Assembly (NCBI GenBank): GCA_031761875.1
Contig: CP134492.1
Location: 3,348,001 to 3,412,000, forward strand
From: Bacillaceae bacterium IKA-2
Lineage (GTDB): Bacteria; Bacillota; Bacilli; Bacillales; Anaerobacillaceae
Direction: 5' to 3'
DNA: 64,000 bases
Shown here piece after piece: positions 1 through 64,000 of this stretch. The notes beneath the pieces were generated by a model, which saw only the letters and a program-made list of their open reading frames with translations, did no database searches and was not told the origin of the DNA. The number at the start of each line of letters is the position of its first letter. Position 1 is the first letter of the stretch. Both the position numbers and the translations under genes were made by a program.

Positions 1-1770
1 AATAAATTCAGCTTCTTCTTTTGCGTTTTCTACCGCATCATTGGCTTTCTTTTCTGCTTCCTCAAAAACCTGCTCTTTTTCTTTTTCAAAAACTGCAAGT
101 TTATCTGCTAATTCCTTACGGATCGCTTCTGCTTCTTTACGAATATTTACCGATTCTTGCTTTGCTATTTCCGCTTCTTTTTGAGAAGTTTCCAGAGAAG
201 AAATCATCTCTTCTACTTTATTTGTTTCAGTTGAGATTTGAGCTTTTGCTTTATCAATGATATCTGAACCCAAGCCTAACCGTTTGGAAATCGCAAATGC
301 ATTACTTCGACCTGGAACACCGATCAAAAGTCGATACGTTGGGCTTAATGTTTCTACATCAAACTCAACACTCGCATTTACCGCCCCAGGTCGATTATAA
401 GCATAAGCCTTTAATTCACTATAATGGGTCGTCGCTACAACGCGCGCGCCGCGGCTGTATACATCATCTAAAATTGCAATTGCTAGTGCTGCCCCTTCTG
501 TCGGGTCTGTGCCTGCACCAAGTTCATCAAATAAAACAAGACTTTCGTGATCGACATGCTCTAAAATATTAATAATATTGACCATATGTGAGGAAAACGT
601 ACTTAAATTTTGCTCAATCGACTGTTCATCACCAATATCGGCAAAAATTGATTGAAAGACTGCCATTTCAGAGCCTTCCTCGACCGGAACATGCAAACCA
701 GATTGCATCATTAAAGTCAGTAGACCAATTGTTTTTAATGTGACTGTTTTACCACCAGTGTTAGGACCCGTAATAATAATTGAACTATAATTTTTGCCTA
801 ACTCTACATCAATTGGAACAACTTCGTCACGCTCAATCAATGGATGGCGTGCTTTTTCTATTTTAATAAACCCATAATCATTTAAATCAGGTTGTGTTCC
901 ATTTATGATCTTCCCGTATGATGCCTTCGCAAAAATAAAATCTACTTCTGCTAACATGAGAATATTTTCAATGAGCTCCTCAGCGGCTTCAGAAACAAGT
1001 AAAGAAAGAGCTTGCAAAATTTTCTCAACCTCTTGTTTTTCTTTAATTCGAACTTCTCTTAATTGATTGTTAATTGTGACAACAGCTTGCGGTTCAATAA
1101 ACAACGTTGCCCCTGAAGAAGATTGGTCGTGAATAAGTCCTCCAAAGCTACTACGGTATTCTTGCTTGACGGGAATAACAAAACGATCATTTCGAATCGT
1201 AATAATCGTATCTGAGAGCATTTTTTGATTACTGGAAGAGCGAATGACACTTTCTAGTTTTGAACGAACGGCTGCCTCATGACTTTTAATTTGTTGACGA
1301 ACCGTCCTGAGCGTTGGACTTGCTGAATCTAGTACACGCCCGTGATCGTCAATGCAGATAATGATTTCCCGCTCAACATCCGTTAACGGTGTAATAGCTC
1401 TTACTAGTTCTTCTAAAATCGGCAGTTCAATTTCGTCTTCAATCATATTTTCAATAAATTTTTTGAACCTTCTGCCACCATAAATCGTACTAGATACATC
1501 CAAAAGTTCCAACTCGTTTAGCATTCCGCCAATTTGAGCACGTTTTACGCTTGCTCGAATGTCACGGATACCACCTAGTGGAGGCTGACCTTTTAAACGT
1601 AAAACTTTTGCTCCTTCAAATGTTGCGTTTTGGGCTTGCTTGATCTCTTCAAGATTAAGCATTGGCTTAAGTTCCTCAACTATTTTTTTTCCAAGTGAAC
1701 AGCTTACATGTTGAATTAACTGATCTTTCATTTTATCGTACTCAAGGAGACGACATACACGTTGTAACAA
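1..1770 (-). CDS. mutS2: MutS2 (partial, 3' end outside window)
   Basis: Endonuclease MutS2, a MutS-family ATPase; family members act on recombination intermediates and in ribosome rescue. The frame is open from 1770 to the window edge, giving the first 590 residues. I read the core and clamp domains, then Walker A (GPNTGGKT), Walker B (LVLFDELGAGTDP) and the family histidine (TTHYSEL), followed by the start of the Glu/Lys-rich coiled coil. The C-terminal Smr nuclease domain would lie beyond the window and cannot be checked. The likely start is TTG at 1770, giving (M)LQRVCRLLEYDKMK, which aligns with the usual MutS2 N-terminus and has AAGGGG eight bases upstream. It begins 12 bp after polX, so the two are probably cotranscribed. 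Confidence 0.93.
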   Translation of the reverse strand, partial: MLQRVCRLLEYDKMKDQLIQHVSCSLGKKIVEELKPMLNLEEIKQAQNATFEGAKVLRLKGQPPLGGIRDIRASVKRAQIGGMLNELELLDVSSTIYGGRRFKKFIENMIEDEIELPILEELVRAITPLTDVEREIIICIDDHGRVLDSASPTLRTVRQQIKSHEAAVRSKLESVIRSSSNQKMLSDTIITIRNDRFVIPVKQEYRSSFGGLIHDQSSSGATLFIEPQAVVTINNQLREVRIKEKQEVEKILQALSLLVSEAAEELIENILMLAEVDFIFAKASYGKIINGTQPDLNDYGFIKIEKARHPLIERDEVVPIDVELGKNYSSIIITGPNTGGKTVTLKTIGLLTLMMQSGLHVPVEEGSEMAVFQSIFADIGDEQSIEQNLSTFSSHMVNIINILEHVDHESLVLFDELGAGTDPTEGAALAIAILDDVYSRGARVVATTHYSELKAYAYNRPGAVNASVEFDVETLSPTYRLLIGVPGRSNAFAISKRLGLGSDIIDKAKAQISTETNKVEEMISSLETSQKEAEIAKQESVNIRKEAEAIRKELADKLAVFEKEKEQVFEEAEKKANDAVENAKEEAEFI

Positions 1771-1782
1771 AACCCCAACCCC

Positions 1783-3498
1783 TTAATTATTTCTATTTAA
1801 ATATTTGACTACATCGACTAGATCCCAGGTATTAATGACTGATTCTTTTTTTAGCCAACCTTTTCTTGCACTTCCTACCCCAATTACGATATCATTTAAC
1901 ATTTCTACACTATGGGCATCTGTATTGACCATAAGCTTAACCCCTTTGGCTTGAGCCTTTTTTAACCAATTTGGTGCTAAATCTAAGCGATTAGGATTGG
2001 CATTTAATTCTAGTGCTGTGTTGGTTTTTTTCGCTATCTCGATGAGGTCATCTATATCAACATCATAGCCAGGTCTCCTCCCAATAATCCGTCCAGTAGG
2101 ATGAGCAATTAAATCAACATGATGACTTTCTAATGCGTTTGTTAATCTTTCCATAATCAACTGCTTGTCTTGAGAAAAAGCTGAGTGAATTGAGGCGATC
2201 ACAAAGTCAACTCCGCTGATTACATCGTCATCATAATCTAGACTTCCGTCTGGTAAAATATCCATTTCAACTCCAGTAAAAATTTTGAAATCATCCCACT
2301 TTTTATTTAAGCGTGCAATTTCTTGATGTTGCTTTTCAAGTCTAGCTACCGATAATCCATTCGCTACTTTTAAAAACTTCGAATGGTCAGTAATCGCAAT
2401 ATACGAATAACCCTTTTTTCGAGCGGCTTCGGCCATTTCTTCAATAGAATTAGCGCCATCACTCCAGGTTGAATGCATATGGCAGTCGCCACGGATATCT
2501 TTGACAGAAATTAGCTGATTTAATTTTTGCCACGCCTCAATTTCACCATTTGCTTCTCTCACTTCTGGAGGAATAAACTGAAGTCCAAAATGGTTAAAAA
2601 ATTGTTCTTCCGAATCAAATGTTGTTATTTCACCGGTTTCAATATTTTCAACACCATATTCACTTATTTTTTCGCCGCGCTCTTTGGCAATTTGGCGTAA
2701 TTGGACATTATGATCTTTAGAACCTGTAAAATGATGAAGTGCTGTTGCAAATTCCGCTTCCTTGACGATTCGAAAATCGACTGACATACGGACCTCATCT
2801 AGCTCTAACTGTATAGATACTTTTGTTTCTCCACTTGCGATAACCTCGCCAATATTTTCAAAGTTGAGAAGTTGCTCACGAACGATTTCGGGATCACTAC
2901 TAGCAATGATATAATCTAAATCTTTAACTGTTTCACGATATCTACGCAAACTGCCCGCACGAGAGAATTGACTAATTCCCACTAATTTAGCGAGGATGGC
3001 TTCAATTTTCTTTGCAATAGGTAAAACTTGTGCGATCGGCAAGCGCTCCGGTTGTTTTCCAAATTCTTCGATTGCCGCAACTATTTTCTCTTCGGTTTTT
3101 TTTCCAAAGCCAGCTAAAGCTTGAACTTTCCCAGCTAAACAAGCTTGCTTTAGTGTTGTAACATCAATAACATCGAGTTCTTGATACAGTTTCCCAATTT
3201 TCTTACCACCAAGACCTGGTAATTTTAATAATGGGATCAACCCTTCCGGCATTTCTGCTTTTAATTCTTCAAGAAGACTCGATTTTCCGCTACTTATTAA
3301 CTCCTCGATAACCGTTGCGGTCGCTTTACCTATCCCCTTTAGCTTTGAAACATCGTTAATTTCGGCCAAGGTTCTTTCATCGCTTTCCAACGACTGAGCT
3401 GCCTTTCGATAGGCAGACACTTTAAAGCTGTTTTCACCTTTAATTTCCATATATATAGCAATCATTTCTAACTCACCAATGATTTGTTTTTTATTCAT
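1783..3498 (-). CDS. polX: DNA polymerase/3'-5' exonuclease PolX
   Basis: Family X DNA polymerase with a C-terminal PHP phosphoesterase domain, used in gap filling during base excision repair. It has 571 residues, the usual size for bacilli. The N-terminal part carries helix-hairpin-helix segments (LKGIGKATA, LPGLGGKKIG, LAGFGKKTEEK), then the nucleotidyltransferase signature GSLRRYRETVKDLDY near residues 180-197. The PHP domain starts near 335 with GDCHMHSTWSDG, ITDHSK, GVEMDIL, HPTGR and NTDAHS, the metal ligands expected for the Mn-dependent 3'-5' exonuclease. The start ATG follows an AGGAGAGG-like ribosome site. The zapA-cvpA-polX-mutS2 order is conserved in Bacillus. Confidence 0.96.
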   Translation of the reverse strand: MNKKQIIGELEMIAIYMEIKGENSFKVSAYRKAAQSLESDERTLAEINDVSKLKGIGKATATVIEELISSGKSSLLEELKAEMPEGLIPLLKLPGLGGKKIGKLYQELDVIDVTTLKQACLAGKVQALAGFGKKTEEKIVAAIEEFGKQPERLPIAQVLPIAKKIEAILAKLVGISQFSRAGSLRRYRETVKDLDYIIASSDPEIVREQLLNFENIGEVIASGETKVSIQLELDEVRMSVDFRIVKEAEFATALHHFTGSKDHNVQLRQIAKERGEKISEYGVENIETGEITTFDSEEQFFNHFGLQFIPPEVREANGEIEAWQKLNQLISVKDIRGDCHMHSTWSDGANSIEEMAEAARKKGYSYIAITDHSKFLKVANGLSVARLEKQHQEIARLNKKWDDFKIFTGVEMDILPDGSLDYDDDVISGVDFVIASIHSAFSQDKQLIMERLTNALESHHVDLIAHPTGRIIGRRPGYDVDIDDLIEIAKKTNTALELNANPNRLDLAPNWLKKAQAKGVKLMVNTDAHSVEMLNDIVIGVGSARKGWLKKESVINTWDLVDVVKYLNRNN

Positions 3499-3620
3499 CT
3501 TCCCTCTCCTCTCTTTTTAGAAAGCATAAGTGGAGCTAGACAATTGAGAGCTTACCACTTGACCTAATCATACCGAGATTTACTATAATAAATCAAATAA
3601 TTAGTAAGTGAATAAAATTC

Positions 3621-3664
3621 ATAATGCAAATTCCGCCACTAGGATACTACATCTAGTTGAATTA
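3621..3664. repeat. Dispersed intergenic repeat, copy 1 (CCACTAGGATACT family)
   Basis: About 44 bp between polX and cvpA that recur almost unchanged at 10893-10938. The shared core is CCACTAGGATACT, one variable base, then CATCTAGTTGAATTA. The rest of this 211-bp gap holds a degenerate piece of the GGAGCTAGACAATT module (about 3530-3545) and an inverted repeat of AACTTCTTA near 3670-3695 that may terminate cvpA. Confidence 0.6.
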
Positions 3665-3709
3665 AAATAAACTTCTTAACTAAGTAAGAAGTTTAAAGTT
3701 TATTCCTGT

Positions 3710-4249
3710 TCAAAATTTATTTTCGATCCACAGTTCCTTTAATTGATTAGACAAAATTGGTGTGTAATCTAAAATTAGTTTTGCTAGTGAAGATTCTTTA
3801 AGTAATTCTTGAACAAATTCGATAGGTAATAGCGCTGCTATATGCAAAACTACAACTAATATAAGGACTGTTTCTAAAAAACAAAGTACCCCACCTAACC
3901 AACCATTAATTATACTTAAAATCGGTAAATGAGCTAAAAAATCAAACATTGAGCCAATTATTTGGACAATAATTTTTGTTGCAAAAAATAAAATTGCAAA
4001 AGCGATGCCACTATAATAAACATGTTCAAAGTCAAAAGCTTCGATTATCATAAATGCTGGATTGTCAGATGAAAACTGCGGATAAGGTATCCAAAGACGA
4101 ATATGAACGGCTAGTTCTCCATAATAAAGATAGGCAACCATAAAAGAAATGATAAAACCAATTAAATGAATTAATTGTAGAATAAATCCTCGACGAAAAC
4201 CGATAAAGAAGCTAGCTATCAAAATAATTAGTAACAGTAAACTAAGCAT
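3710..4249 (-). CDS. cvpA: CvpA family membrane protein
   Basis: Integral membrane protein of the CvpA/YshB family, 179 residues. Four hydrophobic segments are visible (about 1-20, 25-45, 75-100, 110-140). The N-terminus reads LLLLIILIASFFIGFRRG, which carries the GFRRG turn after the first helix that is typical of the family. The E. coli homologue is needed for colicin V export and purF expression; the role in bacilli is not established. It follows zapA by 3 bp, so translational coupling is likely. Confidence 0.88.
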   Translation of the reverse strand: MLSLLLLIILIASFFIGFRRGFILQLIHLIGFIISFMVAYLYYGELAVHIRLWIPYPQFSSDNPAFMIIEAFDFEHVYYSGIAFAILFFATKIIVQIIGSMFDFLAHLPILSIINGWLGGVLCFLETVLILVVVLHIAALLPIEFVQELLKESSLAKLILDYTPILSNQLKELWIENKF

Positions 4250-4252
4250 TTT

Positions 4253-4513
4253 TTATTTTTCCCCATCTTTCTGTTTATTCTCTTTTTCGTATTGTTTTTT
4301 TAATCGTAAATATTCATCACTAATGTTAACAGCCGTCAAGACAGCAAGCTGTGTTTTATCTAAATAAGGCTTAACTTCTCGCATTTTTTTCATTTTTTCG
4401 TCGACAAAATTTGCCACCTCAACGATATGACTGACGTCAGCTTTTCCTGAAATAACATAATTTTGCCCACTAATTGATACCATGGTTCGACGTTTACCCT
4501 TTTCTTCGCCCAC
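4253..4513 (-). CDS. zapA: Cell division protein ZapA
   Basis: Small cytoplasmic FtsZ-associated protein, 86 residues, that promotes Z-ring bundling. The N-terminal globular part contains VSISGQNYVISGKAD and the central region is a helix with AVLTAVNISDEYLRLKKQYEKE leading into a charged coiled coil, as in ZapA (YshA). It heads the zapA-cvpA-polX-mutS2 cluster and is divergent from rnhC. The start ATG is preceded by AAGGAGG at proper spacing. Confidence 0.93.
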   Translation of the reverse strand: MGEEKGKRRTMVSISGQNYVISGKADVSHIVEVANFVDEKMKKMREVKPYLDKTQLAVLTAVNISDEYLRLKKQYEKENKQKDGEK

Positions 4514-4790
4514 ACAACAAGCCTCCTTAAAACGATAGCTTTCCCGCCTAGTTTAAGGCGCAATAATCTATCCTTCTCTATTAAAACTCTTAAATTAATA
4601 GTAATAGTAAGAACTGAAAATACTACATTCTATCATAACACGAACATACGTGATTGGAAATATGTCGAATGCCAATTGAGAAAGATTGGGAGAATTGGTA
4701 CAATAAAAATAAGTTCATATTCAAAATAGGGGGACAGATTCGCAGTTTTTTTCCGAACTTTTAAAACATCCTCTGAAAGGGGTTTTTGTA

Positions 4791-5735
4791 TTGGGGCAAC
4801 AAGTATTACTATTAAGTTCTAGTTTAATTCAAAAAATGCAGAAATTTTATAAAGATGACTTACAATCTAAATTGCCACCTGGAGCTATTTTTTCGGCAAA
4901 GCCTATTAATTGCACAGTTACTGCTTACAAATCAGGAAAAGTTTTATTTCAAGGTGCCAATCACCAAGAGGAAGCTGCTATTTGGTCTGAGTTTACAAAG
5001 GCTAGTTTGAACTCACCTAGTTCCAAAACACTTAACCAAACACCTGCTAAACAAGCAAGTAAAAAAGTTGATTTTTCTAGGATGTCGCTAATTGGCTCTG
5101 ATGAAGTTGGAACTGGCGATTATTTTGGACCGATCACAGTCGCTGCTTCCTTTGTAAAAGTAGCTGATTTTGATAGGTTAAAACAGCTTGGAGTAAAGGA
5201 TTCAAAAGGAATGAAGGACCCAGAAATTTGTAAAATAGCGAAACTGCTCATTAAGCAAATTCCATACAGCCTGCTTATTCTTCCAAACGAGAAATATAAC
5301 TCACTGCAAAGCAAAGGAATGAACCAAGGGAAAATCAAGGCCTTATTACATAACCAAGCTCTACTCCACTTACAAAAAAAATTAGCGGGGGCTCCTTTTG
5401 ATGGAGTCTTAATCGACCAGTTTGCCGAGCCTAGTATTTATTATCGGTACATTGCCGATCAAAAGGAAAAAGTAGCAGGCGAAAAAGTCTTTTTCCATAC
5501 TAAAGCAGAATCATTGCATTTATCAGTTGCGGCTGCGTCGATTATCGCCCGCTATGCATTCGTTAAAGAAATGGACAAATTAAGTATCGAAGCTGGGTTT
5601 GAAGTGCCAAAAGGAGCCGGGGCTCACGTTGATAAAGCTGCAGCAAAATTAATTGAAGCACAAGGCATGGAGTCCTTAAATAAGTTTTGTAAAATACATT
5701 TCGCTAATACAGAGAAAGCAAAAAAGCTACTTTGA
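4791..5735 (+). CDS. rnhC: Ribonuclease HIII
   Basis: Cleaves RNA in RNA-DNA hybrids; 314 residues. The N-terminal ~80 residues form the TBP-like substrate-binding domain specific to RNase HIII. The catalytic domain follows with IGSDEVGTGDYFGP (first acidic residues), LIDQFAEP and HTKAESLHLSVAAASIIAR. The start codon is TTG at 4791, with GAAAGGGG eight bases upstream. Divergent from zapA, as in B. subtilis. Confidence 0.95.
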   Translation: MGQQVLLLSSSLIQKMQKFYKDDLQSKLPPGAIFSAKPINCTVTAYKSGKVLFQGANHQEEAAIWSEFTKASLNSPSSKTLNQTPAKQASKKVDFSRMSLIGSDEVGTGDYFGPITVAASFVKVADFDRLKQLGVKDSKGMKDPEICKIAKLLIKQIPYSLLILPNEKYNSLQSKGMNQGKIKALLHNQALLHLQKKLAGAPFDGVLIDQFAEPSIYYRYIADQKEKVAGEKVFFHTKAESLHLSVAAASIIARYAFVKEMDKLSIEAGFEVPKGAGAHVDKAAAKLIEAQGMESLNKFCKIHFANTEKAKKLL

Positions 5736-5814
5736 AATTAACGAGGTTTCAATGTAAAATTAGATTTTTGGGCGGCTGCACTAAGCTATTACAGTCGCTC
5801 AAATTCTCAATTAC

Positions 5815-6246
5815 TTATTGTTCATTTTTACTTTGAATTCGAATAATATTTCCATAAAAACGATTTTCTTCTGCTAATCTTTTCCATTCAATTAGCTCGT
5901 TTACAATAACGTAATCGATTGGGATATCATTTAAGGGAAGGTTTATTTCTCTACTAACTTCGTTACGGAAAAATTCATTTTTAATAATACCTACTTTAAT
6001 TAGTTTATTCTCGCTACTTGCTACAAAACAAGCAATTTTTTCTTGACCACAGTAAATACATGTATGACCTTGCGTAACGCTAATTAATTCATGAGTAATA
6101 AGCGAATTAAAGACCCATTTCTTCTCCTTTATTAAGTAAAGGAAGTCAGTTGTGAATTGTAATGGGTTATCGTCCATTCGAAAAACAACATTCCAAACAC
6201 AAAAATCAATTTTTTTACACAAATCTATATTGGAAATTTGATACAT
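5815..6246 (-). CDS. Hypothetical protein with CxxC pair
   Basis: Not recognised. A 143-residue soluble protein if it begins at the ATG at 6246 (MYQISNIDL), which has a good AGGTGGGG site eight bases upstream; an in-frame GTG lies four codons further up, inside that site. There is one close cysteine pair, CIYCGQEK, near residue 63, and a hydrophobic strand-rich second half. It looks like a minimal zinc-ribbon or thiol motif, but a second ligand pair is not obvious. It stands alone between rnhC (convergent) and the tandem repeat downstream of pheT. Function unknown. Confidence 0.6.
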   Translation of the reverse strand: MYQISNIDLCKKIDFCVWNVVFRMDDNPLQFTTDFLYLIKEKKWVFNSLITHELISVTQGHTCIYCGQEKIACFVASSENKLIKVGIIKNEFFRNEVSREINLPLNDIPIDYVIVNELIEWKRLAEENRFYGNIIRIQSKNEQ

Positions 6247-6296
6247 ATCGCACCCCACCTTTTCTATTCATTCATTCTCACTATACTCGAAAAAAA

Positions 6297-6569
6297 GGAG
6301 CTGGACAATTAGAAAAGCAAAAGCGCCTTGGTCAGCCGCGACAAGCACTGGAGGCCTATTACATATAGCCCGCTCTTGGGCTATATGTAATAGGTTGAAG
6401 TGACCTCGAGCGGCTAGGCGCTGGAGCTGGACAATTAGAAAAGCAAAAGCGCCTTGGTCAGCCGCGACAAGCACTGGAGGCCTATGACATATAGCCTACT
6501 CTTGGGCTATATGTCATAGGTTGAAGTGACCTCGAGCGGCTAGGCGCTGGAGCTGGACAATTAGAAAAA
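6297..6569. repeat. 126-bp tandem hairpin repeat (2 copies plus partial third)
   Basis: Two full units, 6297-6422 and 6423-6548, begin GGAGCTGGACAATTAGAAAA, and a truncated third starts at 6549. Each unit can fold into a long hairpin: AGCGCC/AGCCGC pairs with GCGGCT/GGCGCT, and inside lies a perfect stem from CCTATnACATATAGCC to GGCTATATGTnATAGG. The two copies differ at paired positions (T-A in copy 1, G-C in copy 2). Related modules occur at 40691-40829 and in fragments near 3530, 15236 and 20230. It lies downstream of pheT. Confidence 0.85.
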
Positions 6570-6594
6570 CGGAAGGGGACCTCCCCTTCCGTTT
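6567..6594 (-). terminator. pheT terminator
   Basis: Hairpin AAACGGAAGGGGA / TCCCCTTCCGTTT with a two-base loop, followed on the minus strand by TTTTTCT. It starts 6 bp after the pheT stop codon. Confidence 0.85.
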
Positions 6595-6600
6595 AATTTG

Positions 6601-9027
6601 TTAAGCGCGTAACGTAACTGCCAATTTTTCTTCTAGGCCAGCTAACACTTGATGATGAATTTTCGTTACTTCTTCATCTGTAAGTGTCCTCGTTGGATCA
6701 AAGTAAGTCAGAGAAAATGCTAATGATTTTACGCCTGATTCAATTTTTTCACCTTGATACAAATCAAAGAGCTGCACAGATTTTAACAACTCTCCACCAT
6801 TGTCAATAATCACATCTTTGACAACTTGAGCATCAATTTTTTCACCAACAACAAGAGCAATGTCCCTTGAAATAGCAGGATACTTAGGAATCGGATCATA
6901 AAAAACTTCTTTCTCATTGTCACTAAGAACTGCTGTTAAATCTAATTGAAACACAAATGTTTCATTTAAAGCTAATTCTTTTTGTAGTGAAGGATGAACT
7001 TGACCAACAAAACCGATTTCTTTCCCATCAAATAGGATCGCCGCTGTTCTTCCTGGGTGCAAACTATCCTTTTGGACACTTTGAAAGCGGATCTTTGCAT
7101 CGATACCTAAAAGCTTAAATAATCCTTCTAAAATTCCTTTTGCTACAAAGAAATCAACTTTCTTTTTTTCACCTTGCCACAAATGACTTTCCCATATGCC
7201 TGTCAAAGCTCCAGCTACCATTTCTGTTTCTACTGGTTGTTTCGTTAACTGTTTTTCTGCCGATAAAAAGATCGAACCTACTTCATAAATAGCGAGGTCT
7301 GTTATTTTACGATTTTGATTGTACTGAACAACATCTAGGACATGCGGAATTAAACTCGTTCGTAATGTACTACGATCTTCACTCATTGGCATTGCAAGAG
7401 AAACAGGCGTTAGATCAATTGACTTGTTAGCGAAACCCTTTGCTTTACTTGCGCTTGTTAGTGAATAGGTAATTGCTTGATCTAAGCCAACACTTTCTAA
7501 ATAACGACGTACTTTGCGGCGCCGCTTTTGGCTTTCTGTTAACGATCCAGCAGTCGTAAGGCCAATTGGTAATGTTGTTGGAATTTGATCATAACCATAA
7601 AGTCTCGCAACTTCTTCAATTAAATCAGCTTCAATCGTAATATCGCCACGTCGAGTTGGCACAAATACAGTAAATCCTGCTTCTTTTTGAGAATAAAGAA
7701 ATTGAAGTCTTTTAAAAATTTCGGCAACAACACCGATTTTAAGCTCTGTGCCTAATGCTTTGTTAATTCGCTGAAGAGAAATCTCAACCGTTAAAGGGTT
7801 AGCAACCAGTTCATTTACTTCAACAACGCCTTCAAGCACTTCTCCACCTGCAAGCTCACACATTAGCTGTGCAGCTCGTTTAGCGGCTAGTGCGACTCGA
7901 TTTGGATCAATTCCTTTTTCAAAACGGACACTAGAATCACTTCTCAGTCCTAAATCTTTTGATGCTTTTCTTATCGTTGCCCCATTAAAATATGCTGCTT
8001 CTAGCAAAATTGTTGTTGTATCGGTTTGGACTTCAGACTTCGCACCGCCCATAACACCTGCTACTGCTACTGGTTCTGTTCCATTTGTAATAACGAGATG
8101 GTCTTTTGAAAGTTTACGTACTGAATTATCTAATGTGATAATTTCTTCTCCTTCAGTCGCACGACGAACAACAATTTCTTTGGAACCAAAACGATCATAG
8201 TCAAAAGCGTGAAGTGGTTGACCATACTCTAAGAGGACGTAGTTTGTCACATCAACAACGTTGCTAATTGGACGAATCCCAGAGGCCATCAAACGATTTT
8301 GGAGCCATAATGGTGATGGAGCTATTTTCAGATCTTTAATAATAATTGCTTGATAATGAGGATTATCTTCAATTGCTTCGACACGAACTTGGATAAAATC
8401 AGAAGCCTTAGCGGTACTTGTCTTTAGCATCGGTGTTGGAAGCGTAACATCCCTATTTAAAATAGCGGCAACTTCATAAGCTACTCCAATCATATTTAAA
8501 CAATCTGCTCGGTTAGGAGTTAAATCTAATTCCAAAACTTCATCGTTTAAATTTAAGTATTCCAATGCATCTTTGCCAACTTCGGCATCTTTAGGAAAAA
8601 CAAAAATTCCTTCTAACATTTCTTTTGGGACAAATTTTGTTTCTATTCCTAGTTCCTGAAGAGAACAAATCATGCCCATTGATGCTTGTCCACGTAACTT
8701 TGCCTTTTTAATTTTAAAATTCCCTGGTAATACTGCTCCAACTTTTGCAACAGCTACTTTTTGCCCCTCGGCAATGTTTTTCGCTCCACAGACGATTTGT
8801 AGGGGCTCTTCCTCACCTACATCAACCTGACATAAACTTAATTTATCTGCATCAGGGTGTTGTTCACATTTGATCACATGACCAATAAAAACCTTACTAA
8901 CCCCTTTATTTAATGAATGAACAATATCAACAGCCACACCACTTCTCGTTAAGCGCTCTGCTAAATCTACGGCTGAAATGTCATTTAGCCTAACATAATC
9001 TTTAAGCCAATTAAAAGATATTAACAT
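6601..9027 (-). CDS. pheT: Phenylalanine-tRNA ligase beta subunit
   Basis: Large subunit of the heterotetrameric phenylalanyl-tRNA synthetase, cytoplasmic, 808 residues. Domain order is tRNA-binding EMAP/OB fold (about 40-150, VFIGHVIKCEQHPDADKL), B3/B4 editing domain (about 210-400, with PISNVVDVTNYV and GQPLHAFDYDR), B5 DNA-binding-like domain, catalytic-like core and the C-terminal anticodon-binding FDX-ACB domain (YPAISRDIALVV). An AGGAGG site precedes the ATG. It follows pheS after a 99-bp spacer holding a GTTGG-type hairpin element, and should share the upstream T-box control. Confidence 0.97.
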   Translation of the reverse strand: MLISFNWLKDYVRLNDISAVDLAERLTRSGVAVDIVHSLNKGVSKVFIGHVIKCEQHPDADKLSLCQVDVGEEEPLQIVCGAKNIAEGQKVAVAKVGAVLPGNFKIKKAKLRGQASMGMICSLQELGIETKFVPKEMLEGIFVFPKDAEVGKDALEYLNLNDEVLELDLTPNRADCLNMIGVAYEVAAILNRDVTLPTPMLKTSTAKASDFIQVRVEAIEDNPHYQAIIIKDLKIAPSPLWLQNRLMASGIRPISNVVDVTNYVLLEYGQPLHAFDYDRFGSKEIVVRRATEGEEIITLDNSVRKLSKDHLVITNGTEPVAVAGVMGGAKSEVQTDTTTILLEAAYFNGATIRKASKDLGLRSDSSVRFEKGIDPNRVALAAKRAAQLMCELAGGEVLEGVVEVNELVANPLTVEISLQRINKALGTELKIGVVAEIFKRLQFLYSQKEAGFTVFVPTRRGDITIEADLIEEVARLYGYDQIPTTLPIGLTTAGSLTESQKRRRKVRRYLESVGLDQAITYSLTSASKAKGFANKSIDLTPVSLAMPMSEDRSTLRTSLIPHVLDVVQYNQNRKITDLAIYEVGSIFLSAEKQLTKQPVETEMVAGALTGIWESHLWQGEKKKVDFFVAKGILEGLFKLLGIDAKIRFQSVQKDSLHPGRTAAILFDGKEIGFVGQVHPSLQKELALNETFVFQLDLTAVLSDNEKEVFYDPIPKYPAISRDIALVVGEKIDAQVVKDVIIDNGGELLKSVQLFDLYQGEKIESGVKSLAFSLTYFDPTRTLTDEEVTKIHHQVLAGLEEKLAVTLRA

Positions 9028-9057
9028 GTATGTTTCCTCCTAAAATTTATTGGTTAA

Positions 9058-9129
9058 TGATTAGTTGGTTTGACCTTACTTTTTCTTTTCCTAACCAACT
9101 AGCCAACTTTCCAACTACCCAACTAATCA
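9058..9129. repeat. GTTGG/CCAAC hairpin element after pheS
   Basis: Low-complexity DNA in which TGATTAGTTGG (9058-9068) is complementary to CCAACTAATCA (9119-9129), with CCAACTTTCCAACTACCC between. The distal arm contains the pheS stop codon (9127-9129). Comparable elements follow dnaI, mutM and ytvI. Confidence 0.6.
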
Positions 9130-10161
9130 AACTCGTTTAAACTGCTCTAAAAAACGCTTATCATTTAAATAAAAGTGACGAATATCATCAATGCCATACT
9201 TCAACATCGCTAGGCGCTCGACACCCATTCCAAAAGCAAATCCTGAATATTTTTCTGGGTCAAATCCGCCCATTTCTAGTACGTGAGGATGAACCATGCC
9301 AGCCCCTAAAACTTCAATCCAACCTGTATCTTTACAAATTCGGCAGCCCGCACCGGCACACATGACACAAGAAAGATCTACCTCCACCGATGGCTCAGTG
9401 AATGGAAAAAAACTTGGACGTAAACGAATTTTTTGATCAGGACCAAAATATTTTTTTGCGAATTCAAGTAAAACACCTTTTAAATCACTCATACGAACAT
9501 TTTCATCAATAAAAAGTCCTTCAACTTGCATAAATTGATGTGAATGCGTTGCATCATCATCATCTCGACGAAATACTTTCCCTGGGCAAATAATTTTTAC
9601 TGGACCGACGCCCTTAAATTTTTCCATTGTTCTTGCTTGAACTGGCGATGTATGAGTTCGAAGCAAAAGATCTTCTGTAATATAAAATGTATCTTGCATA
9701 TCTCGGGCTGGGTGGTTTTTCGGTAAATTTAATGCTTCAAAGTTATAATAATCGGTCTCGACCTCAGGTCCTTCCGCAACATCAAAGCCCATACCGATAA
9801 AAATATCTTCAATAGTTTCTACTACCGCTGTTAGTGGATGTCTAGCACCTATTGGAGCAGGGCGTCCTGGTAATGTAACATCAATGCTCTCACTAGCTAA
9901 CCTGTTTTCTACTTCACGTGCTTCAAAATCGGCAACTTTTTCTTCGAGTTTTTCCGAAATAGCACTTCGAACATCATTAGCCAATTGTCCGATCACTGGG
10001 CGCTCCTCCGCAGAAAGCTTTCCCATTCCCCTCAATACTTCTGTAATCGGCCCTTTTTTCCCTAAATAAGATACTTTAATTTCTTGTAGCTCTTTTAATG
10101 ATTTAGCTGCCTCAATTTGGTTTATCGCTTCGTTTTGAAGCTCTTGTAATCGTGCTTGCAT
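9127..10161 (-). CDS. pheS: Phenylalanine-tRNA ligase alpha subunit
   Basis: Catalytic subunit of phenylalanyl-tRNA synthetase, 344 residues, class II. The N-terminal ~85 residues form the coiled-coil tRNA-binding arm. Motif regions seen are [57 protein letters not shown] (motif 2) and [18 protein letters not shown] (motif 3). Cysteine-rich [17 protein letters not shown] is typical of Firmicutes PheS. An AGGGAGG-like ribosome site lies upstream of the ATG. Expression is likely controlled by the Phe T-box at 10268-10660. Confidence 0.97.
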
Positions 10162-10267
10162 GTTTTTATCCTCCCTTTATATGTAAAGAAAAAGCATAAG
10201 CGTATTATTTCAGCTGCTCTTGCGGTTGCTCTTTACAGAACCCGCAATGAAGTAACTCAGATGACTC

Positions 10268-10660
10268 GTTTTGAAGCTAAACAAAAAAGACCTCATCCCA
10301 ACAAGGGACGAAGACTTCGCGGTACCACCCTAATTAACGACTCTGTTGTAAATCGTTCACTTAATAATTGATAACGGTCTTTTGACCGATGCAACCTTAA
10401 TAAAAAACCAAGTAAGCTTTTTATGTTCCGGCGCCAACTCAAGAGTGAATTCAACTAAACAATCATAGAAATGCTTTCAGTCTAAGAGACTATTCTAAAA
10501 GTCCGGAAAAATAGCTGTTCGATTTCTATATCGATAAATGCCGCACAACATGGCATTTTCTCGACAAAGCCGATTTTATCCTTCTTTTTTGAATACGATC
10601 TCTTTGGCACTTCTTCCCTGAATGATGTTTGACAGTTTACTACTCTCTTTCAGTGTCTTT
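10268..10660 (-). promoter_or_regulatory. T-box leader of pheST (Phe, UUC specifier)
   Basis: The minus strand carries the T-box signature AGGGTGGTACCGCG (about 10313-10330). It is followed by a terminator hairpin with GTCCC/GGGAT arms and a TTTTTT tract near 10285. Further upstream, the specifier-loop-like GAATTCACTC places TTC (Phe) at 10449-10447. The structured Stem I begins near 10650 (AGAGAGTAGTAAACTG). Uncharged tRNA-Phe should stabilise the antiterminator and allow pheST transcription. The 100 bp between the terminator and pheS show nothing else. Confidence 0.9.
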
Positions 10661-10680
10661 GTAAATATTAAATTTGAAGT

Positions 10681-10743
10681 TAGGTATTTCCAAAAAAATA
10701 ATGGATCAGTATGACGGTCTATTATTTTTTTTTCAACGCCTTA
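10681..10743. repeat. Dispersed repeat, GATCAGTATGA family, copy 1
   Basis: This stretch, with core TGGATCAGTATGACGGTCTA, resembles 39921-39981, which has TTGATCAGTATGATGGCTA; both are preceded by AGG(C/T)AT(C/T)TCCAAAAAAA and end in CCTTA. A shorter relative overlaps the end of icd (51297-51324). The remainder of 10660-11046 is AT-rich with no coding signal. Confidence 0.5.
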
Positions 10744-10892
10744 ATCGACTGAATTTCAAAATATCATTATATATTAGCCATATCGAGTTACATCTTAGTG
10801 CACTGAGTAAGAATTATGAAATTCATTAAAATTATAAGATATTTTTAAGAAGAAGGCAAATCTTCTTAAAATAATATAGTTGAATCAATTTC

Positions 10893-10938
10893 GTAATGCA
10901 GATTCTGGGCCACTAGGATACTTCATCTAGTTGAATTA
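10893..10938. repeat. Dispersed intergenic repeat, copy 2 (CCACTAGGATACT family)
   Basis: Second copy of the element at 3621-3664, in the same orientation, sharing CCACTAGGATACT and CATCTAGTTGAATTA. It lies between the pheS T-box region and the rlmP stop codon. Confidence 0.6.
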
Positions 10939-11046
10939 GATTTTTAACTAGATAGAGCTTGATGTGGCTAGTTTATTGGTATTAGGAAATTGATTCATTT
11001 ATTAAAATGTTAAGAGCATTACTTTTTTTGTTTTCTATGACTAAAT

Positions 11047-11808
11047 TTATTTTCTCAAATGGTAGAGTAAAATACCAGCTGCAATCGATACGTTTAAAGA
11101 TTCTGCTTGTCCGTATATTGGGATATATAGGTTTTCAGTTGTCTCAATTAATAACTCAGGCGAAATTCCACTTCCTTCATTTCCAACAATAAGAGCGAAG
11201 CTATCTTGAGCCGAAACCGTTTTATAAGATACTGCTGTTTCATTCAGAGCTGTGCCGAAAACAGGAATATCTTTCTTTTTTAATTTTTCAACTATTTCAG
11301 ATAAATCAGCTTTGACAAAAGGTAAATGAAATAATGACCCTTGAGTAGAGCGAATTACTTTACTGTTGTATATATCAACGGTTCCATTACCTAGGATAAC
11401 TCCAGATAGCCCCGCACTATCTGCTGTTCTGATGATTGTCCCTAAGTTACCAGGATCTTGAATTTGATCAATTAATAAGTATTTTCCTGGTTTCTCTATC
11501 GAAAATGGCTTTCTTCCTAAAAGTTCACAAACTGCTCCGACACCTTGTGGGGATTCTGTCTCAGATATGCCCTTCATTATTTTTTCATCTACCATATAGA
11601 CAGAAGCATTATTTAGCTGCCAGCTTGAGGGGATTCTGAAGTTTTCTTCGATAAATATTTCATTGATGATAACATCACTTTTTAAGGCTTCTTCTACTAA
11701 ATGTTCACCTTCAATAAAAAAGCTACCTAACTTTTCTCTGCCTTTCCGTGTGTGTAGCTTTTTAACGTTTTTAATTTTTAGATTATTTAGTGATTCAATC
11801 CGTTCCAT
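11047..11808 (-). CDS. rlmP: 23S rRNA 2'-O-methyltransferase, SpoU/TrmH family (RlmP/YsgA-like)
   Basis: SPOUT-class methyltransferase, 253 residues. The N-terminal ~100 residues form the L30e-like RNA-binding domain (NLKIKNVKKLHTRKGR). The C-terminal trefoil-knot domain has the three SpoU motifs: DQIQDPGNLGTIIRTADSAG, FALIVGNEGSGISPEL and IPIYGQAESLNVSIAAGI. In B. subtilis the gene next to sspI and pheST is ysgA, whose product (RlmP) methylates G2553 of the 23S rRNA A-loop. Assignment to that site rests on synteny and family. Confidence 0.88.
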   Translation of the reverse strand: MERIESLNNLKIKNVKKLHTRKGREKLGSFFIEGEHLVEEALKSDVIINEIFIEENFRIPSSWQLNNASVYMVDEKIMKGISETESPQGVGAVCELLGRKPFSIEKPGKYLLIDQIQDPGNLGTIIRTADSAGLSGVILGNGTVDIYNSKVIRSTQGSLFHLPFVKADLSEIVEKLKKKDIPVFGTALNETAVSYKTVSAQDSFALIVGNEGSGISPELLIETTENLYIPIYGQAESLNVSIAAGILLYHLRK

Positions 11809-11899
11809 TTTAAACTCCCTCTATGAATGTAAAATAGGATAAAACACCAATAGTCAGTTACGATCTAATTCTACATTCTAAAATTTACTTTTCTAAATA

Positions 11900-11930
11900 C
11901 AAATATTTTCGTCCAATTATTGTCATACTA
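11900..11930 (+). promoter_or_regulatory. Possible sigma-G promoter for sspI
   Basis: CAAATA (11900-11905), an 18-base spacer and CATACTA (11924-11930) fit a forespore sigma-G promoter, with a good -10 and an imperfect -35. B. subtilis sspI is a forespore gene. Transcription from here would leave a leader of about 205 bases. Confidence 0.45.
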
Positions 11931-11937
11931 TAAGTGA

Positions 11938-12142
11938 ATTGTCAGGCTTTAGGGAATCATTAAGAAAATAACTGATCAAAGATGATCACGTAATTTGTGT
12001 TAGAGAAGGCGACAAGTCCCAAAGGTAACAGGGTTACCTACGGGTTCTTTCGACGATGTATGCCACAAAACAGACCATTGTACTGGTCAATTATTTTCTT
12101 GGAGTTACCTAATATAGTTTACCATAAAAGGAGCTGTTAATA
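11938..12142 (+). other. Structured 5' leader of sspI (unclassified)
   Basis: About 200 bases of leader-like sequence. One stem pairs CCC-AAAGGTAAC with GTTACCT-ACGGG (about 12018-12043). A second, GACCATTGTACTGGTC, lies near 12077-12092. No T-run follows either, so they are not plain terminators. I do not recognise a known riboswitch class. AAAGGAGCTG just before sspI is the ribosome site. Confidence 0.35.
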
Positions 12143-12352
12143 ATGGGTTTCAATTTACGTGGCGCGATATTACAAAATGTAGCCAATAGTAGTGAAGACG
12201 ATGTAAAAGCAACAATTGTTGATGCAATGGAAAATGGCGAAGAAAAAATGTTGCCTGGTTTAGGGGTTTTATTTGAGGTTTATTGGAAGCATGCTGACGA
12301 GCAAGACAAACAAGAAGTTATTTCATCGATTTCTCAAGGTTTACAAAAATAA
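12143..12352 (+). CDS. sspI: Small acid-soluble spore protein SspI
   Basis: 69-residue minor small acid-soluble spore protein of the SspI family, made in the forespore. The sequence [17 protein letters not shown] and the ending [10 protein letters not shown] are characteristic. The ATG is preceded by AAAGGAGCTG at nine bases. It is monocistronic, with a strong terminator 29 bp downstream. The exact role of SspI in spore outgrowth is only known in outline from B. subtilis. Confidence 0.95.
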
Positions 12353-12380
12353 CAAGCAAAAGCATATAATATCTTACTTA

Positions 12381-12416
12381 CCAATAAGAACTGCCATAAT
12401 TGGCAGTTCTTATTGG
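12381..12416 (+). terminator. sspI terminator
   Basis: Perfect inverted repeat with 16-base arms, CCAATAAGAACTGCCA and its complement, around TAAT, followed by TGTTTTG. It may work in both directions. Confidence 0.85.
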
Positions 12417-12494
12417 TGTTTTGCTCTTATTAGTTATTCTCGGGCCACATACGGACATTTTTCCGTTTTATCAACAAGATTTAAAACCATAAGC

Positions 12495-12589
12495 GGTGTC
12501 AGACACCATGTGAAATGAGTGCAATAAGGCAGTAGTACCGCACCCGAGTGTTCACAAATTTACCCGAATGGTGTCTGACACCATTCGGG
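12495..12589. repeat. Paired GGTGTCAGACACC palindromes
   Basis: The 13-bp palindrome GGTGTCAGACACC at 12495-12507 recurs as GGTGTCTGACACC at 12570-12582. The second is nested in a 27-bp perfect inverted repeat (12563-12589) with outer arms CCCGAAT/ATTCGGG. They lie between sspI and ysdC with a non-coding spacer. Confidence 0.75.
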
Positions 12590-12604
12590 ATTACAAAAAA
12601 GTAC

Positions 12605-12642
12605 CCTATAGGTAGACTTTTTTTAAGTGTCTACTCTATAGG
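12605..12642 (-). terminator. ysdC terminator
   Basis: On the minus strand CCTATAGAGTAGAC pairs with GTCTACCTATAGG, followed by GTACTTTTTT. It lies 35 bp after the ysdC stop codon. Confidence 0.8.
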
Positions 12643-12676
12643 ATACAGTTTAAAATCTTGAGCGAGCCTATTTTTA

Positions 12677-13753
12677 TTAGTCGAACGTTATTTTTGCTAC
12701 AGTTTCATTGTCTAACTTTTTAATTACTTCGACAATTAGTTTAACGGCATTCTCAAAATCATCACGGTGTAAAATTGCAGCATGTGTATGAATGTAACGC
12801 GTCGCAATCGTAATCGAAAGCGATGGTACACCGTTAGCTGTTAAGTGAATCGCTCCAGAATCGGTTCCGCCACCTGCAACATAGTCAAATTGATATGGAA
12901 TTCCGGCCTCATCAGCAGTATCCGTGACAAAGTCGCGAAGTCCTTTGTGAGAGATCATTGAAGCATCGTACATGATAATTTGAGGACCCTCGCCCATTTT
13001 GGCCAACGCCTCTTTTTCTGTTACTCCAGGAGTATCTCCAGCAATTCCAACATCGACTCCGAAACCAATGTCAGGTTGGATTAAATGAGCTGACGTACGG
13101 GCACCACGAAGCCCAACTTCTTCTTGAACAGTTCCAACACCATAAACTGTGTTCGGATGATCAACACCCTTTAACTGGCGAAGTACTTCAATTGCAATTG
13201 CACAGCCAATTCGATTATCCCAAGCCTTGGCCATGAGCATTTTTTCATTTTTCATGACAGTAAATTCACACACTGGTACAATACCGTCTCCAGGACGAAC
13301 TCCAAACTCGGTAGCCTCTTCTTTACTTGAAGCACCAATATCAATAAACATATCTTTTTTATCGACTATTTTTTTACGAGCCTCAGGCGTAAGAATATGG
13401 GGTGGCTTTGATCCAATAACCCCTTGTACATTACCATTGCGTGTCATGATCGTCACACGTTGCGCTAGCATCACTTGCTCCCACCAACCACCAACTGTTT
13501 GAAAACGTACATATCCTTTATCGTCAATACTCGTTACCATAAAGCCTATCTCATCTAAGTGACCAGCAACCATAATTTTCGGTCCTTCGGCTAATCCAAC
13601 CTTTTTAGCAATTAAACTCCCGAGATGATCTTGTGTTACTTCATCTGCAAATGGTTCAATATATTTCCTCATTACGTCCCGTGGCTCACGTTCATTACCT
13701 GGTATCCCGTTTGCATCCGTTAATTCTTTTAACATTTTTAACGTATTATCCAT
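12677..13753 (-). CDS. ysdC: M42 family aminopeptidase (YsdC-like)
   Basis: Metal-dependent cytoplasmic aminopeptidase of family M42 (glutamyl aminopeptidase/endoglucanase-M type), 358 residues. Expected co-catalytic metal ligands are visible: [11 protein letters not shown] near residue 63, KAWDNRIGC near 177, [10 protein letters not shown] near 210 (catalytic Glu), [12 protein letters not shown] and the late His in [12 protein letters not shown]. These proteins form large dodecameric shells that trim peptides. An AGGAGG site precedes the ATG. Its neighbourhood (ysdA, ysdB, rplT operon) matches B. subtilis. Substrate preference cannot be read from the sequence. Confidence 0.93.
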
Positions 13754-14020
13754 ACTTATGTACCTCCTATTAAAAATTAGTATGTATTTGAATGAACTTC
13801 ATTCTTACAGACTTATTATAACGGTTTCCGAAATAATACTCAACACATAGCTTGGTATTACGCGGTATTGATACCACTTTAACGACCAATAGAGGTATTT
13901 AAAAACTCAGCTAACACAGCCTTATAATTCTCAAGTGCGGAGGATACCCAAGGGTCGAACACACCATATAATGGGTGTATTTCCCAACTAAGTACTAATT
14001 ACCCTTCTTTTGTGACCGCA

Positions 14021-14509
14021 TTAATAACCCTCATTTTGCCTTTGGTGGTTCACTTCATTTTTTCCTATATAAGCTATTTCTATATCTTCAATTGAATAAT
14101 TTAATAAATCCCCTAAATGCAAATATTGTTGGAATAGATCTTCAAAAAGTTCAATTTTTTTAGTATCCCCCAACTGGCTACTAAGTTGAAAAAGCACCAT
14201 GAACTGCTTCGTCAAACTCTGATTTTCAATTTTTCTGTTACGCGCTGACAAGGAAGAAGTTTGTAACTCTAGTCCAATTGAAAGTAAAAAATGAACCCCA
14301 TCAACATACTCCTCCAAAATCACTTCTCTTTCACTAGCTGGCTTTATGCTCCAGTATTTAAAGCACCTCGTCTCATTAGCTAATTCACCTAGCTCAACTT
14401 GAAATGCCAAGATTTTTTCATCCATTAAATCTTCCTCTATTAAATTGTGCTCTTGTCTAATCCTATCGTCTAATTGTGTTTGCATTTGAAACAACTTTTC
14501 AATATTCAT
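14021..14509 (-). CDS. Dimeric all-alpha dUTPase family protein
   Basis: All-alpha NTP pyrophosphatase of the dimeric dUTPase type (dUTPase_2), 162 residues. The metal-binding helices show ExxxE in FQVELGELANETRCFKYW and ExxxD in EEYVDGVHF. The expected reaction is dUTP to dUMP plus pyrophosphate, keeping uracil out of DNA. AAGGGAA lies upstream of the ATG. Monocistronic, between ysdC and the divergent ysdB. Confidence 0.85.
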   Translation of the reverse strand: MNIEKLFQMQTQLDDRIRQEHNLIEEDLMDEKILAFQVELGELANETRCFKYWSIKPASEREVILEEYVDGVHFLLSIGLELQTSSLSARNRKIENQSLTKQFMVLFQLSSQLGDTKKIELFEDLFQQYLHLGDLLNYSIEDIEIAYIGKNEVNHQRQNEGY

Positions 14510-14566
14510 AAAAAATTCCCTTTCTTTAGTCCATGTTCTTTTAGAACAATTCCTTTTTTATTATTT

Positions 14567-14592
14567 TGAAACTTATTTTCTCTCCATACGTA
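14567..14592 (+). promoter_or_regulatory. Sigma-W promoter of ysdB
   Basis: TGAAAC (14567-14572), a 16-base spacer and CGTA (14589-14592) match the ECF sigma-W consensus exactly. The start codon of ysdB lies about 140 bases downstream. ysdB is a known sigma-W gene in B. subtilis. Confidence 0.8.
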
Positions 14593-14737
14593 AGTAAAGG
14601 ATAGAAACAAATGTAATACTATCAAGAGATATTCCTTTATCTCGGTGACATAGCAATCAAATCTCTTCGTCTGCTTTGCTTATCCGCTTTTATGGACACG
14701 TACTTTAAAGATGAATTTTTACTAGGAGTGATACTGT

Positions 14738-15121
14738 ATGGCTGTATTTTTGTTCCGTATTCTAATTATAATGGCCGTTTTTATTTTAGCATATAGTGCC
14801 CTTAAATATATTGTAAATCCAAAACGGAAGCTTGAATTGGCCCATCAAAAAAAGCAATTTTTCTTTTTAGATGAAGCTCAAAATGTCCAAAAAAACTTTT
14901 TAATTACGTATCGTGGTGTGCTCTTTGAAGGCGAAAAATATTTAGGTACTACCGAAAATTCTTTTGAAGTCGTAACAATTGACCTTTGGGTTAAAAGTTC
15001 CGACAAACTAAAAGGCTTAAATAAAGAAGATTTTTATTTTATTGAAAAAGAAATTGTCTCCGCATATCCAAATGCAAAAATTAATTGGAAAAGCCCAATA
15101 AAAGAATTACTACTGAAATAA
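14738..15121 (+). CDS. ysdB: Sigma-W regulon membrane protein YsdB
   Basis: 127 residues with one N-terminal transmembrane helix (about 4-24, FLFRILIIMAVFILAYSALKY) and a basic, soluble C-terminal domain (YRGVLFEGEKYLGT, VVTIDLWV). It matches the YsdB family by length, sequence style and location beside ysdA and ysdC. In B. subtilis it belongs to the cell-envelope stress regulon; its molecular role is unknown. AGGAGTG lies upstream of the ATG. Monocistronic. Confidence 0.88.
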   Translation: MAVFLFRILIIMAVFILAYSALKYIVNPKRKLELAHQKKQFFFLDEAQNVQKNFLITYRGVLFEGEKYLGTTENSFEVVTIDLWVKSSDKLKGLNKEDFYFIEKEIVSAYPNAKINWKSPIKELLLK

Positions 15122-15164
15122 TAAGACAAACACAAGCGAATTGTGCGAGTAAGTTGGAACATTC

Positions 15165-15196
15165 AGGAACCATAGGCGCTAGCCCCTATGGTTCCT
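15165..15196 (+). terminator. ysdB terminator
   Basis: AGGAACCATAGG pairs with CCTATGGTTCCT around an eight-base loop, followed by CGTTTT. Confidence 0.75.
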
Positions 15197-15248
15197 CGTT
15201 TTAAAATCGACTATGCAGCAACTCACAGATGTGTCTTGGCGCTAGACA

Positions 15249-15320
15249 AAAAACAAGTTAATAAGCATAAATGCGCTTTCTTGGTAAGAAATTTGGCATT
15301 TACCGCTTTTAACTTGTTTT
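15249..15320 (-). terminator. Terminator overlapping the TVP38-family gene end
   Basis: AAACAAGTTAA (15251-15261) is complementary to TTAACTTGTTT (15309-15319), with further internal pairing (GCATTTATGC-like) and a T tract on the minus strand. The distal arm includes the TAA stop of the adjacent gene. The flank GGCGCTAGAC at 15238-15247 is the end module of the dispersed repeat family seen at 6297 and 40691. Confidence 0.6.
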
Positions 15321-15896
15321 TATTTTAAAAAATTGCTTCCACTTAACACGAGTTTGTTTTTCTAACCCTTTTTTTCTAACATAAAAAAACAGTAATGATA
15401 AAAGCGCTAAGAGAATAATTGAGTAAATTAAAGGAAGATCAATGATCATTTGTCCGAAACTAGTAAAAACAATTGAAGGCATAATTACTCCTAAAAAAGA
15501 GTACTTTACATATTCCTTAAAGCTTGATGTTTGATCCATAACATATAGTGACAATAGGTGAAAATGAGCAAAAGGAACCATCCTCAAAATCATAATTTGA
15601 TTTATTGTCATTGGACCACTTTTTAGCATTTTTTTATTCATTTTTGCAAATATTGATAATGTATTAGGAAATTTTTGGACGACAAAATAGAAAATAATAC
15701 ACATAAGCGTTAAACCGACTACAGAAAAAATCGAACCATAAATGATACCAAATAAATAACCACCTACCATACAGACAAAAAGAACTGGCAAAAATAGAAG
15801 GGGACGAATTAGATGAAATAATACAAATAATAAAGGTGCAATAATACCACTTTGCTCTATATAGGCTGGGATCGATTCAGAAAGATTTTCAATCAT
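15309..15896 (-). CDS. TVP38/TMEM64 family membrane protein
   Basis: Integral membrane protein of the TVP38/TMEM64 (SNARE-associated, DedA-related) family, 195 residues with about five hydrophobic segments. The conserved core reads HLIRPLLFLPVLFVCMVGGY and LFGIIYGSIFSVVGL, and the second motif ILRMVPFAHFHLLSL. Family members are thought to be lipid scramblases or transporters; substrate unknown. It has AGGAAGGAG just upstream of the ATG. Inserted here between ysdA and ysdB relative to B. subtilis. Confidence 0.85.
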   Translation of the reverse strand: MIENLSESIPAYIEQSGIIAPLLFVLFHLIRPLLFLPVLFVCMVGGYLFGIIYGSIFSVVGLTLMCIIFYFVVQKFPNTLSIFAKMNKKMLKSGPMTINQIMILRMVPFAHFHLLSLYVMDQTSSFKEYVKYSFLGVIMPSIVFTSFGQMIIDLPLIYSIILLALLSLLFFYVRKKGLEKQTRVKWKQFFKIKTS

Positions 15897-15933
15897 AATC
15901 TCCTTCCTCTCTATTTACCTTTATTTAAATCTC

Positions 15934-16200
15934 CTAAATATAATAATAACTGATTAGGACAATTTGTAAAATGAAAATACTTGGTATTCCTACTTTAAAG
16001 CTAAGATGCTTGGTTTTATGCCGAAATAGCTTCATCCCAATCATTATACCAATGCTCCCACCAATAATTGCCAATAAAAACAGTGACTTTTCAGAAATAC
16101 GCCATTGACTTTTGATCGCTTTTTGCTTATCTATATACATATATACTAGAGAAATAACGTTGATAAAAAAAGCATATGCTACAAGTATTTCAATTGTCAC
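15934..16200 (-). CDS. ysdA: DUF1294 membrane protein YsdA
   Basis: 88 residues with helices at about 3-20, 38-57 and 70-88 and the DUF1294 pattern YMYIDKQKAIKSQWRISE, GGSIGIMIGMKLFRHKTKH. Conserved gene downstream of rplT in Bacillus. Function unknown. Confidence 0.85.
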   Translation of the reverse strand: MTIEILVAYAFFINVISLVYMYIDKQKAIKSQWRISEKSLFLLAIIGGSIGIMIGMKLFRHKTKHLSFKVGIPSIFILQIVLISYYYI

Positions 16201-16239
16201 TACATTAACCCACTTTCATTAAGAGAAGAAAAAATAAAG

Positions 16240-16271
16240 AAAAGTCACTCTCACATTTGAGAGTGACTTTT
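16240..16271 (-). terminator. infC-rpmI-rplT operon terminator
   Basis: AAAAGTCACTCTCA pairs with TGAGAGTGACTTTT around a four-base loop, with a T-rich 3' side on the minus strand. It lies between the rplT stop codon and the ysdA start. Confidence 0.85.
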
Positions 16272-16285
16272 AAATTGTATTTTAG

Positions 16286-16645
16286 TTAGTTAGTTAAGCC
16301 TGCTTTTGCTTTTGTAGCAATTTCTGCAAATGCATTTTCATCATTAACAGCAAGATCAGCTAACATTTTGCGGTTCACTTCAATACCTGCAATTTTTAAA
16401 CCGAACATTAAACGGCTATATGATAGACCGTTGATGCGAGCTGCTGCATTAATACGAGTGATCCATAATCTACGGAAGTCACGCTTCTTTTGGCGACGAT
16501 CGCGGTAAGCGTAAATTAATGATTTCATTACTTGTACTTGTGCTGATTTAAACAATCTATGTTTTGAACCAATATAACCCTTGGCTAACTTTAATACTTT
16601 TTTACGACGATGACGAGCGACATAGCCGCCTTTTACTCTTGGCAT
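16286..16645 (-). CDS. rplT: 50S ribosomal protein L20
   Basis: 119-residue basic ribosomal protein, with [19 protein letters not shown] and [20 protein letters not shown]20 binds 23S rRNA early in 50S assembly and, in Bacillus, also binds the infC leader to repress this operon. Last gene of infC-rpmI-rplT. Confidence 0.98.
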
Positions 16646-16689
16646 CGTGTTTCCCTCCTCAAATCTTCAACTAAGTTGAAGACATCCAA

Positions 16690-16890
16690 TTATTTTAAGT
16701 ACGTTAACATTTGACGAATACGTTTGTAGTCTCCGCTAGAAACAATTGCAGCTTTACGAAGCTTACGCTTTGCTTTTGTAGATTTGTTTGCAAATAAGTG
16801 ACTTGTGAATGCGTGAGAACGCTTAAGCTTGCCACTACCTGTCTTTTTAAAACGCTTTGCTGCACCGCGGTGAGTTTTCATTTTAGGCAT
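16690..16890 (-). CDS. rpmI: 50S ribosomal protein L35
   Basis: 66-residue ribosomal protein L35, [20 protein letters not shown], a strongly basic N-terminal tail and a short hairpin domain. Middle gene of infC-rpmI-rplT, 44 bp before rplT. Confidence 0.98.
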
Positions 16891-16968
16891 AGGTAAATCC
16901 TCCCTTATTGATTACTACTATTAAAGAACTTCTCATCTTTAAGCTAAAGTTCTATAGTAAAAGCTTAA

Positions 16969-17484
16969 TTATTTTTCAACAATTGGTGCTAAAATTAAAA
17001 ACATGCTTCGGCCTTCCATTTTTGGTGCCGATTCAACCGTTGAAACGTCTGCACATTCTTTAGCCATACGTTGTAATACATCTCTACCGATTGAAGAATG
17101 CGTAATGGCACGACCGCGAAAACGGATCGCCGCTTTTACTTTATCTCCATTTTCAAGAAACTTTCTAGCATTTCGAAGCTTCGTGTTAAAATCATTCAGT
17201 TCAATTGTCGGACTCAAGCGAACCTCTTTTGTTGTAATGATCTTTTGATTTTTACGGGCTTCTTTTTCTTTCTTTTGCTGCTCATATCTAAACTTTCCGT
17301 AGTCCATAATTCGGCATACTGGCGGTTTAGCGGTTGGTGCAACCATAACTAAATCTAAGTTTGCATTTTGAGCCATTTCGAGAGCATCTTGTCTTGTCTG
17401 AACTCCAATTTGATCTCCGTTAGCCCCAATGAGACGAACTTCTCGGGCACGAATGCCCTCATTGACCAACATGTCTTTACTAAT
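16969..17484 (-). CDS. infC: Translation initiation factor IF-3
   Basis: 171 residues. N-terminal domain ends with [17 protein letters not shown]; a basic linker ([10 protein letters not shown]) leads to the C-terminal 30S-binding domain ([23 protein letters not shown]). IF-3 binds 30S subunits and checks start codons. The ribosome site GGAGGTGG (about 17491-17498) is followed six bases later by ATT at 17484, giving (M)[15 protein letters not shown], the expected N-terminus. No ATG or GTG lies at suitable spacing. A rare AUU start is known for infC in E. coli and Geobacillus and allows autoregulation. An upstream in-frame start would add 21 unrelated residues. Confidence 0.93.
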
Positions 17485-17489
17485 AACTA

Positions 17490-17760
17490 TCCACCTCCAT
17501 GTTTTTTTGAAAACTAGAACACCTAGTGTTATTGTCTTTATAACCAATAAAGAATTTGAATGGTTATATTTCGAAGGACCCCAGCAAGTGAATAACCTTT
17601 TTCAAACTAAAAAGGTGCGAACGCATAATGCGCCCACACCTGTATTGATTTATAATCAATATTTCGTAACCTGCAAACGATTGTGTCAGCCAGGTGAGAA
17701 GCGGGCGCCCCTTCTTGAAATGGTTCCAAATATTTTATTCACTAAGAGAGTATACCAAGA
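17490..17760 (-). promoter_or_regulatory. infC leader (L20-type autoregulatory leader)
   Basis: About 270 bases of structured leader before infC. It contains a strong intrinsic terminator at 17608-17642 (AGGTGTGGGCGC paired with GCGTTCGCACCT, then TTTTT on the minus strand) and upstream stem sequence around GGGGCGCCCGCTTC. In B. subtilis L20 binds this leader and promotes premature termination; placement and architecture fit. Short frames inside it are not genes. Confidence 0.75.
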
Positions 17761-17779
17761 GAAATATCCTTTGTCAACC

Positions 17780-19483
17780 CTATGAGCGATGTTTATGTTT
17801 TGCCAATAAGTTTTCCAACTCATTGGCAGGTATTGGTTTACTAAAAAAATACCCTTGTATCTCATCACATTTTTCTTGATGTAAAAAAGCTAAAGCTGCT
17901 TCAGTTTCAACGCCCTCCGCGATAACTCGCAAGCCTAAATTATGAGCTAAATTAATGATTGACGAGACAATTGCTCGATCCCCCTTATTTACAGGAAGTT
18001 CATAGACAAAGCTTTGATCGATTTTTAACGTTGTAATGGGGAAGGTTTTCAAATAACTTAGCGATGAAAAGCCCGTCCCAAAATCATCAATGGCAATTTG
18101 AACTCCTAAGTCACGAATGCTTGTTAATGTATTACCTATCTCTATTGTGTTATCTAATAGACTATTCTCGGTTATTTCGAGTTCGAGTAAATGTGGAGCC
18201 AAATCAATTTCTGCTAATATTTTTGTGATATCCTTAATAAATCTAGGTTCTTTAAAGTGTTTAGTAGAAATATTTATGCTCATCCTTAAAGTAGAAAAGC
18301 CTTGATTATGCCACTTTTTGACCTGCGTGCAAGCTTCTTTTAGTACCCAATTTCCTAAAGGAATAATTAACCCTGTTTTCTCGGCAACTCCGATAAAATC
18401 TAAAGGCGAAATCATTCCACTACCAGGAAGGCGCCAACGAATTAACGCTTCAACAGCTACAATTTCGCCTGTTTCGATATTTACTTGTGGTTGATAATAC
18501 AATTGTAGCTGATCATCAACAGCTAATGCTTTTCTCAGGTCGTTTTCTATTTGGAGCTTTCTTAGTAAAAGTGCATTCATAACGGGTGTATAGAACTTAT
18601 ACGTATTGCGACCATCAGCTTTAGCGGAAGATAACGCAATATCAGCATTTTTCAATAAGTCCTCTTGAGTATCTCCACTTAGTGGATACTGACTAATACC
18701 CATACTAATTTGTAAATGAATATCATAATTTTTATATAAAAATGGACTCTCAAAAATCTTTAATACATAATCACATGCCATTTTAGCTATATTTTCATCA
18801 ATGTCATACAAGATAAAAACAAATTCATCTCCTCCGAAGTGATACAAATTATAATAGCCAATGTTTTTTAAGTTAACTTTTTGTAAACGATGGGCAGCCA
18901 TAATTAAAATATAATCGCCAACAGTATGTCCTAATGTATCATTTATATGTTTAAAATGATCTAAATCTAATAGGACAACAGCGACATTTTTATTGGCCAG
19001 GTTTGCTTCTATTATCAGCTGAGATAAGTCTCTGTCAAGCGCTCTTCGATTCGGTAAATCTGTTAACGAGTCGTGATAGGCCATATGCTCAACAATAAGT
19101 TCTGAAGTTCTCAAATCTGTAATATCAGTCATCGAACCAACTATTTCTGTTATTTCATCACCTAGATAAAGAGGCGCTAACGTCACAAATAAGTTTTTAT
19201 TTTGGAATTTCAGCTCACATCTGCATGACTCGCCATTCAAAGTTTTTGCTACAGGTTTTAGTAGTTTTTCATAGACGTCCTCAGGTAGCAACTTGGAAAG
19301 CGATTTGTGTAAATGTTTACTTTCTATTAAATTTAATTCTTTCGCTAATTTACCGGTAATTAATGTAAAAACACAACCGTTTACTTCGCACTTTTTTAAT
19401 TTAAAAACAAAGTTATCTAAGCTCTTCATTACTTGACCGAAATCATTTTCAAATAATTCCCTATTTTTTGAATCCTTACTCAT
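17780..19483 (-). CDS. Bifunctional diguanylate cyclase/phosphodiesterase (GGDEF-EAL)
   Basis: 567 residues, no transmembrane segment. The N-terminal ~130 residues form a PAS-like sensory domain ending in GSMTDITDLRTSE. The GGDEF domain (about 135-295) has YHDSLTDLPNRRALDRDL, LLDLDHFKHINDTLGH and an intact active loop FGGDEFVF; there is no obvious RxxD I-site immediately upstream. The EAL domain (about 315-560) keeps VEALIRW, NISTKHF, LEITEN, IDDFGTGFSSL, KIDQSFV and QGYFFSKP, so both catalytic sites look active. Substrates are GTP and cyclic di-GMP. Ligand unknown. Four 20-bp tandem repeats lie 78 bp upstream of its start. Confidence 0.93.
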   Translation of the reverse strand: MSKDSKNRELFENDFGQVMKSLDNFVFKLKKCEVNGCVFTLITGKLAKELNLIESKHLHKSLSKLLPEDVYEKLLKPVAKTLNGESCRCELKFQNKNLFVTLAPLYLGDEITEIVGSMTDITDLRTSELIVEHMAYHDSLTDLPNRRALDRDLSQLIIEANLANKNVAVVLLDLDHFKHINDTLGHTVGDYILIMAAHRLQKVNLKNIGYYNLYHFGGDEFVFILYDIDENIAKMACDYVLKIFESPFLYKNYDIHLQISMGISQYPLSGDTQEDLLKNADIALSSAKADGRNTYKFYTPVMNALLLRKLQIENDLRKALAVDDQLQLYYQPQVNIETGEIVAVEALIRWRLPGSGMISPLDFIGVAEKTGLIIPLGNWVLKEACTQVKKWHNQGFSTLRMSINISTKHFKEPRFIKDITKILAEIDLAPHLLELEITENSLLDNTIEIGNTLTSIRDLGVQIAIDDFGTGFSSLSYLKTFPITTLKIDQSFVYELPVNKGDRAIVSSIINLAHNLGLRVIAEGVETEAALAFLHQEKCDEIQGYFFSKPIPANELENLLAKHKHRS

Positions 19484-19560
19484 ATAAATCCCCCTTTGAA
19501 GAATCTCCTACTCCTCATCAAACTTATATGTCTACACTTATGTCATATTCTGATATTTTT

Positions 19561-19640
19561 TTTATCAGTTTATCATTTTTTTTATCAGTTTATCATTTTT
19601 TTTATCAGTTTATCATTTTTTTTATCAGTTTATCATTTTT
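19561..19640. repeat. Four perfect 20-bp tandem repeats
   Basis: Four identical copies of TTTATCAGTTTATCATTTTT in the 290-bp divergent region between the GGDEF-EAL gene and the secreted-protein gene. Each unit holds two TATCA half-sites in direct repeat. Partial matches extend on both sides. Confidence 0.9.
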
Positions 19641-19773
19641 TTTAGATGTAAAATAGGGAAAATATGACTATTTCATGTTATTAGTCTTATGGATGGATAA
19701 AAACGTGAAATATGTCGATACTCTCTATAGATATGGGAAGTTTAAGTAATAGATGAAGATTGAAGGTGTTGTA

Positions 19774-20214
19774 ATGAAAAAAAGTTTATTGATTTCGTTG
19801 GTTTTCTCACTACTAATAAGCCAAACGGTATTTGGTTTTGACCAAGAAAAGATCTTACAAGAAAAATACTTGCCACTTTTTGAAGAAATTGAATTATTAG
19901 CTATCACTAAACTCAACAATTTGATTGACCAGGCTTATATTGAGTATGAGGTAAAGAAGGCAAATAACGAACTGACACTTCCGATTCTTTTTGCCTATAT
20001 AGAAAGGGGAAAACAGTTAGAACGGGAGATTGACGAATATTTCCAGATTACTTTAGCTTCGTTGAAACAGGAAATTAGTGTAAATGGACTCTCGGAAGAT
20101 CTCGCCAGACCTTACGAAAAACAGTATCTAAAATCGAAGCAAAAAAATAAGTTACAACTATTAAAGAACATAACATTTGAAGGACAAACAATTAACTTTG
20201 ACAGAAAAAATTGA
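19774..20214 (+). CDS. Secreted hypothetical protein
   Basis: Not recognised. 146 residues from the ATG at 19774, which has GAAGGTG just upstream; an in-frame ATG at 19753 has no ribosome site. The N-terminus is a signal peptide (MKKSLLISLVFSLLISQTVFG, probable cleavage after FG). The mature part is acidic and then basic, largely helical, without cysteines (EEIELLAITKLNNLIDQAY, YIERGKQLEREIDEYF). Convergent with the cytochrome genes across a bidirectional terminator; no functional link can be claimed. Confidence 0.65.
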   Translation: MKKSLLISLVFSLLISQTVFGFDQEKILQEKYLPLFEEIELLAITKLNNLIDQAYIEYEVKKANNELTLPILFAYIERGKQLEREIDEYFQITLASLKQEISVNGLSEDLARPYEKQYLKSKQKNKLQLLKNITFEGQTINFDRKN

Positions 20215-20264
20215 CGACATATAACTTGTAAGAAAAGCACAAGCGCCTTGGTTCTATACAATAG

Positions 20265-20300
20265 AAAAACTGCTGCAGGTATAAACCCACAGCAGTTTTT
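20265..20300. terminator. Bidirectional terminator
   Basis: AAAAACTGCTG pairs with CAGCAGTTTTT around a 14-base loop, between the convergent secreted-protein and tetraheme-cytochrome genes. A repeat-family fragment, AAAGCACAAGCGCCTTGG, lies just before it (20234-20251). Confidence 0.8.
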
Positions 20301-20334
20301 TCATATTAGCCAACCTTTGTTGTACAGATACTAC

Positions 20335-20787
20335 TTATTCTACTCCATGTCCGTGGAAGAATAATGTATCATGACAGCGAGTGCATTCCATATCATTCTC
20401 GATAACCTCTAAATGTCTATCAACAATATTACGACTTCGCTTGCTATTTTCAATATTGTGACACGATAAACATGAGTCATTTGTTACTTCAGCACCATAT
20501 TCAGTATATGAATTTGGGTTCATTTTTCCAGTAACAGTACTTATGACGTGACCGACACCATTAATTTTGTCTTTAATGAAGCCTTCTCCATGACAGCTTA
20601 AACATTCTAAGTTTCCATGAGGAGTATCTGAACGACTTCCTTCAAACTCTGGTGCATCGTGACAGTTTAAGCAAAAGCTAGTTTTCGTTGTTGCACTAGT
20701 TGTACTGACAGTGAGGACAGAAATAACGATTCCTACAAAAATAGCGGCTAAAATAATCAACCATAACTTCTTTTTAGTAAAAGTCAT
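20335..20787 (-). CDS. Tetraheme membrane cytochrome c (NapC/NrfH-like)
   Basis: 150 residues. One N-terminal transmembrane anchor (about 8-28) is followed by four CxxCH heme sites: CLNCH at 39, CLSCH at 62, CLSCH at 106, CTRCH at 135. NapC/NirT/NrfH-type proteins take electrons from menaquinol and pass them to an exported reductase. That is the inferred role; it is short for the family and resembles NrfH in length. It starts 2 bp after the stop of the hexaheme lipoprotein gene, so the pair should be translated together and work together outside the membrane. Confidence 0.85.
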   Translation of the reverse strand: MTFTKKKLWLIILAAIFVGIVISVLTVSTTSATTKTSFCLNCHDAPEFEGSRSDTPHGNLECLSCHGEGFIKDKINGVGHVISTVTGKMNPNSYTEYGAEVTNDSCLSCHNIENSKRSRNIVDRHLEVIENDMECTRCHDTLFFHGHGVE

Positions 20788-20789
20788 AT

Positions 20790-22262
20790 CTATTCACCCA
20801 CTTTCCATGGCGTAGCGCCAATGTAGATTTTTTGACCATTTTCTTCATAATGTTCTTGCTCCCAAGGCCAAATTGATTCCCAACCATCTTCTTCAGCAGC
20901 ATTGCCATCTTTCTTCTGTGCCCAAATATATTGGTCTGGAGTAAGTCCGAAGGTTCTTCCTTCTTCATCAAGGTTAAAAACATGCTGCCTAGTTCGATTA
21001 CGCCCACCTTCGTTATCCCAGTTGTCATAACCGAATGTCTCCCAGCCAAGACTACCGTTAAGAACTTCCATTCTTTCTTCTGACTCAAGTCCATGACAAG
21101 TTCTACAGTTATCTACTGGTACCTCACCAAATGTACGTGGGTTATCAGGATTATTACCGACATTATGAGAGTCATGACAGTCAAAGCAAGCTAATTGTCC
21201 GTGGATTGTCTCTCCACCTTTAATGTGATCTTGTAATTTCATATCCATATCTTGTTGGTGGTCACGACGGCCTTTACCATCGATGGAAACTTGACGGTTC
21301 CCAGTGCCCCAAGCAGGTCGTGTATATTGCATAATATCCATATAATCGTGCTCGCCTAACATAAAGCCGCGGTTATCATTTGCACCATTTCCATAAACAA
21401 GGTTTGTTTGAGCACGTGTATGACATTGCTCACAAACCATTTTACGTGTTGGATCATCCATGTCTAGTTTAACAGGATTAATAATGTTTCCTTCTCTTAA
21501 CGGAAATTCAACATGATCTTTTCCTGGACCATGACAGCTTTCACAACTGATTTCTACAGTAGTAATGAAAGTGTCTCTTAAATCTTCACGCTCTCCGTTA
21601 ATAAACTCGTCTTTCGCTTCCGCCCAAGCATCTGGATTAAATCCAGTTGTATGACAGCCAATACACTGTTCTTGCCATGAACGCCAAGTACCATACGTTC
21701 TAATATCATCCTCAGCGTGTAATTCTAAGTATAAGAAATTATACCCAGCACGCTCTAGATTTCCTTCAAATTGAACCGTTGTTGATTTATCTATGTTCCA
21801 GCTAATACCACCATTTTCAGTAGTTGATAAATAAGCCTCCTGAGGTGAACCGTCATAGTAAACCATGTAACGCTGCTTACGGATGCTACCTACTGTATAA
21901 TCGACTTCCTCTAACTCATACTTTTTAGTACTAAGGTAAATAGTATCCTTATCTTTTTGATCCAGGATTAAGTAGGAATCCATTTCATCCCATTTCTCGG
22001 GAACCCAGTCCCAAACAAGCTCTCCTCCCCCAAGATTGGGGCCCTTTGCTGTTTTTTTCGTGTGCCAAGATGTTTCCCATTTTTCAGTATGATCATCGTG
22101 ACAATCGGCACATTTGTCAGGACCAACAAATTTATCATAATATGATAAATCTGCTGCAACTACTGGGGATGGAACCGCAGTATCTTTAGAAGAACACCCT
22201 GAAACAATTATTGCCATAGCTATAAAGAACACTGCATAAACTAGCAATCGACTTTTCTTCAT
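20790..22262 (-). CDS. Hexaheme cytochrome c lipoprotein
   Basis: 490 residues, predicted to be anchored on the outer face of the membrane by a lipidated Cys23 (lipobox VSGC after a hydrophobic signal). Six CxxCH motifs lie at residues 51 (CADCH), 200 (CIGCH), 240 (CESCH), 277 (CEQCH), 359 (CFDCH) and 386 (CRTCH). Between hemes 1 and 2 there is a ~145-residue heme-free insert including VGSIRKQRYMVYYDG, and heme 3 is followed by GPGKDHVEF. These features resemble cytochrome c-554-like multiheme proteins. The terminal acceptor is unknown. Likely partner of the tetraheme protein encoded directly downstream. A good AGGAGG site precedes the ATG. Confidence 0.88.
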   Translation of the reverse strand: MKKSRLLVYAVFFIAMAIIVSGCSSKDTAVPSPVVAADLSYYDKFVGPDKCADCHDDHTEKWETSWHTKKTAKGPNLGGGELVWDWVPEKWDEMDSYLILDQKDKDTIYLSTKKYELEEVDYTVGSIRKQRYMVYYDGSPQEAYLSTTENGGISWNIDKSTTVQFEGNLERAGYNFLYLELHAEDDIRTYGTWRSWQEQCIGCHTTGFNPDAWAEAKDEFINGEREDLRDTFITTVEISCESCHGPGKDHVEFPLREGNIINPVKLDMDDPTRKMVCEQCHTRAQTNLVYGNGANDNRGFMLGEHDYMDIMQYTRPAWGTGNRQVSIDGKGRRDHQQDMDMKLQDHIKGGETIHGQLACFDCHDSHNVGNNPDNPRTFGEVPVDNCRTCHGLESEERMEVLNGSLGWETFGYDNWDNEGGRNRTRQHVFNLDEEGRTFGLTPDQYIWAQKKDGNAAEEDGWESIWPWEQEHYEENGQKIYIGATPWKVGE

Positions 22263-22508
22263 TTTTTTTCCTCCTTATTAGTTTTCCATTGTTTGAAATT
22301 AAACTCGAAATACTTTGCATCTCTTGTTACTCATATTTTCACATATTCTCACACATTCCGTTATCAGCGAAATTCATATTTCATTGTCTTTAAACCCTGA
22401 TTTAAATAGTCTGATATAGATAAATAACCTTACTCCATGTAGGGTATTTACCTGACACCCGTCTAAACATCATCGACGATTGAAACAGAAACATCTAAAC
22501 AAAAAGAA
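22263..22508 (-). promoter_or_regulatory. Upstream region of the cytochrome genes
   Basis: About 245 bp between the response-regulator terminator and the hexaheme gene. It should hold the promoter and the regulator's binding sites. It is AT-rich; I could not identify a convincing sigma-A promoter or a repeated operator by eye. Confidence 0.4.
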
Positions 22509-22510
22509 AA

Positions 22511-22537
22511 AAGCCAAGGGAACATCCCCTGACTTTT
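22511..22537 (-). terminator. Response-regulator terminator
   Basis: On the minus strand AAGTCAGGGGA pairs with TCCCTTGGCTT and TTTTTTC follows. It begins at the regulator's stop codon and separates the sensor genes from the cytochrome genes. Confidence 0.75.
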
Positions 22538-23191
22538 TTACTCATTTATCGATATTAAGCCTTGACTAGCCGCGTAACGGACTAGTTCAGATCTCTTTTT
22601 CATATTTAATTTGTCTGAAATTCTCGACTTATGTGTTTCAATTGTTTTCACACTAACAAATAATTCGTCTGCTATTTCTTGATAGGTAAAACCGAGTGCC
22701 ACATATTTCAAAACTTCCATTTCTCTAGCACTTAATGGGCACTCATTAGCCTTATCTTTTGCATTATCTGTTTCTGCAAAACTTTTAAACAAAAAACTAG
22801 ACATTGTCGGATAAATATAAGTTTCACCTTGAAGCACTGCCTTTATTGCAGATATTAATTCCGTATCTACTGCCTTCTTTAATACATATCCAGAAGCGCC
22901 AGCTTTTAGCGCCTTTTTTAAATAATCTTCTTCTGAAAACATTGTCAGCATGACTATTTTTATAAAAGGGAATTTTTCTTTGATTTGCTTCGTTGCCTCA
23001 ATTCCTCCGATCCCTGGCATTGAGATATCCATTAAAATCAAATCTGGTTTCCATTTTTCCGCATTTTTAATAGCTTCCTCACCGCAAGAGACCGTACCAA
23101 CTATATCCCATTCCTCTACTTTAGAAAGCAGTAATTTAATACCTGATAATAAAACACCATGGTCATCAGCTATCATTATTTTCGGTTTCAC
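22538..23191 (-). CDS. NarL/FixJ-family response regulator
   Basis: 217 residues. The receiver domain has the acidic pocket IADDHG (D10, D11), phospho-acceptor D55 in LILMDISMPG and the conserved Lys in GYVLKKAV. A LuxR-type helix-turn-helix follows at about 150-215 (LSAREMEVLKYVALGFTYQEIADELFVSVKTIETH, split here only by reading). The start is GTG at 23191 with GGAGGATTTAA upstream. It overlaps the 3' end of the kinase gene by 26 bp, so the two were translated together. It probably controls the cytochrome genes just downstream. Confidence 0.9.
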   Translation of the reverse strand: MKPKIMIADDHGVLLSGIKLLLSKVEEWDIVGTVSCGEEAIKNAEKWKPDLILMDISMPGIGGIEATKQIKEKFPFIKIVMLTMFSEEDYLKKALKAGASGYVLKKAVDTELISAIKAVLQGETYIYPTMSSFLFKSFAETDNAKDKANECPLSAREMEVLKYVALGFTYQEIADELFVSVKTIETHKSRISDKLNMKKRSELVRYAASQGLISINE

Positions 23192-24902
23192 TTAAATCCT
23201 CCTCCCCAATCCAAATATCCTGCACATATATTGTCGTGCCAATTCCTTTATTAGACTCTATTACAAGCTTTCCGCCAATAGACTCAATCCGTTCCTGCAT
23301 TCCTTTTAACCCTAAATGATCTTTTGTCAGATCAGCATTCAAAATTTGTTTTGCATCAAATCCCTTGCCATCATCCTCAATAATAACTGTCGCTATTCCT
23401 TTAGCGTATTTTAAAATGATGCTAATATTGTCCGCCTCAGCATGCCTTGCTGCATTCGTTAAAGCCTCTTGAATAACACGATAGATGGTAACTTCTATCA
23501 ATGAAGATAATCGCAAACGATTTAAGCCAATCACTTGAATATCGATATCAATCTCATATTTTTTCATGTACTCAATGCCATATTTTTTAATTGCGGGTAT
23601 TAGACCAAGATCATCTAATACGCTTGGTCTTAGTGACCATGATATATAATGAATTTCATCTAACGTTTGTTGGGTAACTTCTTTGATTTCAGCTATTTTT
23701 TGTTTCATCTCTTTACTTATCTCATGCTCGTGTAATAACGATAAACCAACGATAATAGAGGTGATTGATTGACTTGTTTCATCGTGTAATTCTCTTGCAA
23801 TTCGTTTTCGCTCTTCTTCTTGGGCCGTTATTACTCGATCAAGTAACTTTAGTCTAAGTTGCTCTTTGTATTTAATTTCCTTCCAAAGTTGAACATTTTC
23901 AGCTATTACTGATAACTGCCTAGCAAATGAAGTCATAAACTTCAATGTTGTATCATCTGCTTTGTTTTCAAAACAACCTTTAATATAGCCAATATTTTTT
24001 TGATTTGCTTCAATAGGTATAGTAAAATGATTAAGCCTAATACACTCAGTCTCGTAATCATCACTACAAATTTGACAGCGTTGATTCCTTTTAAAAGTCG
24101 TAATTTTTTCATCACTTAGTTCAATTTCAATTGTACAACTATTCATATCTAGTTCATCGATAAGACGTTCCGTAGCATTTTCAAGATGCTTTTCGAAATT
24201 TTTAATATCAGCGGACCCAACTGCAAGCTGATGTAATAACTCAAGTTCACTATTTCGCATTTGTAATACTTTTAAATAGTGATTATTCTCTTCTTTTTTT
24301 ATTTTTAAACGTGTAATCATTGTATTGAATTCTCTAGCCAGTAAACCAATTTCATCTTTAGAATCAATTTCAACATGACATTCTAAATTTCCTGTTCCTA
24401 CCTGCTTACTTATATTCATAATATGAGTTAAATCTCGATACATATATTTCGTTAAGAAAAAAGCAATAATAAATCCAAGTAATCCGATGAAAACTGTTGA
24501 TAAAATAATCGTAAAGGTTACATCATCTATCGTTCGATAAATTTGCTTTTCATTTAAACCAACGCGAATAAAGCCTGCTTCACCACCTAAAATAGGTGAA
24601 ACGACATCATGAATGACTCCTACTTCCGAGTTTAAGAATTCTAGCTGTTGAGTATCATCTCCCCATTCATTTCCTTCTAATACATTTGCTTTCAATAAAT
24701 CTTCTGAAACTTTAAAATCTTGCCCAAATGTATGGATAATTATTTCTAAGTTTTGGTCGACTACAAAAATATATTCGATGTCTGGGTTATTTTGGATTGT
24801 GTCTAGCAATAAATTATGAAGATTATAAATGTCTTTCAAAATTGTAAAATCAACGCTACGAGAACTTAAATCACTTGAAATAGAAATCGCTCGCCTATCT
24901 AG
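23166..24902 (-). pseudogene. Sensor histidine kinase, 3' fragment (split by IS21)
   Basis: C-terminal 92% of a membrane kinase whose first 48-50 codons lie at 27495-27643, across the IS. Reading in frame from the insertion site gives LDRRAISISSDLSSRSVDFT and on. It includes the rest of an extracellular sensory domain, a transmembrane helix, HAMP, a GAF-like domain with cysteines 235, 255, 258 and 266 (counted from TTG at 24839), the HisKA_3 phospho-site RIARELHDETSQ (H352) and an HATPase domain (DDGKGFD, LGLKGMQER). A fragment could be translated from TTG at 24839 but would lack the first membrane helix and part of the sensor. Joined with the 5' piece it would be 626 residues. Confidence 0.9.
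24898..24902. repeat. IS21 target site duplication, left
   Basis: TCTAG directly before the element's TGTGA end; duplicated at 27495-27499. Confidence 0.85.
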
Positions 24903-24978
24903 TGTGAGTGATAAACTAAATTGGACAGTTTCCGCCAGATAAGAATGAACACTTATTTTCCAGGAGGAAGGGTAGCAC

Positions 24979-25017
24979 TTCTATAGGTGATGGACCGTAG
25001 GGCCATCACCTATAGAA
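24979..25017. other. Perfect hairpin inside the IS upstream of istA
   Basis: TTCTATAGGTGATGG and its exact complement around a nine-base loop, in the 208-bp region between the left end and istA. It could block transcripts entering from the interrupted host gene or mask the istA ribosome site. Confidence 0.6.
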
Positions 25018-25110
25018 ACAATTTCCTTTTCTCTATAAATTTAAAATAAGACCAAGACACTGTATGATGATAAGTAGTTTCTTAGATTTTCAACAGTGTG
25101 GAGGAAAAAG

Positions 25111-26694
25111 GTGGATAAGTGGCAAATGTATATGGAAATTCAGCAATTACTAAAGCAAGGATTCAGTAAATCGAAAGTAGCTGGAAAGTTAGGGGTTTCA
25201 AGAACAACGGTTTATCGCTATTTAAAAAGTACGCCAAGTGACATGAGTGAATGGGTGGTTCAACTTGAAAGTAGAAGAAAAAAGCTAGACCCATTCAAAG
25301 AATTGATCCTTTCGTGGTTGTATTCACATCCTGATATGACAGCTGCCCAGGTTTATGATTGGCTACAAGAAAAGAAACAGGTAAAAGATGTTTCTGAAAG
25401 TACAGTAAGAGCCTATGTAAGAGAGTTACGACTATCATATGATATTTCTAAAGAAACAACTATGCGTGATTATGAAGCCGTGGCAGAGTTACCGATGGGC
25501 GAACAAATTCAAGTAGATTTTGGACAAACAGTTCAAAAGACAATCGTGGGAAAAACGGTCAGACTTTATTTCATAGCTTTTGTTCTATCCCACTCTAGAT
25601 ACAAATACAAAGAATGGGTGGATCGGCCTTTCACCACCAAAGATGTTATACGTACCCATGAAAATGCCTTTCAATATTTTGCTGGAATTCCTAGGGAACT
25701 CGTTTATGATCAAGATGCGCTTCTTGTCGTTAGCGAAAATGGAGGTGATTTAATTCTAACAAAAGAGTTTCAAGCGTACAAAGAAGATCGGAAGTTAACG
25801 ATTTGGGTTTGTCGTAAAGCAGATCCAGAGACAAAGGGAAAAATTGAAAATATGGTAGGTTTTGTGAAAGTGAACTTTTCCAAACATCGGATATTTCAAA
25901 ATATTGATAAATGGAATGAAGATGGGTTAGCGTGGCTGAAGCGTACGGGTAATTATAAGATTCATAACACAACAAAAAAAAGACCGTGCGAAGTGTTTCT
26001 CCTTGAAAAGCAACACTTACGACCAGTCTCAACGGCTACTGGCAGTTTACCTGCAGGTAGTCAAACTAAACTCCAATCTATTATAACAAGGACGGTTCGA
26101 AAGGACAATACGATTTGGTATAAATCTAATCGCTACTCAGTTCCTCTCGGAACATTTGAAAAGTATCCAGAAGTAGCAATATCTGAAGTCGACGATGCCT
26201 ATTTAATGATCGTTGAAGTTGACACAGGGGAAATATTTGCGAAACATAAACTGTCTGTTGCAAAAGGAGAATTAATTCAAGATCGACAACATACGCGTGA
26301 TCGAACAAAAGGGGTTACAGCTTATATACAGTCAGTAGCAGAAAAATTCGAAAATACAGATATGGCACTCTCTTTTCTAGAAACGATTAAATCAGCGTTT
26401 CCGCGATACATTAGGGATCAACTCCAGCTGATATCAAAAGAAATAAAATGTCATGAGCAGTCAATTATTAATGAAGCTTTAAAAGAATGTGTTAACCGGA
26501 AACTATTTTGTGCAACAGATTTTATCGATATGGTTCAGTACCTTGACCGACAACGACAAATGATTGTTACACCTCCAACTGATAACGATGAAACAACTAA
26601 AATACTTCATGAAAACAACCAATCGTTAGTGAATACGAAACCAGCAACCAGAGATATAAATGATTATTTGTCAGTATTGGCAGGTGATGTTTGA
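25111..26694 (+). CDS. istA: IS21-family transposase IstA
   Basis: DDE transposase, 527 residues from the GTG at 25111 (GGAGG six bases upstream; an in-frame GTG at 25096 overlaps that site). It has an N-terminal helix-turn-helix (SKSKVAGKLGVSRTTVYRYL), the catalytic core with QVDFGQT (first Asp), YDQDALLVV (second Asp) and TKGKIENMVGFVK (Glu), and a C-terminal beta-barrel domain (WYKSNRYSVPLG). All catalytic positions look intact, so the element may still move. Confidence 0.94.
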   Translation: MDKWQMYMEIQQLLKQGFSKSKVAGKLGVSRTTVYRYLKSTPSDMSEWVVQLESRRKKLDPFKELILSWLYSHPDMTAAQVYDWLQEKKQVKDVSESTVRAYVRELRLSYDISKETTMRDYEAVAELPMGEQIQVDFGQTVQKTIVGKTVRLYFIAFVLSHSRYKYKEWVDRPFTTKDVIRTHENAFQYFAGIPRELVYDQDALLVVSENGGDLILTKEFQAYKEDRKLTIWVCRKADPETKGKIENMVGFVKVNFSKHRIFQNIDKWNEDGLAWLKRTGNYKIHNTTKKRPCEVFLLEKQHLRPVSTATGSLPAGSQTKLQSIITRTVRKDNTIWYKSNRYSVPLGTFEKYPEVAISEVDDAYLMIVEVDTGEIFAKHKLSVAKGELIQDRQHTRDRTKGVTAYIQSVAEKFENTDMALSFLETIKSAFPRYIRDQLQLISKEIKCHEQSIINEALKECVNRKLFCATDFIDMVQYLDRQRQMIVTPPTDNDETTKILHENNQSLVNTKPATRDINDYLSVLAGDV

Positions 26695-27458
26695 TGAGTC
26701 AGTTTGCACAAGTGCAGGAGTTATTAAAGACACTCCGATTATCGGAAACATCTACTAGTATAACAAGACTAATTAAAGAAGCAGAATCAAACGAAGTTTC
26801 CTATACATCATTTCTACTAACGATATTAACATTTGAACAAAAGCGCCGGGAAGAAAAACAAACAGAAAAACGCTTAAAATGGGCTACATTTCCGTATCAT
26901 AAAACGATGATCGACTTTAATCTTGATGAACAGAGATCATTAAGTAAAAAACAGTTTAATCAATTAAAAGAGCTAACATGGGTAGAGCAGCTGTACAACA
27001 TTATTTTATTGGGACCGCCAGGTGCAGGGAAAACTTTATTAGCAATAGGATTAGGGATTGAGGCAATCAACCGCGGATATAAAGTTTCGTTTATTTCTAT
27101 GGGTGATTTAATCCATACGTTAAAAACAGAAGAAATCACTCGAAAGTCACAGACTAGAATGAGCAGAATTAGAAATTCAAATTTAGTGATTATTGATGAT
27201 CTTATGTTTATGGCAATGGATCAACGTGAAGCCAACCTATTTTTCCATTTAATAAACTATTTATATAATAATGCTTCTATTATACTCACATCAAATAAGG
27301 CCCCAAGTGATTGGGGCGAGTTGATGGGCGATTCAAGTATTACAGCAGCCATTTTAGATAGGATCATTCACCGAGCTGAAGTTATTCACTTAGATAATGA
27401 CAGTTATCGAATGAAGCACCGATCTTCCATTTTTGGTGGAGAAAGTGTTCAAAGTTAA
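26691..27458 (+). CDS. istB: IS21-family helper ATPase IstB
   Basis: AAA+ ATPase of 255 residues related to DnaC/DnaI that assembles at target DNA and stimulates IstA. Walker A is LLGPPGAGKTLLAI, Walker B LVIIDDLMF, and the sensor region reads ILTSNKAPSDW. The C-terminus RIIHRAEVIHLDNDSYRMKH is typical. ATGA overlap with istA indicates coupling. Confidence 0.95.
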   Translation: MMSQFAQVQELLKTLRLSETSTSITRLIKEAESNEVSYTSFLLTILTFEQKRREEKQTEKRLKWATFPYHKTMIDFNLDEQRSLSKKQFNQLKELTWVEQLYNIILLGPPGAGKTLLAIGLGIEAINRGYKVSFISMGDLIHTLKTEEITRKSQTRMSRIRNSNLVIIDDLMFMAMDQREANLFFHLINYLYNNASIILTSNKAPSDWGELMGDSSITAAILDRIIHRAEVIHLDNDSYRMKHRSSIFGGESVQS

Positions 27459-27494
27459 TTGGCGAAAAGTGTTCATTTCTACTTGACGGTCACA

Positions 27495-27499
27495 TCTAG
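27495..27499. repeat. IS21 target site duplication, right
   Basis: TCTAG directly after the element's right end; matches 24898-24902. Confidence 0.85.
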
Positions 27500-27643
27500 G
27501 TCTTCACTTAGTTTAACGACTAATATTTCTCTTAAAATAATCGTACTCGTTAAAGCCATTAATAGAACTAGGCCGACGACCATCCCTAGTACTTTCGTTT
27601 TGACACTTTTATCTTTTAAGCCTTGGACAATGAATTTTCTCAT
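27495..27643 (-). pseudogene. Sensor histidine kinase, 5' fragment (split by IS21)
   Basis: First ~50 codons of the interrupted kinase, starting at ATG 27643 with AGGAG upstream: MRKFIVQGLKDKSVKTK, then a transmembrane helix (VLGMVVGLVLLMALTSTIIL) and VVKLSEDLD. Translation now runs into the IS and stops at 27479 after 54 residues. Its ATG overlaps the stop of the upstream binding-protein gene (ATGA), so both were coupled. It joins exactly with the fragment ending at 24897. Confidence 0.9.
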
Positions 27644-28572
27644 TGTAGTTCTCCTAATTCGCTGATCATTTCAATAATTGGCTGAAACAACTCTGGATCT
27701 GGATCAACGAATCGATCGGTATTTAGTTTTTCGAGAGCCTTTTTACCTCCCTCATTTAAATGCATTCCTTGAATAACATCTTTAAGTTTATTTTTTAAAT
27801 CTTCATCAATATTTGGATTTACGACAATAGGTGAATTTCCTACATAAGGTCCCTCAGCTATTATTTTTATTTTTTTCAAAAGTGGATCGTTATTCTCTTT
27901 AAGCTGTTGATAAACCAAACTATGTGTCGCACCAGCGTCCACTAATCCATTTGCAACAGCTAAAATTGTATTATCATGACTATAAGTAAAATATGTTTTC
28001 GAAAAAAAAGTATTTATATTATGATTATTTTTTTCAAGATCGTAATTAGTATAGAAGTATCCAGAATATGAAAGCGGATCGGAAAAAGCAAAGCTCCGCC
28101 CTTGGAGATCGTCAAATTCTTCAATATCACTATCTTTTCGAGTAATAATATAGGAGGTGAAAGTTTCTTCTTCATTAACAATTGGCATACTAATCTTTTT
28201 CAAAATACCTTCTTCTATTCCAATGACCGCTAAGTACGCACAAACAATCCCAGCATCAAGTTCGCCATTTTCAAACATTTCTTTTACTTCTGAATATGTT
28301 TGTTTTTGAATGATTTCTACTGGTATTCCTAGTTCCTCTTCTAAGTAATTAATAAATTTATAATACATTCGATGAGTTTTACGAATTGAATGGATCGAGA
28401 CGATAGCGAATTTAAATGACTCATCCTCTATTACTTGTGCTTCTATTTCAGCTTCGGCAGCGACCTTTAATGAAATAACAGAATCTATGTTTTGATTAGA
28501 ACAGGCTGTAGTAAATATAATCGAAAAAATGACAAAGAGAATTATACTTGACGATTTGCGAAGTAGAAACAT
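27640..28572 (-). CDS. PhnD-type substrate-binding lipoprotein (sensor component)
   Basis: 310 residues from ATG 28572, which follows AAAGGGGGG; upstream in-frame codons lack a ribosome site. The signal ends in a lipobox-like TTAC with lipidated Cys near 24. The mature part is a type-2 periplasmic-binding fold of the phosphate/phosphite/phosphonate (PhnD) group: YKFINYLEEELGIPVEII, SYSGYFYTNYDLE, YTYSHDNTILAVANGLVDAGAT-like segments, and EGPYVGNSPIVVN. No ABC permease or ATPase is nearby. It is coupled by a 4-bp overlap to a histidine kinase, as with the AioX-AioS-AioR arsenite sensors, so it probably presents a ligand to the kinase. Ligand unknown. Confidence 0.85.
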   Translation of the reverse strand: MFLLRKSSSIILFVIFSIIFTTACSNQNIDSVISLKVAAEAEIEAQVIEDESFKFAIVSIHSIRKTHRMYYKFINYLEEELGIPVEIIQKQTYSEVKEMFENGELDAGIVCAYLAVIGIEEGILKKISMPIVNEEETFTSYIITRKDSDIEEFDDLQGRSFAFSDPLSYSGYFYTNYDLEKNNHNINTFFSKTYFTYSHDNTILAVANGLVDAGATHSLVYQQLKENNDPLLKKIKIIAEGPYVGNSPIVVNPNIDEDLKNKLKDVIQGMHLNEGGKKALEKLNTDRFVDPDPELFQPIIEMISELGELQ

Positions 28573-28664
28573 TATATCCCCCCCTTTAGTAGTAGTTTCA
28601 TTATATATGATTACGAAAGACAGATGACTTAGCAATACGACAGTTTCATGAAATGTATCAAAAA

Positions 28665-28705
28665 TATGAAAACGCTGTGAAGATATCATTCACAGCGTTT
28701 TCATA
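28665..28705 (-). terminator. thrS terminator
   Basis: TATGAAAACGCTGTGA and its complement around a nine-base loop, followed on the minus strand by ATTTTTG. It lies about 95 bp after the thrS stop; the interval shows a small GGGCA/TGCCC stem and nothing else. Confidence 0.8.
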
Positions 28706-28800
28706 TAGAGCTAGATTGGAACAAAGGGCACGATTGCCCCTTAACGTTACCTTTGATGATTCCGGAAACCTAAAAAGGGTAAAAATCGCCCTGTTTAAAC

Positions 28801-30720
28801 TTATAAATTATTTTTTCTCGACGAAATTTCCTCTTTGATACTAAAAATAAAAGTTTCTAACCCAGTCGCTTCGGATTTTTGTTCACCATACTTACGAACG
28901 TTCACTGCTACATCTTCCTGTTCCTTATCACCTAAAACAAGAAGATAAGGAATCTTTTTCATTTGTGCTTCACGTATTTTATAGCCCATTTTTTCATTAC
29001 GAGTATCAATGTGAACACGAACATTAGCTTCTTGAAGCTTTGCTCTCACTTCTTTCGCATAGTCAAGGTGAACATCATTTACCGGAATGATTTCCACTTG
29101 AACAGGTGCCAGCCATGTTGGGAATGCTCCAGCAAAATGCTCAATCAAAATTCCAAAGAAACGATCAATTGAACCATAAATAGCACGATGGATGACAACA
29201 GGGGGAACCTTATTATTATTCTCGTCGATATAGGTTAAATCAAATTTCTCTGGCATTTGGAAGTCAACTTGAATTGTCGCACATTGATGCGAACGCTTAA
29301 GAGCGTCTTTAATATGAAAATCAATTTTCGGTCCGTAAAAAGCTCCATCACCTTCGTTTAATTGGTAATCTAGTTCAAGATCGACGAGTACGTTACGAAG
29401 CGCGTCTTCTGCTTGATCCCAAAGCTTATCGTCACCCATTGAGTTTTCAGGGCGAGTCGATAGCTCGACAGAATACTCAAAACCAAATGTTGTATAAATC
29501 TTGTCGATTAACTTAAACACTTCTTTAATTTCACTCTCAATTTGCTCTGGTGTTACAAAAATATGAGCATCATCTTGACAAAATGTCCGAACACGCAACA
29601 TGCCGTTTAACGCACCACTTAACTCATGGCGATGAACTTGTCCAAATTCAGCCATCCGAATCGGGAGATCACGGTATGAGTGAAGCTCATTTTTGAAAAT
29701 CAGCATATGACCAGGACAATTCATTGGCTTCAGCGCAAATTTTGTATTGTCTACATCAGAGAAGTACATGTTTTCATGGTAGTGATCCCAATGACCAGAT
29801 TGCTCCCAAAGGCGTTGATTCATCATAAACGGAGTCCGAACTTCATCATAGCCTGCTTTTCGTTGTAAGTCTCTTGAAAAGTCCTCTAATTCTGTACGAA
29901 TAATTTGTCCTTTTTGTAAATAAAACGGCATACCTGGAGACTCTTCAGAAAACATAAACAGCTCTAGCTCTTTGCCTAATTTACGGTGATCACGCTTTTG
30001 CGCCTCCTCAATGAAGTGTAGGTATTCATCAAGTTGAGCTTGTTTTGGAAAAGCTGTGCCATAAATTCGTTGGAGCATTTGGTTGTCGCTATTACCGCGC
30101 CAATAAGCACCTGCAATGCTCATTAGCTTTAATGCTTTTATTTTTGAAGTTGAAGGTAAATGGGGTCCCCGGCAAAGATCAAAGAATTCACCTTGCTCAT
30201 AAATTGAAATTTCTTCACCTTCAGGAAGCTCTTCAATTAGCTCGATTTTTAAGTGATCATCAATTTCCTTATAAATACGTAAAGCTTCTTCACGAACAAC
30301 TACTTTACGTTCGAATTTTACATTTTCATTAATAATTTTTTTCATTTCTTTTTCAATTAGTAGTAAGTCTTCTGGCTTTAGGACATGCTCCATATCAACG
30401 TCATAATAAAAGCCGTTTTCAATCACTGGCCCAATTCCTAATTTAATATCTGGATACAGGCGCTTAAGAGCCTGCGCCATTAAGTGTGCTGTACTATGAC
30501 GATATACTACTAAACCTTCTTTTGAGTCAAGCGTGACAATTTCAACTTTTGCATCTTCTGTAATTGGTAATAGGAGGTCGACAACTATATCGTTTAGCTT
30601 ACCTGCAACAGCTTTTTTCTTTAACCCAGGACTAATCGATGCAGCAATATCTTCAGTAGTAACACCCTTATCAAATTCTTTTACAGCACCATCAGGAAAC
30701 GTTATTTTCACTTGTTCCAT
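28801..30720 (-). CDS. thrS: Threonine-tRNA ligase
   Basis: Class II threonyl-tRNA synthetase, 639 residues. TGS domain at about 1-62, editing domain with HSTAHLMAQALKRLYP (HxxxH) and FFDLCRGPHLPST, catalytic core from about 240 with motif 2 MAEFGQVHRHELSGAL and zinc ligands Cys in LKPMNCPGHM, His in FEYSVELSTRPE region and IHRAIYGSIDRF (motif 3), and the C-terminal anticodon-binding domain (VLGDKEQEDVAVNVRKYGEQ). Regulated by the Thr T-box upstream. Confidence 0.98.
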   Translation of the reverse strand: MEQVKITFPDGAVKEFDKGVTTEDIAASISPGLKKKAVAGKLNDIVVDLLLPITEDAKVEIVTLDSKEGLVVYRHSTAHLMAQALKRLYPDIKLGIGPVIENGFYYDVDMEHVLKPEDLLLIEKEMKKIINENVKFERKVVVREEALRIYKEIDDHLKIELIEELPEGEEISIYEQGEFFDLCRGPHLPSTSKIKALKLMSIAGAYWRGNSDNQMLQRIYGTAFPKQAQLDEYLHFIEEAQKRDHRKLGKELELFMFSEESPGMPFYLQKGQIIRTELEDFSRDLQRKAGYDEVRTPFMMNQRLWEQSGHWDHYHENMYFSDVDNTKFALKPMNCPGHMLIFKNELHSYRDLPIRMAEFGQVHRHELSGALNGMLRVRTFCQDDAHIFVTPEQIESEIKEVFKLIDKIYTTFGFEYSVELSTRPENSMGDDKLWDQAEDALRNVLVDLELDYQLNEGDGAFYGPKIDFHIKDALKRSHQCATIQVDFQMPEKFDLTYIDENNNKVPPVVIHRAIYGSIDRFFGILIEHFAGAFPTWLAPVQVEIIPVNDVHLDYAKEVRAKLQEANVRVHIDTRNEKMGYKIREAQMKKIPYLLVLGDKEQEDVAVNVRKYGEQKSEATGLETFIFSIKEEISSRKNNL

Positions 30721-30763
30721 TTAAAACACTCCTCGTAATTATATTAAAATATTTTAGAAAACA

Positions 30764-31010
30764 AAAAACACCCATCCCAAGAAAGGGACGAGTGTTGTAC
30801 TCGTGGTTCCACCCTCATTCTCACATATAAAAATATATGTGACTCATGAGATATAACGGTTGTAGCCGTCAGTAGATACTTTAAATTTCCCTACTGAAGT
30901 TCAAAGGTGGTAAGTAATATTTTCGCGTTAGGGAGATTTCAGCCGTGGCTCCCCTCTCTTTAAACCGTAAAATAAAACCCATGTCCTCATCAAAACATTT
31001 TCTGATCTAA
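30764..31010 (-). promoter_or_regulatory. T-box leader of thrS (Thr, ACC specifier)
   Basis: The minus strand has the T-box AGGGTGGAACCACGAG (about 30795-30812), then a terminator with CTCGTCCC/GGGATGGGTG arms and TTTTTTG at about 30764-30795. Upstream, CTTACCACCTTTGAAC places the specifier ACC (Thr) at 30911-30909. Stem I opens near 30960 with AAGAGAGGGGAGCC. The 80 bp further upstream to ytxC hold the promoter region. Confidence 0.9.
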
Positions 31011-31090
31011 TTTGTCTTATGTACGTATTATATGGATTTATGATTAGAAAATCAAGTTAATTTTCTTTATCTGTCTATTGATGATCATTA

Positions 31091-31951
31091 TTAAGTTAGA
31101 CTGCTGCTAATAACTTGAAACTCTTCTTTATTATAAAGTTTCACTCTCTCTTGAAAAATATTTTGAATTGAGTGAATCACGGTATTATCAATTTCATCAC
31201 AATAAAGATGAATTTCCATAGGCGCAATGCTTACCAATGGGCTTATTACCATTTCTTCTGTTGGTACACCTATCTCAAATATAATTTCCATATCTAGATA
31301 AGATGCTAATTTTTCACCGCTAATTAACTGGAAAAACTCATCATAGAAAAAATAATCTTCATCAATAACGAGATGAACACACGTTAATTCTGGTGACCTA
31401 CTTTTTAAATAATAACGGAAACTTTCCACTAAATTTTGATATTCTTGCTCAAGCTGGTATTCATCGATAGACATTTCCACACAATCAATCAGTTTATCAA
31501 AGTAGCCTTTTAACCGGAAAGTTAAAAATGATTCATAACAAAACTTAGAATCTCTCGTTAAATAATCCATAAATGCACTATAAATAAGTTGTTCCGTTAA
31601 AAATAACTTTGTCACATTTGGAAGATCTAAACGTTCTCCAGAAAGAATCGATTTTGCCATAGCTAAAATTTCTGTTTGCTCCTCACGATCGTCATAAAAA
31701 AAGATATTATCAATAATGTCTAAAAGCCAAATTTCTTCTTTTGATTCGATTACATGTTTCTTTAATATTTCGGCGATAACCGGTTTAATTATTTCATCAA
31801 AATTAAAATTTTCATCAATAATTATCATCAAACGGTCACTCGCTAACGAAAGTTCAATTACCCCATTTTTTATAAAGGTACGCAACCCATTTTTTAAATC
31901 TTTAAGCAGATGATAATGATCGAGCTTATCTTGTAAATATATCTCTATCAA
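31091..31951 (-). CDS. ytxC: Putative sporulation protein YtxC
   Basis: 286 residues of the YtxC family, a conserved spore-former protein of unknown biochemical role. Family core FLTFRLKGYFDKLIDCVEMS and EYQNLVESFRYYL near the middle. The likely start is TTG at 31951, giving (M)IEIYLQDKLDHY, with GGGAGGGG six bases upstream; an upstream in-frame TTG would lie before that site. Sits between thrS and mqnC, matching ytxC next to thrS in B. subtilis. Confidence 0.85.
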   Translation of the reverse strand: MIEIYLQDKLDHYHLLKDLKNGLRTFIKNGVIELSLASDRLMIIIDENFNFDEIIKPVIAEILKKHVIESKEEIWLLDIIDNIFFYDDREEQTEILAMAKSILSGERLDLPNVTKLFLTEQLIYSAFMDYLTRDSKFCYESFLTFRLKGYFDKLIDCVEMSIDEYQLEQEYQNLVESFRYYLKSRSPELTCVHLVIDEDYFFYDEFFQLISGEKLASYLDMEIIFEIGVPTEEMVISPLVSIAPMEIHLYCDEIDNTVIHSIQNIFQERVKLYNKEEFQVISSSLT

Positions 31952-32140
31952 TAGAAGCCCCTCCCAAACCAATTAGACACAAACGAACTACCCACTAGAC
32001 GATGTTCAAAAAATCCAGTAATCAAGCACAAGAATCTGCTTGCCCTTCTTTTGGACCACGCACTACTAGTGTTCTTTTTTCTATACAAGTATATGGGAGC
32101 CTATCCTAAAAAATGATTAAATATTTTCTGAAAGAAAAAA

Positions 32141-32170
32141 GAATGGAGCAGACAATTGTCTGCTCCATTC
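32141..32170. terminator. mqnC terminator, bidirectional
   Basis: Perfect 30-bp palindrome GAATGGAGCAGACAA and its complement, with T tracts on both sides. It lies 26 bp after the mqnC stop. Confidence 0.85.
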
Positions 32171-32195
32171 TTTTTCTATTAAAAATATTAACTAG

Positions 32196-33305
32196 TTAGT
32201 TTTGCATCACAAAATCTTTATCTGACTTTTCATCCTCTTTAAAAACACGAAGAGTTTTATACTTTGTATTGCGTTGGGCAGGAATTTTACCTGCTTCACG
32301 AAGCAATCGTAAAATTAAGTTTGTGTCAACTTTATGAGTCGCTCCAGCAGCTGATACAACATTTTCTTCCATCATAGTACTTCCATAATCGTTAGCTCCA
32401 TACGAAAGTGACTTTTTGCCAATTTCTGGCCCCATTGTTACCCACGATGATTGGAAATTAGGTATATTATCTAAAAATAATCTTGCAATTGCTAAATTTT
32501 TTAAATATTCATCTGGAGTTACTTTTTCACCTTTAAGATTTGTATTGTCAGGTTGGAACGTCCAAGGAATAAACGCTAAAAAGCAATCTGCCTCATCTTG
32601 GGCATCTCGAACTCGTTGTAAGTGCATAGCGCGTTCATCGTATGTTTCGCCAAAACCGATAACCATCGTCGCTGTCCCATGCATGCCCACTTCTTTTACC
32701 ATCTTCATACATTCAATCCACTCTTGCCATGAACTCTTTATCTTACTTATCCTTTGTCTTGTCCGATCATCTAAGATTTCAGCACCACCACCAGGAACAG
32801 AGTCAAGACCTGCTTCCTTAAGCTGCAATAATACTTCTTTTAAACTTAACCCTGAAACTTCAACGATCTTCCATATTTCAGCAGGTGAAAATGAGTGCAT
32901 CGTAATAGTAGGGAAACGTTCCTTAATTTTTCTTAAAAGATTTGTATAATAGCTTAGCTGAAGGTCTGGATGTGTGCCACCTTGCATCAAAATTTCAGTT
33001 CCATCAACATCAACCATTTCTTGAATTTTTTCTAAGATGACTTCATCTTCTAATATATAGCCTTCTTCATGTCCGGGTGGTCGATAAAAAGCGCAAAACT
33101 TACAATACGTATCACAAACATTTGTATAATTAACATTTCTTCCAATTACAAATGTTGTTATCGGCTCTGGATGCCACTTTTCCATTATTGTATTCGCTGC
33201 TGCCCCAATTTTTTCAACTTCATTACTTTCGTATAAGGAAATTGCATCCTCAATTGTTAACCGTTCACCGTTGGTTGCTCGATTAAGAATATGATCTATA
33301 GTCAT
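32196..33305 (-). CDS. mqnC: Cyclic dehypoxanthinyl futalosine synthase MqnC
   Basis: Radical SAM enzyme, 369 residues, that cyclises dehypoxanthine futalosine in the alternative menaquinone pathway. The [4Fe-4S] motif CDTYCKFCAFYRPPG lies near residue 64. Further family marks are LMQGGTHPDLQLSYY, HSFSPAEIW, LDSVPGGGAEILDD and IPWTFQPDNT. Preceded by GGAGG at good spacing. MqnC is related to MqnE and CofH, but the CAFYRPPGHEEGY stretch favours MqnC. The other Mqn genes are not in the window. B. subtilis makes menaquinone through the Men pathway, so this is a difference from it. Confidence 0.88.
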   Translation of the reverse strand: MTIDHILNRATNGERLTIEDAISLYESNEVEKIGAAANTIMEKWHPEPITTFVIGRNVNYTNVCDTYCKFCAFYRPPGHEEGYILEDEVILEKIQEMVDVDGTEILMQGGTHPDLQLSYYTNLLRKIKERFPTITMHSFSPAEIWKIVEVSGLSLKEVLLQLKEAGLDSVPGGGAEILDDRTRQRISKIKSSWQEWIECMKMVKEVGMHGTATMVIGFGETYDERAMHLQRVRDAQDEADCFLAFIPWTFQPDNTNLKGEKVTPDEYLKNLAIARLFLDNIPNFQSSWVTMGPEIGKKSLSYGANDYGSTMMEENVVSAAGATHKVDTNLILRLLREAGKIPAQRNTKYKTLRVFKEDEKSDKDFVMQN

Positions 33306-33413
33306 GGAAAAAACCTCCGTCTCTTTAGTGATATCTCAAAATCTAGTAAGTCTTCTATTATCCTAACATATTTTGTTTCAATTTTGAATGTCAACTGCTT
33401 ATCTTGAAAACAA

Positions 33414-33555
33414 TGGTGAGGTTAGTTGGACAGTTGGTTAGATGTTAGTTGGTTAGTCAGTTACAAAGGATTAAAGACAGTTATACCTCTTAGCTTTTAG
33501 CTTTTAGCTTTTAGCTTTTACCTTTCCACTTTCCAACTTTCCATTTTTTCCATTA
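33414..33555. repeat. GTTGG / TAGCTTTT low-complexity element after dnaI
   Basis: GGTTAGTTGGACAGTTGG-like DNA at 33421-33465, then four tandem TAGCTTTT units (about 33497-33530) and CCACTTTCCAACTTTCC. The outer parts are complementary. Ends 9-12 bp from the dnaI stop codon, in the polarity shared with the elements after pheS, mutM and ytvI. Confidence 0.65.
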
Positions 33556-33563
33556 TCGCCTTT

Positions 33564-34496
33564 TTAATTACCTCTTCTATTTCTTCCTTCGATATAAATT
33601 GATTCTGAAAAGTGGCGAATTCGTTCCATAATTCGCTTTGCCTTTAATTGCTCGATGCCACCTTTTTGTGAATATGATAAATGTTCTTCTAGTAACGAAA
33701 AATCATGATTTGACGTGTATAATGTCGGCAAATTTTCTAGCATTCTATGTTGCAGAATAACTCCTAAAATATCATCACGGATCCAACTAGACATCGTTTC
33801 AGCACCGAGGTCATCTAAAATGAGGACAGGAACGCTTTTAACAAGATCAAGTTTTTCAATGTATGAACCGTCATGAATACCACTTTTTAGTTCACGGAAA
33901 AAATCTGGGGTATAAACAAGCATCGATGAGATATTTCGCTTGGCCAACACATTTGCTATTGCACCCATGATATACGTTTTGCCAACACCAAATTCGCCAT
34001 GCAAATAAAGACCTTTTCCTGTTTCTCCAGGATTTATTGTTGATGCAAACTCAAATGCCTTTCCAATAGCGTTAATTCTTGAACGATTATCTTGTTCAAG
34101 CGAATCAAACGATGCCGATAGAATTTCTTTTGGTACATAAAGACTTTTGATCAGTGTTTGTTGTCGTTTTTGTTCGTCATTTGCTAGCTTCTTATCACAG
34201 ACATTGTAACGAATCTGAATTTGACTTCGTTCTATAAATAACTCAGGCTGAAATCCTTTCATCATATTTGGACATGTATGATAGCTTGTACAAACAGAGC
34301 AATTATCACGCTCGTTACGAAATTCAAATAATCGAGAAATATTACGGTCAAGCTCCATTTCGGGAATATCCGGATTCGCTTGGATAAACTCAATAACCAA
34401 CTTATCAGCAAGAACTTCTTCTTTTAAAAGTTGAAACTTATTCATGATCGTTTTTGAATTAGGCATCTTTTTTAATGATTGTTGGATTGATTCCAC
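33564..34496 (-). CDS. dnaI: Primosomal protein DnaI (helicase loader)
   Basis: 310-residue AAA+ helicase loader that places DnaC helicase at origins and restart sites. The N-terminal domain holds a cysteine cluster (CSVCTSYHTCPNMMKGFQ). Walker A is LHGEFGVGKTYIMGA, Walker B VPVLILDDLGAE. The C-terminal SRC motif region is FSLLEEHLSYSQKGG and RIMERIRHFSESI. Starts 5 bp after dnaB; together they form the primosome operon. Confidence 0.96.
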   Translation of the reverse strand: MESIQQSLKKMPNSKTIMNKFQLLKEEVLADKLVIEFIQANPDIPEMELDRNISRLFEFRNERDNCSVCTSYHTCPNMMKGFQPELFIERSQIQIRYNVCDKKLANDEQKRQQTLIKSLYVPKEILSASFDSLEQDNRSRINAIGKAFEFASTINPGETGKGLYLHGEFGVGKTYIMGAIANVLAKRNISSMLVYTPDFFRELKSGIHDGSYIEKLDLVKSVPVLILDDLGAETMSSWIRDDILGVILQHRMLENLPTLYTSNHDFSLLEEHLSYSQKGGIEQLKAKRIMERIRHFSESIYIEGRNRRGN

Positions 34497-34501
34497 GCTA
34501 T

Positions 34502-35932
34502 CTATACCTCCCCTTGGGATTTAAACTGCTTCATTTTTTGATCAAGTTCTGCTTTCAGCTTTTCAATATCCCCATCATATTCAACTGAAACTGCTTTCTT
34601 TTCTTCTGTTAACCATTTCGGCAAACGGTCTTTTCTAACATAACGATTATTACTAGTGCGCAGATTAGGCTTGTCTTTCGTTGCAGCCGTTTCTTTCGCT
34701 GCTTGCTTCCATTCGTCACGCTTACGTAATTCACTTTTTGCCAGTTCCATTGCCTCTTTTACCTGTTTAATATTTTTTCGAGCCCATTGAGCAGCAATCT
34801 TTTCTACAAATGCTTTGGTCAAATTCATATCGTTAATCTCTAAAACATACTCAATAAGAACATTCGCGACCCCAGGTAGAAGTTTATAATCTAATAGCAA
34901 AGACTCAACAATTTTAACATCGGATAAAGGGACTTTCATACCTGATGGTGATTTATTTTCTAAAAGCGTTAAAGGTGATTCAGTTTCATAATACAAGATT
35001 GTTTCCTCTTCTTCGTTTGAGGAGGAAATTCCAACCATCGTTCGATGTTTTTCAGGATGTGTTCGTAACCCTAATGCTGGTGGCTCACTCTCATACGTAA
35101 AGCGGTACCAACTTTTTACTTTTTCTCGCATCACGTCAAGATCTACTGTATCATCTTGTAAGAGCGAATCTTGAATAATTCTACTCATTTCCAAAGGTTC
35201 AGTCCGGTACAAAAATGCTAGGCGAACAATCGTATCTTTAACTTTATCAGTTAGTAGTTTTTGAGGATCAATCATATTTGACAAATGAACTATTAGTAAA
35301 GAAAAATCAAAAGAATTTTCTGCAATATGATAACTGCTTTCGTGCTTATTACTAATAATTTCACTATTATCATCAATTTCAAGAGCAGAAGCTAATTCGC
35401 CTTGTTTAGCCGATATTTCTGAATGGTGTAAAGACGTAAAAACATCACTAAACGAAACCGTTGTTTCTTTATACTCTTCTTTATTTAATTTATCTAAAGT
35501 AAATCGCTCTCTTAATTGAAGATAGCGGTGTTTTCCAACTCTATTATATAAATAGACGCTAAGAACATCATCTTTAAAGAATTCAACAGGCGAGAATGGC
35601 TTCTGTAATAAATATAAGTAAGTAATATCTTCATTGTTTTTTTTCTTATAGACGTTTAATAGGCCGATGCCTTCTAGTTTTTTACGCTCTTCAAAAATTT
35701 TATCTAAATGAATACCCATCATTGTCATTAATGTTTTATGAGTTGTTTCTTTACTAGTAAACTGATCACGTTCTAGTTCGCTAAGCAAACACAAATATAA
35801 ACTATGAGCAAGAGAACCTATGAGCGGCTGATATAAAAGTGTCAAAATTTCTTGATCGCTTTCATTAATGATCGAATTTGTTCGAACGAAATAGCGATCA
35901 ACGGGTAATAAGTGCATCCAATGCAAATCCAT
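34502..35932 (-). CDS. dnaB: Replication initiation and membrane attachment protein DnaB
   Basis: 476-residue Firmicutes DnaB, which recruits the helicase loader DnaI to oriC and links DNA to the membrane. The N-terminal winged-helix part starts HLLPVDRYFVRTNSII and includes LTLLYQPLIGSLAHSLY; the C-terminal DnaB/DnaD domain carries LLPGVANVLIEYVLEI and the NxxW-type helix region WARKNIKQVKEAMELAK. Not the replicative helicase despite the name. AGGTGAT precedes the ATG. Confidence 0.96.
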   Translation of the reverse strand: MDLHWMHLLPVDRYFVRTNSIINESDQEILTLLYQPLIGSLAHSLYLCLLSELERDQFTSKETTHKTLMTMMGIHLDKIFEERKKLEGIGLLNVYKKKNNEDITYLYLLQKPFSPVEFFKDDVLSVYLYNRVGKHRYLQLRERFTLDKLNKEEYKETTVSFSDVFTSLHHSEISAKQGELASALEIDDNSEIISNKHESSYHIAENSFDFSLLIVHLSNMIDPQKLLTDKVKDTIVRLAFLYRTEPLEMSRIIQDSLLQDDTVDLDVMREKVKSWYRFTYESEPPALGLRTHPEKHRTMVGISSSNEEEETILYYETESPLTLLENKSPSGMKVPLSDVKIVESLLLDYKLLPGVANVLIEYVLEINDMNLTKAFVEKIAAQWARKNIKQVKEAMELAKSELRKRDEWKQAAKETAATKDKPNLRTSNNRYVRKDRLPKWLTEEKKAVSVEYDGDIEKLKAELDQKMKQFKSQGEV

Positions 35933-36058
35933 TATTTCATCACCTATATCTAATAATTTACTAATCTATTTTAACATTTTTTTGACACAACTGTTGTGAA
36001 ATAGCTTTTTTTCTTAAACCAAAATTGGTTATTTTTAGAAATGTATTCTAATAGAAAA

Positions 36059-36087
36059 GAGCTAAAAGATCATTTATCTTTCAGCTC
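36059..36087 (-). terminator. nrdR terminator
   Basis: GAGCTGAAAGAT pairs with ATCTTTTAGCTC on the minus strand, followed by TTTTCT; five bp after the nrdR stop. It can also end + strand transcripts (TTTTTTATTTTTTTT). Confidence 0.8.
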
Positions 36088-36092
36088 CTTTT

Positions 36093-36557
36093 TTATTTTT
36101 TTTCCCCTTTTTGGAGAAGATCTTTTAACTCATCAATAAAGACGTTTATATCTTTAAACTGACGGTACACAGATGCAAAGCGAACATAGGCAACATCATC
36201 AACACCTGATAAATATTCCATGACTATTTCACCAACATCTTCACTTTTTACTTCAGCCGATCCAATATTCCTCAAGTCTTTTTCAACAAGGTCGACAATT
36301 TCTTCTAATTTCTGTAATGGTACAGGTCGCTTTTCACATGCACGAATTAGTCCACGGAGAATTTTTTCTTTACTGAATTCCTCTCGATTACCGTCTTTCT
36401 TGACGACAATTAATGGAGTTTCTTCAACAGTTTCAAAAGTCGTGAATCGATAATTACACTCCTCACATTCTCTTCTTCTTCTAATTGAACGGGCTTCATG
36501 GCTCGGACGTGAGTCAAGTACTCGAGAACCATTATGATTACATGTTGGACAGCGCAT
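36093..36557 (-). CDS. nrdR: Transcriptional repressor NrdR
   Basis: 154 residues from ATG 36557 ([15 protein letters not shown]), with GGAG nine bases upstream; in-frame ATGs five codons earlier lie in the ribosome site. The N-terminal zinc ribbon has CPTC and CEECNYRF; the ATP-cone domain follows ([19 protein letters not shown]). NrdR senses ATP/dATP and represses ribonucleotide reductase genes. Conserved position before dnaB. Confidence 0.96.
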
Positions 36558-36572
36558 ACTTATCATCTCCAT

Positions 36573-36859
36573 AGCTTTATCTTAGTTTTTGTTATGCTAA
36601 TTGATACTATCTCTGGTCACTTTTTTCGGATGATTTCGGCACTCCTCTAACTAATGATATTAAAAAAAAGTAATTAGTACAAGAGTTATTCATAATTACG
36701 GCTTGTTACAATAGAGTCAGTAAAATATTTAGTGGTGCCTAATTTTAAAAACCTCAACGCAAGAGCGAGAGCCCACGAAGATATACAGTCAGCAAGCTCA
36801 ACTTTCAAAGTTGAATTTACCGATATTTAAACAATGGTAATCGGACTTTTTGAACAAAG
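36573..36859. other. Non-coding gap upstream of nrdR
   Basis: No open frame of interest. It contains a small stem CAACTTTCAAAGTTGAA near 36800 and the sequence CGGACTTTTTGAACA at 36843-36857, a short motif that recurs in altered form near 53938 and 59880. Confidence 0.5.
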
Positions 36860-37255
36860 TTAAGCTCCTAGTCCTGAGCCTATATACTCTAGTCTGCTGT
36901 CAATTTGTTTATAGATTTCTTTTATGATTTTTGCACTATGACCAAAATCAGTTGGCAAAAATATTTCCGTTGAAACAGCAAAATCAATCGCTGTTCGATT
37001 TGGAGTAACCATAATGACTGTTGCGATGATAAATACTTTCATCTTTCCAATACCGGTAACAATCATTTCACCACGTTCATTAGAAGTTGATTTCACTTCA
37101 AATTGATTACTATCATTAAACATTGTAATTAATTCATTGAAAGCCTTATCTTTCATTGCCTTATAATAACGAGTTTTTAAAGCCTCATCTGAATGAGTTT
37201 CTCTCGTTTCTGTATGTTTTGATGTATATTTATTTAGCGTATCTTTAATTCCCAC
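36860..37255 (-). CDS. Conserved cytosolic protein of unknown function
   Basis: 131 residues from GTG 37255, which has AGAGGTGAG five bases upstream; the longer frame begins with a hydrophobic stretch that overlaps the promoter region. The body is soluble, with STSNERGEMIVTGIGKMKVF and AIDFAVSTEIFLPTDFGHSAK and no transmembrane helix. Homologues are common between speD and nrdR in bacilli as far as I recall. Function unknown. Confidence 0.7.
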   Translation of the reverse strand: MGIKDTLNKYTSKHTETRETHSDEALKTRYYKAMKDKAFNELITMFNDSNQFEVKSTSNERGEMIVTGIGKMKVFIIATVIMVTPNRTAIDFAVSTEIFLPTDFGHSAKIIKEIYKQIDSRLEYIGSGLGA

Positions 37256-37330
37256 ATAACTCACCTCTGTAAAATATAATAACTCTATTATAGTTAAAAA
37301 AATCAATAATTGCTAATTTAGACACAAAAA

Positions 37331-37353
37331 AGAGGTGTATCTTATACACCTCT
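37331..37353 (-). terminator. speD terminator
   Basis: AGAGGTGTAT pairs with ATACACCTCT around three bases, with TTTTTTG on the minus strand. Confidence 0.85.
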
Positions 37354-37365
37354 TTACTTTTTTGA

Positions 37366-37749
37366 TTAAAATGCAGTTACTTTTGGCTTTCCAACTTTAA
37401 TCGGTCCCATTCCTCTTGGAACTTGAACATGCTCAACTGTTTTAGCTTCAAGGCCTTTGGCAATGTAGTTGGAAGCAACATTAGGATCGATACGATCACC
37501 ACAAGTATAGACATCGATACTTGCATACCCATGTTCAGGAAACGAGTGAATAGTTAAGTGTGATTCTGAAATGATAACTACACCACTTACTCCATGGGGT
37601 GCAAACTTGTGAAATGCAACCTCTCTCACTTCTGCTCCAGCTTCTAAAGCTGCATCAACAAATAACTGTTCAATAAAAATAATATTATTCAACTTTTCTA
37701 GATCACATCCCCACAATTCGGCGATAACATGACGACCCATTGTATCCAT
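37366..37749 (-). CDS. speD: S-adenosylmethionine decarboxylase proenzyme
   Basis: 127-residue class 1B AdoMet decarboxylase (SpeH in B. subtilis). It self-cleaves before Ser63 ([14 protein letters not shown]) to form the pyruvoyl cofactor and supplies aminopropyl groups for spermidine. [13 protein letters not shown] carries the conserved catalytic Cys. The gapB-speD adjacency is as in B. subtilis. Confidence 0.96.
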
Positions 37750-38027
37750 AGTTGAATCCCCCTTTTAAATATTCATGCCTTCTTCAGCATGCAGGAAGTT
37801 TGATTACTACGGGGGAAAGTTAGTCCAGAGAGGTCCTAACCCTTTCAAGTAAACAGCATTCCTTAATTGCTTATGATGAAGTTCACGAAAATTAGTATAC
37901 TTGTTTTGCTTTTTTTTTGCAATGAAATCTGCAATTTTTTTTACAAAATTAAGTCTACTAGGAAGATCGACTAATACAATTATTATTGATGAATTTCATT
38001 CTATTGCTTATTAATTTAAATCTTCTC
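37750..38027 (-). promoter_or_regulatory. speD upstream region
   Basis: 278 bp between gapB and speD. It includes two imperfect stems in the transcript, one from CATGCTGAAGAAGGCATG (37783-37800) and one from GTTAGGACCTCTCTGGACTAAC (about 37828-37850). They resemble a structured leader but fit no class I know. Confidence 0.35.
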
Positions 38028-39062
38028 TTAAGAAGCGCCAATTTCTGCGTGTTGCTTTAACTTATTACCAACGTAGGTAACTAAATCAACTACTCGACAA
38101 GAATAGCCCCACTCATTGTCATACCAAGCTAAAATTTTAATTTGTTTTTTACCAATTACCATTGTTGATAGTCCATCAATTATCGAGGAATTTTCGTTAC
38201 CATTGAAGTCAATTGATACAAGTGGTTCCATTGTAATTCCAATAATTCCTTTTAAAGCAGTATTTGCTGCTTCTTCAAAAGCTTCGTTAACCTCAGCAAC
38301 CGTCACGTCTTTTTTTACTGTCGCAACTAAGTCAATTAAAGAAACATTAGGTGTTGGTACACGTATAGAAAGACCATTCAGCTTTCCTTCTAAATGTGGC
38401 AGTACAAGAGCCAATGCCTCTGCTGCTCCTGTTGTTGTTGGAATTATTGACTGTCCACACGATCGAGCTCGGCGTAAGTCCTTATGAGGATTATCAATAT
38501 TTTTTTGATCGTTTGTAAAGGAATGTATCGTTGTCATCAATCCAGTTTCAATCCCGAATTTTTCATCAATTACCTTAGCAACTGGAGCTAAACAATTTGT
38601 CGTACAAGAGGCGTTTGAAATAATATTATGCTTTTCGTGATCATATTTATCTTCATTAACACCCATGACAATTGTAATATCTTCATTTTTACCTGGCGCT
38701 GTAATGATAACTTTTTCAGCACCTGCCTCGATGTGATAAGATGCCAACTCTTTCGATTTAAATTTACCTGTTGCCTCAATGACTATTTCAACATTTAATT
38801 TTTTCCAAGGAAGCTTTTTTGGATCACGTTCTCTAATTAAGTGGATGATTTTTCCGTTAACTAAAATCGTATCCTCACTAGCTACTTTAATATCTCCCAT
38901 AAACCGACCATGAACACTATCATGTTTAATTAGATGAACTAATGTTTCTGCTGGATAACTTGCATTTATTGCAACTACGTCCAACTTATTATCAAGAACC
39001 GATTTTCTAAAAACCATTCTTCCAATTCTTCCAAAACCATTTATTGCAACCTTTATCTTCAT
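38028..39062 (-). CDS. gapB: NADP-preferring glyceraldehyde-3-phosphate dehydrogenase (gluconeogenic)
   Basis: 344 residues. The active site ASCTTNC places the catalytic Cys at 153. In the coenzyme site VAINASYPAETL has Ala where NAD-specific GapA enzymes have Asp, the feature of the gluconeogenic, NADP-preferring GapB. It works opposite to glycolytic GapA and also feeds erythrose-4-phosphate oxidation in some species. The position near coaE and speD agrees with gapB. Two matches to the CcpN repressor site lie upstream. Confidence 0.94.
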   Translation of the reverse strand: MKIKVAINGFGRIGRMVFRKSVLDNKLDVVAINASYPAETLVHLIKHDSVHGRFMGDIKVASEDTILVNGKIIHLIRERDPKKLPWKKLNVEIVIEATGKFKSKELASYHIEAGAEKVIITAPGKNEDITIVMGVNEDKYDHEKHNIISNASCTTNCLAPVAKVIDEKFGIETGLMTTIHSFTNDQKNIDNPHKDLRRARSCGQSIIPTTTGAAEALALVLPHLEGKLNGLSIRVPTPNVSLIDLVATVKKDVTVAEVNEAFEEAANTALKGIIGITMEPLVSIDFNGNENSSIIDGLSTMVIGKKQIKILAWYDNEWGYSCRVVDLVTYVGNKLKQHAEIGAS

Positions 39063-39085
39063 ATATGATACGCCTCCTACAGCAA

Positions 39086-39128
39086 TATGTCATACTAAAC
39101 TAGCTTTTTATAAAATTAGTATAACACA
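39086..39128 (-). promoter_or_regulatory. Two candidate CcpN boxes upstream of gapB
   Basis: TATGTCATACT at 39086-39096 (+ strand) and TGTGTTATACT at 39128-39118 (- strand) both fit the CcpN consensus TRTGHYATAYW as I remember it. They sit 24-66 bases before the gapB start codon in opposite orientation. CcpN represses gapB under glycolytic conditions in B. subtilis. Confidence 0.55.
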
Positions 39129-39277
39129 TAACGTACGATGTAAGAGCTAATTTTTCCATTTTTTATAATTACACATTAAATTGGGTTCAATGCTTAGTGA
39201 ATGCGTCTACATACAGCCTAACTACTCCATCTTGCCTTCCTATTAAATCATTCGATTACTCATAGACAAAATGGAAA

Positions 39278-39299
39278 GAGAACCGCATTAAGCGGCCCT
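39278..39299 (-). terminator. coaE terminator (weak)
   Basis: GGCCGC pairs with GCGGTT on the minus strand, followed by CTCTTTCC. Lies 10 bp after the coaE stop. Confidence 0.5.
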
Positions 39300-39308
39300 C
39301 CTTCGGAT

Positions 39309-39902
39309 TTATAAACAATTCCATTTTTTAAATATTCTCATAAGTTGTTCCCTTGTATCGCCGAGTAAACCATGATTATGAATAACCTCATCAGCGAGAG
39401 CAAGTTTTTCTTTTAAAGGCATTTGGGATGCGATTCTAGCTAGCGCTTCTTCTTCTGAGAATTGGTCACGTGATTTCAAACGTTGCTTTTGGATTTCTTG
39501 ATCAACAAATACAACAATAATTTTATCAACTAAGTAAGTTAACTTACTTTCAAACAATAGTGGAATATCAAGAACAATCGCTTTAATGCCTATTTTTTTC
39601 TGTTCTTTAATTTTTTCATTCATTCTAATTCGAACAGCTGGATGAACAATTCCATTTAAAACTAACCGTTTTTCTTCATTATTAAAAACAATTGCTCCTA
39701 ATTTTTTTCGATTTAAAGAGCCTGTTTCATTTAATATTTCCCGTCCAAAGTAGTCAACAATTTTTGCATATGCTGTCCCGCCAATCTCAACAACTTCTCT
39801 TGCTATGATATCCGCATCAATTACAGGTATTTCTAACTCTTTAATCATGTTTGATACCGTACTTTTCCCACTTGCAATACCACCTGTTAATCCGATTATC
39901 AT
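39309..39902 (-). CDS. coaE: Dephospho-CoA kinase
   Basis: 197 residues; phosphorylates dephospho-CoA in the last step of CoA synthesis. P-loop IGLTGGIASGKSTVS, then IDADIIAREVV and LDIPLLFESKL, all family signatures. ATG follows the 79-bp gap after ytaF. The spacer upstream contains a copy of the GATCAGTATGA repeat. Confidence 0.95.
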   Translation of the reverse strand: MIIGLTGGIASGKSTVSNMIKELEIPVIDADIIAREVVEIGGTAYAKIVDYFGREILNETGSLNRKKLGAIVFNNEEKRLVLNGIVHPAVRIRMNEKIKEQKKIGIKAIVLDIPLLFESKLTYLVDKIIVVFVDQEIQKQRLKSRDQFSEEEALARIASQMPLKEKLALADEVIHNHGLLGDTREQLMRIFKKWNCL

Positions 39903-39920
39903 TGAAAGTCTCCTATCCTA

Positions 39921-39981
39921 TTTAGGCATCTCCAAAAAAAAAATTGATCAGTATGATGGCTATTTTCTTTAGGTGGCCTTA
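39921..39981. repeat. Dispersed repeat, GATCAGTATGA family, copy 2
   Basis: AGGCATCTCCAAAAAAA, TTGATCAGTATGATGGC and a terminal GGCCTTA between coaE and ytaF; compare 10681-10743. Its right end reaches the ytaF stop codon. Confidence 0.5.
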
Positions 39982-40617
39982 TTACAATTTCCATACACCT
40001 AAAATTATTAATAATAATCCTGGTATAAATGAAAATTTTTGCATTATTTTTGAATCCGAAAATAGATATCCACTCTTCATTCCGAAAGTGACGCAAATAG
40101 CACTCATAAACGCTACACTAAGAGCCATAAATAACGGCGAAAACCCAATCAAAGCAGCTCCAATTCCAGCTCCAAATGCGTCAAGAGAAAGGGCGATTCC
40201 TAAAAAAAACGCTTCTCTACCTGTTATCGTTCCAGAATTATCAAAATCAGCAACCATTGGTTTACGTAAAATTTTTATCACTACACCTAAAATTTCAATT
40301 TCAAAATTTAAAATTACAGCATCATGATTTGTTTTTTCGTCTTGTTTAACAGGATGATAAATTTGATAAAGTGCCCAAGCCCCAATTATGATTAAAATTA
40401 GCCCACCAATTGTTTCTGCAACACTGCGGGACAAATACTGCTGAATCCAATTACCAATCATCATCGCAATAAGGATGGAGCCGGCTGAACACGAAGCGAT
40501 AAAGATTAAAGATTTAAAGGGTAGCTTCATTTTCCTTAAACCATATGTTAACCCAACACCAAAGCTATCTAAACTTACGGCTAATGCCAATAAAAATAAG
40601 GAAAGGATTTCAATCAT
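39982..40617 (-). CDS. ytaF: Sporulation membrane protein YtaF (MntP-like)
   Basis: 211 residues with six hydrophobic helices and the duplicated LALAVSLDSFGVGLTYG / LGIALSLDAFGAGIGAA motif, with Asp in membrane segments as in the MntP manganese-exporter group. B. subtilis YtaF is linked to sporulation. Transported ion, if any, is unproven. It sits between coaE and mutM as in B. subtilis. Confidence 0.9.
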   Translation of the reverse strand: MIEILSLFLLALAVSLDSFGVGLTYGLRKMKLPFKSLIFIASCSAGSILIAMMIGNWIQQYLSRSVAETIGGLILIIIGAWALYQIYHPVKQDEKTNHDAVILNFEIEILGVVIKILRKPMVADFDNSGTITGREAFFLGIALSLDAFGAGIGAALIGFSPLFMALSVAFMSAICVTFGMKSGYLFSDSKIMQKFSFIPGLLLIILGVWKL

Positions 40618-40690
40618 TTTAAAAGCTCCTTCCTACCACTGATACGATAGTATATGGTCGGAGCCTATCCAACGTACTTACTTTTTATTA

Positions 40691-40829
40691 AGAAAAGCGC
40701 AAGCGCCTTGGGAGCTTCGAAAAATATTGGAAGCTTTTCATGAAGAGGCGCATTTTGCCTCTACATGGAAAGTTGAAATATTCTAGAAGCTAGGCGCTGA
40801 AGCTAGACAGAGAAAAGCGCAAGCGCCCT
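40691..40829. repeat. Structured intergenic repeat module (120-bp unit plus partial)
   Basis: AGAAAAGCGCAAGCGCC occurs at 40691 and again at 40811, a 120-bp period. The unit ends TAGGCGCTGAAGCTAGACA, which parallels the ends of the 6297 repeat (GCGCCTTGG ... TAGGCGCTGGAGCTGGACA). The interior differs but also folds: CATGAAGAGGC pairs with GCCTCTACATG, and GAGCTTC with GAAGCT. Confidence 0.75.
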
Positions 40830-40904
40830 TTAGTGAAGTTGGAATGTTAAAGTAAAATGTTAGAAAGGTAATTCAAAAGCTTTAAGAACTATACATTTTT
40901 TGAA

Positions 40905-41808
<904 letters not shown>

Positions 41809-41854
41809 AAATTCACCCCCTTCTAGATATAAACTTGTCACGCAATTTACACTT

Positions 41855-44494
41855 TTATTTAGCTTCATACCATGAGTTGCCATATGAATAGTCAACTTTT
41901 AATGGCACTTTTAGTTTAATCGCTGACTCCATTACCTCTGGTACGATTTCGGTTAATTTTTTTAACTCTGCTTTTGGTGCCTCAAAAATTAGTTCATCGT
42001 GAACTTGTAGTAATAGTTTTGCTTCCATTCCTTCTTTTTCAATTCTGGCGATAATGTCAACCATTGCTTTTTTAATTATGTCAGCAGCGGTTCCTTGAAT
42101 TGGTGTATTCATCGCCATTCGCTCCGCAAAGCTGCGTAAATTAAAGTTTCGACTGCTGATTTCTGGAAGGAAACGACGTCGGTTGAGCAAAGTCGTAACA
42201 TAACCAAGTTCACGAGCTTCTTGAACAATATCGTCCATATAATTTTTCACCCCAGGAAAACTATTTAGATAGCGTTCAATAAAAGCCCCTGCTTCTTTTC
42301 GTGTAATTCCTAAATTTTGGGATAATCCGTAATCGCTAATACCATAGACAATTCCAAAATTAACTGCTTTGGCATTTCGGCGCATCAGACTAGTTACTTC
42401 ATCCTTTTCGACATGAAAAACATCCATAGCTGTTCTCGTATGAATATCCATTCCTTGATTAAATGCTTCGATTAAATTTTCATCATTCGCAATATGTGCA
42501 AGCACCCTCAGCTCAATTTGTGAATAATCAGCAGCAAAGATAATCCAATCTTGCTCAGATGGAATAAATGATTTTCTGATTTTCCGTCCTTCTTCCAAGC
42601 GGATTGGTATGTTTTGCAAATTAGGTTCAGTAGAGCTTAAGCGGCCTGTTTGTGTTAATGCTTGATTGAATATTGTATGGATTTTATGGGTATCTTCATG
42701 AACTACTTTTAGTAACCCCTCAACGTATGTCGAATTCAATTTTCCTAATTGACGATAATGCAAGATACTTGGAATAATTTCATGCTTTGAAGCTAGTTTT
42801 TCTAGCACATCTGCAGAAGTAGAGGCTCCTGTTTTTGTCTTTTTGATCACAGGCAAACTTAATTTCTCAAAAAGTACTTCTCCAAGCTGCTTCGGTGAAT
42901 TGATATTAAATTTCACACCAGCGAGCCTGTGAATTTCCTCTGCTAGCTTCTCTAATTGCTGATGGAGATCTTTACCCATTATTTTTAATTGTTCAATATC
43001 CAGCTTAACTCCTGTCATTTCCATTTTCCCTAAAATGATCGTGAGTGGCATTTCAAGGTCATAAAAAAGTTCGTTCAATTTGTTATCAGTTAGCTCTTTA
43101 TTTACTTCTTCTCTTAATGTATAAACTGTATTTGCTTTTTTGGTGAGATGGGCTGCTAGCACTTCTCTTTCAGGAATTTTTCGTTTTGCACCTTTACCAT
43201 AGATGGCTTCATCACTAGCAACAATTCGTTTTCCTTTTCGGTTAGCTATATCAGCTACTTCATGAGAAGCCGCGGATGGATCAATAATATACGAGGCAAT
43301 CGCAAGGTCAAAATTTATTCCTTCCAATTCAATACCTTTCCAACCAAGAGCAACAACAGCTCTTTTCGCATCAAAAATCGCTTTTTTAGCTTCTTTATTT
43401 TTTGCCCAACTTTTAAATTCAGTACTTTCAAATGCTAACTCACTCGCAATGAAAAATCGTCCGTTTTCATTTACAATCGCAAGTCCAATCACATCAGCTT
43501 GATGATAATTTTCTGCTAACACTTCTACTACGATAGCCGAATCTACTGTTAACATTTCAGCTGTTATTTCAGTAGCAATTGTATAGTCAAGCTCTTCGAT
43601 CGCTTCAGTATTTTCCGTTTCCCCGATATCAAAGCGTTCTAATAACGATTTGAATTCTAGTTCTTTAAAGAGGGCAGCTACTTTTAGCTCATCGTATTCG
43701 CCAAAAGACAATTCTTCTAAAGACATTTCAATAGGCACTTCACAATAAATGGTCGCAAGCTCCTTACTCATCATCGCTTGTTCTTTATTGTCAGTAAGCT
43801 TTTCCTTTAACTTTTTCCCGGAAATAACTTCGATCGAGTCAAGGACTTTTTCTATTGAACCAAATTCCTTTAAAAGTTTAATTGCTGTTTTCTCACCAAC
43901 CCCTGGAACTCCTGGGATATTATCCGAGGCATCACCCATCAAACCTTTCATATCAATAATTTGTATTGGAGTAAGCTCGTATTTTTCAAGGATAGCAGCC
44001 TCATCATATGTATCAACGTTGGAAATTCCTTTCTTTGTTAAGGCTACGGTGACTTTTGGTGAAACTAGCTGAAGTAAATCTTTATCACCCGAGAAAACTT
44101 TTACTTCCCAATCTTTACTGGCCGCTTCCTTAGCTAACGTGCCGATAATATCATCGGCTTCATAGTTAGCTTTTTCAAAACGCTTTATCTGAAAAGCATC
44201 AAGTAACTCTCTTAGCAGTGGAAATTGTTCTGCTAATTCTGGCGGTGTTTTTTGTCTACCACCTTTATATTCTTTAAACGTCTTGTGTCTAAAAGTCGTT
44301 TTTCCAGCATCAAAGGCAACTAATAGGTGAGTAGGTTTCTCCTCCTCAATAACCTTTAAAAGCATCGTTGTAAAGCCGTAGACGGCGTTTGTATAAACCC
44401 CTTTTTCATTATTTAAGAGGGGGAGAGCAAAAAAAGCTCGGTAAGCGATACTATTTCCATCAATCATTACTAATTTGTTTTTCAATAAGTACAC
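41855..44494 (-). CDS. polA: DNA polymerase I
   Basis: 879 residues, used in Okazaki fragment processing and repair. The 5'-3' exonuclease domain (1-~290) has MIDGNSIAYRAFFALP, KANYEADDIIG and MGDASDNIPGVPGVGEKTA. In the 3'-5' exonuclease-like domain (~310-480) the DxE metal site is replaced by VVEV, so proofreading should be absent, as in B. subtilis and G. stearothermophilus Pol I. The polymerase domain keeps FAADYSQIELRVLAHI, RRNAKAVNFGIVYGIS and LLQVHDELIFE. An upstream hairpin separates it from hflC. Its first codons follow a weak GAGGTG site. Confidence 0.97.
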   Translation of the reverse strand: MYLLKNKLVMIDGNSIAYRAFFALPLLNNEKGVYTNAVYGFTTMLLKVIEEEKPTHLLVAFDAGKTTFRHKTFKEYKGGRQKTPPELAEQFPLLRELLDAFQIKRFEKANYEADDIIGTLAKEAASKDWEVKVFSGDKDLLQLVSPKVTVALTKKGISNVDTYDEAAILEKYELTPIQIIDMKGLMGDASDNIPGVPGVGEKTAIKLLKEFGSIEKVLDSIEVISGKKLKEKLTDNKEQAMMSKELATIYCEVPIEMSLEELSFGEYDELKVAALFKELEFKSLLERFDIGETENTEAIEELDYTIATEITAEMLTVDSAIVVEVLAENYHQADVIGLAIVNENGRFFIASELAFESTEFKSWAKNKEAKKAIFDAKRAVVALGWKGIELEGINFDLAIASYIIDPSAASHEVADIANRKGKRIVASDEAIYGKGAKRKIPEREVLAAHLTKKANTVYTLREEVNKELTDNKLNELFYDLEMPLTIILGKMEMTGVKLDIEQLKIMGKDLHQQLEKLAEEIHRLAGVKFNINSPKQLGEVLFEKLSLPVIKKTKTGASTSADVLEKLASKHEIIPSILHYRQLGKLNSTYVEGLLKVVHEDTHKIHTIFNQALTQTGRLSSTEPNLQNIPIRLEEGRKIRKSFIPSEQDWIIFAADYSQIELRVLAHIANDENLIEAFNQGMDIHTRTAMDVFHVEKDEVTSLMRRNAKAVNFGIVYGISDYGLSQNLGITRKEAGAFIERYLNSFPGVKNYMDDIVQEARELGYVTTLLNRRRFLPEISSRNFNLRSFAERMAMNTPIQGTAADIIKKAMVDIIARIEKEGMEAKLLLQVHDELIFEAPKAELKKLTEIVPEVMESAIKLKVPLKVDYSYGNSWYEAK

Positions 44495-44551
44495 CTCATC
44501 AGTTTATTTTATTGCTTTTATTTTATCACGATTTACTAGTCAATATGAAAC

Positions 44552-44587
44552 AGAAGCTCCTCTGAACTATAGTTCAGAGGAGCTTCT
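44552..44587 (-). terminator. hflC terminator
   Basis: Perfect 36-bp palindrome with arms AGAAGCTCCTCTGAACTA, eight bp after the hflC stop; TGTTTC follows on the minus strand. The T tract is weak. Confidence 0.65.
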
Positions 44588-44595
44588 AAAAAGGT

Positions 44596-45525
44596 TTATT
44601 CAGTATAGCCCATTAGAATTCGAGCGTATGGTGCATCGGCAGGCAGAACAATTACAGTTTGATCATCAATTGTTTTTTCATAACTTTGTAGGGTTCGATA
44701 TAGGTTATAAAATTCTACATCCTTACCGAAAGCTTCATTATAAAGTTGCGCTGCGCCTGCTTCCCCTTCACCAATAATTTCATTTGCATCAGCATTTGCG
44801 ATTGCGACAATTTCTTTTTCTTCACGATCTGTATTAGCTCTAATTCTATTTGCCTCTGCATCCCCTTGAGATAGGTAATCTTGAGCAATAGAATTACGTT
44901 CAGAAATCATCCGGCGGTAAACAGCCTGCTCATTTTCTTCCGGTAAATCCGCTCGTTTCATTCTCACATCGGTTACTGAAATTCCATAATTATCTCGGTC
45001 TAACAACATATTTACTCTTTCTAAAATACGGTCATTGAAACTACCACGAGATGCGGATTCATCATTAATAATTTCGTCGTAGTCTAGCTGGCCAAGTTCA
45101 GCACGGATGATCGAGTAAATAAAATTCATCATAATTGCTTCAGCACGATCAATTGTTTGAGCGTTACCGATCATTAGCTGTGGATCGTCAATTTTCCAAA
45201 TCGCATAATTATCGACTAATATACGTTTTTTATCACGCGTATTAATTTCGGTTGGCTCGACATCTAAAATCATTTGTCTTTTAGTTAGCGTTGAAACAGA
45301 TTGAATAAATGGAACTTTAACATTTATACCTGGTTTATCAATAACTTTAACTACTTCTCCAAATTGTCTAACTACTTTATACTCACCTTGTTGAACAATA
45401 AATAAGTTATTGAGTAAAAAAAGGAAAAGACCAATCAGGATAACTAAAACAATCGCCAACTTTGAATATTTTTTCCACTCCTCTGGTGGTTTCATTTCAC
45501 TAAAATCAATAATTTTATCGCTCAT
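44596..45525 (-). CDS. hflC: HflC, SPFH-domain membrane protease modulator
   Basis: 309 residues with one N-terminal transmembrane helix (about 22-42) and a prohibitin/SPFH domain outside (GEYKVVRQFGEVVKVIDKPG, RADLPEENEQAVYRRMISERN). With HflK it forms a cage around FtsH in E. coli. Partner hflK lies directly upstream with a 1-bp overlap (TAATG type). Confidence 0.93.
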   Translation of the reverse strand: MSDKIIDFSEMKPPEEWKKYSKLAIVLVILIGLFLFLLNNLFIVQQGEYKVVRQFGEVVKVIDKPGINVKVPFIQSVSTLTKRQMILDVEPTEINTRDKKRILVDNYAIWKIDDPQLMIGNAQTIDRAEAIMMNFIYSIIRAELGQLDYDEIINDESASRGSFNDRILERVNMLLDRDNYGISVTDVRMKRADLPEENEQAVYRRMISERNSIAQDYLSQGDAEANRIRANTDREEKEIVAIANADANEIIGEGEAGAAQLYNEAFGKDVEFYNLYRTLQSYEKTIDDQTVIVLPADAPYARILMGYTE

Positions 45526-46529
45526 TAGTTACCACTCCCTTCAGTAGCTGGTGCTGGGTCTGGAGCTGCTACTGGTGGTGCAGACTCCGTTGTTCGCTCA
45601 AGAGAACGAATTGGTAAATATTTTACGGTATCACTGCTACTATCCATAATATAAATTTCTGTATTAGGTAACACTTTTTCAAGGGTTTCAATAACTAAAC
45701 GACTTCTTGTAACCTCTTCATTAATTAAAAATTCACTATAAAGAGCATTAAATCTTGCAACATCACCACGAGCTCGCTCTAAACGTTCGGTTCTTGTTCC
45801 TTCAGCGCGGGAAATAATTGCATCTTTCTCACCTTCAGCTTCATTGATTATTTGGTTGCGGTATTTATTTGCGTCGTTTACTTTTGTTAATCGTTCTTCA
45901 CGAGCATCTGTAACTTCCATAAACGCACGTCGCACATCTTCATTAGGCAACTCAACGTCTTGTAGTTTTACATCCATAACCGAAATTCCAATATCATATT
46001 GTTCAATTAACCCTACTAGATAATCCCAAACTTGTGCTTCAATTTCAGGTCGTTGATCTGTTAAGGCGTCATCAATACGTGAACTTCCAATTATTCCACG
46101 GAGAGATGCAGAAGTAGCACTAAATAAGATCTGTTCTGGGTCATCAGAATTAAATAAAAAGCGTTCCGGATCTGTAATTCTCCACTGTACTACTAAGTCA
46201 GCAAGTAAAATGTTTTCGTCTCCGGTAATCATTTTTGCTTCATCACGATACTCAACTACTTGCCCATCTTGTTCATCATAACCAAGCGTAGTTGTGTATG
46301 TGCCTCTTGATAAGATTTCCACTCGTTGAATCGGCCAAGGCAATTTAAACTTTAATCCTGGTTCAGTAATATGTTCATCTACTTTACCAAAAGTAATCAG
46401 AGCTGCTTGTTCAGATTCATCCACTATATACCATCCTGTTGTCAAAAACAAAGCCGATACGGCGATAATAATAAGTGAAAAAAAGCCGACAATTAATTGC
46501 TTAACTGTTACCATAATTTGTTTCCCCAC
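45525..46529 (-). CDS. hflK: HflK, SPFH-domain membrane protease modulator
   Basis: 334 residues, one N-terminal transmembrane helix (about 9-30), then the SPFH domain (DESEQAALITFGKVDEHITEPGLKFKLPWPIQ) and a coiled coil with VELPNEDVRRAFMEVTDAREER, ending in a Pro/Ala-rich tail. Coupled to hflC. The pair is inserted between phoR and polA relative to B. subtilis. Confidence 0.93.
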   Translation of the reverse strand: MGKQIMVTVKQLIVGFFSLIIIAVSALFLTTGWYIVDESEQAALITFGKVDEHITEPGLKFKLPWPIQRVEILSRGTYTTTLGYDEQDGQVVEYRDEAKMITGDENILLADLVVQWRITDPERFLFNSDDPEQILFSATSASLRGIIGSSRIDDALTDQRPEIEAQVWDYLVGLIEQYDIGISVMDVKLQDVELPNEDVRRAFMEVTDAREERLTKVNDANKYRNQIINEAEGEKDAIISRAEGTRTERLERARGDVARFNALYSEFLINEEVTRSRLVIETLEKVLPNTEIYIMDSSSDTVKYLPIRSLERTTESAPPVAAPDPAPATEGSGN

Positions 46530-46693
46530 TTTCCTTTTTTATATTTCTATACTGCTACCATTATACGTACGTTTCTAATAAAATAAAAGTTTCAGAACTT
46601 TCCATTTTATATTTTTGTTTCGATAACGAAACACTGAATTGGCATGACAAAGTTTATGAAAAATTAAATTACTAGTTGATATTTTTAATATAA

Positions 46694-48469
46694 CTACTTT
46701 TTTGCTTGTACTTTTAAAAATCGAATTGTGAACGACGTTCCTTTTCCCATTTCACTTTCCACTGAAAGCTCACCATGATGAGCTTCAACTAAATGCTTAA
46801 CAATAGCTAAACCAAGACCTGTACCGCCTGAGTTTCGACTTCTGGCCCGATCTACGCGATAAAATCTTTCAAATACACGTGGGATTTCTTCTTTTCTAAT
46901 CCCGATTCCGGTATCTTCTACTGTAAACAGTATCATTCCCTCAGTTTCTTTAATAAAAATAACAATATGTCCACCAGTTGGTGTATACGTAATCGCATTA
47001 TTTACTAAATTAATCATGATTTGCTTAATCCTTAACGGATCTCCTTCAATGACACCTGAACCATCTTTTTCTTTTTTTAGCTTAATTTTCTTTTGATCAG
47101 CTTTACTATTTAGCATGACTATTACATCATCGGTGAGCATACTTAAATCAACACGCTGCCAGTTAAGTTGAAATTTACTTTGTTCTATTTTAGACAACTC
47201 AAGTAAATCTTGGATCAAAACTTGCAACCGCTCAGACTCTTCCCAAATAATTTTTAAAAACCGTTTCCGAAGTGTTTCATCTTCTGCCGCGCCATCTAGT
47301 AATGTTTCAGTAAATCCTTTCACTGAAGTTACTGGCGTTTTTAGTTCATGAGAAACGTTAGCTACAAAATCTTTACGGACTTGTTCAAGCTTTTTTAGTT
47401 CGGTTATATCATGAAATACAAGGACGATTCCTTTTAGAGATTCTTTTCCTCCACTGCTAATAATTGGTGCAGCATACACATCAAAATGACGCATCTCTAA
47501 CTGTATTGGTAAGATTATATGTCTTTTTTGACGCTTTTCTGTCAAAAATATATCTTGAATAATTTTATTGATGTCCTTATGAGGTATAACACTATAATAA
47601 ATCTTATTAAGCCAGTTATCAGTATCCTCTTGAAATATTTGTTTGCAAGATTTATTAATAATGCTTATTTCACCTTTAATATTAATTAAAATTAATCCGC
47701 TGCCCATATTTTCAATTAATGTTTCAAGTCTTTCTTGTTGCGCTTGATAGATACTCGTTACTTCCTCAAGGTTTTTCGCAAGCACATTTAGCGACTTGCT
47801 TAGTTGGCCTGTTTCATCATTTTTCACATGAGAAGTCCTTGCTTTAAAATTACCTCTTGCTAGGTGGTTGGCAACTGCAGTAGCTTCTTCGATCGGCTTT
47901 ACCATTTCATTCATTATTCTTGAACTTAGAAAAATAATAATAAGAAATGCAATCGAAAAACTAAAAAAGAGCAATCCCCATATTTTTTTATAAACTTGTT
48001 CTAAAAAATCTATCGGTAATCCTAAACGAACATAACCAATTAATTGATTGTTTTCTTCGAGGGGGACTGCATAATAAAAAAGTTTAGCACCGATAGTATT
48101 ACTAAAACGTATTGCTTGCCCTTCTCCAATTTGCCCAATTCCCTTTATCTCAGGCCTATTTAAATAATTTCCCATCTCCGTCGAATTCGTTTCAGTCTCA
48201 GCAATAACCTCTCCAGTTACTAAAATAATTGTTACTCTTGCAGCAAGTTGTTCACCTATTTCGTTAACGATGTTTTGTAAGTTTGGATTTTCTAGCCCTG
48301 TTTCACGAACGTTAATCGCAACAATTTTAGCTTCTTTTGATACTCTTTCACTTAGTTGATCTATATAAAATCCTTTAAACATCTGACCTAATAGAAGTCC
48401 TAAACCTACTAATACGAGTAAAATCGCAACTAATAAAGAGAAAGTTAATCTAACTCGATATTTATGCAT
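46694..48469 (-). CDS. phoR: Phosphate regulon sensor kinase PhoR
   Basis: 591-residue membrane histidine kinase. Two transmembrane helices (about 8-30 and 165-185) flank an extracellular PAS-like domain; HAMP at about 187-240, cytoplasmic PAS at about 240-355, HisKA with FVANVSHELKTPVTSVKGF, then N (NLVNNAITYTP), DTGIGI and GTGLGLAI boxes. All catalytic motifs are intact. It overlaps phoP by 8 bp. Assigned to PhoR by architecture and by phoP-phoR-polA synteny. Confidence 0.93.
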   Translation of the reverse strand: MHKYRVRLTFSLLVAILLVLVGLGLLLGQMFKGFYIDQLSERVSKEAKIVAINVRETGLENPNLQNIVNEIGEQLAARVTIILVTGEVIAETETNSTEMGNYLNRPEIKGIGQIGEGQAIRFSNTIGAKLFYYAVPLEENNQLIGYVRLGLPIDFLEQVYKKIWGLLFFSFSIAFLIIIFLSSRIMNEMVKPIEEATAVANHLARGNFKARTSHVKNDETGQLSKSLNVLAKNLEEVTSIYQAQQERLETLIENMGSGLILINIKGEISIINKSCKQIFQEDTDNWLNKIYYSVIPHKDINKIIQDIFLTEKRQKRHIILPIQLEMRHFDVYAAPIISSGGKESLKGIVLVFHDITELKKLEQVRKDFVANVSHELKTPVTSVKGFTETLLDGAAEDETLRKRFLKIIWEESERLQVLIQDLLELSKIEQSKFQLNWQRVDLSMLTDDVIVMLNSKADQKKIKLKKEKDGSGVIEGDPLRIKQIMINLVNNAITYTPTGGHIVIFIKETEGMILFTVEDTGIGIRKEEIPRVFERFYRVDRARSRNSGGTGLGLAIVKHLVEAHHGELSVESEMGKGTSFTIRFLKVQAKK

Positions 48470-49181
48470 CCAATAATGGCTCCTCTAGCTTATAACCGAG
48501 TCCACGGATTGTTTTTATATAAATTGGTTTTTTTGTGTTTGGTTCAATTTTTTCCCTTAGGTGACTAATATGTACATCAACTATTCTTGTATCGCCAACA
48601 AATTCATAATTCCAAACCGCACTAAGTAGTCTGTCCCTTGTTAAGACTCGACCTTTGTGAGTGGCTAAGTGTAATAATAGCTCAAATTCTTTTGGTGTTA
48701 GTTCAAGTAGATTTCCTTTATTATATACCTGATAGTTTTCTGGGAATATTTCAACTTCTCCTATTTTCAAGGATTCTTTTTTAAACTCGACAGCCGTGGT
48801 TTCATCTGCTGAGTTACTGACACGACGAAGAATTGCACGAATACGAGCAACGACTTCCCTCGGGCTAAATGGTTTGGTTAAATAGTCGTCAGCACCTAAT
48901 TCTAGTCCTAGTACTTTATCAAATTCATCATCTTTAGCCGTAAGCATTAAAATAGGTGTAGTAATTTTATTTTGCCTTAACTTCTTACAAACTTCCAATC
49001 CATCCATTTCAGGAATCATCAAATCAAGAATAATTAAATCAAATTTACCTTGCATTGCGAGTTCAAATGCTGACTTTCCATCCATGGTTGTTTCCACTTG
49101 ATAACCTGCTTGTTCCAAGTTAAACTGCAATAATGTAACAATTGATTCTTCGTCATCAACAACTAATAATTTCTGACCCAT
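48462..49181 (-). CDS. phoP: Phosphate regulon response regulator PhoP
   Basis: 239 residues, OmpR family. Receiver with VVDDEE, phospho-acceptor D53 in LIILDLMIPEMDG and Lys in YLTKPFSPRE; C-terminal winged helix with LTPKEFELLLHLATH and VWNYEFVGDTRIVDVHISHL. Start ATG 49181 (MGQKLLVVDD) has TAGGGAGGTC upstream; the longer frame is not needed. Controls phosphate-starvation genes in Bacillus. Confidence 0.95.
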   Translation of the reverse strand: MGQKLLVVDDEESIVTLLQFNLEQAGYQVETTMDGKSAFELAMQGKFDLIILDLMIPEMDGLEVCKKLRQNKITTPILMLTAKDDEFDKVLGLELGADDYLTKPFSPREVVARIRAILRRVSNSADETTAVEFKKESLKIGEVEIFPENYQVYNKGNLLELTPKEFELLLHLATHKGRVLTRDRLLSAVWNYEFVGDTRIVDVHISHLREKIEPNTKKPIYIKTIRGLGYKLEEPLLDA

Positions 49182-49526
49182 TATTGACCTCCCTATGTAA
49201 ATTACAAACCCTATATTTATTTCTGCTACATTCACTAGTGTGCGTCAGGAATTGGAGCTAATTATCATTCTAAGTCCAAAAATTAACGATTTCCTTGTCA
49301 TGTTGGAAAAACTTCTTATCCTAGTAAGGGTTTACTCGTTCGAAATACCTGCTTTTATATTACTCCTTTTTCATTTATATTACAAAGAAGATCTTGCTCT
49401 TGTAATGAAGGCCCCAAAACGCACATATTTGGCCACATAACAGTTAAATTATTTTTTTACCGTCTTAAAATTAAAGTAAAAAAGAGGTTACACACTTTTA
49501 CGTGAGCAACCTCTTTTTTCAATCCT
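49182..49526 (-). promoter_or_regulatory. phoP upstream region and MaoC-gene terminator
   Basis: 345 bp. At 49478-49519 AAAAAAGAGGTT pairs with AACCTCTTTTTT, a terminator that works for the MaoC-like gene and probably both ways. The remaining 295 bp should hold the phoP promoter. I saw no clear PHO box. A 66-codon frame on the + strand here lacks a ribosome site. Confidence 0.6.
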
Positions 49527-50006
49527 TTAAAAGTTTTCAAAATTGCCACTTTTAAAACCTAACTGTTTTAACTCGTAGGGAGGACAAACTCCCATTTTAC
49601 CTTCGACAATTACAACGCCAAATTCGTCTATCCCTTCTACCTTTAACTCAACAAAATGATTTTTCTCATCAATAACAATTGTCTCAAGTAAAAGAGTTAG
49701 TGACCCATAATGATAGAGAGGATTCGGGAATCTCAAATCCTGACTAACGACGGAACTCCCAGGTCCTGGTAAATATTTTGAGATTGCCGCAGTAATAAAT
49801 CCTGTCATCATAATTTGAGGAACAATTGGTTTTTCAAATGGTGTTTGTGATGCGTAATCATGCTGAATAAAAAGTGGGTTAGCATCATCTGTTATTCCCA
49901 AGTACAACAAAATATCCTTGTCCTTAATCTTTTTCGTTAATTTTAACTTTTCGCCAACTTTCATCGAACTAACATTTCTGCCCACTCGACGTTTTTTGTT
50001 AAACAT
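49527..50006 (-). CDS. MaoC-like hot-dog dehydratase family protein
   Basis: 159 residues from ATG 50006 (MFNKKRRVGRNVS), with GCGGGG upstream. The MaoC hydratase signature is seen as ILLYLGITDDANPLFIQHDYA and TPFEKPIVPQIMMTGFITAAIS. The usual catalytic D-x4-H (ND..H) appears as DDANPLFIQHD. Related proteins hydrate enoyl thioesters; the substrate here is not known. Lies between mdh and phoP, as a conserved acyl-hydratase does in several bacilli. A cre site precedes it. Confidence 0.8.
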   Translation of the reverse strand: MFNKKRRVGRNVSSMKVGEKLKLTKKIKDKDILLYLGITDDANPLFIQHDYASQTPFEKPIVPQIMMTGFITAAISKYLPGPGSSVVSQDLRFPNPLYHYGSLTLLLETIVIDEKNHFVELKVEGIDEFGVVIVEGKMGVCPPYELKQLGFKSGNFENF

Positions 50007-50056
50007 GATAAATGCACCCCGCTTTTGATCTGTAAACTCCCACTTCAATCACACCG

Positions 50057-50070
50057 AGGAAGCGCTTTCA
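50057..50070 (-). promoter_or_regulatory. Candidate cre site (CcpA) before the MaoC-like gene
   Basis: TGAAAGCGCTTCCT on the minus strand fits TGWAARCGYTWNCW at every position. It lies 51 bases before the MaoC-like start codon and beyond the mdh terminator. Confidence 0.6.
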
Positions 50071-50082
50071 TTTTCCCATAAA

Positions 50083-50115
50083 TAGAAATCCGATTATTTT
50101 TATATCGGATTTCTA
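50083..50115 (-). terminator. mdh terminator
   Basis: TAGAAATCCGAT pairs with ATCGGATTTCTA around a nine-base loop; ATTTATG follows on the minus strand. Three TTTATTGA units (about 50142-50167) lie between it and the mdh stop. Confidence 0.7.
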
Positions 50116-50160
50116 CTTAAATGAAATTCATTCACTTATGGATTTTATTGATTTATTGAT

Positions 50161-51102
50161 TTATTGATTTAGAATAGTCATTACACTTGTAACTGAATCA
50201 ACTGACTTTTGCAATGCTGCTTTTTCATCATCAGTTAAATCTAGTTCGATAATTTTCTCAATGCCATCGCCACCAATAATGGTTGGTACACCTAAGTATA
50301 AATCAGTATAGCCGTATTCACCTTCTAAATATGCAATCGTTGCCATAATGCGTTTCTTATCTTTTATAATTGCTTCTACCATTTGAACAATCGCTGCTGC
50401 TGGAGCATAATACGCGCTGCCGTTACCTAATAAATTGACGATTTCCCCGCCACCTTTACGCGTACGGTTAACGATCTCTTCTAAACGCTCTGCAGGAATT
50501 AGTTTCTGTAAAGGAATTCCACCAGCGTATGAATAACGTACTAAAGGCACCATGTCATCACCATGTCCTCCTAATACAAAACCTGTTACGTCTTCAACTG
50601 ATACATTCAATTCTTGAGAAACAAATGCACGGAAGCGCGCAGTATCTAAAACGCCTGATTGGCCAATGACACGATTTTTTGGGAATCCAGATTCCTTATA
50701 TACCGAATAAGTCATAGCGTCTACTGGATTAGTAAGAACCACAATATAACAATTTGGTGAATGTTTTACAATTTCCTTTGTTACTGCTTTCATAATTTTA
50801 GCATTTGTATTAACTAAATCGTCACGACTCATACCAGGCTTTCTAGCAATACCAGCAGTTATTACAACAACATCAGAGTCTGCTGTATCTTCATAGTTTG
50901 AAGTTCCAACAATGTTTGAGTCAAATCCCTGGACTGGACTTGCTTGTAACATATCTAATGCCTTTCCTTTCGTTGAGTTTTCCATTTGTGGAATATCAAC
51001 TAAAACGACATCACCTAATTCTTTTTGAGCACACATTAATGCTGTTGTTGCTCCCGTGAAACCGCCACCAATAACTGAAATTTTTCTTCTTTTAATTGCC
51101 AT
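50161..51102 (-). CDS. mdh: Malate dehydrogenase
   Basis: 313 residues, LDH-like NAD-dependent malate dehydrogenase of the TCA cycle. Nucleotide site [16 protein letters not shown], catalytic pair in [10 protein letters not shown] and [14 protein letters not shown], substrate-discriminating Arg in [15 protein letters not shown]. citZ-icd-mdh order as in B. subtilis. Confidence 0.97.
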
Positions 51103-51296
51103 TTTTTTTCGCTCCCTATCTTTTTTAGAGTGTATTTACATACGCATAGAAGTTCTCATTTCCAGAGAAAACTTATAGGCACGTAGCTTAGCTTGTCTTA
51201 TCATACAAAAAAGAGAAGGATGACTCACAAGGATTCAACACTATAAGAATGCGTTTTTCACCTTATCGGAGCCAACCTACTTATTTTTTTAACATT

Positions 51297-51324
51297 AGGC
51301 ATCTCCAAGAAAATAATGCCTTAG
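51297..51324. repeat. Short repeat relative at the icd 3' end
   Basis: TAGGCATCTCCAAGAAAATAATGCCTTA, a 28-bp relative of the elements at 10681 and 39921 lacking the GATCAGTATGA core. Its ends AGGCAT/ATGCCT are complementary, so it may terminate icd; it includes the icd stop codon. (Sequence given here in two parts: TAGGCATCTCCAAG and AAAATAATGCCTTA.). Confidence 0.4.
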
Positions 51325-52592
51325 TTCATGTTATTAATTAATGCATCACCAAACTCAGAACATTTTACTTCTGTTGCTCCATCCATTAAGCGTGCAAAGT
51401 CATATGTTACTACTTTACTTGCAATTGTTTTATCCATAGCAGTGATAATTAAATCAGCAGCTTCATTCCAGCCCAAGTGACGAAGCATTAACTCTCCTGA
51501 AAGTATTACAGAAGAAGGATTTACTTTATCAAGACCAGCATATTTTGGTGCTGTACCATGTGTAGCTTCGAAAATTGCATGTCCTGTTACGTTGTTAATG
51601 TTTGCACCAGGCGCAATTCCAATTCCACCTACTTGAGCCGCTAGAGCATCTGAAGCATAATCACCATTTAAGTTCATTGTAGCTACTACATCAAAATCTT
51701 TTGGTCGCGTCAGAATTTGTTGTAAGAAAATGTCAGCAATGCAATCTTTAATAATAATTTTACCAGCTGCTTCTGCAGCAGATTGAGCTTTGTTAGCTGC
51801 ATCTTGACCGTCTTTTTCCACAATCAAATCATATTCAGCCCAAGTGAATACTTTATCAGCAAATTCCTTTTCTGCTAATTCATAACTCCAGTTTTTAAAG
51901 GCTCCCTCTGTGAACTTCATGATATTGCCTTTATGAACGATTGTTACGCTCTTACGGCCTTCTTTAATTGCATATTCGATTGCTGCACGCATTAAACGAG
52001 CCGTTCCTTCTTGTGAAATCGGCTTAACTCCAATACCAGAAGTTTCTGGGAAACGAATATTTTTAACACCCATTTCATCTCTTAAGAAAGCAATAACCTT
52101 CTCAGCTTCTGGAGTTCCTTGTTTCCATTCAATACCAGCATAAATATCTTCAGTATTTTCACGAAAAATAACAATATCTGTATCTTCAGGTCTCTTTATT
52201 GGAGAAGGTACTCCTTTAAAGTATTTAACTGGACGTAAGCAAGTATATAAATCTAACTCTTGACGAAGAGCTACGTTAAGGGAACTGAAACCACCACCAA
52301 TTGGCGTTGTTAACGGACCTTTAATAGCAATAAAATAGTCTCGTACTGCCTGTAGTGTTGCCTCTGGTAACCACTCACCTGTTTGATCGAAAGCTTTTTC
52401 ACCAGCCAAAATTTCTTTCCAGACGATGCTCTTTTCACCTTTATACGCTTTTTCAACAGCAGCTTCTAATACACGAGAAGCAGAAGCCCAAATATCTGGT
52501 CCAATACCGTCACCTTCTATGTAAGGGATTATAGGATTGTTAGGAACGTTTAAAATACCATTTTGTACTGTGATTTTTTCGCCGTTTGTCAT
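51321..52592 (-). CDS. icd: Isocitrate dehydrogenase (NADP)
   Basis: 423 residues. Phosphate-loop serine region [35 protein letters not shown], metal-binding Asp in [16 protein letters not shown], and NADP site [15 protein letters not shown] with Lys and Tyr expected for NADP use. AGGAGG upstream. Part of the citZ-icd-mdh group. Confidence 0.97.
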
Positions 52593-52743
52593 TAATAATT
52601 ACCTCCTGAAAGATTCTTTTTTTTCTAAAAATATGTATTCAGAGTTATGAAAAACTAGATTTTTGTTAACTCACACAAATATCAGTTTTTCATATAATAA
52701 CCTTTTATCTATTTTTACGGTTATATTCCCCTACTACATTAAA

Positions 52744-53859
52744 TTAGCGTTTCTCCATTGGAACATATACTTGTTTATCCGGACCGATATACTCAGCGCG
52801 AGGTCTAATTAAACGGTTGTTGCTATATTGCTCCATTATGTGTGCAATCCATCCAGACATTCTACTAATTGCAAAGATTGGTGTAAACAAGTCATGTTTA
52901 ATACCTAAGCTATGATACGCACTTGCTGAATAAAAATCAACATTTGGCAATAGACCTTTTTCACGTGTTACGATTTCATCAATTTTAATAGACATTTCAT
53001 ACCATTTTGACTCACCAGTAACTTTGGTTAACTGCTTAGACATTTCTTTTAAATGCTTAGCGCGCGGGTCTCCATCTTTATATACACGATGTCCAAAGCC
53101 CATAATCTTAACTTTATTATTTAATTCATTCATAATATACGGTTCTACATTTTCAACTTCGCCAATTTCCATTAGCATAGCCATTACTCTTTCATTTGCG
53201 CCACCATGTAGAGGTCCTTTAAGCGCTCCAATTGCTGCTGTAATACCTGAATACATATCAGATAGTGTAGCGACACAAACACGAGCTGTAAACGTCGATG
53301 CATTTAATTCATGATCAGCATGTAAAACTAATGCTTTATTAAAGACGTCAACAGAAATTGCATCCGGCTCTTCGCCGTTTAGCATGTATAAGAAATTAGC
53401 TGCAAAGCCTAAATCTTTACGAGGTGCGACAGGCTCTTTGCCCTCACGAATTCGTGAAAACGCTGTCACGATCGTTTGCACTTGTGCTTGCAATTTTAAT
53501 GCTTTACGCTTATTTGCTTCTTCAGATGCATCATCCGCTTCTGTGTCATATAATCCCAAAATTGAAATGGATGTGCGTAACGCTGCCATAGGATGAACCT
53601 GGTCAATCGGGTAACTCTTCATTTGATCAATAACACCTTGGGGAATTTCAGCGTATCCAGCTAAATCCTCAGTGAGTTGCTTTAATTCGTCCTCTTTTGG
53701 AAGACGACCATTCCATAATAAGAAAATTACTTCCTCAAAACTTGCATGATCAGTTAAATTGTCGATATCGAATCCTTGATACGTTAACACCCCGTCAATA
53801 ATTGAGCTTACGCTCGACGTTGTTGCGACAACACCTTCAAGACCTTTAGTTTTACTCAT
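52744..53859 (-). CDS. citZ: Citrate synthase
   Basis: 371 residues, small dimeric type. Catalytic residues in GPLHGGANERVMAML (His), GFGHRVYKDGDPRAK (His) and VDFYSASAYHSLGI (Asp). Makes citrate from oxaloacetate and acetyl-CoA. First of citZ-icd-mdh, with 151 bp to icd, which may carry its own signals. Confidence 0.97.
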   Translation of the reverse strand: MSKTKGLEGVVATTSSVSSIIDGVLTYQGFDIDNLTDHASFEEVIFLLWNGRLPKEDELKQLTEDLAGYAEIPQGVIDQMKSYPIDQVHPMAALRTSISILGLYDTEADDASEEANKRKALKLQAQVQTIVTAFSRIREGKEPVAPRKDLGFAANFLYMLNGEEPDAISVDVFNKALVLHADHELNASTFTARVCVATLSDMYSGITAAIGALKGPLHGGANERVMAMLMEIGEVENVEPYIMNELNNKVKIMGFGHRVYKDGDPRAKHLKEMSKQLTKVTGESKWYEMSIKIDEIVTREKGLLPNVDFYSASAYHSLGIKHDLFTPIFAISRMSGWIAHIMEQYSNNRLIRPRAEYIGPDKQVYVPMEKR

Positions 53860-54245
53860 TTCTAAACCTCTCCTTTACTAATAAAATTCAAATTATTAAT
53901 ACTAATATTGTTTCTTTATACGAAGAAGGCCATCCAAAAAGTCCTTAAATAGCTATTTGCTGACGAATTATGATTTCTATTAAACTCGATCTAAAAAGAT
54001 TAGTAATTATGGCAAGATAGTTTTTTGTACTAAATTGAACATAACTTGCTAATCGTCAGCATTTTAATATTTTTTTTGCAATTAAGGCTTTTGAATTCAC
54101 TCTTTTTCTAAGATAAAAACTATGTAGACAAAAATGTTCCTAACCAAATTTAATTATAAACATATTTCACAGTTTTGTGAACTGATATTTTAAATAAATT
54201 TGATTATTTAAATTGTTGTGAAAACTTTCACGAACATTTCCTCTT
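53860..54245 (-). promoter_or_regulatory. citZ upstream region
   Basis: 386 bp of AT-rich DNA. TGCTGACGAATTA (53958-53970) and TAATCGTCAGCA (54050-54061) are inverted repeats about 80 bp apart, the second followed by TTTTAATATTTTTTTT on the + strand. ATAA-N8-TTAT at 53881-53896 is near a CcpC half-site pattern but has the wrong spacing. No gene seen. Confidence 0.45.
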
Positions 54246-54749
54246 TTAACCGATCGAGCTAAAAAAGCCCCAAATTCTCATTGCAAAATAAGCAATCCCA
54301 GCACCTATTAAAGGTCCAACTGCTACACCATTAAAAAGTGCAACCGCTAAAATCGTCCCAAAAACAAGAGCAACAGTAATATGGGGATCTGTTTGCAATA
54401 ATTCAATTCCGTTTGCCGCAATAATTGCAACCAATATACCTGATCCTAATGCAATCCATGCATATGTAGACTTCACAGCCTCAGTTAACTCTCGAAATCC
54501 AATTTGACCTGTAACAATCGGCACAAGTACTGTAATTGTGATTATCGTTACCCCAATATTAATTCCTTTTTGTTGCAATATAGGAAAAATTTTGTCTCCT
54601 ACACCAAACCATTTAATAGCCAAAAGAACAACTATCGCGATAATTAATGACTGGTTTTTTGCTATGATACCGATTAGTAGAACAATTAGCATAAATACTG
54701 TCGCCGATGATAACAAAAGAATTGCATCCTTCCTGAATAGGTCATACAA
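54246..54749 (-). CDS. ytwI: DUF441 membrane protein (YtwI-like)
   Basis: 167 residues with about four transmembrane helices. Family marks: IAKNQSLIIAIVVLLAIKW, FPILQQKGINIGVTIITI and VGPLIGAGIAYFAMRI. Conserved beside ytvI and citZ in Bacillus. Function unknown. Confidence 0.88.
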   Translation of the reverse strand: MYDLFRKDAILLLSSATVFMLIVLLIGIIAKNQSLIIAIVVLLAIKWFGVGDKIFPILQQKGINIGVTIITITVLVPIVTGQIGFRELTEAVKSTYAWIALGSGILVAIIAANGIELLQTDPHITVALVFGTILAVALFNGVAVGPLIGAGIAYFAMRIWGFFSSIG

Positions 54750-55000
54750 ATTTCATTTTATCACACAATTGACCATTTCGCCATCCAACCAAGCTATTTC
54801 GTTAAATATTTCAAATATTTGTAAGTGTAAATTTTCTTTTTGTAAATAATTGATTTATATTTCTTACTTTTAAATTTCCATTCTAAATAATGTAAACAAG
54901 CCATAGGCTAATTAATGAATACTTCCCCACTTTCGAGAATTTTAAAGTGAGAGTTACTAGTTTAAAACGATAAAAATTACTTAGAAGGGAGTACCTAAAG

Positions 55001-56110
55001 GTGAACCAAAACTATTTTCAAGTCTTTATGAGACTCCTTTTCGTTCTAATGGTTGTAGTCGTTATACTCGTTGGTGGGTATCTTACTTTTAAATACGCAT
55101 TACCCTTTATAATTGCGATAACAATTGCCTATCTCATTAATCCGATTGTTAACATCTTCCAAGAAAAAGGAAGGCTCCCTAGATGGCTTTGTGTATCTAC
55201 TGTATTAATTCTGTTTATAGGCGTAGTAATCGGTTCTATCACGATATTAATCACAGAGATTATTATGGGGACCAATTATTTATCTCAATCAGTTCCATTT
55301 CATATTCAATCGTTAGTGTATGAGTTAAAGGAACTATTTTTTGAGAAGGTTATTCCAATATATAATCAAATATCAGCATTATTTTATTCACTTGAAATCG
55401 ACCATCAAGATACCATATTAGCCTATTTAGAAACGATTGCCATTCATATTACCGCTAGTGTAAGTACAACTATACAAGTGATCTTAAATGGCGTATCTGA
55501 ATTTTTATTAGGGTTACCGAATTTAGCTACAGTAATTATTATTTCTTTATTAGCAACTTTCTTTATTAGTAAAGATTGGTATAGGTTTGTTTTATTACTT
55601 CGACGCTGGTCACCTACAGGCCTTGTCGAAAAAACTAAGCATGTCATGAAAGGCTTAAAAAAAGCTTTTGCTGGTTATTTATTTGCTCAATTTACTCTTA
55701 TATCGATCACTTGTTGTATTGTATTGGTTGGTCTATTAATTTTAGGTGTCGACTATCCTGTTACTGTTGCTTTTATCATTGCCATCGTTGATTTACTACC
55801 TTATTTGGGAACCGGGCTAATTTTTTTACCCTGGATTTTTTATAGTTTTTTTGCCAATCAATTGTCACTAACAATCGGGTTATCGATTTTATACGGGATC
55901 GTTGTTATTCAAAGACAGATAATGGAGCCAAAGATATTATCCTCGAATATAGGCGTTGATCCCTTAGCAACATTACTATCATTATTTGTTGGCTACAAAA
56001 TTTTCGGTTTTTTGGGGTTGATTATTGGACCCGTTATCCTCGTATTCACCCAAACTCTCCATAACGCCAACGTGTTTCGTGATTTAAAAAATTATATAAT
56101 GGGCAGTTAG
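55001..56110 (+). CDS. ytvI: AI-2E family transporter YtvI
   Basis: 369 residues, about eight transmembrane helices in the TqsA/PerM arrangement (LPFIIAITIAYLINPIVNIFQ, GLKKAFAGYLFAQFTLI, LLPYLGTGLIFLPWI, LATLLSLFVGYKIFGFLGLIIGPV). Sporulation integral membrane protein YtvI of B. subtilis lies in the same place. Start GTG with AAGGGAG upstream. The only + strand gene between 28 and 64 kb. Confidence 0.92.
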   Translation: MNQNYFQVFMRLLFVLMVVVVILVGGYLTFKYALPFIIAITIAYLINPIVNIFQEKGRLPRWLCVSTVLILFIGVVIGSITILITEIIMGTNYLSQSVPFHIQSLVYELKELFFEKVIPIYNQISALFYSLEIDHQDTILAYLETIAIHITASVSTTIQVILNGVSEFLLGLPNLATVIIISLLATFFISKDWYRFVLLLRRWSPTGLVEKTKHVMKGLKKAFAGYLFAQFTLISITCCIVLVGLLILGVDYPVTVAFIIAIVDLLPYLGTGLIFLPWIFYSFFANQLSLTIGLSILYGIVVIQRQIMEPKILSSNIGVDPLATLLSLFVGYKIFGFLGLIIGPVILVFTQTLHNANVFRDLKNYIMGS

Positions 56111-56222
56111 GTATTGGTTGGTTGGTCGTTCAAAGAATTTAAGGGCTCTGGTTTATCTTTTGACCTTGCTTTTCCTTTCCAACCTTAAACTCTTGCCCCT
56201 TTCCCTTACCAACCAAAAATAA
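56111..56222. repeat. TTGGTTGG ... CCAACC element after ytvI
   Basis: Begins within 7 bp of the ytvI stop with TTGGTTGGTTGG, passes CCTTTCCAACC and ends TTACCAACC, so outer parts are complementary. Read away from the gene it has the same polarity (GTTGG first, CCAAC later) as the elements after pheS, dnaI and mutM. Confidence 0.6.
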
Positions 56223-56265
56223 AATGTTAAGTTAACCACTTAGATGTGGCTAACTTAACATTTTT
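56223..56265. terminator. Bidirectional terminator between ytvI and fxsA
   Basis: AATGTTAAGTTA pairs with TAACTTAACATT with an inner CCAC/GTGG stem, followed by TTTTTG on + and ATTTTATTTTT on -. Confidence 0.85.
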
Positions 56266-56271
56266 GTCGTA

Positions 56272-56667
56272 TCATCTTCTATTAATAAACAGAATAGAAC
56301 CGCCTTTGATCATCCGTTCAAAGATTTTTTGAAAAAATGCTTTTGCGATAGTTCTTGTAGTTGGTATTAATAGGAAAAATCCAATAGCGTCAGTTATAAA
56401 ACCTGGCGTTAGTAAAACTACTCCCCCGATTAATATACATATTCCATCAATAATAACCCCACTTGGTATTTGTCCCTGTTGCAATTGAAGTTGCGCTAAG
56501 CGGATAGTTTGTAAACCTTCCTTTTTAGCTAACCACGCCCCTAGTACACCCGTTAGGACTACTAAAATGATCGTCCAAGTGATACCGATCATACTCCCTG
56601 AAAGAACGAGAATATAAATCTCTAGCGCCGGAACAATTATAAGTAATAGAATTAATATTCTTAACAT
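56272..56667 (-). CDS. fxsA: FxsA family membrane protein
   Basis: 131 residues, four hydrophobic segments, with the family pattern VPALEIYILVLSGSMIGITW, TGVLGAWLAKKEGLQTIRL and LLTPGFITDAIGFFLLIP. E. coli FxsA affects exclusion of phage T7; the role in bacilli is unknown. Downstream of pyk as in B. subtilis (ytzA/fxsA). Confidence 0.9.
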   Translation of the reverse strand: MLRILILLLIIVPALEIYILVLSGSMIGITWTIILVVLTGVLGAWLAKKEGLQTIRLAQLQLQQGQIPSGVIIDGICILIGGVVLLTPGFITDAIGFFLLIPTTRTIAKAFFQKIFERMIKGGSILFINRR

Positions 56668-56733
56668 AAAAAACTCCTTTAAATTAGGATGTTCTTAGAA
56701 ACGGATAATCACCGTCTCTTTCGGAAATTCAAT

Positions 56734-58488
56734 TTATAAAATACTTGCATGGCCCCTATAAATAATTCCACGAGTTGCATCAATTGTTATCTCTTCTCCA
56801 TCTTCAAAATGGTCCGTTGCTCGATGAACGCCGACAATTACTGGAACCCCTAAATTTAACCCTACTACTGCTGCATGGCTTGTCAAACCACCTTCTTCAG
56901 TAATAACAGCAGCGGCTTTTTCAAAGGCGGCGATCATATCTCTATCGGTACCCACCGTGATAAGGATTGCCCCTTCTTCCATTTTCGATAAAGCTTCGCT
57001 AGCATTTTTAGCAACAACAACTTTACCAGCTGCCGTCTTACGGCCAATTCCTTGTCCTCTTGCTACCACTTCACTGATTACATGCACTTTCATTAAATTG
57101 GTTGTACCAATTTCACCGACAGGTACTCCTGCTGTAATGACGATTAAATCTCCATGATCGATAAAATCTGTTTTTACTGCTTCTAGTACAGCACTTTCAA
57201 GCATTTCATCTGTTGAGCTTGCTTTTACACCAAGCTGTGAATGCACTCCCCAAACTAAAGATAGTTTACGGCAGACCTCCTCAGAGTGAGTAACCGCAAC
57301 GATCGCTGACTTAGGACGATATTTAGAAATCATCCTTGCTGTATGACCACTCTCAGTTGCTGTAACAATTGCAGTTGCATTTAAGTTTAGAGCGGTGTGA
57401 GCAACAGCTTGGCTAATAGTATCTGTTATTGTTCTTTCGCTTTCTCGTCCTTTTCTCTTCAGTAACTCCTCATAATTTAAAGCTGACTCAGTACGTTCGG
57501 CAATCTTATCCATGGTTTGAACAGCCTCTACCGGGTATTCACCAGCAGCTGTTTCACCTGAAAGCATGATCGCATCGGTACCATCAAAAATAGCATTGGC
57601 TACATCACTTGCTTCTGCTCTTGTCGGACGCGGATTTCGCTGCATCGAATCCAGCATTTGAGTCGCTGTAATAACTGGTTTCCCCATAGAATTACACTTT
57701 TTAATTAATTTTTTCTGAACTAATGGGACTTCTTCTGCCGGTATTTCAACACCGAGATCACCACGGGCTACCATTAAACCATCAGAAATTTCTAGAATTT
57801 CATCAATATTATCGACACCTTCTTGATTTTCAATTTTTGGAATGATGTGGATATGTTCCGCCCCTTTACTTTCAAGAAGTCCGCGAATTTCTAATACGTC
57901 AGAAGCACGGCGAACAAATGAAGCAGCAATAAAGTCAACACCTTGTTCAATTCCAAAACGAATATCACTTTCATCTTTTTCTGTGATTCCTGGAAGGTTG
58001 ATACTCACATTTGGGACATTGACACCCTTTTTATTTTTAATAGTCCCACTATTTAAGATTTTTGTTATTAATTCATTACTACCAACTTCGATTACTTCTA
58101 ACTCAATTAACCCGTCATCAAGTAAAATTTTAGACCCTACTTCGACATCGTTAATAAGACCTGAGTATGTCACCGAAAATTTTTGAGCAGTTCCTAAGAC
58201 TTCGTCCATAGAAATAATTACTTCTTGTCCAACTACTAACTCTGCTGTACCATCTGCAAAATTATTTGTGCGGATCTCAGGACCTTTAGTATCGAGTAAG
58301 ATTGCTATATACTTACCAGCACTTGCGGCTGCCTTTCGAATCGTTTTAATTCTAGCACCGTGCTCCTGATGGTCTCCATGGGAAAAATTTAAGCGAGCTA
58401 CATTCATACCTGCTTCAATTAATTGCGTTAACTTTTCTAAACTTTCACTTGCTGGCCCAATGGTACACACTATTTTTGTCTTTCTCAT
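56734..58488 (-). CDS. pyk: Pyruvate kinase
   Basis: 584 residues: barrel core ([52 protein letters not shown]), regulatory domain, and the extra C-terminal PEP-utiliser-like domain found in Bacillus ([21 protein letters not shown]). Converts PEP and ADP to pyruvate and ATP. Follows pfkA after 172 bp. Confidence 0.98.
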
Positions 58489-58540
58489 TATGATAAAGCC
58501 TCCTACTCTATATAAAACCTCAAATATTATTGCTTTTCGC

Positions 58541-58592
58541 TAATTATTACATACTTTATGATTGTGATTTTCGATAAAGTATGTAATAATTA
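58541..58592. other. 19-bp perfect inverted repeat between pfkA and pyk
   Basis: TAATTATTACATACTTTAT and its exact complement, separated by 14 bases. No T tract follows on the minus strand, so it is not an ordinary terminator. It lies 53 bp before the pyk start and 69 bp after pfkA. Confidence 0.75.
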
Positions 58593-58660
58593 ACTCATTA
58601 AAACCTATAAATAGGATTTAAAATTAACTTTTAAATAAAATAATAAAATTTACGTAAAAT

Positions 58661-60004
<1,344 letters not shown>

Positions 60005-60982
60005 TTATTTAAAAGTAATGGTTTCGCTTTCAACACCATACTCCCCTATTTTTTTAAATTTATTATAACGATGATCAATTAGTTCTTTTTCTGAATAACC
60101 TGCTAACTCGTCCAATGATTTTGTAATTACTTTTTCAATCTCTTTTGCCTGCTCCACTACACCATGATGAGCTCCACCTCTTACTTCAGGAACAATCTCA
60201 TCAATCACATTAAATTCTTTTAAATCAGGCGCAGTAATTCGCATAGTTTCAGCAGCACGTTTAGCAAGACTAGCATCTTTCCATAAAAGAGCAGCAGCTC
60301 CTTCAGGAGAAATAACAGAATATGTAGAGTTTTCGAGCATATGAATGTGATTTCCAACACCTAGAGCTAATGCTCCTCCGCTACCACCTTCACCAATGAC
60401 AATACAAATAATTGGAACAGAAAGTCCTGCCATTTCTAGTAAATTTCTAGCAATCGCTTCACTTTGGCCTCGTTCTTCAGCAGCCTTTCCAGGATAAGCA
60501 CCTTTCGTATCAATAAAGCAGATAACTGGTCGCTTAAACTTTTCTGCCTGCTTCATTAATCTTAACGCTTTTCTGTATCCCTCAGGATGAGGCATTCCAA
60601 AGTTACGGTGTAGATTTTCTTTCGTGTCTTTACCACGCTGATGACCAATGACCGTAACTGGTTTCCCATGAAACTTAGCAATACCCGCAACGATTGCTGC
60701 ATCATCGCCGTATAATCGATCTCCGTGTAGCTCAATAAAATTAGTAAATATATGTTCGATATAATCAAGTGTTGTTGGTCTTTCGCTATGGCGAGCAATT
60801 TGAACTCTGTCCCACGGTTTCAAATTCCCGTAAATTTCATTTTCGAGCTGTTCTAATCGCTCTTCAAGCTTAATAATTTCATCTGTAAGATCGAGGTCTT
60901 TATCTTCAGTAAACTTTTTCAATTCCTCAATTTTTGTTTTTAGTACCGTTACCGGTTTCTCAAAAGATAGCTCACTAGCCAT
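60005..60982 (-). CDS. accA: Acetyl-CoA carboxylase carboxyltransferase subunit alpha
   Basis: 325 residues from ATG 60982 ([11 protein letters not shown]), with GGAGGTG six bases upstream. Carboxyl-transfer site motifs [48 protein letters not shown] and [14 protein letters not shown]. Forms the alpha2beta2 carboxyltransferase with AccD. Starts 17 bp after accD. Confidence 0.97.
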
Positions 60983-60999
60983 AATCAACACCTCCTTTT

Positions 61000-61860
61000 T
61001 TATGGTTGGGTTATAGTATCGCGGTGGATGTCAATAATCGCGGTTAACATTTCTTTCATCTCTAAACGAGATACAACCTTATCCAATTGTCCATGTTTTA
61101 ATAAAAACTCCGCTGTTTGGAAATCATCCGGAAGTTCTTGACGAATTGTTTGTTCAATAATTCTTCTTCCAGCAAAACCTATTAATGCACCTGGTTCAGC
61201 AAAATTATAGTCACCAAGAGAAGCAAAACTAGCAGAAACCCCTCCTGTGGTTGGATTAGTCATAATTGAAATAAATAATCCGCCTTCATTACTTAGCTTA
61301 TTTAACGCTGCACTTGTCTTTGCCATTTGCATTAAACTTAAAACACCCTCTTGCATTCTAGCACCACCTGATGCTGAAAATAGGATAAATGGGGCCTTAA
61401 GCTCAATCGATTTTTCAATCGCTCTAGTTATTTTTTCACCGACTACAGAACCCATACTTCCCATTCGAAAACGCGCGTCCATAACGGCAATAACAGCTGT
61501 TAAATTACCGATTTCCCCTTGCCCAGTAACTATTGCTTCGTTTAAACCTGTCTTTTTTCGATCTGCATTTGTTTTCTCAGCATATGAAGGGAAACCTAAG
61601 GGGTCTTTTGAAATCATCTCTTGATCATATTCAATAAATGTTCCTTCTACAACTAAGCTATCAATTCTATCATGGGCTGTCATCCTGTGGTGATAGCAGC
61701 AAAGATCACATACATATAGGTTTTTCTTAAGTTCCTTCGTATACATGATCGTTTTGCATTTTGGACATTTCGTCATCAAACCTTCTGGAATATCAAATTT
61801 CGCTTGATCTGACGGCATTGTTGCATACTTTTTTTTCTTAGAAAATAAATCCCTTAGCAC
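61000..61860 (-). CDS. accD: Acetyl-CoA carboxylase carboxyltransferase subunit beta
   Basis: 286 residues. N-terminal zinc ribbon with C32, C35, C51, C54; CoA-binding crotonase-fold core with [29 protein letters not shown] and [14 protein letters not shown]. Start GTG 61860 with GAGGTG upstream. Operon with accA. Confidence 0.97.
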
Positions 61861-61995
61861 AATTACACCTCACTTGTGAATGCTCTCTTTTATCTGCTTG
61901 TCCTAAAATTTCTTTATTCAAAATATTCATAATCATACCATATAAAATTAAATTTTTTCAAGGTAAACTTTCCAACGAATTCTTGCAAATTCGTT

Positions 61996-62661
61996 TTAAA
62001 AACGACTGTTTTCGAGATGGTTTTTCAAAGCGAAAATGGCTGCTTCCTCATTTCGATGTTTAAGTGCAAGAAAAATTTGTTCATGTTCTTTAATGGATTC
62101 TTCCGGTCGCCCTTCCCTAGACAAGGATTCCCGTAACGCTACCTTGCTATACTCCACAAGAGAAATCCAAATATGAAGTAATAATTGATTTCGACCAGCT
62201 TCTACAATTGTCTTGTGAAATAAATAGTCCTCTTCCACTGGAAAAGCTCCTTTTTCCCAGCTTTTTTTTGACTCTTGAATGAGTTCTTCAATATTTTCTA
62301 ATTGCTCATCACTAATTCTCCCAGACGCGAGCCGTAATGCTTCAATTTCTACTATTTTTCTTGTTTCAGCTAAATCACTTCTTGCTTTTTTTTCTCTTAA
62401 AAAAAAGCTGGCTAATACTTCTACTAGTTTATGACCACCAATCGCTTTAATAAATGTCCCTTCGCCACGACGAGTTTCAATTAAGTCTAGTAGCTCCAGT
62501 GACCTTAGAGCTTCTCTCACAGAGGAACGACCAACGTTTAAACGACCTGAAAGCTCTCTTTCAGAGGGAAGCCTATCACCCATTTTCAAGTCATCTTCTT
62601 GTATAATGCGGTTTAACTCTCTAATTATCTCGATATAAACCTTATCATGTTGTGAAGACAT
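61996..62661 (-). CDS. GntR/FadR-family transcriptional regulator
   Basis: 221 residues from ATG 62661 (a GTG three codons earlier is possible). N-terminal winged helix LPSERELSGRLNVGRSSVREALRSLELL; C-terminal FCD helical domain with the metal-ligand pattern D...H...H (EEDYLFHKTIVEAG, SIKEHEQIFLALKHR, KNHLENS). FadR-type regulators bind acyl-CoA or carboxylates. Placed between the malic enzyme gene and accD on the same strand, so it may regulate either; not shown by the sequence. Confidence 0.88.
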   Translation of the reverse strand: MSSQHDKVYIEIIRELNRIIQEDDLKMGDRLPSERELSGRLNVGRSSVREALRSLELLDLIETRRGEGTFIKAIGGHKLVEVLASFFLREKKARSDLAETRKIVEIEALRLASGRISDEQLENIEELIQESKKSWEKGAFPVEEDYLFHKTIVEAGRNQLLLHIWISLVEYSKVALRESLSREGRPEESIKEHEQIFLALKHRNEEAAIFALKNHLENSRF

Positions 62662-62851
62662 GACACTCACAACCTTTTTCCTTTTAAATTACAAGAGTTC
62701 AGAGATTAGAGTTTCCTTTCATAGTACAGGTTGAAACTCGTCTCCAAACTCTTAATAATTATCAATGTTTTATTTGAATGAATTTCATTCATTTATGAAA
62801 ATGTAACTTTTAATTATGCTATTTGTAAGGTTTGCTTAGCGATTGATAATT

Positions 62852-64000
62852 TTATTTAATCGCTGCTAATCTCCTTGTCTTTTCTGCTATTTCTTCAGGG
62901 TCTACTTTTCTTCTGGCGACGCCAGTTTCCATTGCTGCAATTGCAACTGCTTTTGCTACCGCAGGCGCAACACGTGGATCAAATGGCCCAGGAATAACAT
63001 AATCAGCATGTAACTCTTCATCTGTAACTAAGCTAGCAATTGCATAAACTGCTGCAATTTTCATTTCTTCATTAATATTTGTTGCACGAACGTCTAGTGC
63101 ACCACGAAAAATCCCTGGAAAGGCCAGAACATTGTTCACTTGGTTTGGGAAATCCGATCGACCTGTTCCAACTACGCTTGCACCGGCTGCTTTTGCATCT
63201 TCAGGCATAATTTCAGGAACTGGGTTTGCCATTGGGAAGATGATTGGATCTGCATTCATAGTTAAAACCATTTCTTTCGTTAAGGCTCCCTCAGCTGAAA
63301 CTCCAACAAACACGTCAGTACCCTTAATAACATCCGCTAATGAACCTTGGATTTTATCGCGGTTCGTGACTTTGGAAATTTCATCTTTGACTGGGTTCAT
63401 TCCTACAGTTCGACCTTCATAAATTGCACCCTTTGTATCACAAAGAATAACATCTTTCACACCCATACGTTGCATTAATTTAACACAAGCAATCCCGGCT
63501 GATCCAGCTCCATTAGCAACAACTTTCACTTCTGAAATAGATTTACCTGTTAGTTTTAATGCATTTATAAGACCAGCTGCCGTTACAATTGCTGTACCGT
63601 GTTGATCATCATGGAAAATCGGAATATTACATTCTTTCTTTAAGCGCTCTTCGATAACAAAGCAATTTGGTGCGGCAATATCTTCAAGGTTAACTCCGCC
63701 AAAATTCGGCTCAAGAAGTTTAACTGTTTCAATAATTTTTTCTACGTCAGTTGTTGCTAAACAAATTGGAAACGCATCTACCCCTGCAAACGACTTAAAT
63801 AACAGTGCTTTTCCTTCCATTACTGGGATGGCTGCTTCTGGTCCGATATTCCCTAATCCCAATACCGCCGTTCCATCAGATACGACTGCAACCATGTTTC
63901 CTTTCATTGTGTACTCATAAACATTATTTACATCTTCAAAAATTTCTTTACAAGGTTCTGCAACTCCTGGTGAATAGGCCAAACTTAGGTCTTTTGCATT
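62852..64000 (-). CDS. Malic enzyme, NAD(P)-dependent (partial, 5' end outside window)
   Basis: The frame is open to the window edge, giving 382 residues of a roughly 410-residue short bacterial malic enzyme (YtsJ type). Motifs: NAKDLSLAYSPGVAEPC, LGLGNIGPEAAIPVMEGKALLF, FHDDQHGTAIVTAAGLINAL (metal site), NGAGSAGIACVKLM (cofactor) and RSDFPNQVNNVLAFPGIFRGALD. Oxidatively decarboxylates malate to pyruvate. Its place upstream of accD matches ytsJ. The true start lies a few dozen codons beyond the window. Confidence 0.93.
   Translation of the reverse strand, partial: NAKDLSLAYSPGVAEPCKEIFEDVNNVYEYTMKGNMVAVVSDGTAVLGLGNIGPEAAIPVMEGKALLFKSFAGVDAFPICLATTDVEKIIETVKLLEPNFGGVNLEDIAAPNCFVIEERLKKECNIPIFHDDQHGTAIVTAAGLINALKLTGKSISEVKVVANGAGSAGIACVKLMQRMGVKDVILCDTKGAIYEGRTVGMNPVKDEISKVTNRDKIQGSLADVIKGTDVFVGVSAEGALTKEMVLTMNADPIIFPMANPVPEIMPEDAKAAGASVVGTGRSDFPNQVNNVLAFPGIFRGALDVRATNINEEMKIAAVYAIASLVTDEELHADYVIPGPFDPRVAPAVAKAVAIAAMETGVARRKVDPEEIAEKTRRLAAIK

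Follow-up and report, generated by a model that had tools for sequence, protein, structure and literature searches.

Modules in which a binding protein, a sensor kinase and a response regulator lie beside respiratory genes are of an already known kind, represented by AioXSR and ArrXSR. ArrXSR, AioXSR and ArxXSR are described as sensing modules for arsenic oxyanions, with a seven-residue sensor pocket of Y88, C106, Y131, S161, S163, H192 and D210 (Badilla et al. 2018, PMC5908839). There, Cys106 of AioX/ArrX is said to link arsenite in AioX and to be missing from PhnD, and the authors caution that selectivity is not set by the pocket residues alone (PMC5908839).

The window, a stretch of 64,000 nucleotides from Bacillaceae bacterium IKA-2, was compared with these systems (Table 1). 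As in the three modules, a PhnD-type binding protein without a transporter (X), a kinase and a regulator follow in one run. The regulator is without an AAA+ domain, as PMC5908839 gives for Firmicutes ArrR. All five genes proposed in an earlier note on this DNA were found where it had placed them, on the minus strand, with the ATGA overlap of the X stop and the kinase start that it described. Its view of X as a PhnD-type binding lipoprotein was borne out by PF12974 (207.3 bits against a cut-off of 27), and HisKA_3, HATPase_c and HAMP domains were detected in the kinase.

Table 1. Features of the sensor and cytochrome region (window positions)
Feature	Position	Strand	Evidence
X, PhnD-type binding lipoprotein, AioX/ArrX subfamily, 310 aa	27640..28572	-	PF12974; ArrX and AioX top PDB matches; pocket residues
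Sensor kinase, 5' piece, including one target duplication copy (27495-27499)	27495..27643	-	frame continuity across IS
IS21-family element; istA 25096-26694, istB 26694-27458	24903..27494	+	NCBIfam scores, ends, duplication
Sensor kinase, 3' piece; ORF 23166-24839 comprises part of Cache, HAMP, HisKA_3, HATPase_c	23166..24902	-	domains
NarL-type response regulator, 217 aa	22538..23191	-	Response_reg 96.7 bits, GerE 66.6 bits
Terminator-like hairpin after regulator, 15 pairs, T tail	22507..22539	-	hairpin prediction
Weak candidate regulator site, 8/10 dyad positions	22440..22455	.	dyad from published Chrysiogenes arrA site
Hexaheme c-type cytochrome lipoprotein, 490 aa	20790..22262	-	six CXXCH, lipobox-like VSGC; relatives 45-77% identical
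Tetraheme NapC/NrfH-like cytochrome, membrane-anchored, 150 aa	20335..20787	-	PF03264, four CXXCH
Terminator-like hairpin after tetraheme gene, 16 pairs	20265..20300	-	hairpin prediction

The binding protein and the interrupted kinase

Among solved binding proteins in the PDB, ArrX (8.8e-42) and AioX (2.7e-30) were nearest to X and outranked PhnD (1.4e-15). By these matches X belongs to the AioX/ArrX signalling subfamily, in support of the comparison with AioXSR made in the earlier note. A role as part of an ABC transporter was rejected on the same scores and on a crude check of window positions 10000-45000 for the exact LSGGQ signature, which flagged none of the ORFs, in agreement with the claimed absence of an ABC partner. 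In the tetrathionate-sensing TtrS/TtrR pair a PhnD-type domain senses an electron acceptor; unlike X, this domain is fused to the kinase, and a sensor of the TtrS type was rejected (15.2 bits for X against 750).

The comparison of the pocket with that of AioX, suggested in the earlier note, was made by sequence and gave a divided result. Cys106 is retained as C111, and with it five of the seven residues are kept as in the arsenic modules; unlike in those, Tyr131 is replaced by Phe (F138) and Asp210 by His (H217), and the output consists of cytochromes and not of a molybdoenzyme. That X here has lost two residues of the published seven-residue pocket is new. Phe131 together with His210 was present in all five X at the Anaerobacillus site described below and in none of the other 36 (41 X aligned), and neither Y131 nor D210 was replaced in any ArrA-linked X. 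Loci L098 and L120 were left out of the 41 since no X exceeded the BLAST threshold there, and the X matches at L086-L089 and in the first copy of G568 are not in the set; the ArrA match of L119 lies just beyond the 8.5 kb neighbour limit yet was counted, and the X locus L108 is on a 7.4 kb contig. In the X tree the site group was fully supported (100/100) and included L090 from another family. Its sister group was formed by ArrA-linked X of Bacilli, including that of a second X-kinase-regulator set in the IKA-2 genome, which adjoins an ArrA-like operon. A predicted model of X (two-row alignment) had a mean pLDDT of 35.3 and was unusable; no claim is built on it.

As two residues common to the published arsenic sensors are missing, a ligand resembling arsenate should not be the first assumption. 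Ordinary arsenic sensing, in which the ligand of X would still be arsenate or arsenite and the cytochromes would form an auxiliary chain for arsenic respiration or detoxification, would agree with the arsenic oxyanions bound by the closest solved relatives of X, with the retained arsenite-linking cysteine, with the authors' caution on selectivity in PMC5908839, and with the ArrA-like operon that has its own sensor set in the same genome. We consider it unlikely, because the two replaced residues are conserved in AioX and ArrX and were exchanged in every X at the site, and because a molybdoenzyme was found near the cassette at none of the six assessable loci with His/Tyr210. No arsenic molybdoenzyme was seen beside X in the neighbourhood in the window.

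The kinase gene was found in two pieces, an IS21-family element having been inserted with a 5-base target duplication. IstA and IstB both scored above their cut-offs (NF033546, 200.7 bits against 160; NF038214, 245.8 against 200), and six full-length copies of the element, all identical, are present in the host genome. At the empty site the kinase frame rejoins over the element, with 69% identity to the kinase of Anaerobacillus genome G006; the ORF of the 3' piece lacks an N-terminal membrane segment. The earlier note was correct on the identity of the kinase and its overlap with X, and left implicit that the gene is cut by the element. This interruption means that inducibility of the cassette in IKA-2 is probably lost, and the split kinase has probably left the cytochromes at basal level. 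The hairpin between the regulator and the cytochromes suggests that the sensor genes and the cytochromes are probably separate transcription units.

The two cytochromes and the hexaheme family

The tetraheme protein has four CXXCH motifs and a single N-terminal hydrophobic segment as a putative membrane anchor, as in the NrfH/NapC quinol dehydrogenases, and PF03264 (38.4 bits against 24.1) confirmed that it belongs to the NapC/NirT/NrfH superfamily. It differs from NrfH in scoring below the equivalog cut-off (45.7 against 134.2 bits) and in having no adjoining NrfA, the partner being the hexaheme; the pair was accordingly rejected as NrfHA. Other multihaem NapC-type proteins of the genome have 10 and 12 CXXCH.

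The hexaheme has six CXXCH and a lipobox-like VSGC. It fell below the NCBIfam cut-offs of the decaheme families (DmsE, 39.7 against 192.2; OmcA/MtrC, 21.4 against 209.3), unlike the components of MtrCAB and DmsEFAB, and its host is without an outer membrane. The best PDB profile match was 6i5b (2.5e-11, of low similarity and in short pieces), which we take to be OcwA, a Gram-positive surface cytochrome; MccA and NrfA were also among the nearest. OcwA has more haems than the window hexaheme. All 12 hexaheme relatives share the six CXXCH and six further invariant His, which would leave no obvious open haem of the NrfA/OcwA catalytic type. The predicted model (12-row alignment; mean pLDDT 43.5) was unusable and carries no claim.

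The hexaheme family is small, patchy and widely scattered, with 45-55% identity over the whole length across phyla. A regulator gene adjoins the hexaheme at 13 of 18 assessable loci; the second hexaheme of G811 (L141, 34% identical) was counted with those where no regulator was recognised, and genes in GC-rich loci, L041 and L043 among them, were called by codon position. Outside the genus the neighbours are unrelated two-component systems, X was never seen together with the hexaheme at the loci examined, and X-kinase-regulator sets mostly adjoin molybdoenzymes. At one locus (L142) a kinase and a regulator gene precede the hexaheme, which is directly followed by a DmsE-type decaheme and an MtrB/PioB barrel, an arrangement that resembles MtrCAB/DmsEFAB; this is the single locus with a clear MtrAB-type neighbour. 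A family so distributed, with unrelated two-component systems for neighbours and an MtrAB-type conduit at one locus, is new, and no description of it or of the cassette was found in the titles and abstract openings among the open-access matches listed.

The earlier note had found no known catalytic reductase; the missing enzyme may be the hexaheme itself. In a rival reading the hexaheme, fed by the tetraheme, would be no general outlet but would reduce a single soluble acceptor, namely the ligand of X. Conservation over the whole length and the frequent regulator gene would suit such a specific substrate, and OcwA, MccA and NrfA are the nearest profiles, but the apparent lack of an obvious open haem and the conduit at one locus make us think it improbable. 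The decaheme and barrel order, as in extracellular electron conduits, was instead counted in favour of an outlet.

One site with exchanged outputs

The sensor cassette occupies one chromosomal site, on the thrS side of infC, in five of seven Anaerobacillus genomes and is absent from two. At this thrS-GGDEF site X, kinase and regulator are followed by a cytochrome gene also in G006, A. alkalilacustris (G001) and G003, that is, in four of the four genomes with a visible downstream side. G005 was excluded from this count since its contig ends within the regulator; its hexaheme is on another contig, adjoining a different kinase/regulator pair. Conservation of the five-gene order, which the earlier note wished to see checked, holds in full only between the window and G006, while sensor plus cytochrome is kept in all four. 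In A. alkalilacustris NrfCD replaces the tetraheme beside the hexaheme, and in G003 another hexaheme replaces both cytochromes. Such a sensor site with putative exchanged outputs (hexaheme with NrfH-like tetraheme, hexaheme with NrfCD, or the other hexaheme) is new.

Consistent separation of sensor genes and cytochromes had been named as evidence against a link. It is partly seen outside the genus, where hexahemes accompany other two-component systems and X sets mostly molybdoenzymes.

A dyad modelled on the published Chrysiogenes arrA site (TCAGG, six bases, CCTGA) was scored against shuffles. It gave 8/10 before the window hexaheme (0.065 of shuffles as good), 9/10 before the cytochrome genes of G006 and G003:C35 (0.005 each), 8/10 at another position in G001 (0.060), and 7/10 in G003:C55 (0.335, no better than chance). 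Before X it reached 9/10 in G003:C35 (0.015) and was not above chance in the other four; nor was it upstream of three hexahemes that have no X beside them (7, 6 and 6 of 10) or four ArrA-type operons (6 to 8 of 10; 0.135 to 0.935), and the whole window held fewer matches than expected. The likeness was first noticed by eye and is a lead only. From position and this one weak candidate site we infer that the adjoining sensor may control the cytochromes.

If the genes were neighbours only, the target of the sensor would be elsewhere and the cytochromes would stand here by chance of genus synteny. The full order shared with a single relative, the separation in G005 as far as contigs show, and the weak site before the hexaheme would fit this. 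We hold it to be very unlikely: recurrence at the same site in three other Anaerobacillus genomes indicates more than chance, some cytochrome is kept in all four visible cases although the genes vary, and the related sensor set that G003 carries elsewhere (C55) likewise has a haem protein downstream.

A putative re-tuned sensor and its proposed outlet

The explanation we favour, with about even confidence, is a re-tuned cassette of the AioXSR/ArrXSR kind, from an arsenate-type lineage of Bacilli, that would switch on a two-cytochrome electron outlet. Outside the membrane, X would bind a small anion and engage the kinase; the kinase would phosphorylate the NarL-type regulator, which would activate a separate promoter upstream of the hexaheme gene. 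The tetraheme anchor would take electrons from menaquinol and hand them to the hexaheme, a lipoprotein on the outward side of the membrane, from which they would reach an external acceptor. Gene content and order, the subfamily of X, the pocket changes, the split kinase, the exchange of outputs at one site and the hexaheme family with its neighbours are read from sequence; the ligand class, the electron path, the terminal role of the hexaheme and control by this sensor are inferences. Counted in favour of this explanation were the nearness of X to ArrX and AioX and its place in the tree, the two pocket changes, the cytochrome gene in all four visible cases with an exchanged quinol-side partner (tetraheme or NrfCD), the two genus genomes without the cassette, the L142 order, the invariant CXXCH and His, the terminator between the two units, and the other multihaem NapC-type proteins of the genome. 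Counted against it were the broken kinase in IKA-2, the weak sites in the window and A. alkalilacustris, with none above chance in G003:C55, the separate hexaheme of G005, the lack of X with hexahemes in other genera, and the single clear MtrAB locus.

More tentatively, and with less conviction, an arsenic-oxyanion sensor family may have been duplicated in Bacilli and re-tuned in Anaerobacillus to another anion that is thiol-reactive or fully ionised (candidates would resemble selenite, tellurite or antimonite), controlling an exchangeable surface outlet. The hexaheme would stay by a sensor while sensor class and the quinol-side or outer-membrane partner (NrfH-like, NrfCD, MtrAB) vary by host.

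Two related modules within one genome offer a natural experiment in changing the specificity of an oxyanion sensor: one with the canonical arsenic-sensor pocket by an ArrA-like operon, the other with two changed residues by cytochromes. The hexaheme family is a candidate for the terminal cytochrome in electron export by a Gram-positive genus. With A. alkalilacustris DSM 18345 and other intact relatives, both sensor and outlet can be tested directly.

The binding protein and its pocket

The earlier note had called the binding lipoprotein heading the cassette (X) PhnD-type and likened its setting to that of AioX. Comparison with PDB chains bore out the second likeness: ArrX came first and AioX second, and PhnD and PtxB ranked lower. 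PMC5908839 describes AioX, ArxX and ArrX as binding proteins whose signal passes through kinase and regulator to control arsenic molybdoenzymes; the three-part arrangement is thus of a kind already known. The pocket published there consists of Y88, C106, Y131, S161, S163, H192 and D210 (AioX numbering), and five of the seven are kept in X of the window. Compared with AioX, Phe replaces Y131, His replaces D210 and Ser stands at the position of Pro240. In AioX, D210 bonds phosphate and C106 links arsenite; the paper cautions that selectivity is not decided by pocket residues alone (PMC5908839). Judged by the residues, loss of D210 with retention of C106 would speak against arsenate, phosphate and other protonated tetrahedral ligands, and would leave thiol-reactive or fully ionised anions as the ligand class.

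Searches for relatives of X gave hits in 10 of 398 genomes sampled from the class and in 27 of 299 sampled from the phylum, the window's genome being part of both samples; genomes of the genus had them as well. We aligned 41 proteins: 39 from fetched loci, that of the window and that of another Anaerobacillus genome, G005. F131 and H210 occur together in all five X at the Anaerobacillus thrS site, and neither is present in the other 36. At position 210, 26 proteins have Asp, five Glu, five His, three Asn and two Tyr; Ser240, found in 8/41, is hence shared beyond the window's cassette. An ArrA-similar gene lies near 24 of the 27 X with Cys106 and Asp/Glu210 (none was seen near L093, L108 and L115) and near none of the six assessable X with His/Tyr210 (Fisher p 7.6e-5, the six being one clade and not independent). 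Some of these neighbours show just 20-28% identity to ArrA, so "molybdoenzyme" is the safe word. Separately, Ser replaces Cys106 in seven of the 41 (L095, L096, L097, L116, L117, L118 and L121). These form a single fully supported branch, with kinase and regulator present and no ArrA-like gene seen nearby; the branch is a further, putative sensor group.

In the tree of X, from which G005 was left out, L090 groups with the cytochrome-linked X at 100/100 support. Sister to this group are the ArrA-linked X proteins of Bacilli, among them that of a second set in the source genome (joint fork 95/95). Taken without L090, the five cytochrome-linked X are no single clade, L026 being paired with L090; the latter adjoins an ethylbenzene-dehydrogenase-like haem protein (PF09459). 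The second set, located elsewhere in the genome (L028), is an X-kinase-regulator set after an ArrA-like operon scoring 1059 bits with the ArrA model (cut-off 1600) and 303.8 with ArrB (cut-off 450), both below. The simplest history would be duplication of an ArrX-type sensor and later alteration of its pocket.

The thrS site and the interrupted kinase

All five genes (X, kinase, regulator, hexaheme and tetraheme) lie where the earlier note had put them in the source genome (a single contig of 4.42 Mb; window at 3,348,001-3,412,000), and its ATGA overlap was confirmed, the 3′ end of X being the kinase start. An IS21-family element, 2592 bases long and flanked by 5-base direct repeats, interrupts the kinase. 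Six full-length copies are present in the genome, and since all are identical, the insertion is suggested to be recent. Reconstruction of the empty site gave an open kinase frame 69% identical to the kinase of G006, another Anaerobacillus genome. The larger leftover kinase ORF is without the N-terminal membrane segment; the remaining cassette genes are open frames. A terminator-like hairpin is located 3′ of the regulator gene, so that the cytochrome genes probably form a second unit.

Where found, the cassette has thrS on one side and the GGDEF/EAL gene preceding infC on the other. A sensor is present there in 5/7 genus genomes; in G002 and G004 thrS and the GGDEF gene were seen with the cassette absent. 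In G005 the sensor is next to thrS and the contig ends inside the regulator; its hexaheme gene is on a separate contig, beside a different kinase/regulator pair. The output at the site is hexaheme and tetraheme in the window and G006, hexaheme and NrfC/NrfD in G001, and a different hexaheme alone (~22% identity) in G003. The thrS break in G006 is probably an assembly error, the gene being essential.

A dyad derived from the published arrA site matched at 9/10 positions upstream of the cytochrome genes of two relatives and at 8/10 in the window (0.065 in shuffles); upstream of the ArrA operons tested it was not above chance. The window dyad may be regarded as a candidate regulator site, a lead and no more.

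Coordinates of features in the window and in fetched loci (L-numbers)
Feature	Location	Genome	Remark
GGDEF/EAL protein	17780-19483	window	567 aa (721-749 aa in other Anaerobacillus); ~170 N-terminal residues of relatives absent, unmatched in 17001-20400
ORF with signal-like start	19753-20214, plus	window	153 aa; ORF of 141-155 aa with similar start at same place in G006, G001, G003, G004
Tetraheme, NapC/NrfH-like	20335-20787	window	
Hexaheme	20790-22262	window	
Dyad	22440-22455	window	
IS21-family element	24903-27494	window	
X	27640-28572, minus	window	
thrS	L022:5577-7084	G006	in two frames
X-kinase-regulator set	L026:3285-9297	G003	additional related set, away from the thrS site; followed by NapC-cytochrome c fusion (six CXXCH) and ApbE flavin transferase
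X-kinase-regulator set	L090:4436-10067	G163, outside the genus	same branch as window's; pocket Y210
12-haem proteins	L046:1-3261; L139:8951-12478	two MAG-type genomes	hexaheme duplicated and fused in frame
ABC ATPase and UPF0014 permease	L038:9495-10966; L138:10503-12064		downstream of hexaheme
Two adjacent NapC-type proteins	L153:790-3292	source genome, at ~4.087 Mb	12 and 10 CXXCH

The hexaheme protein and its neighbours

The hexaheme was found in 4/7 genus genomes, in 3/398 of the class sample including the window's genome, and, with sampling centred on relatives, in 5/297 of the phylum for a Desulfuromonadales one (two already known) and in 1/274 for a Burkholderiales one, where the single genome was that of the relative. 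The relatives with names, at 45-55% identity, come from Desulfuromonadales (including Pelovirga terrestris), another deltaproteobacterium and a Desulfobulbaceae, and from Burkholderiales (Rubrivivax, Ramlibacter and a Burkholderiaceae MAG). Six CXXCH motifs and six other His are invariant in 12/12 aligned relatives; as a count, not a structure, this would be enough for two His per haem. PF03264 has seven matches in the source genome.

Twenty hexaheme loci were inspected, of which 18 were assessable (the sequences of L044 and L046 start at the hexaheme gene); neighbours in L039, L047, L048 and L049 were assigned by similarity only. A kinase, regulator or activator gene adjoins the hexaheme in 13 of the 18: an X-kinase-regulator set in the window, G006 and G001; a divergent kinase/regulator pair in G005, G188 and G168 (the last two outside the genus); kinase and regulator upstream in L038, L039, L042 (= L142), L047 and L138; a divergent kinase in L140; and the end of a sigma-54-type activator in L045. 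Beside the hexaheme of L040, L041, L043, L139 and L141 no regulatory gene was recognised. The order in L142 is kinase, regulator, hexaheme, DmsE-type decaheme and MtrB/PioB barrel; in L139 the 12-haem fusion adjoins a decaheme and an ORF that matched no Pfam family, and upstream in L040 are FeS/NrfD-type and NrfA-type haem proteins. The best reading of the hexaheme is a putative surface terminal cytochrome, given its lipoprotein start, its quinol-side partners and the single clear link to MtrAB. The permease of L038 and L138 is FetB-like; judging by ORF starts, L039 has the same ATPase/permease arrangement.

Sensor and output

The earlier note had joined sensor genes and cytochromes in one module, and as a whole its observation holds. 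Within the genus a cytochrome gene follows the sensor in 4/4 visible cases at the thrS site; outside it, sensor class and cytochrome dissociate, which is in part the separation that the earlier note had named as refuting its reading. The cassette pairs a sensor whose pocket is altered with a presumed output that is unusual and exchangeable; the three-part arrangement itself is already known.
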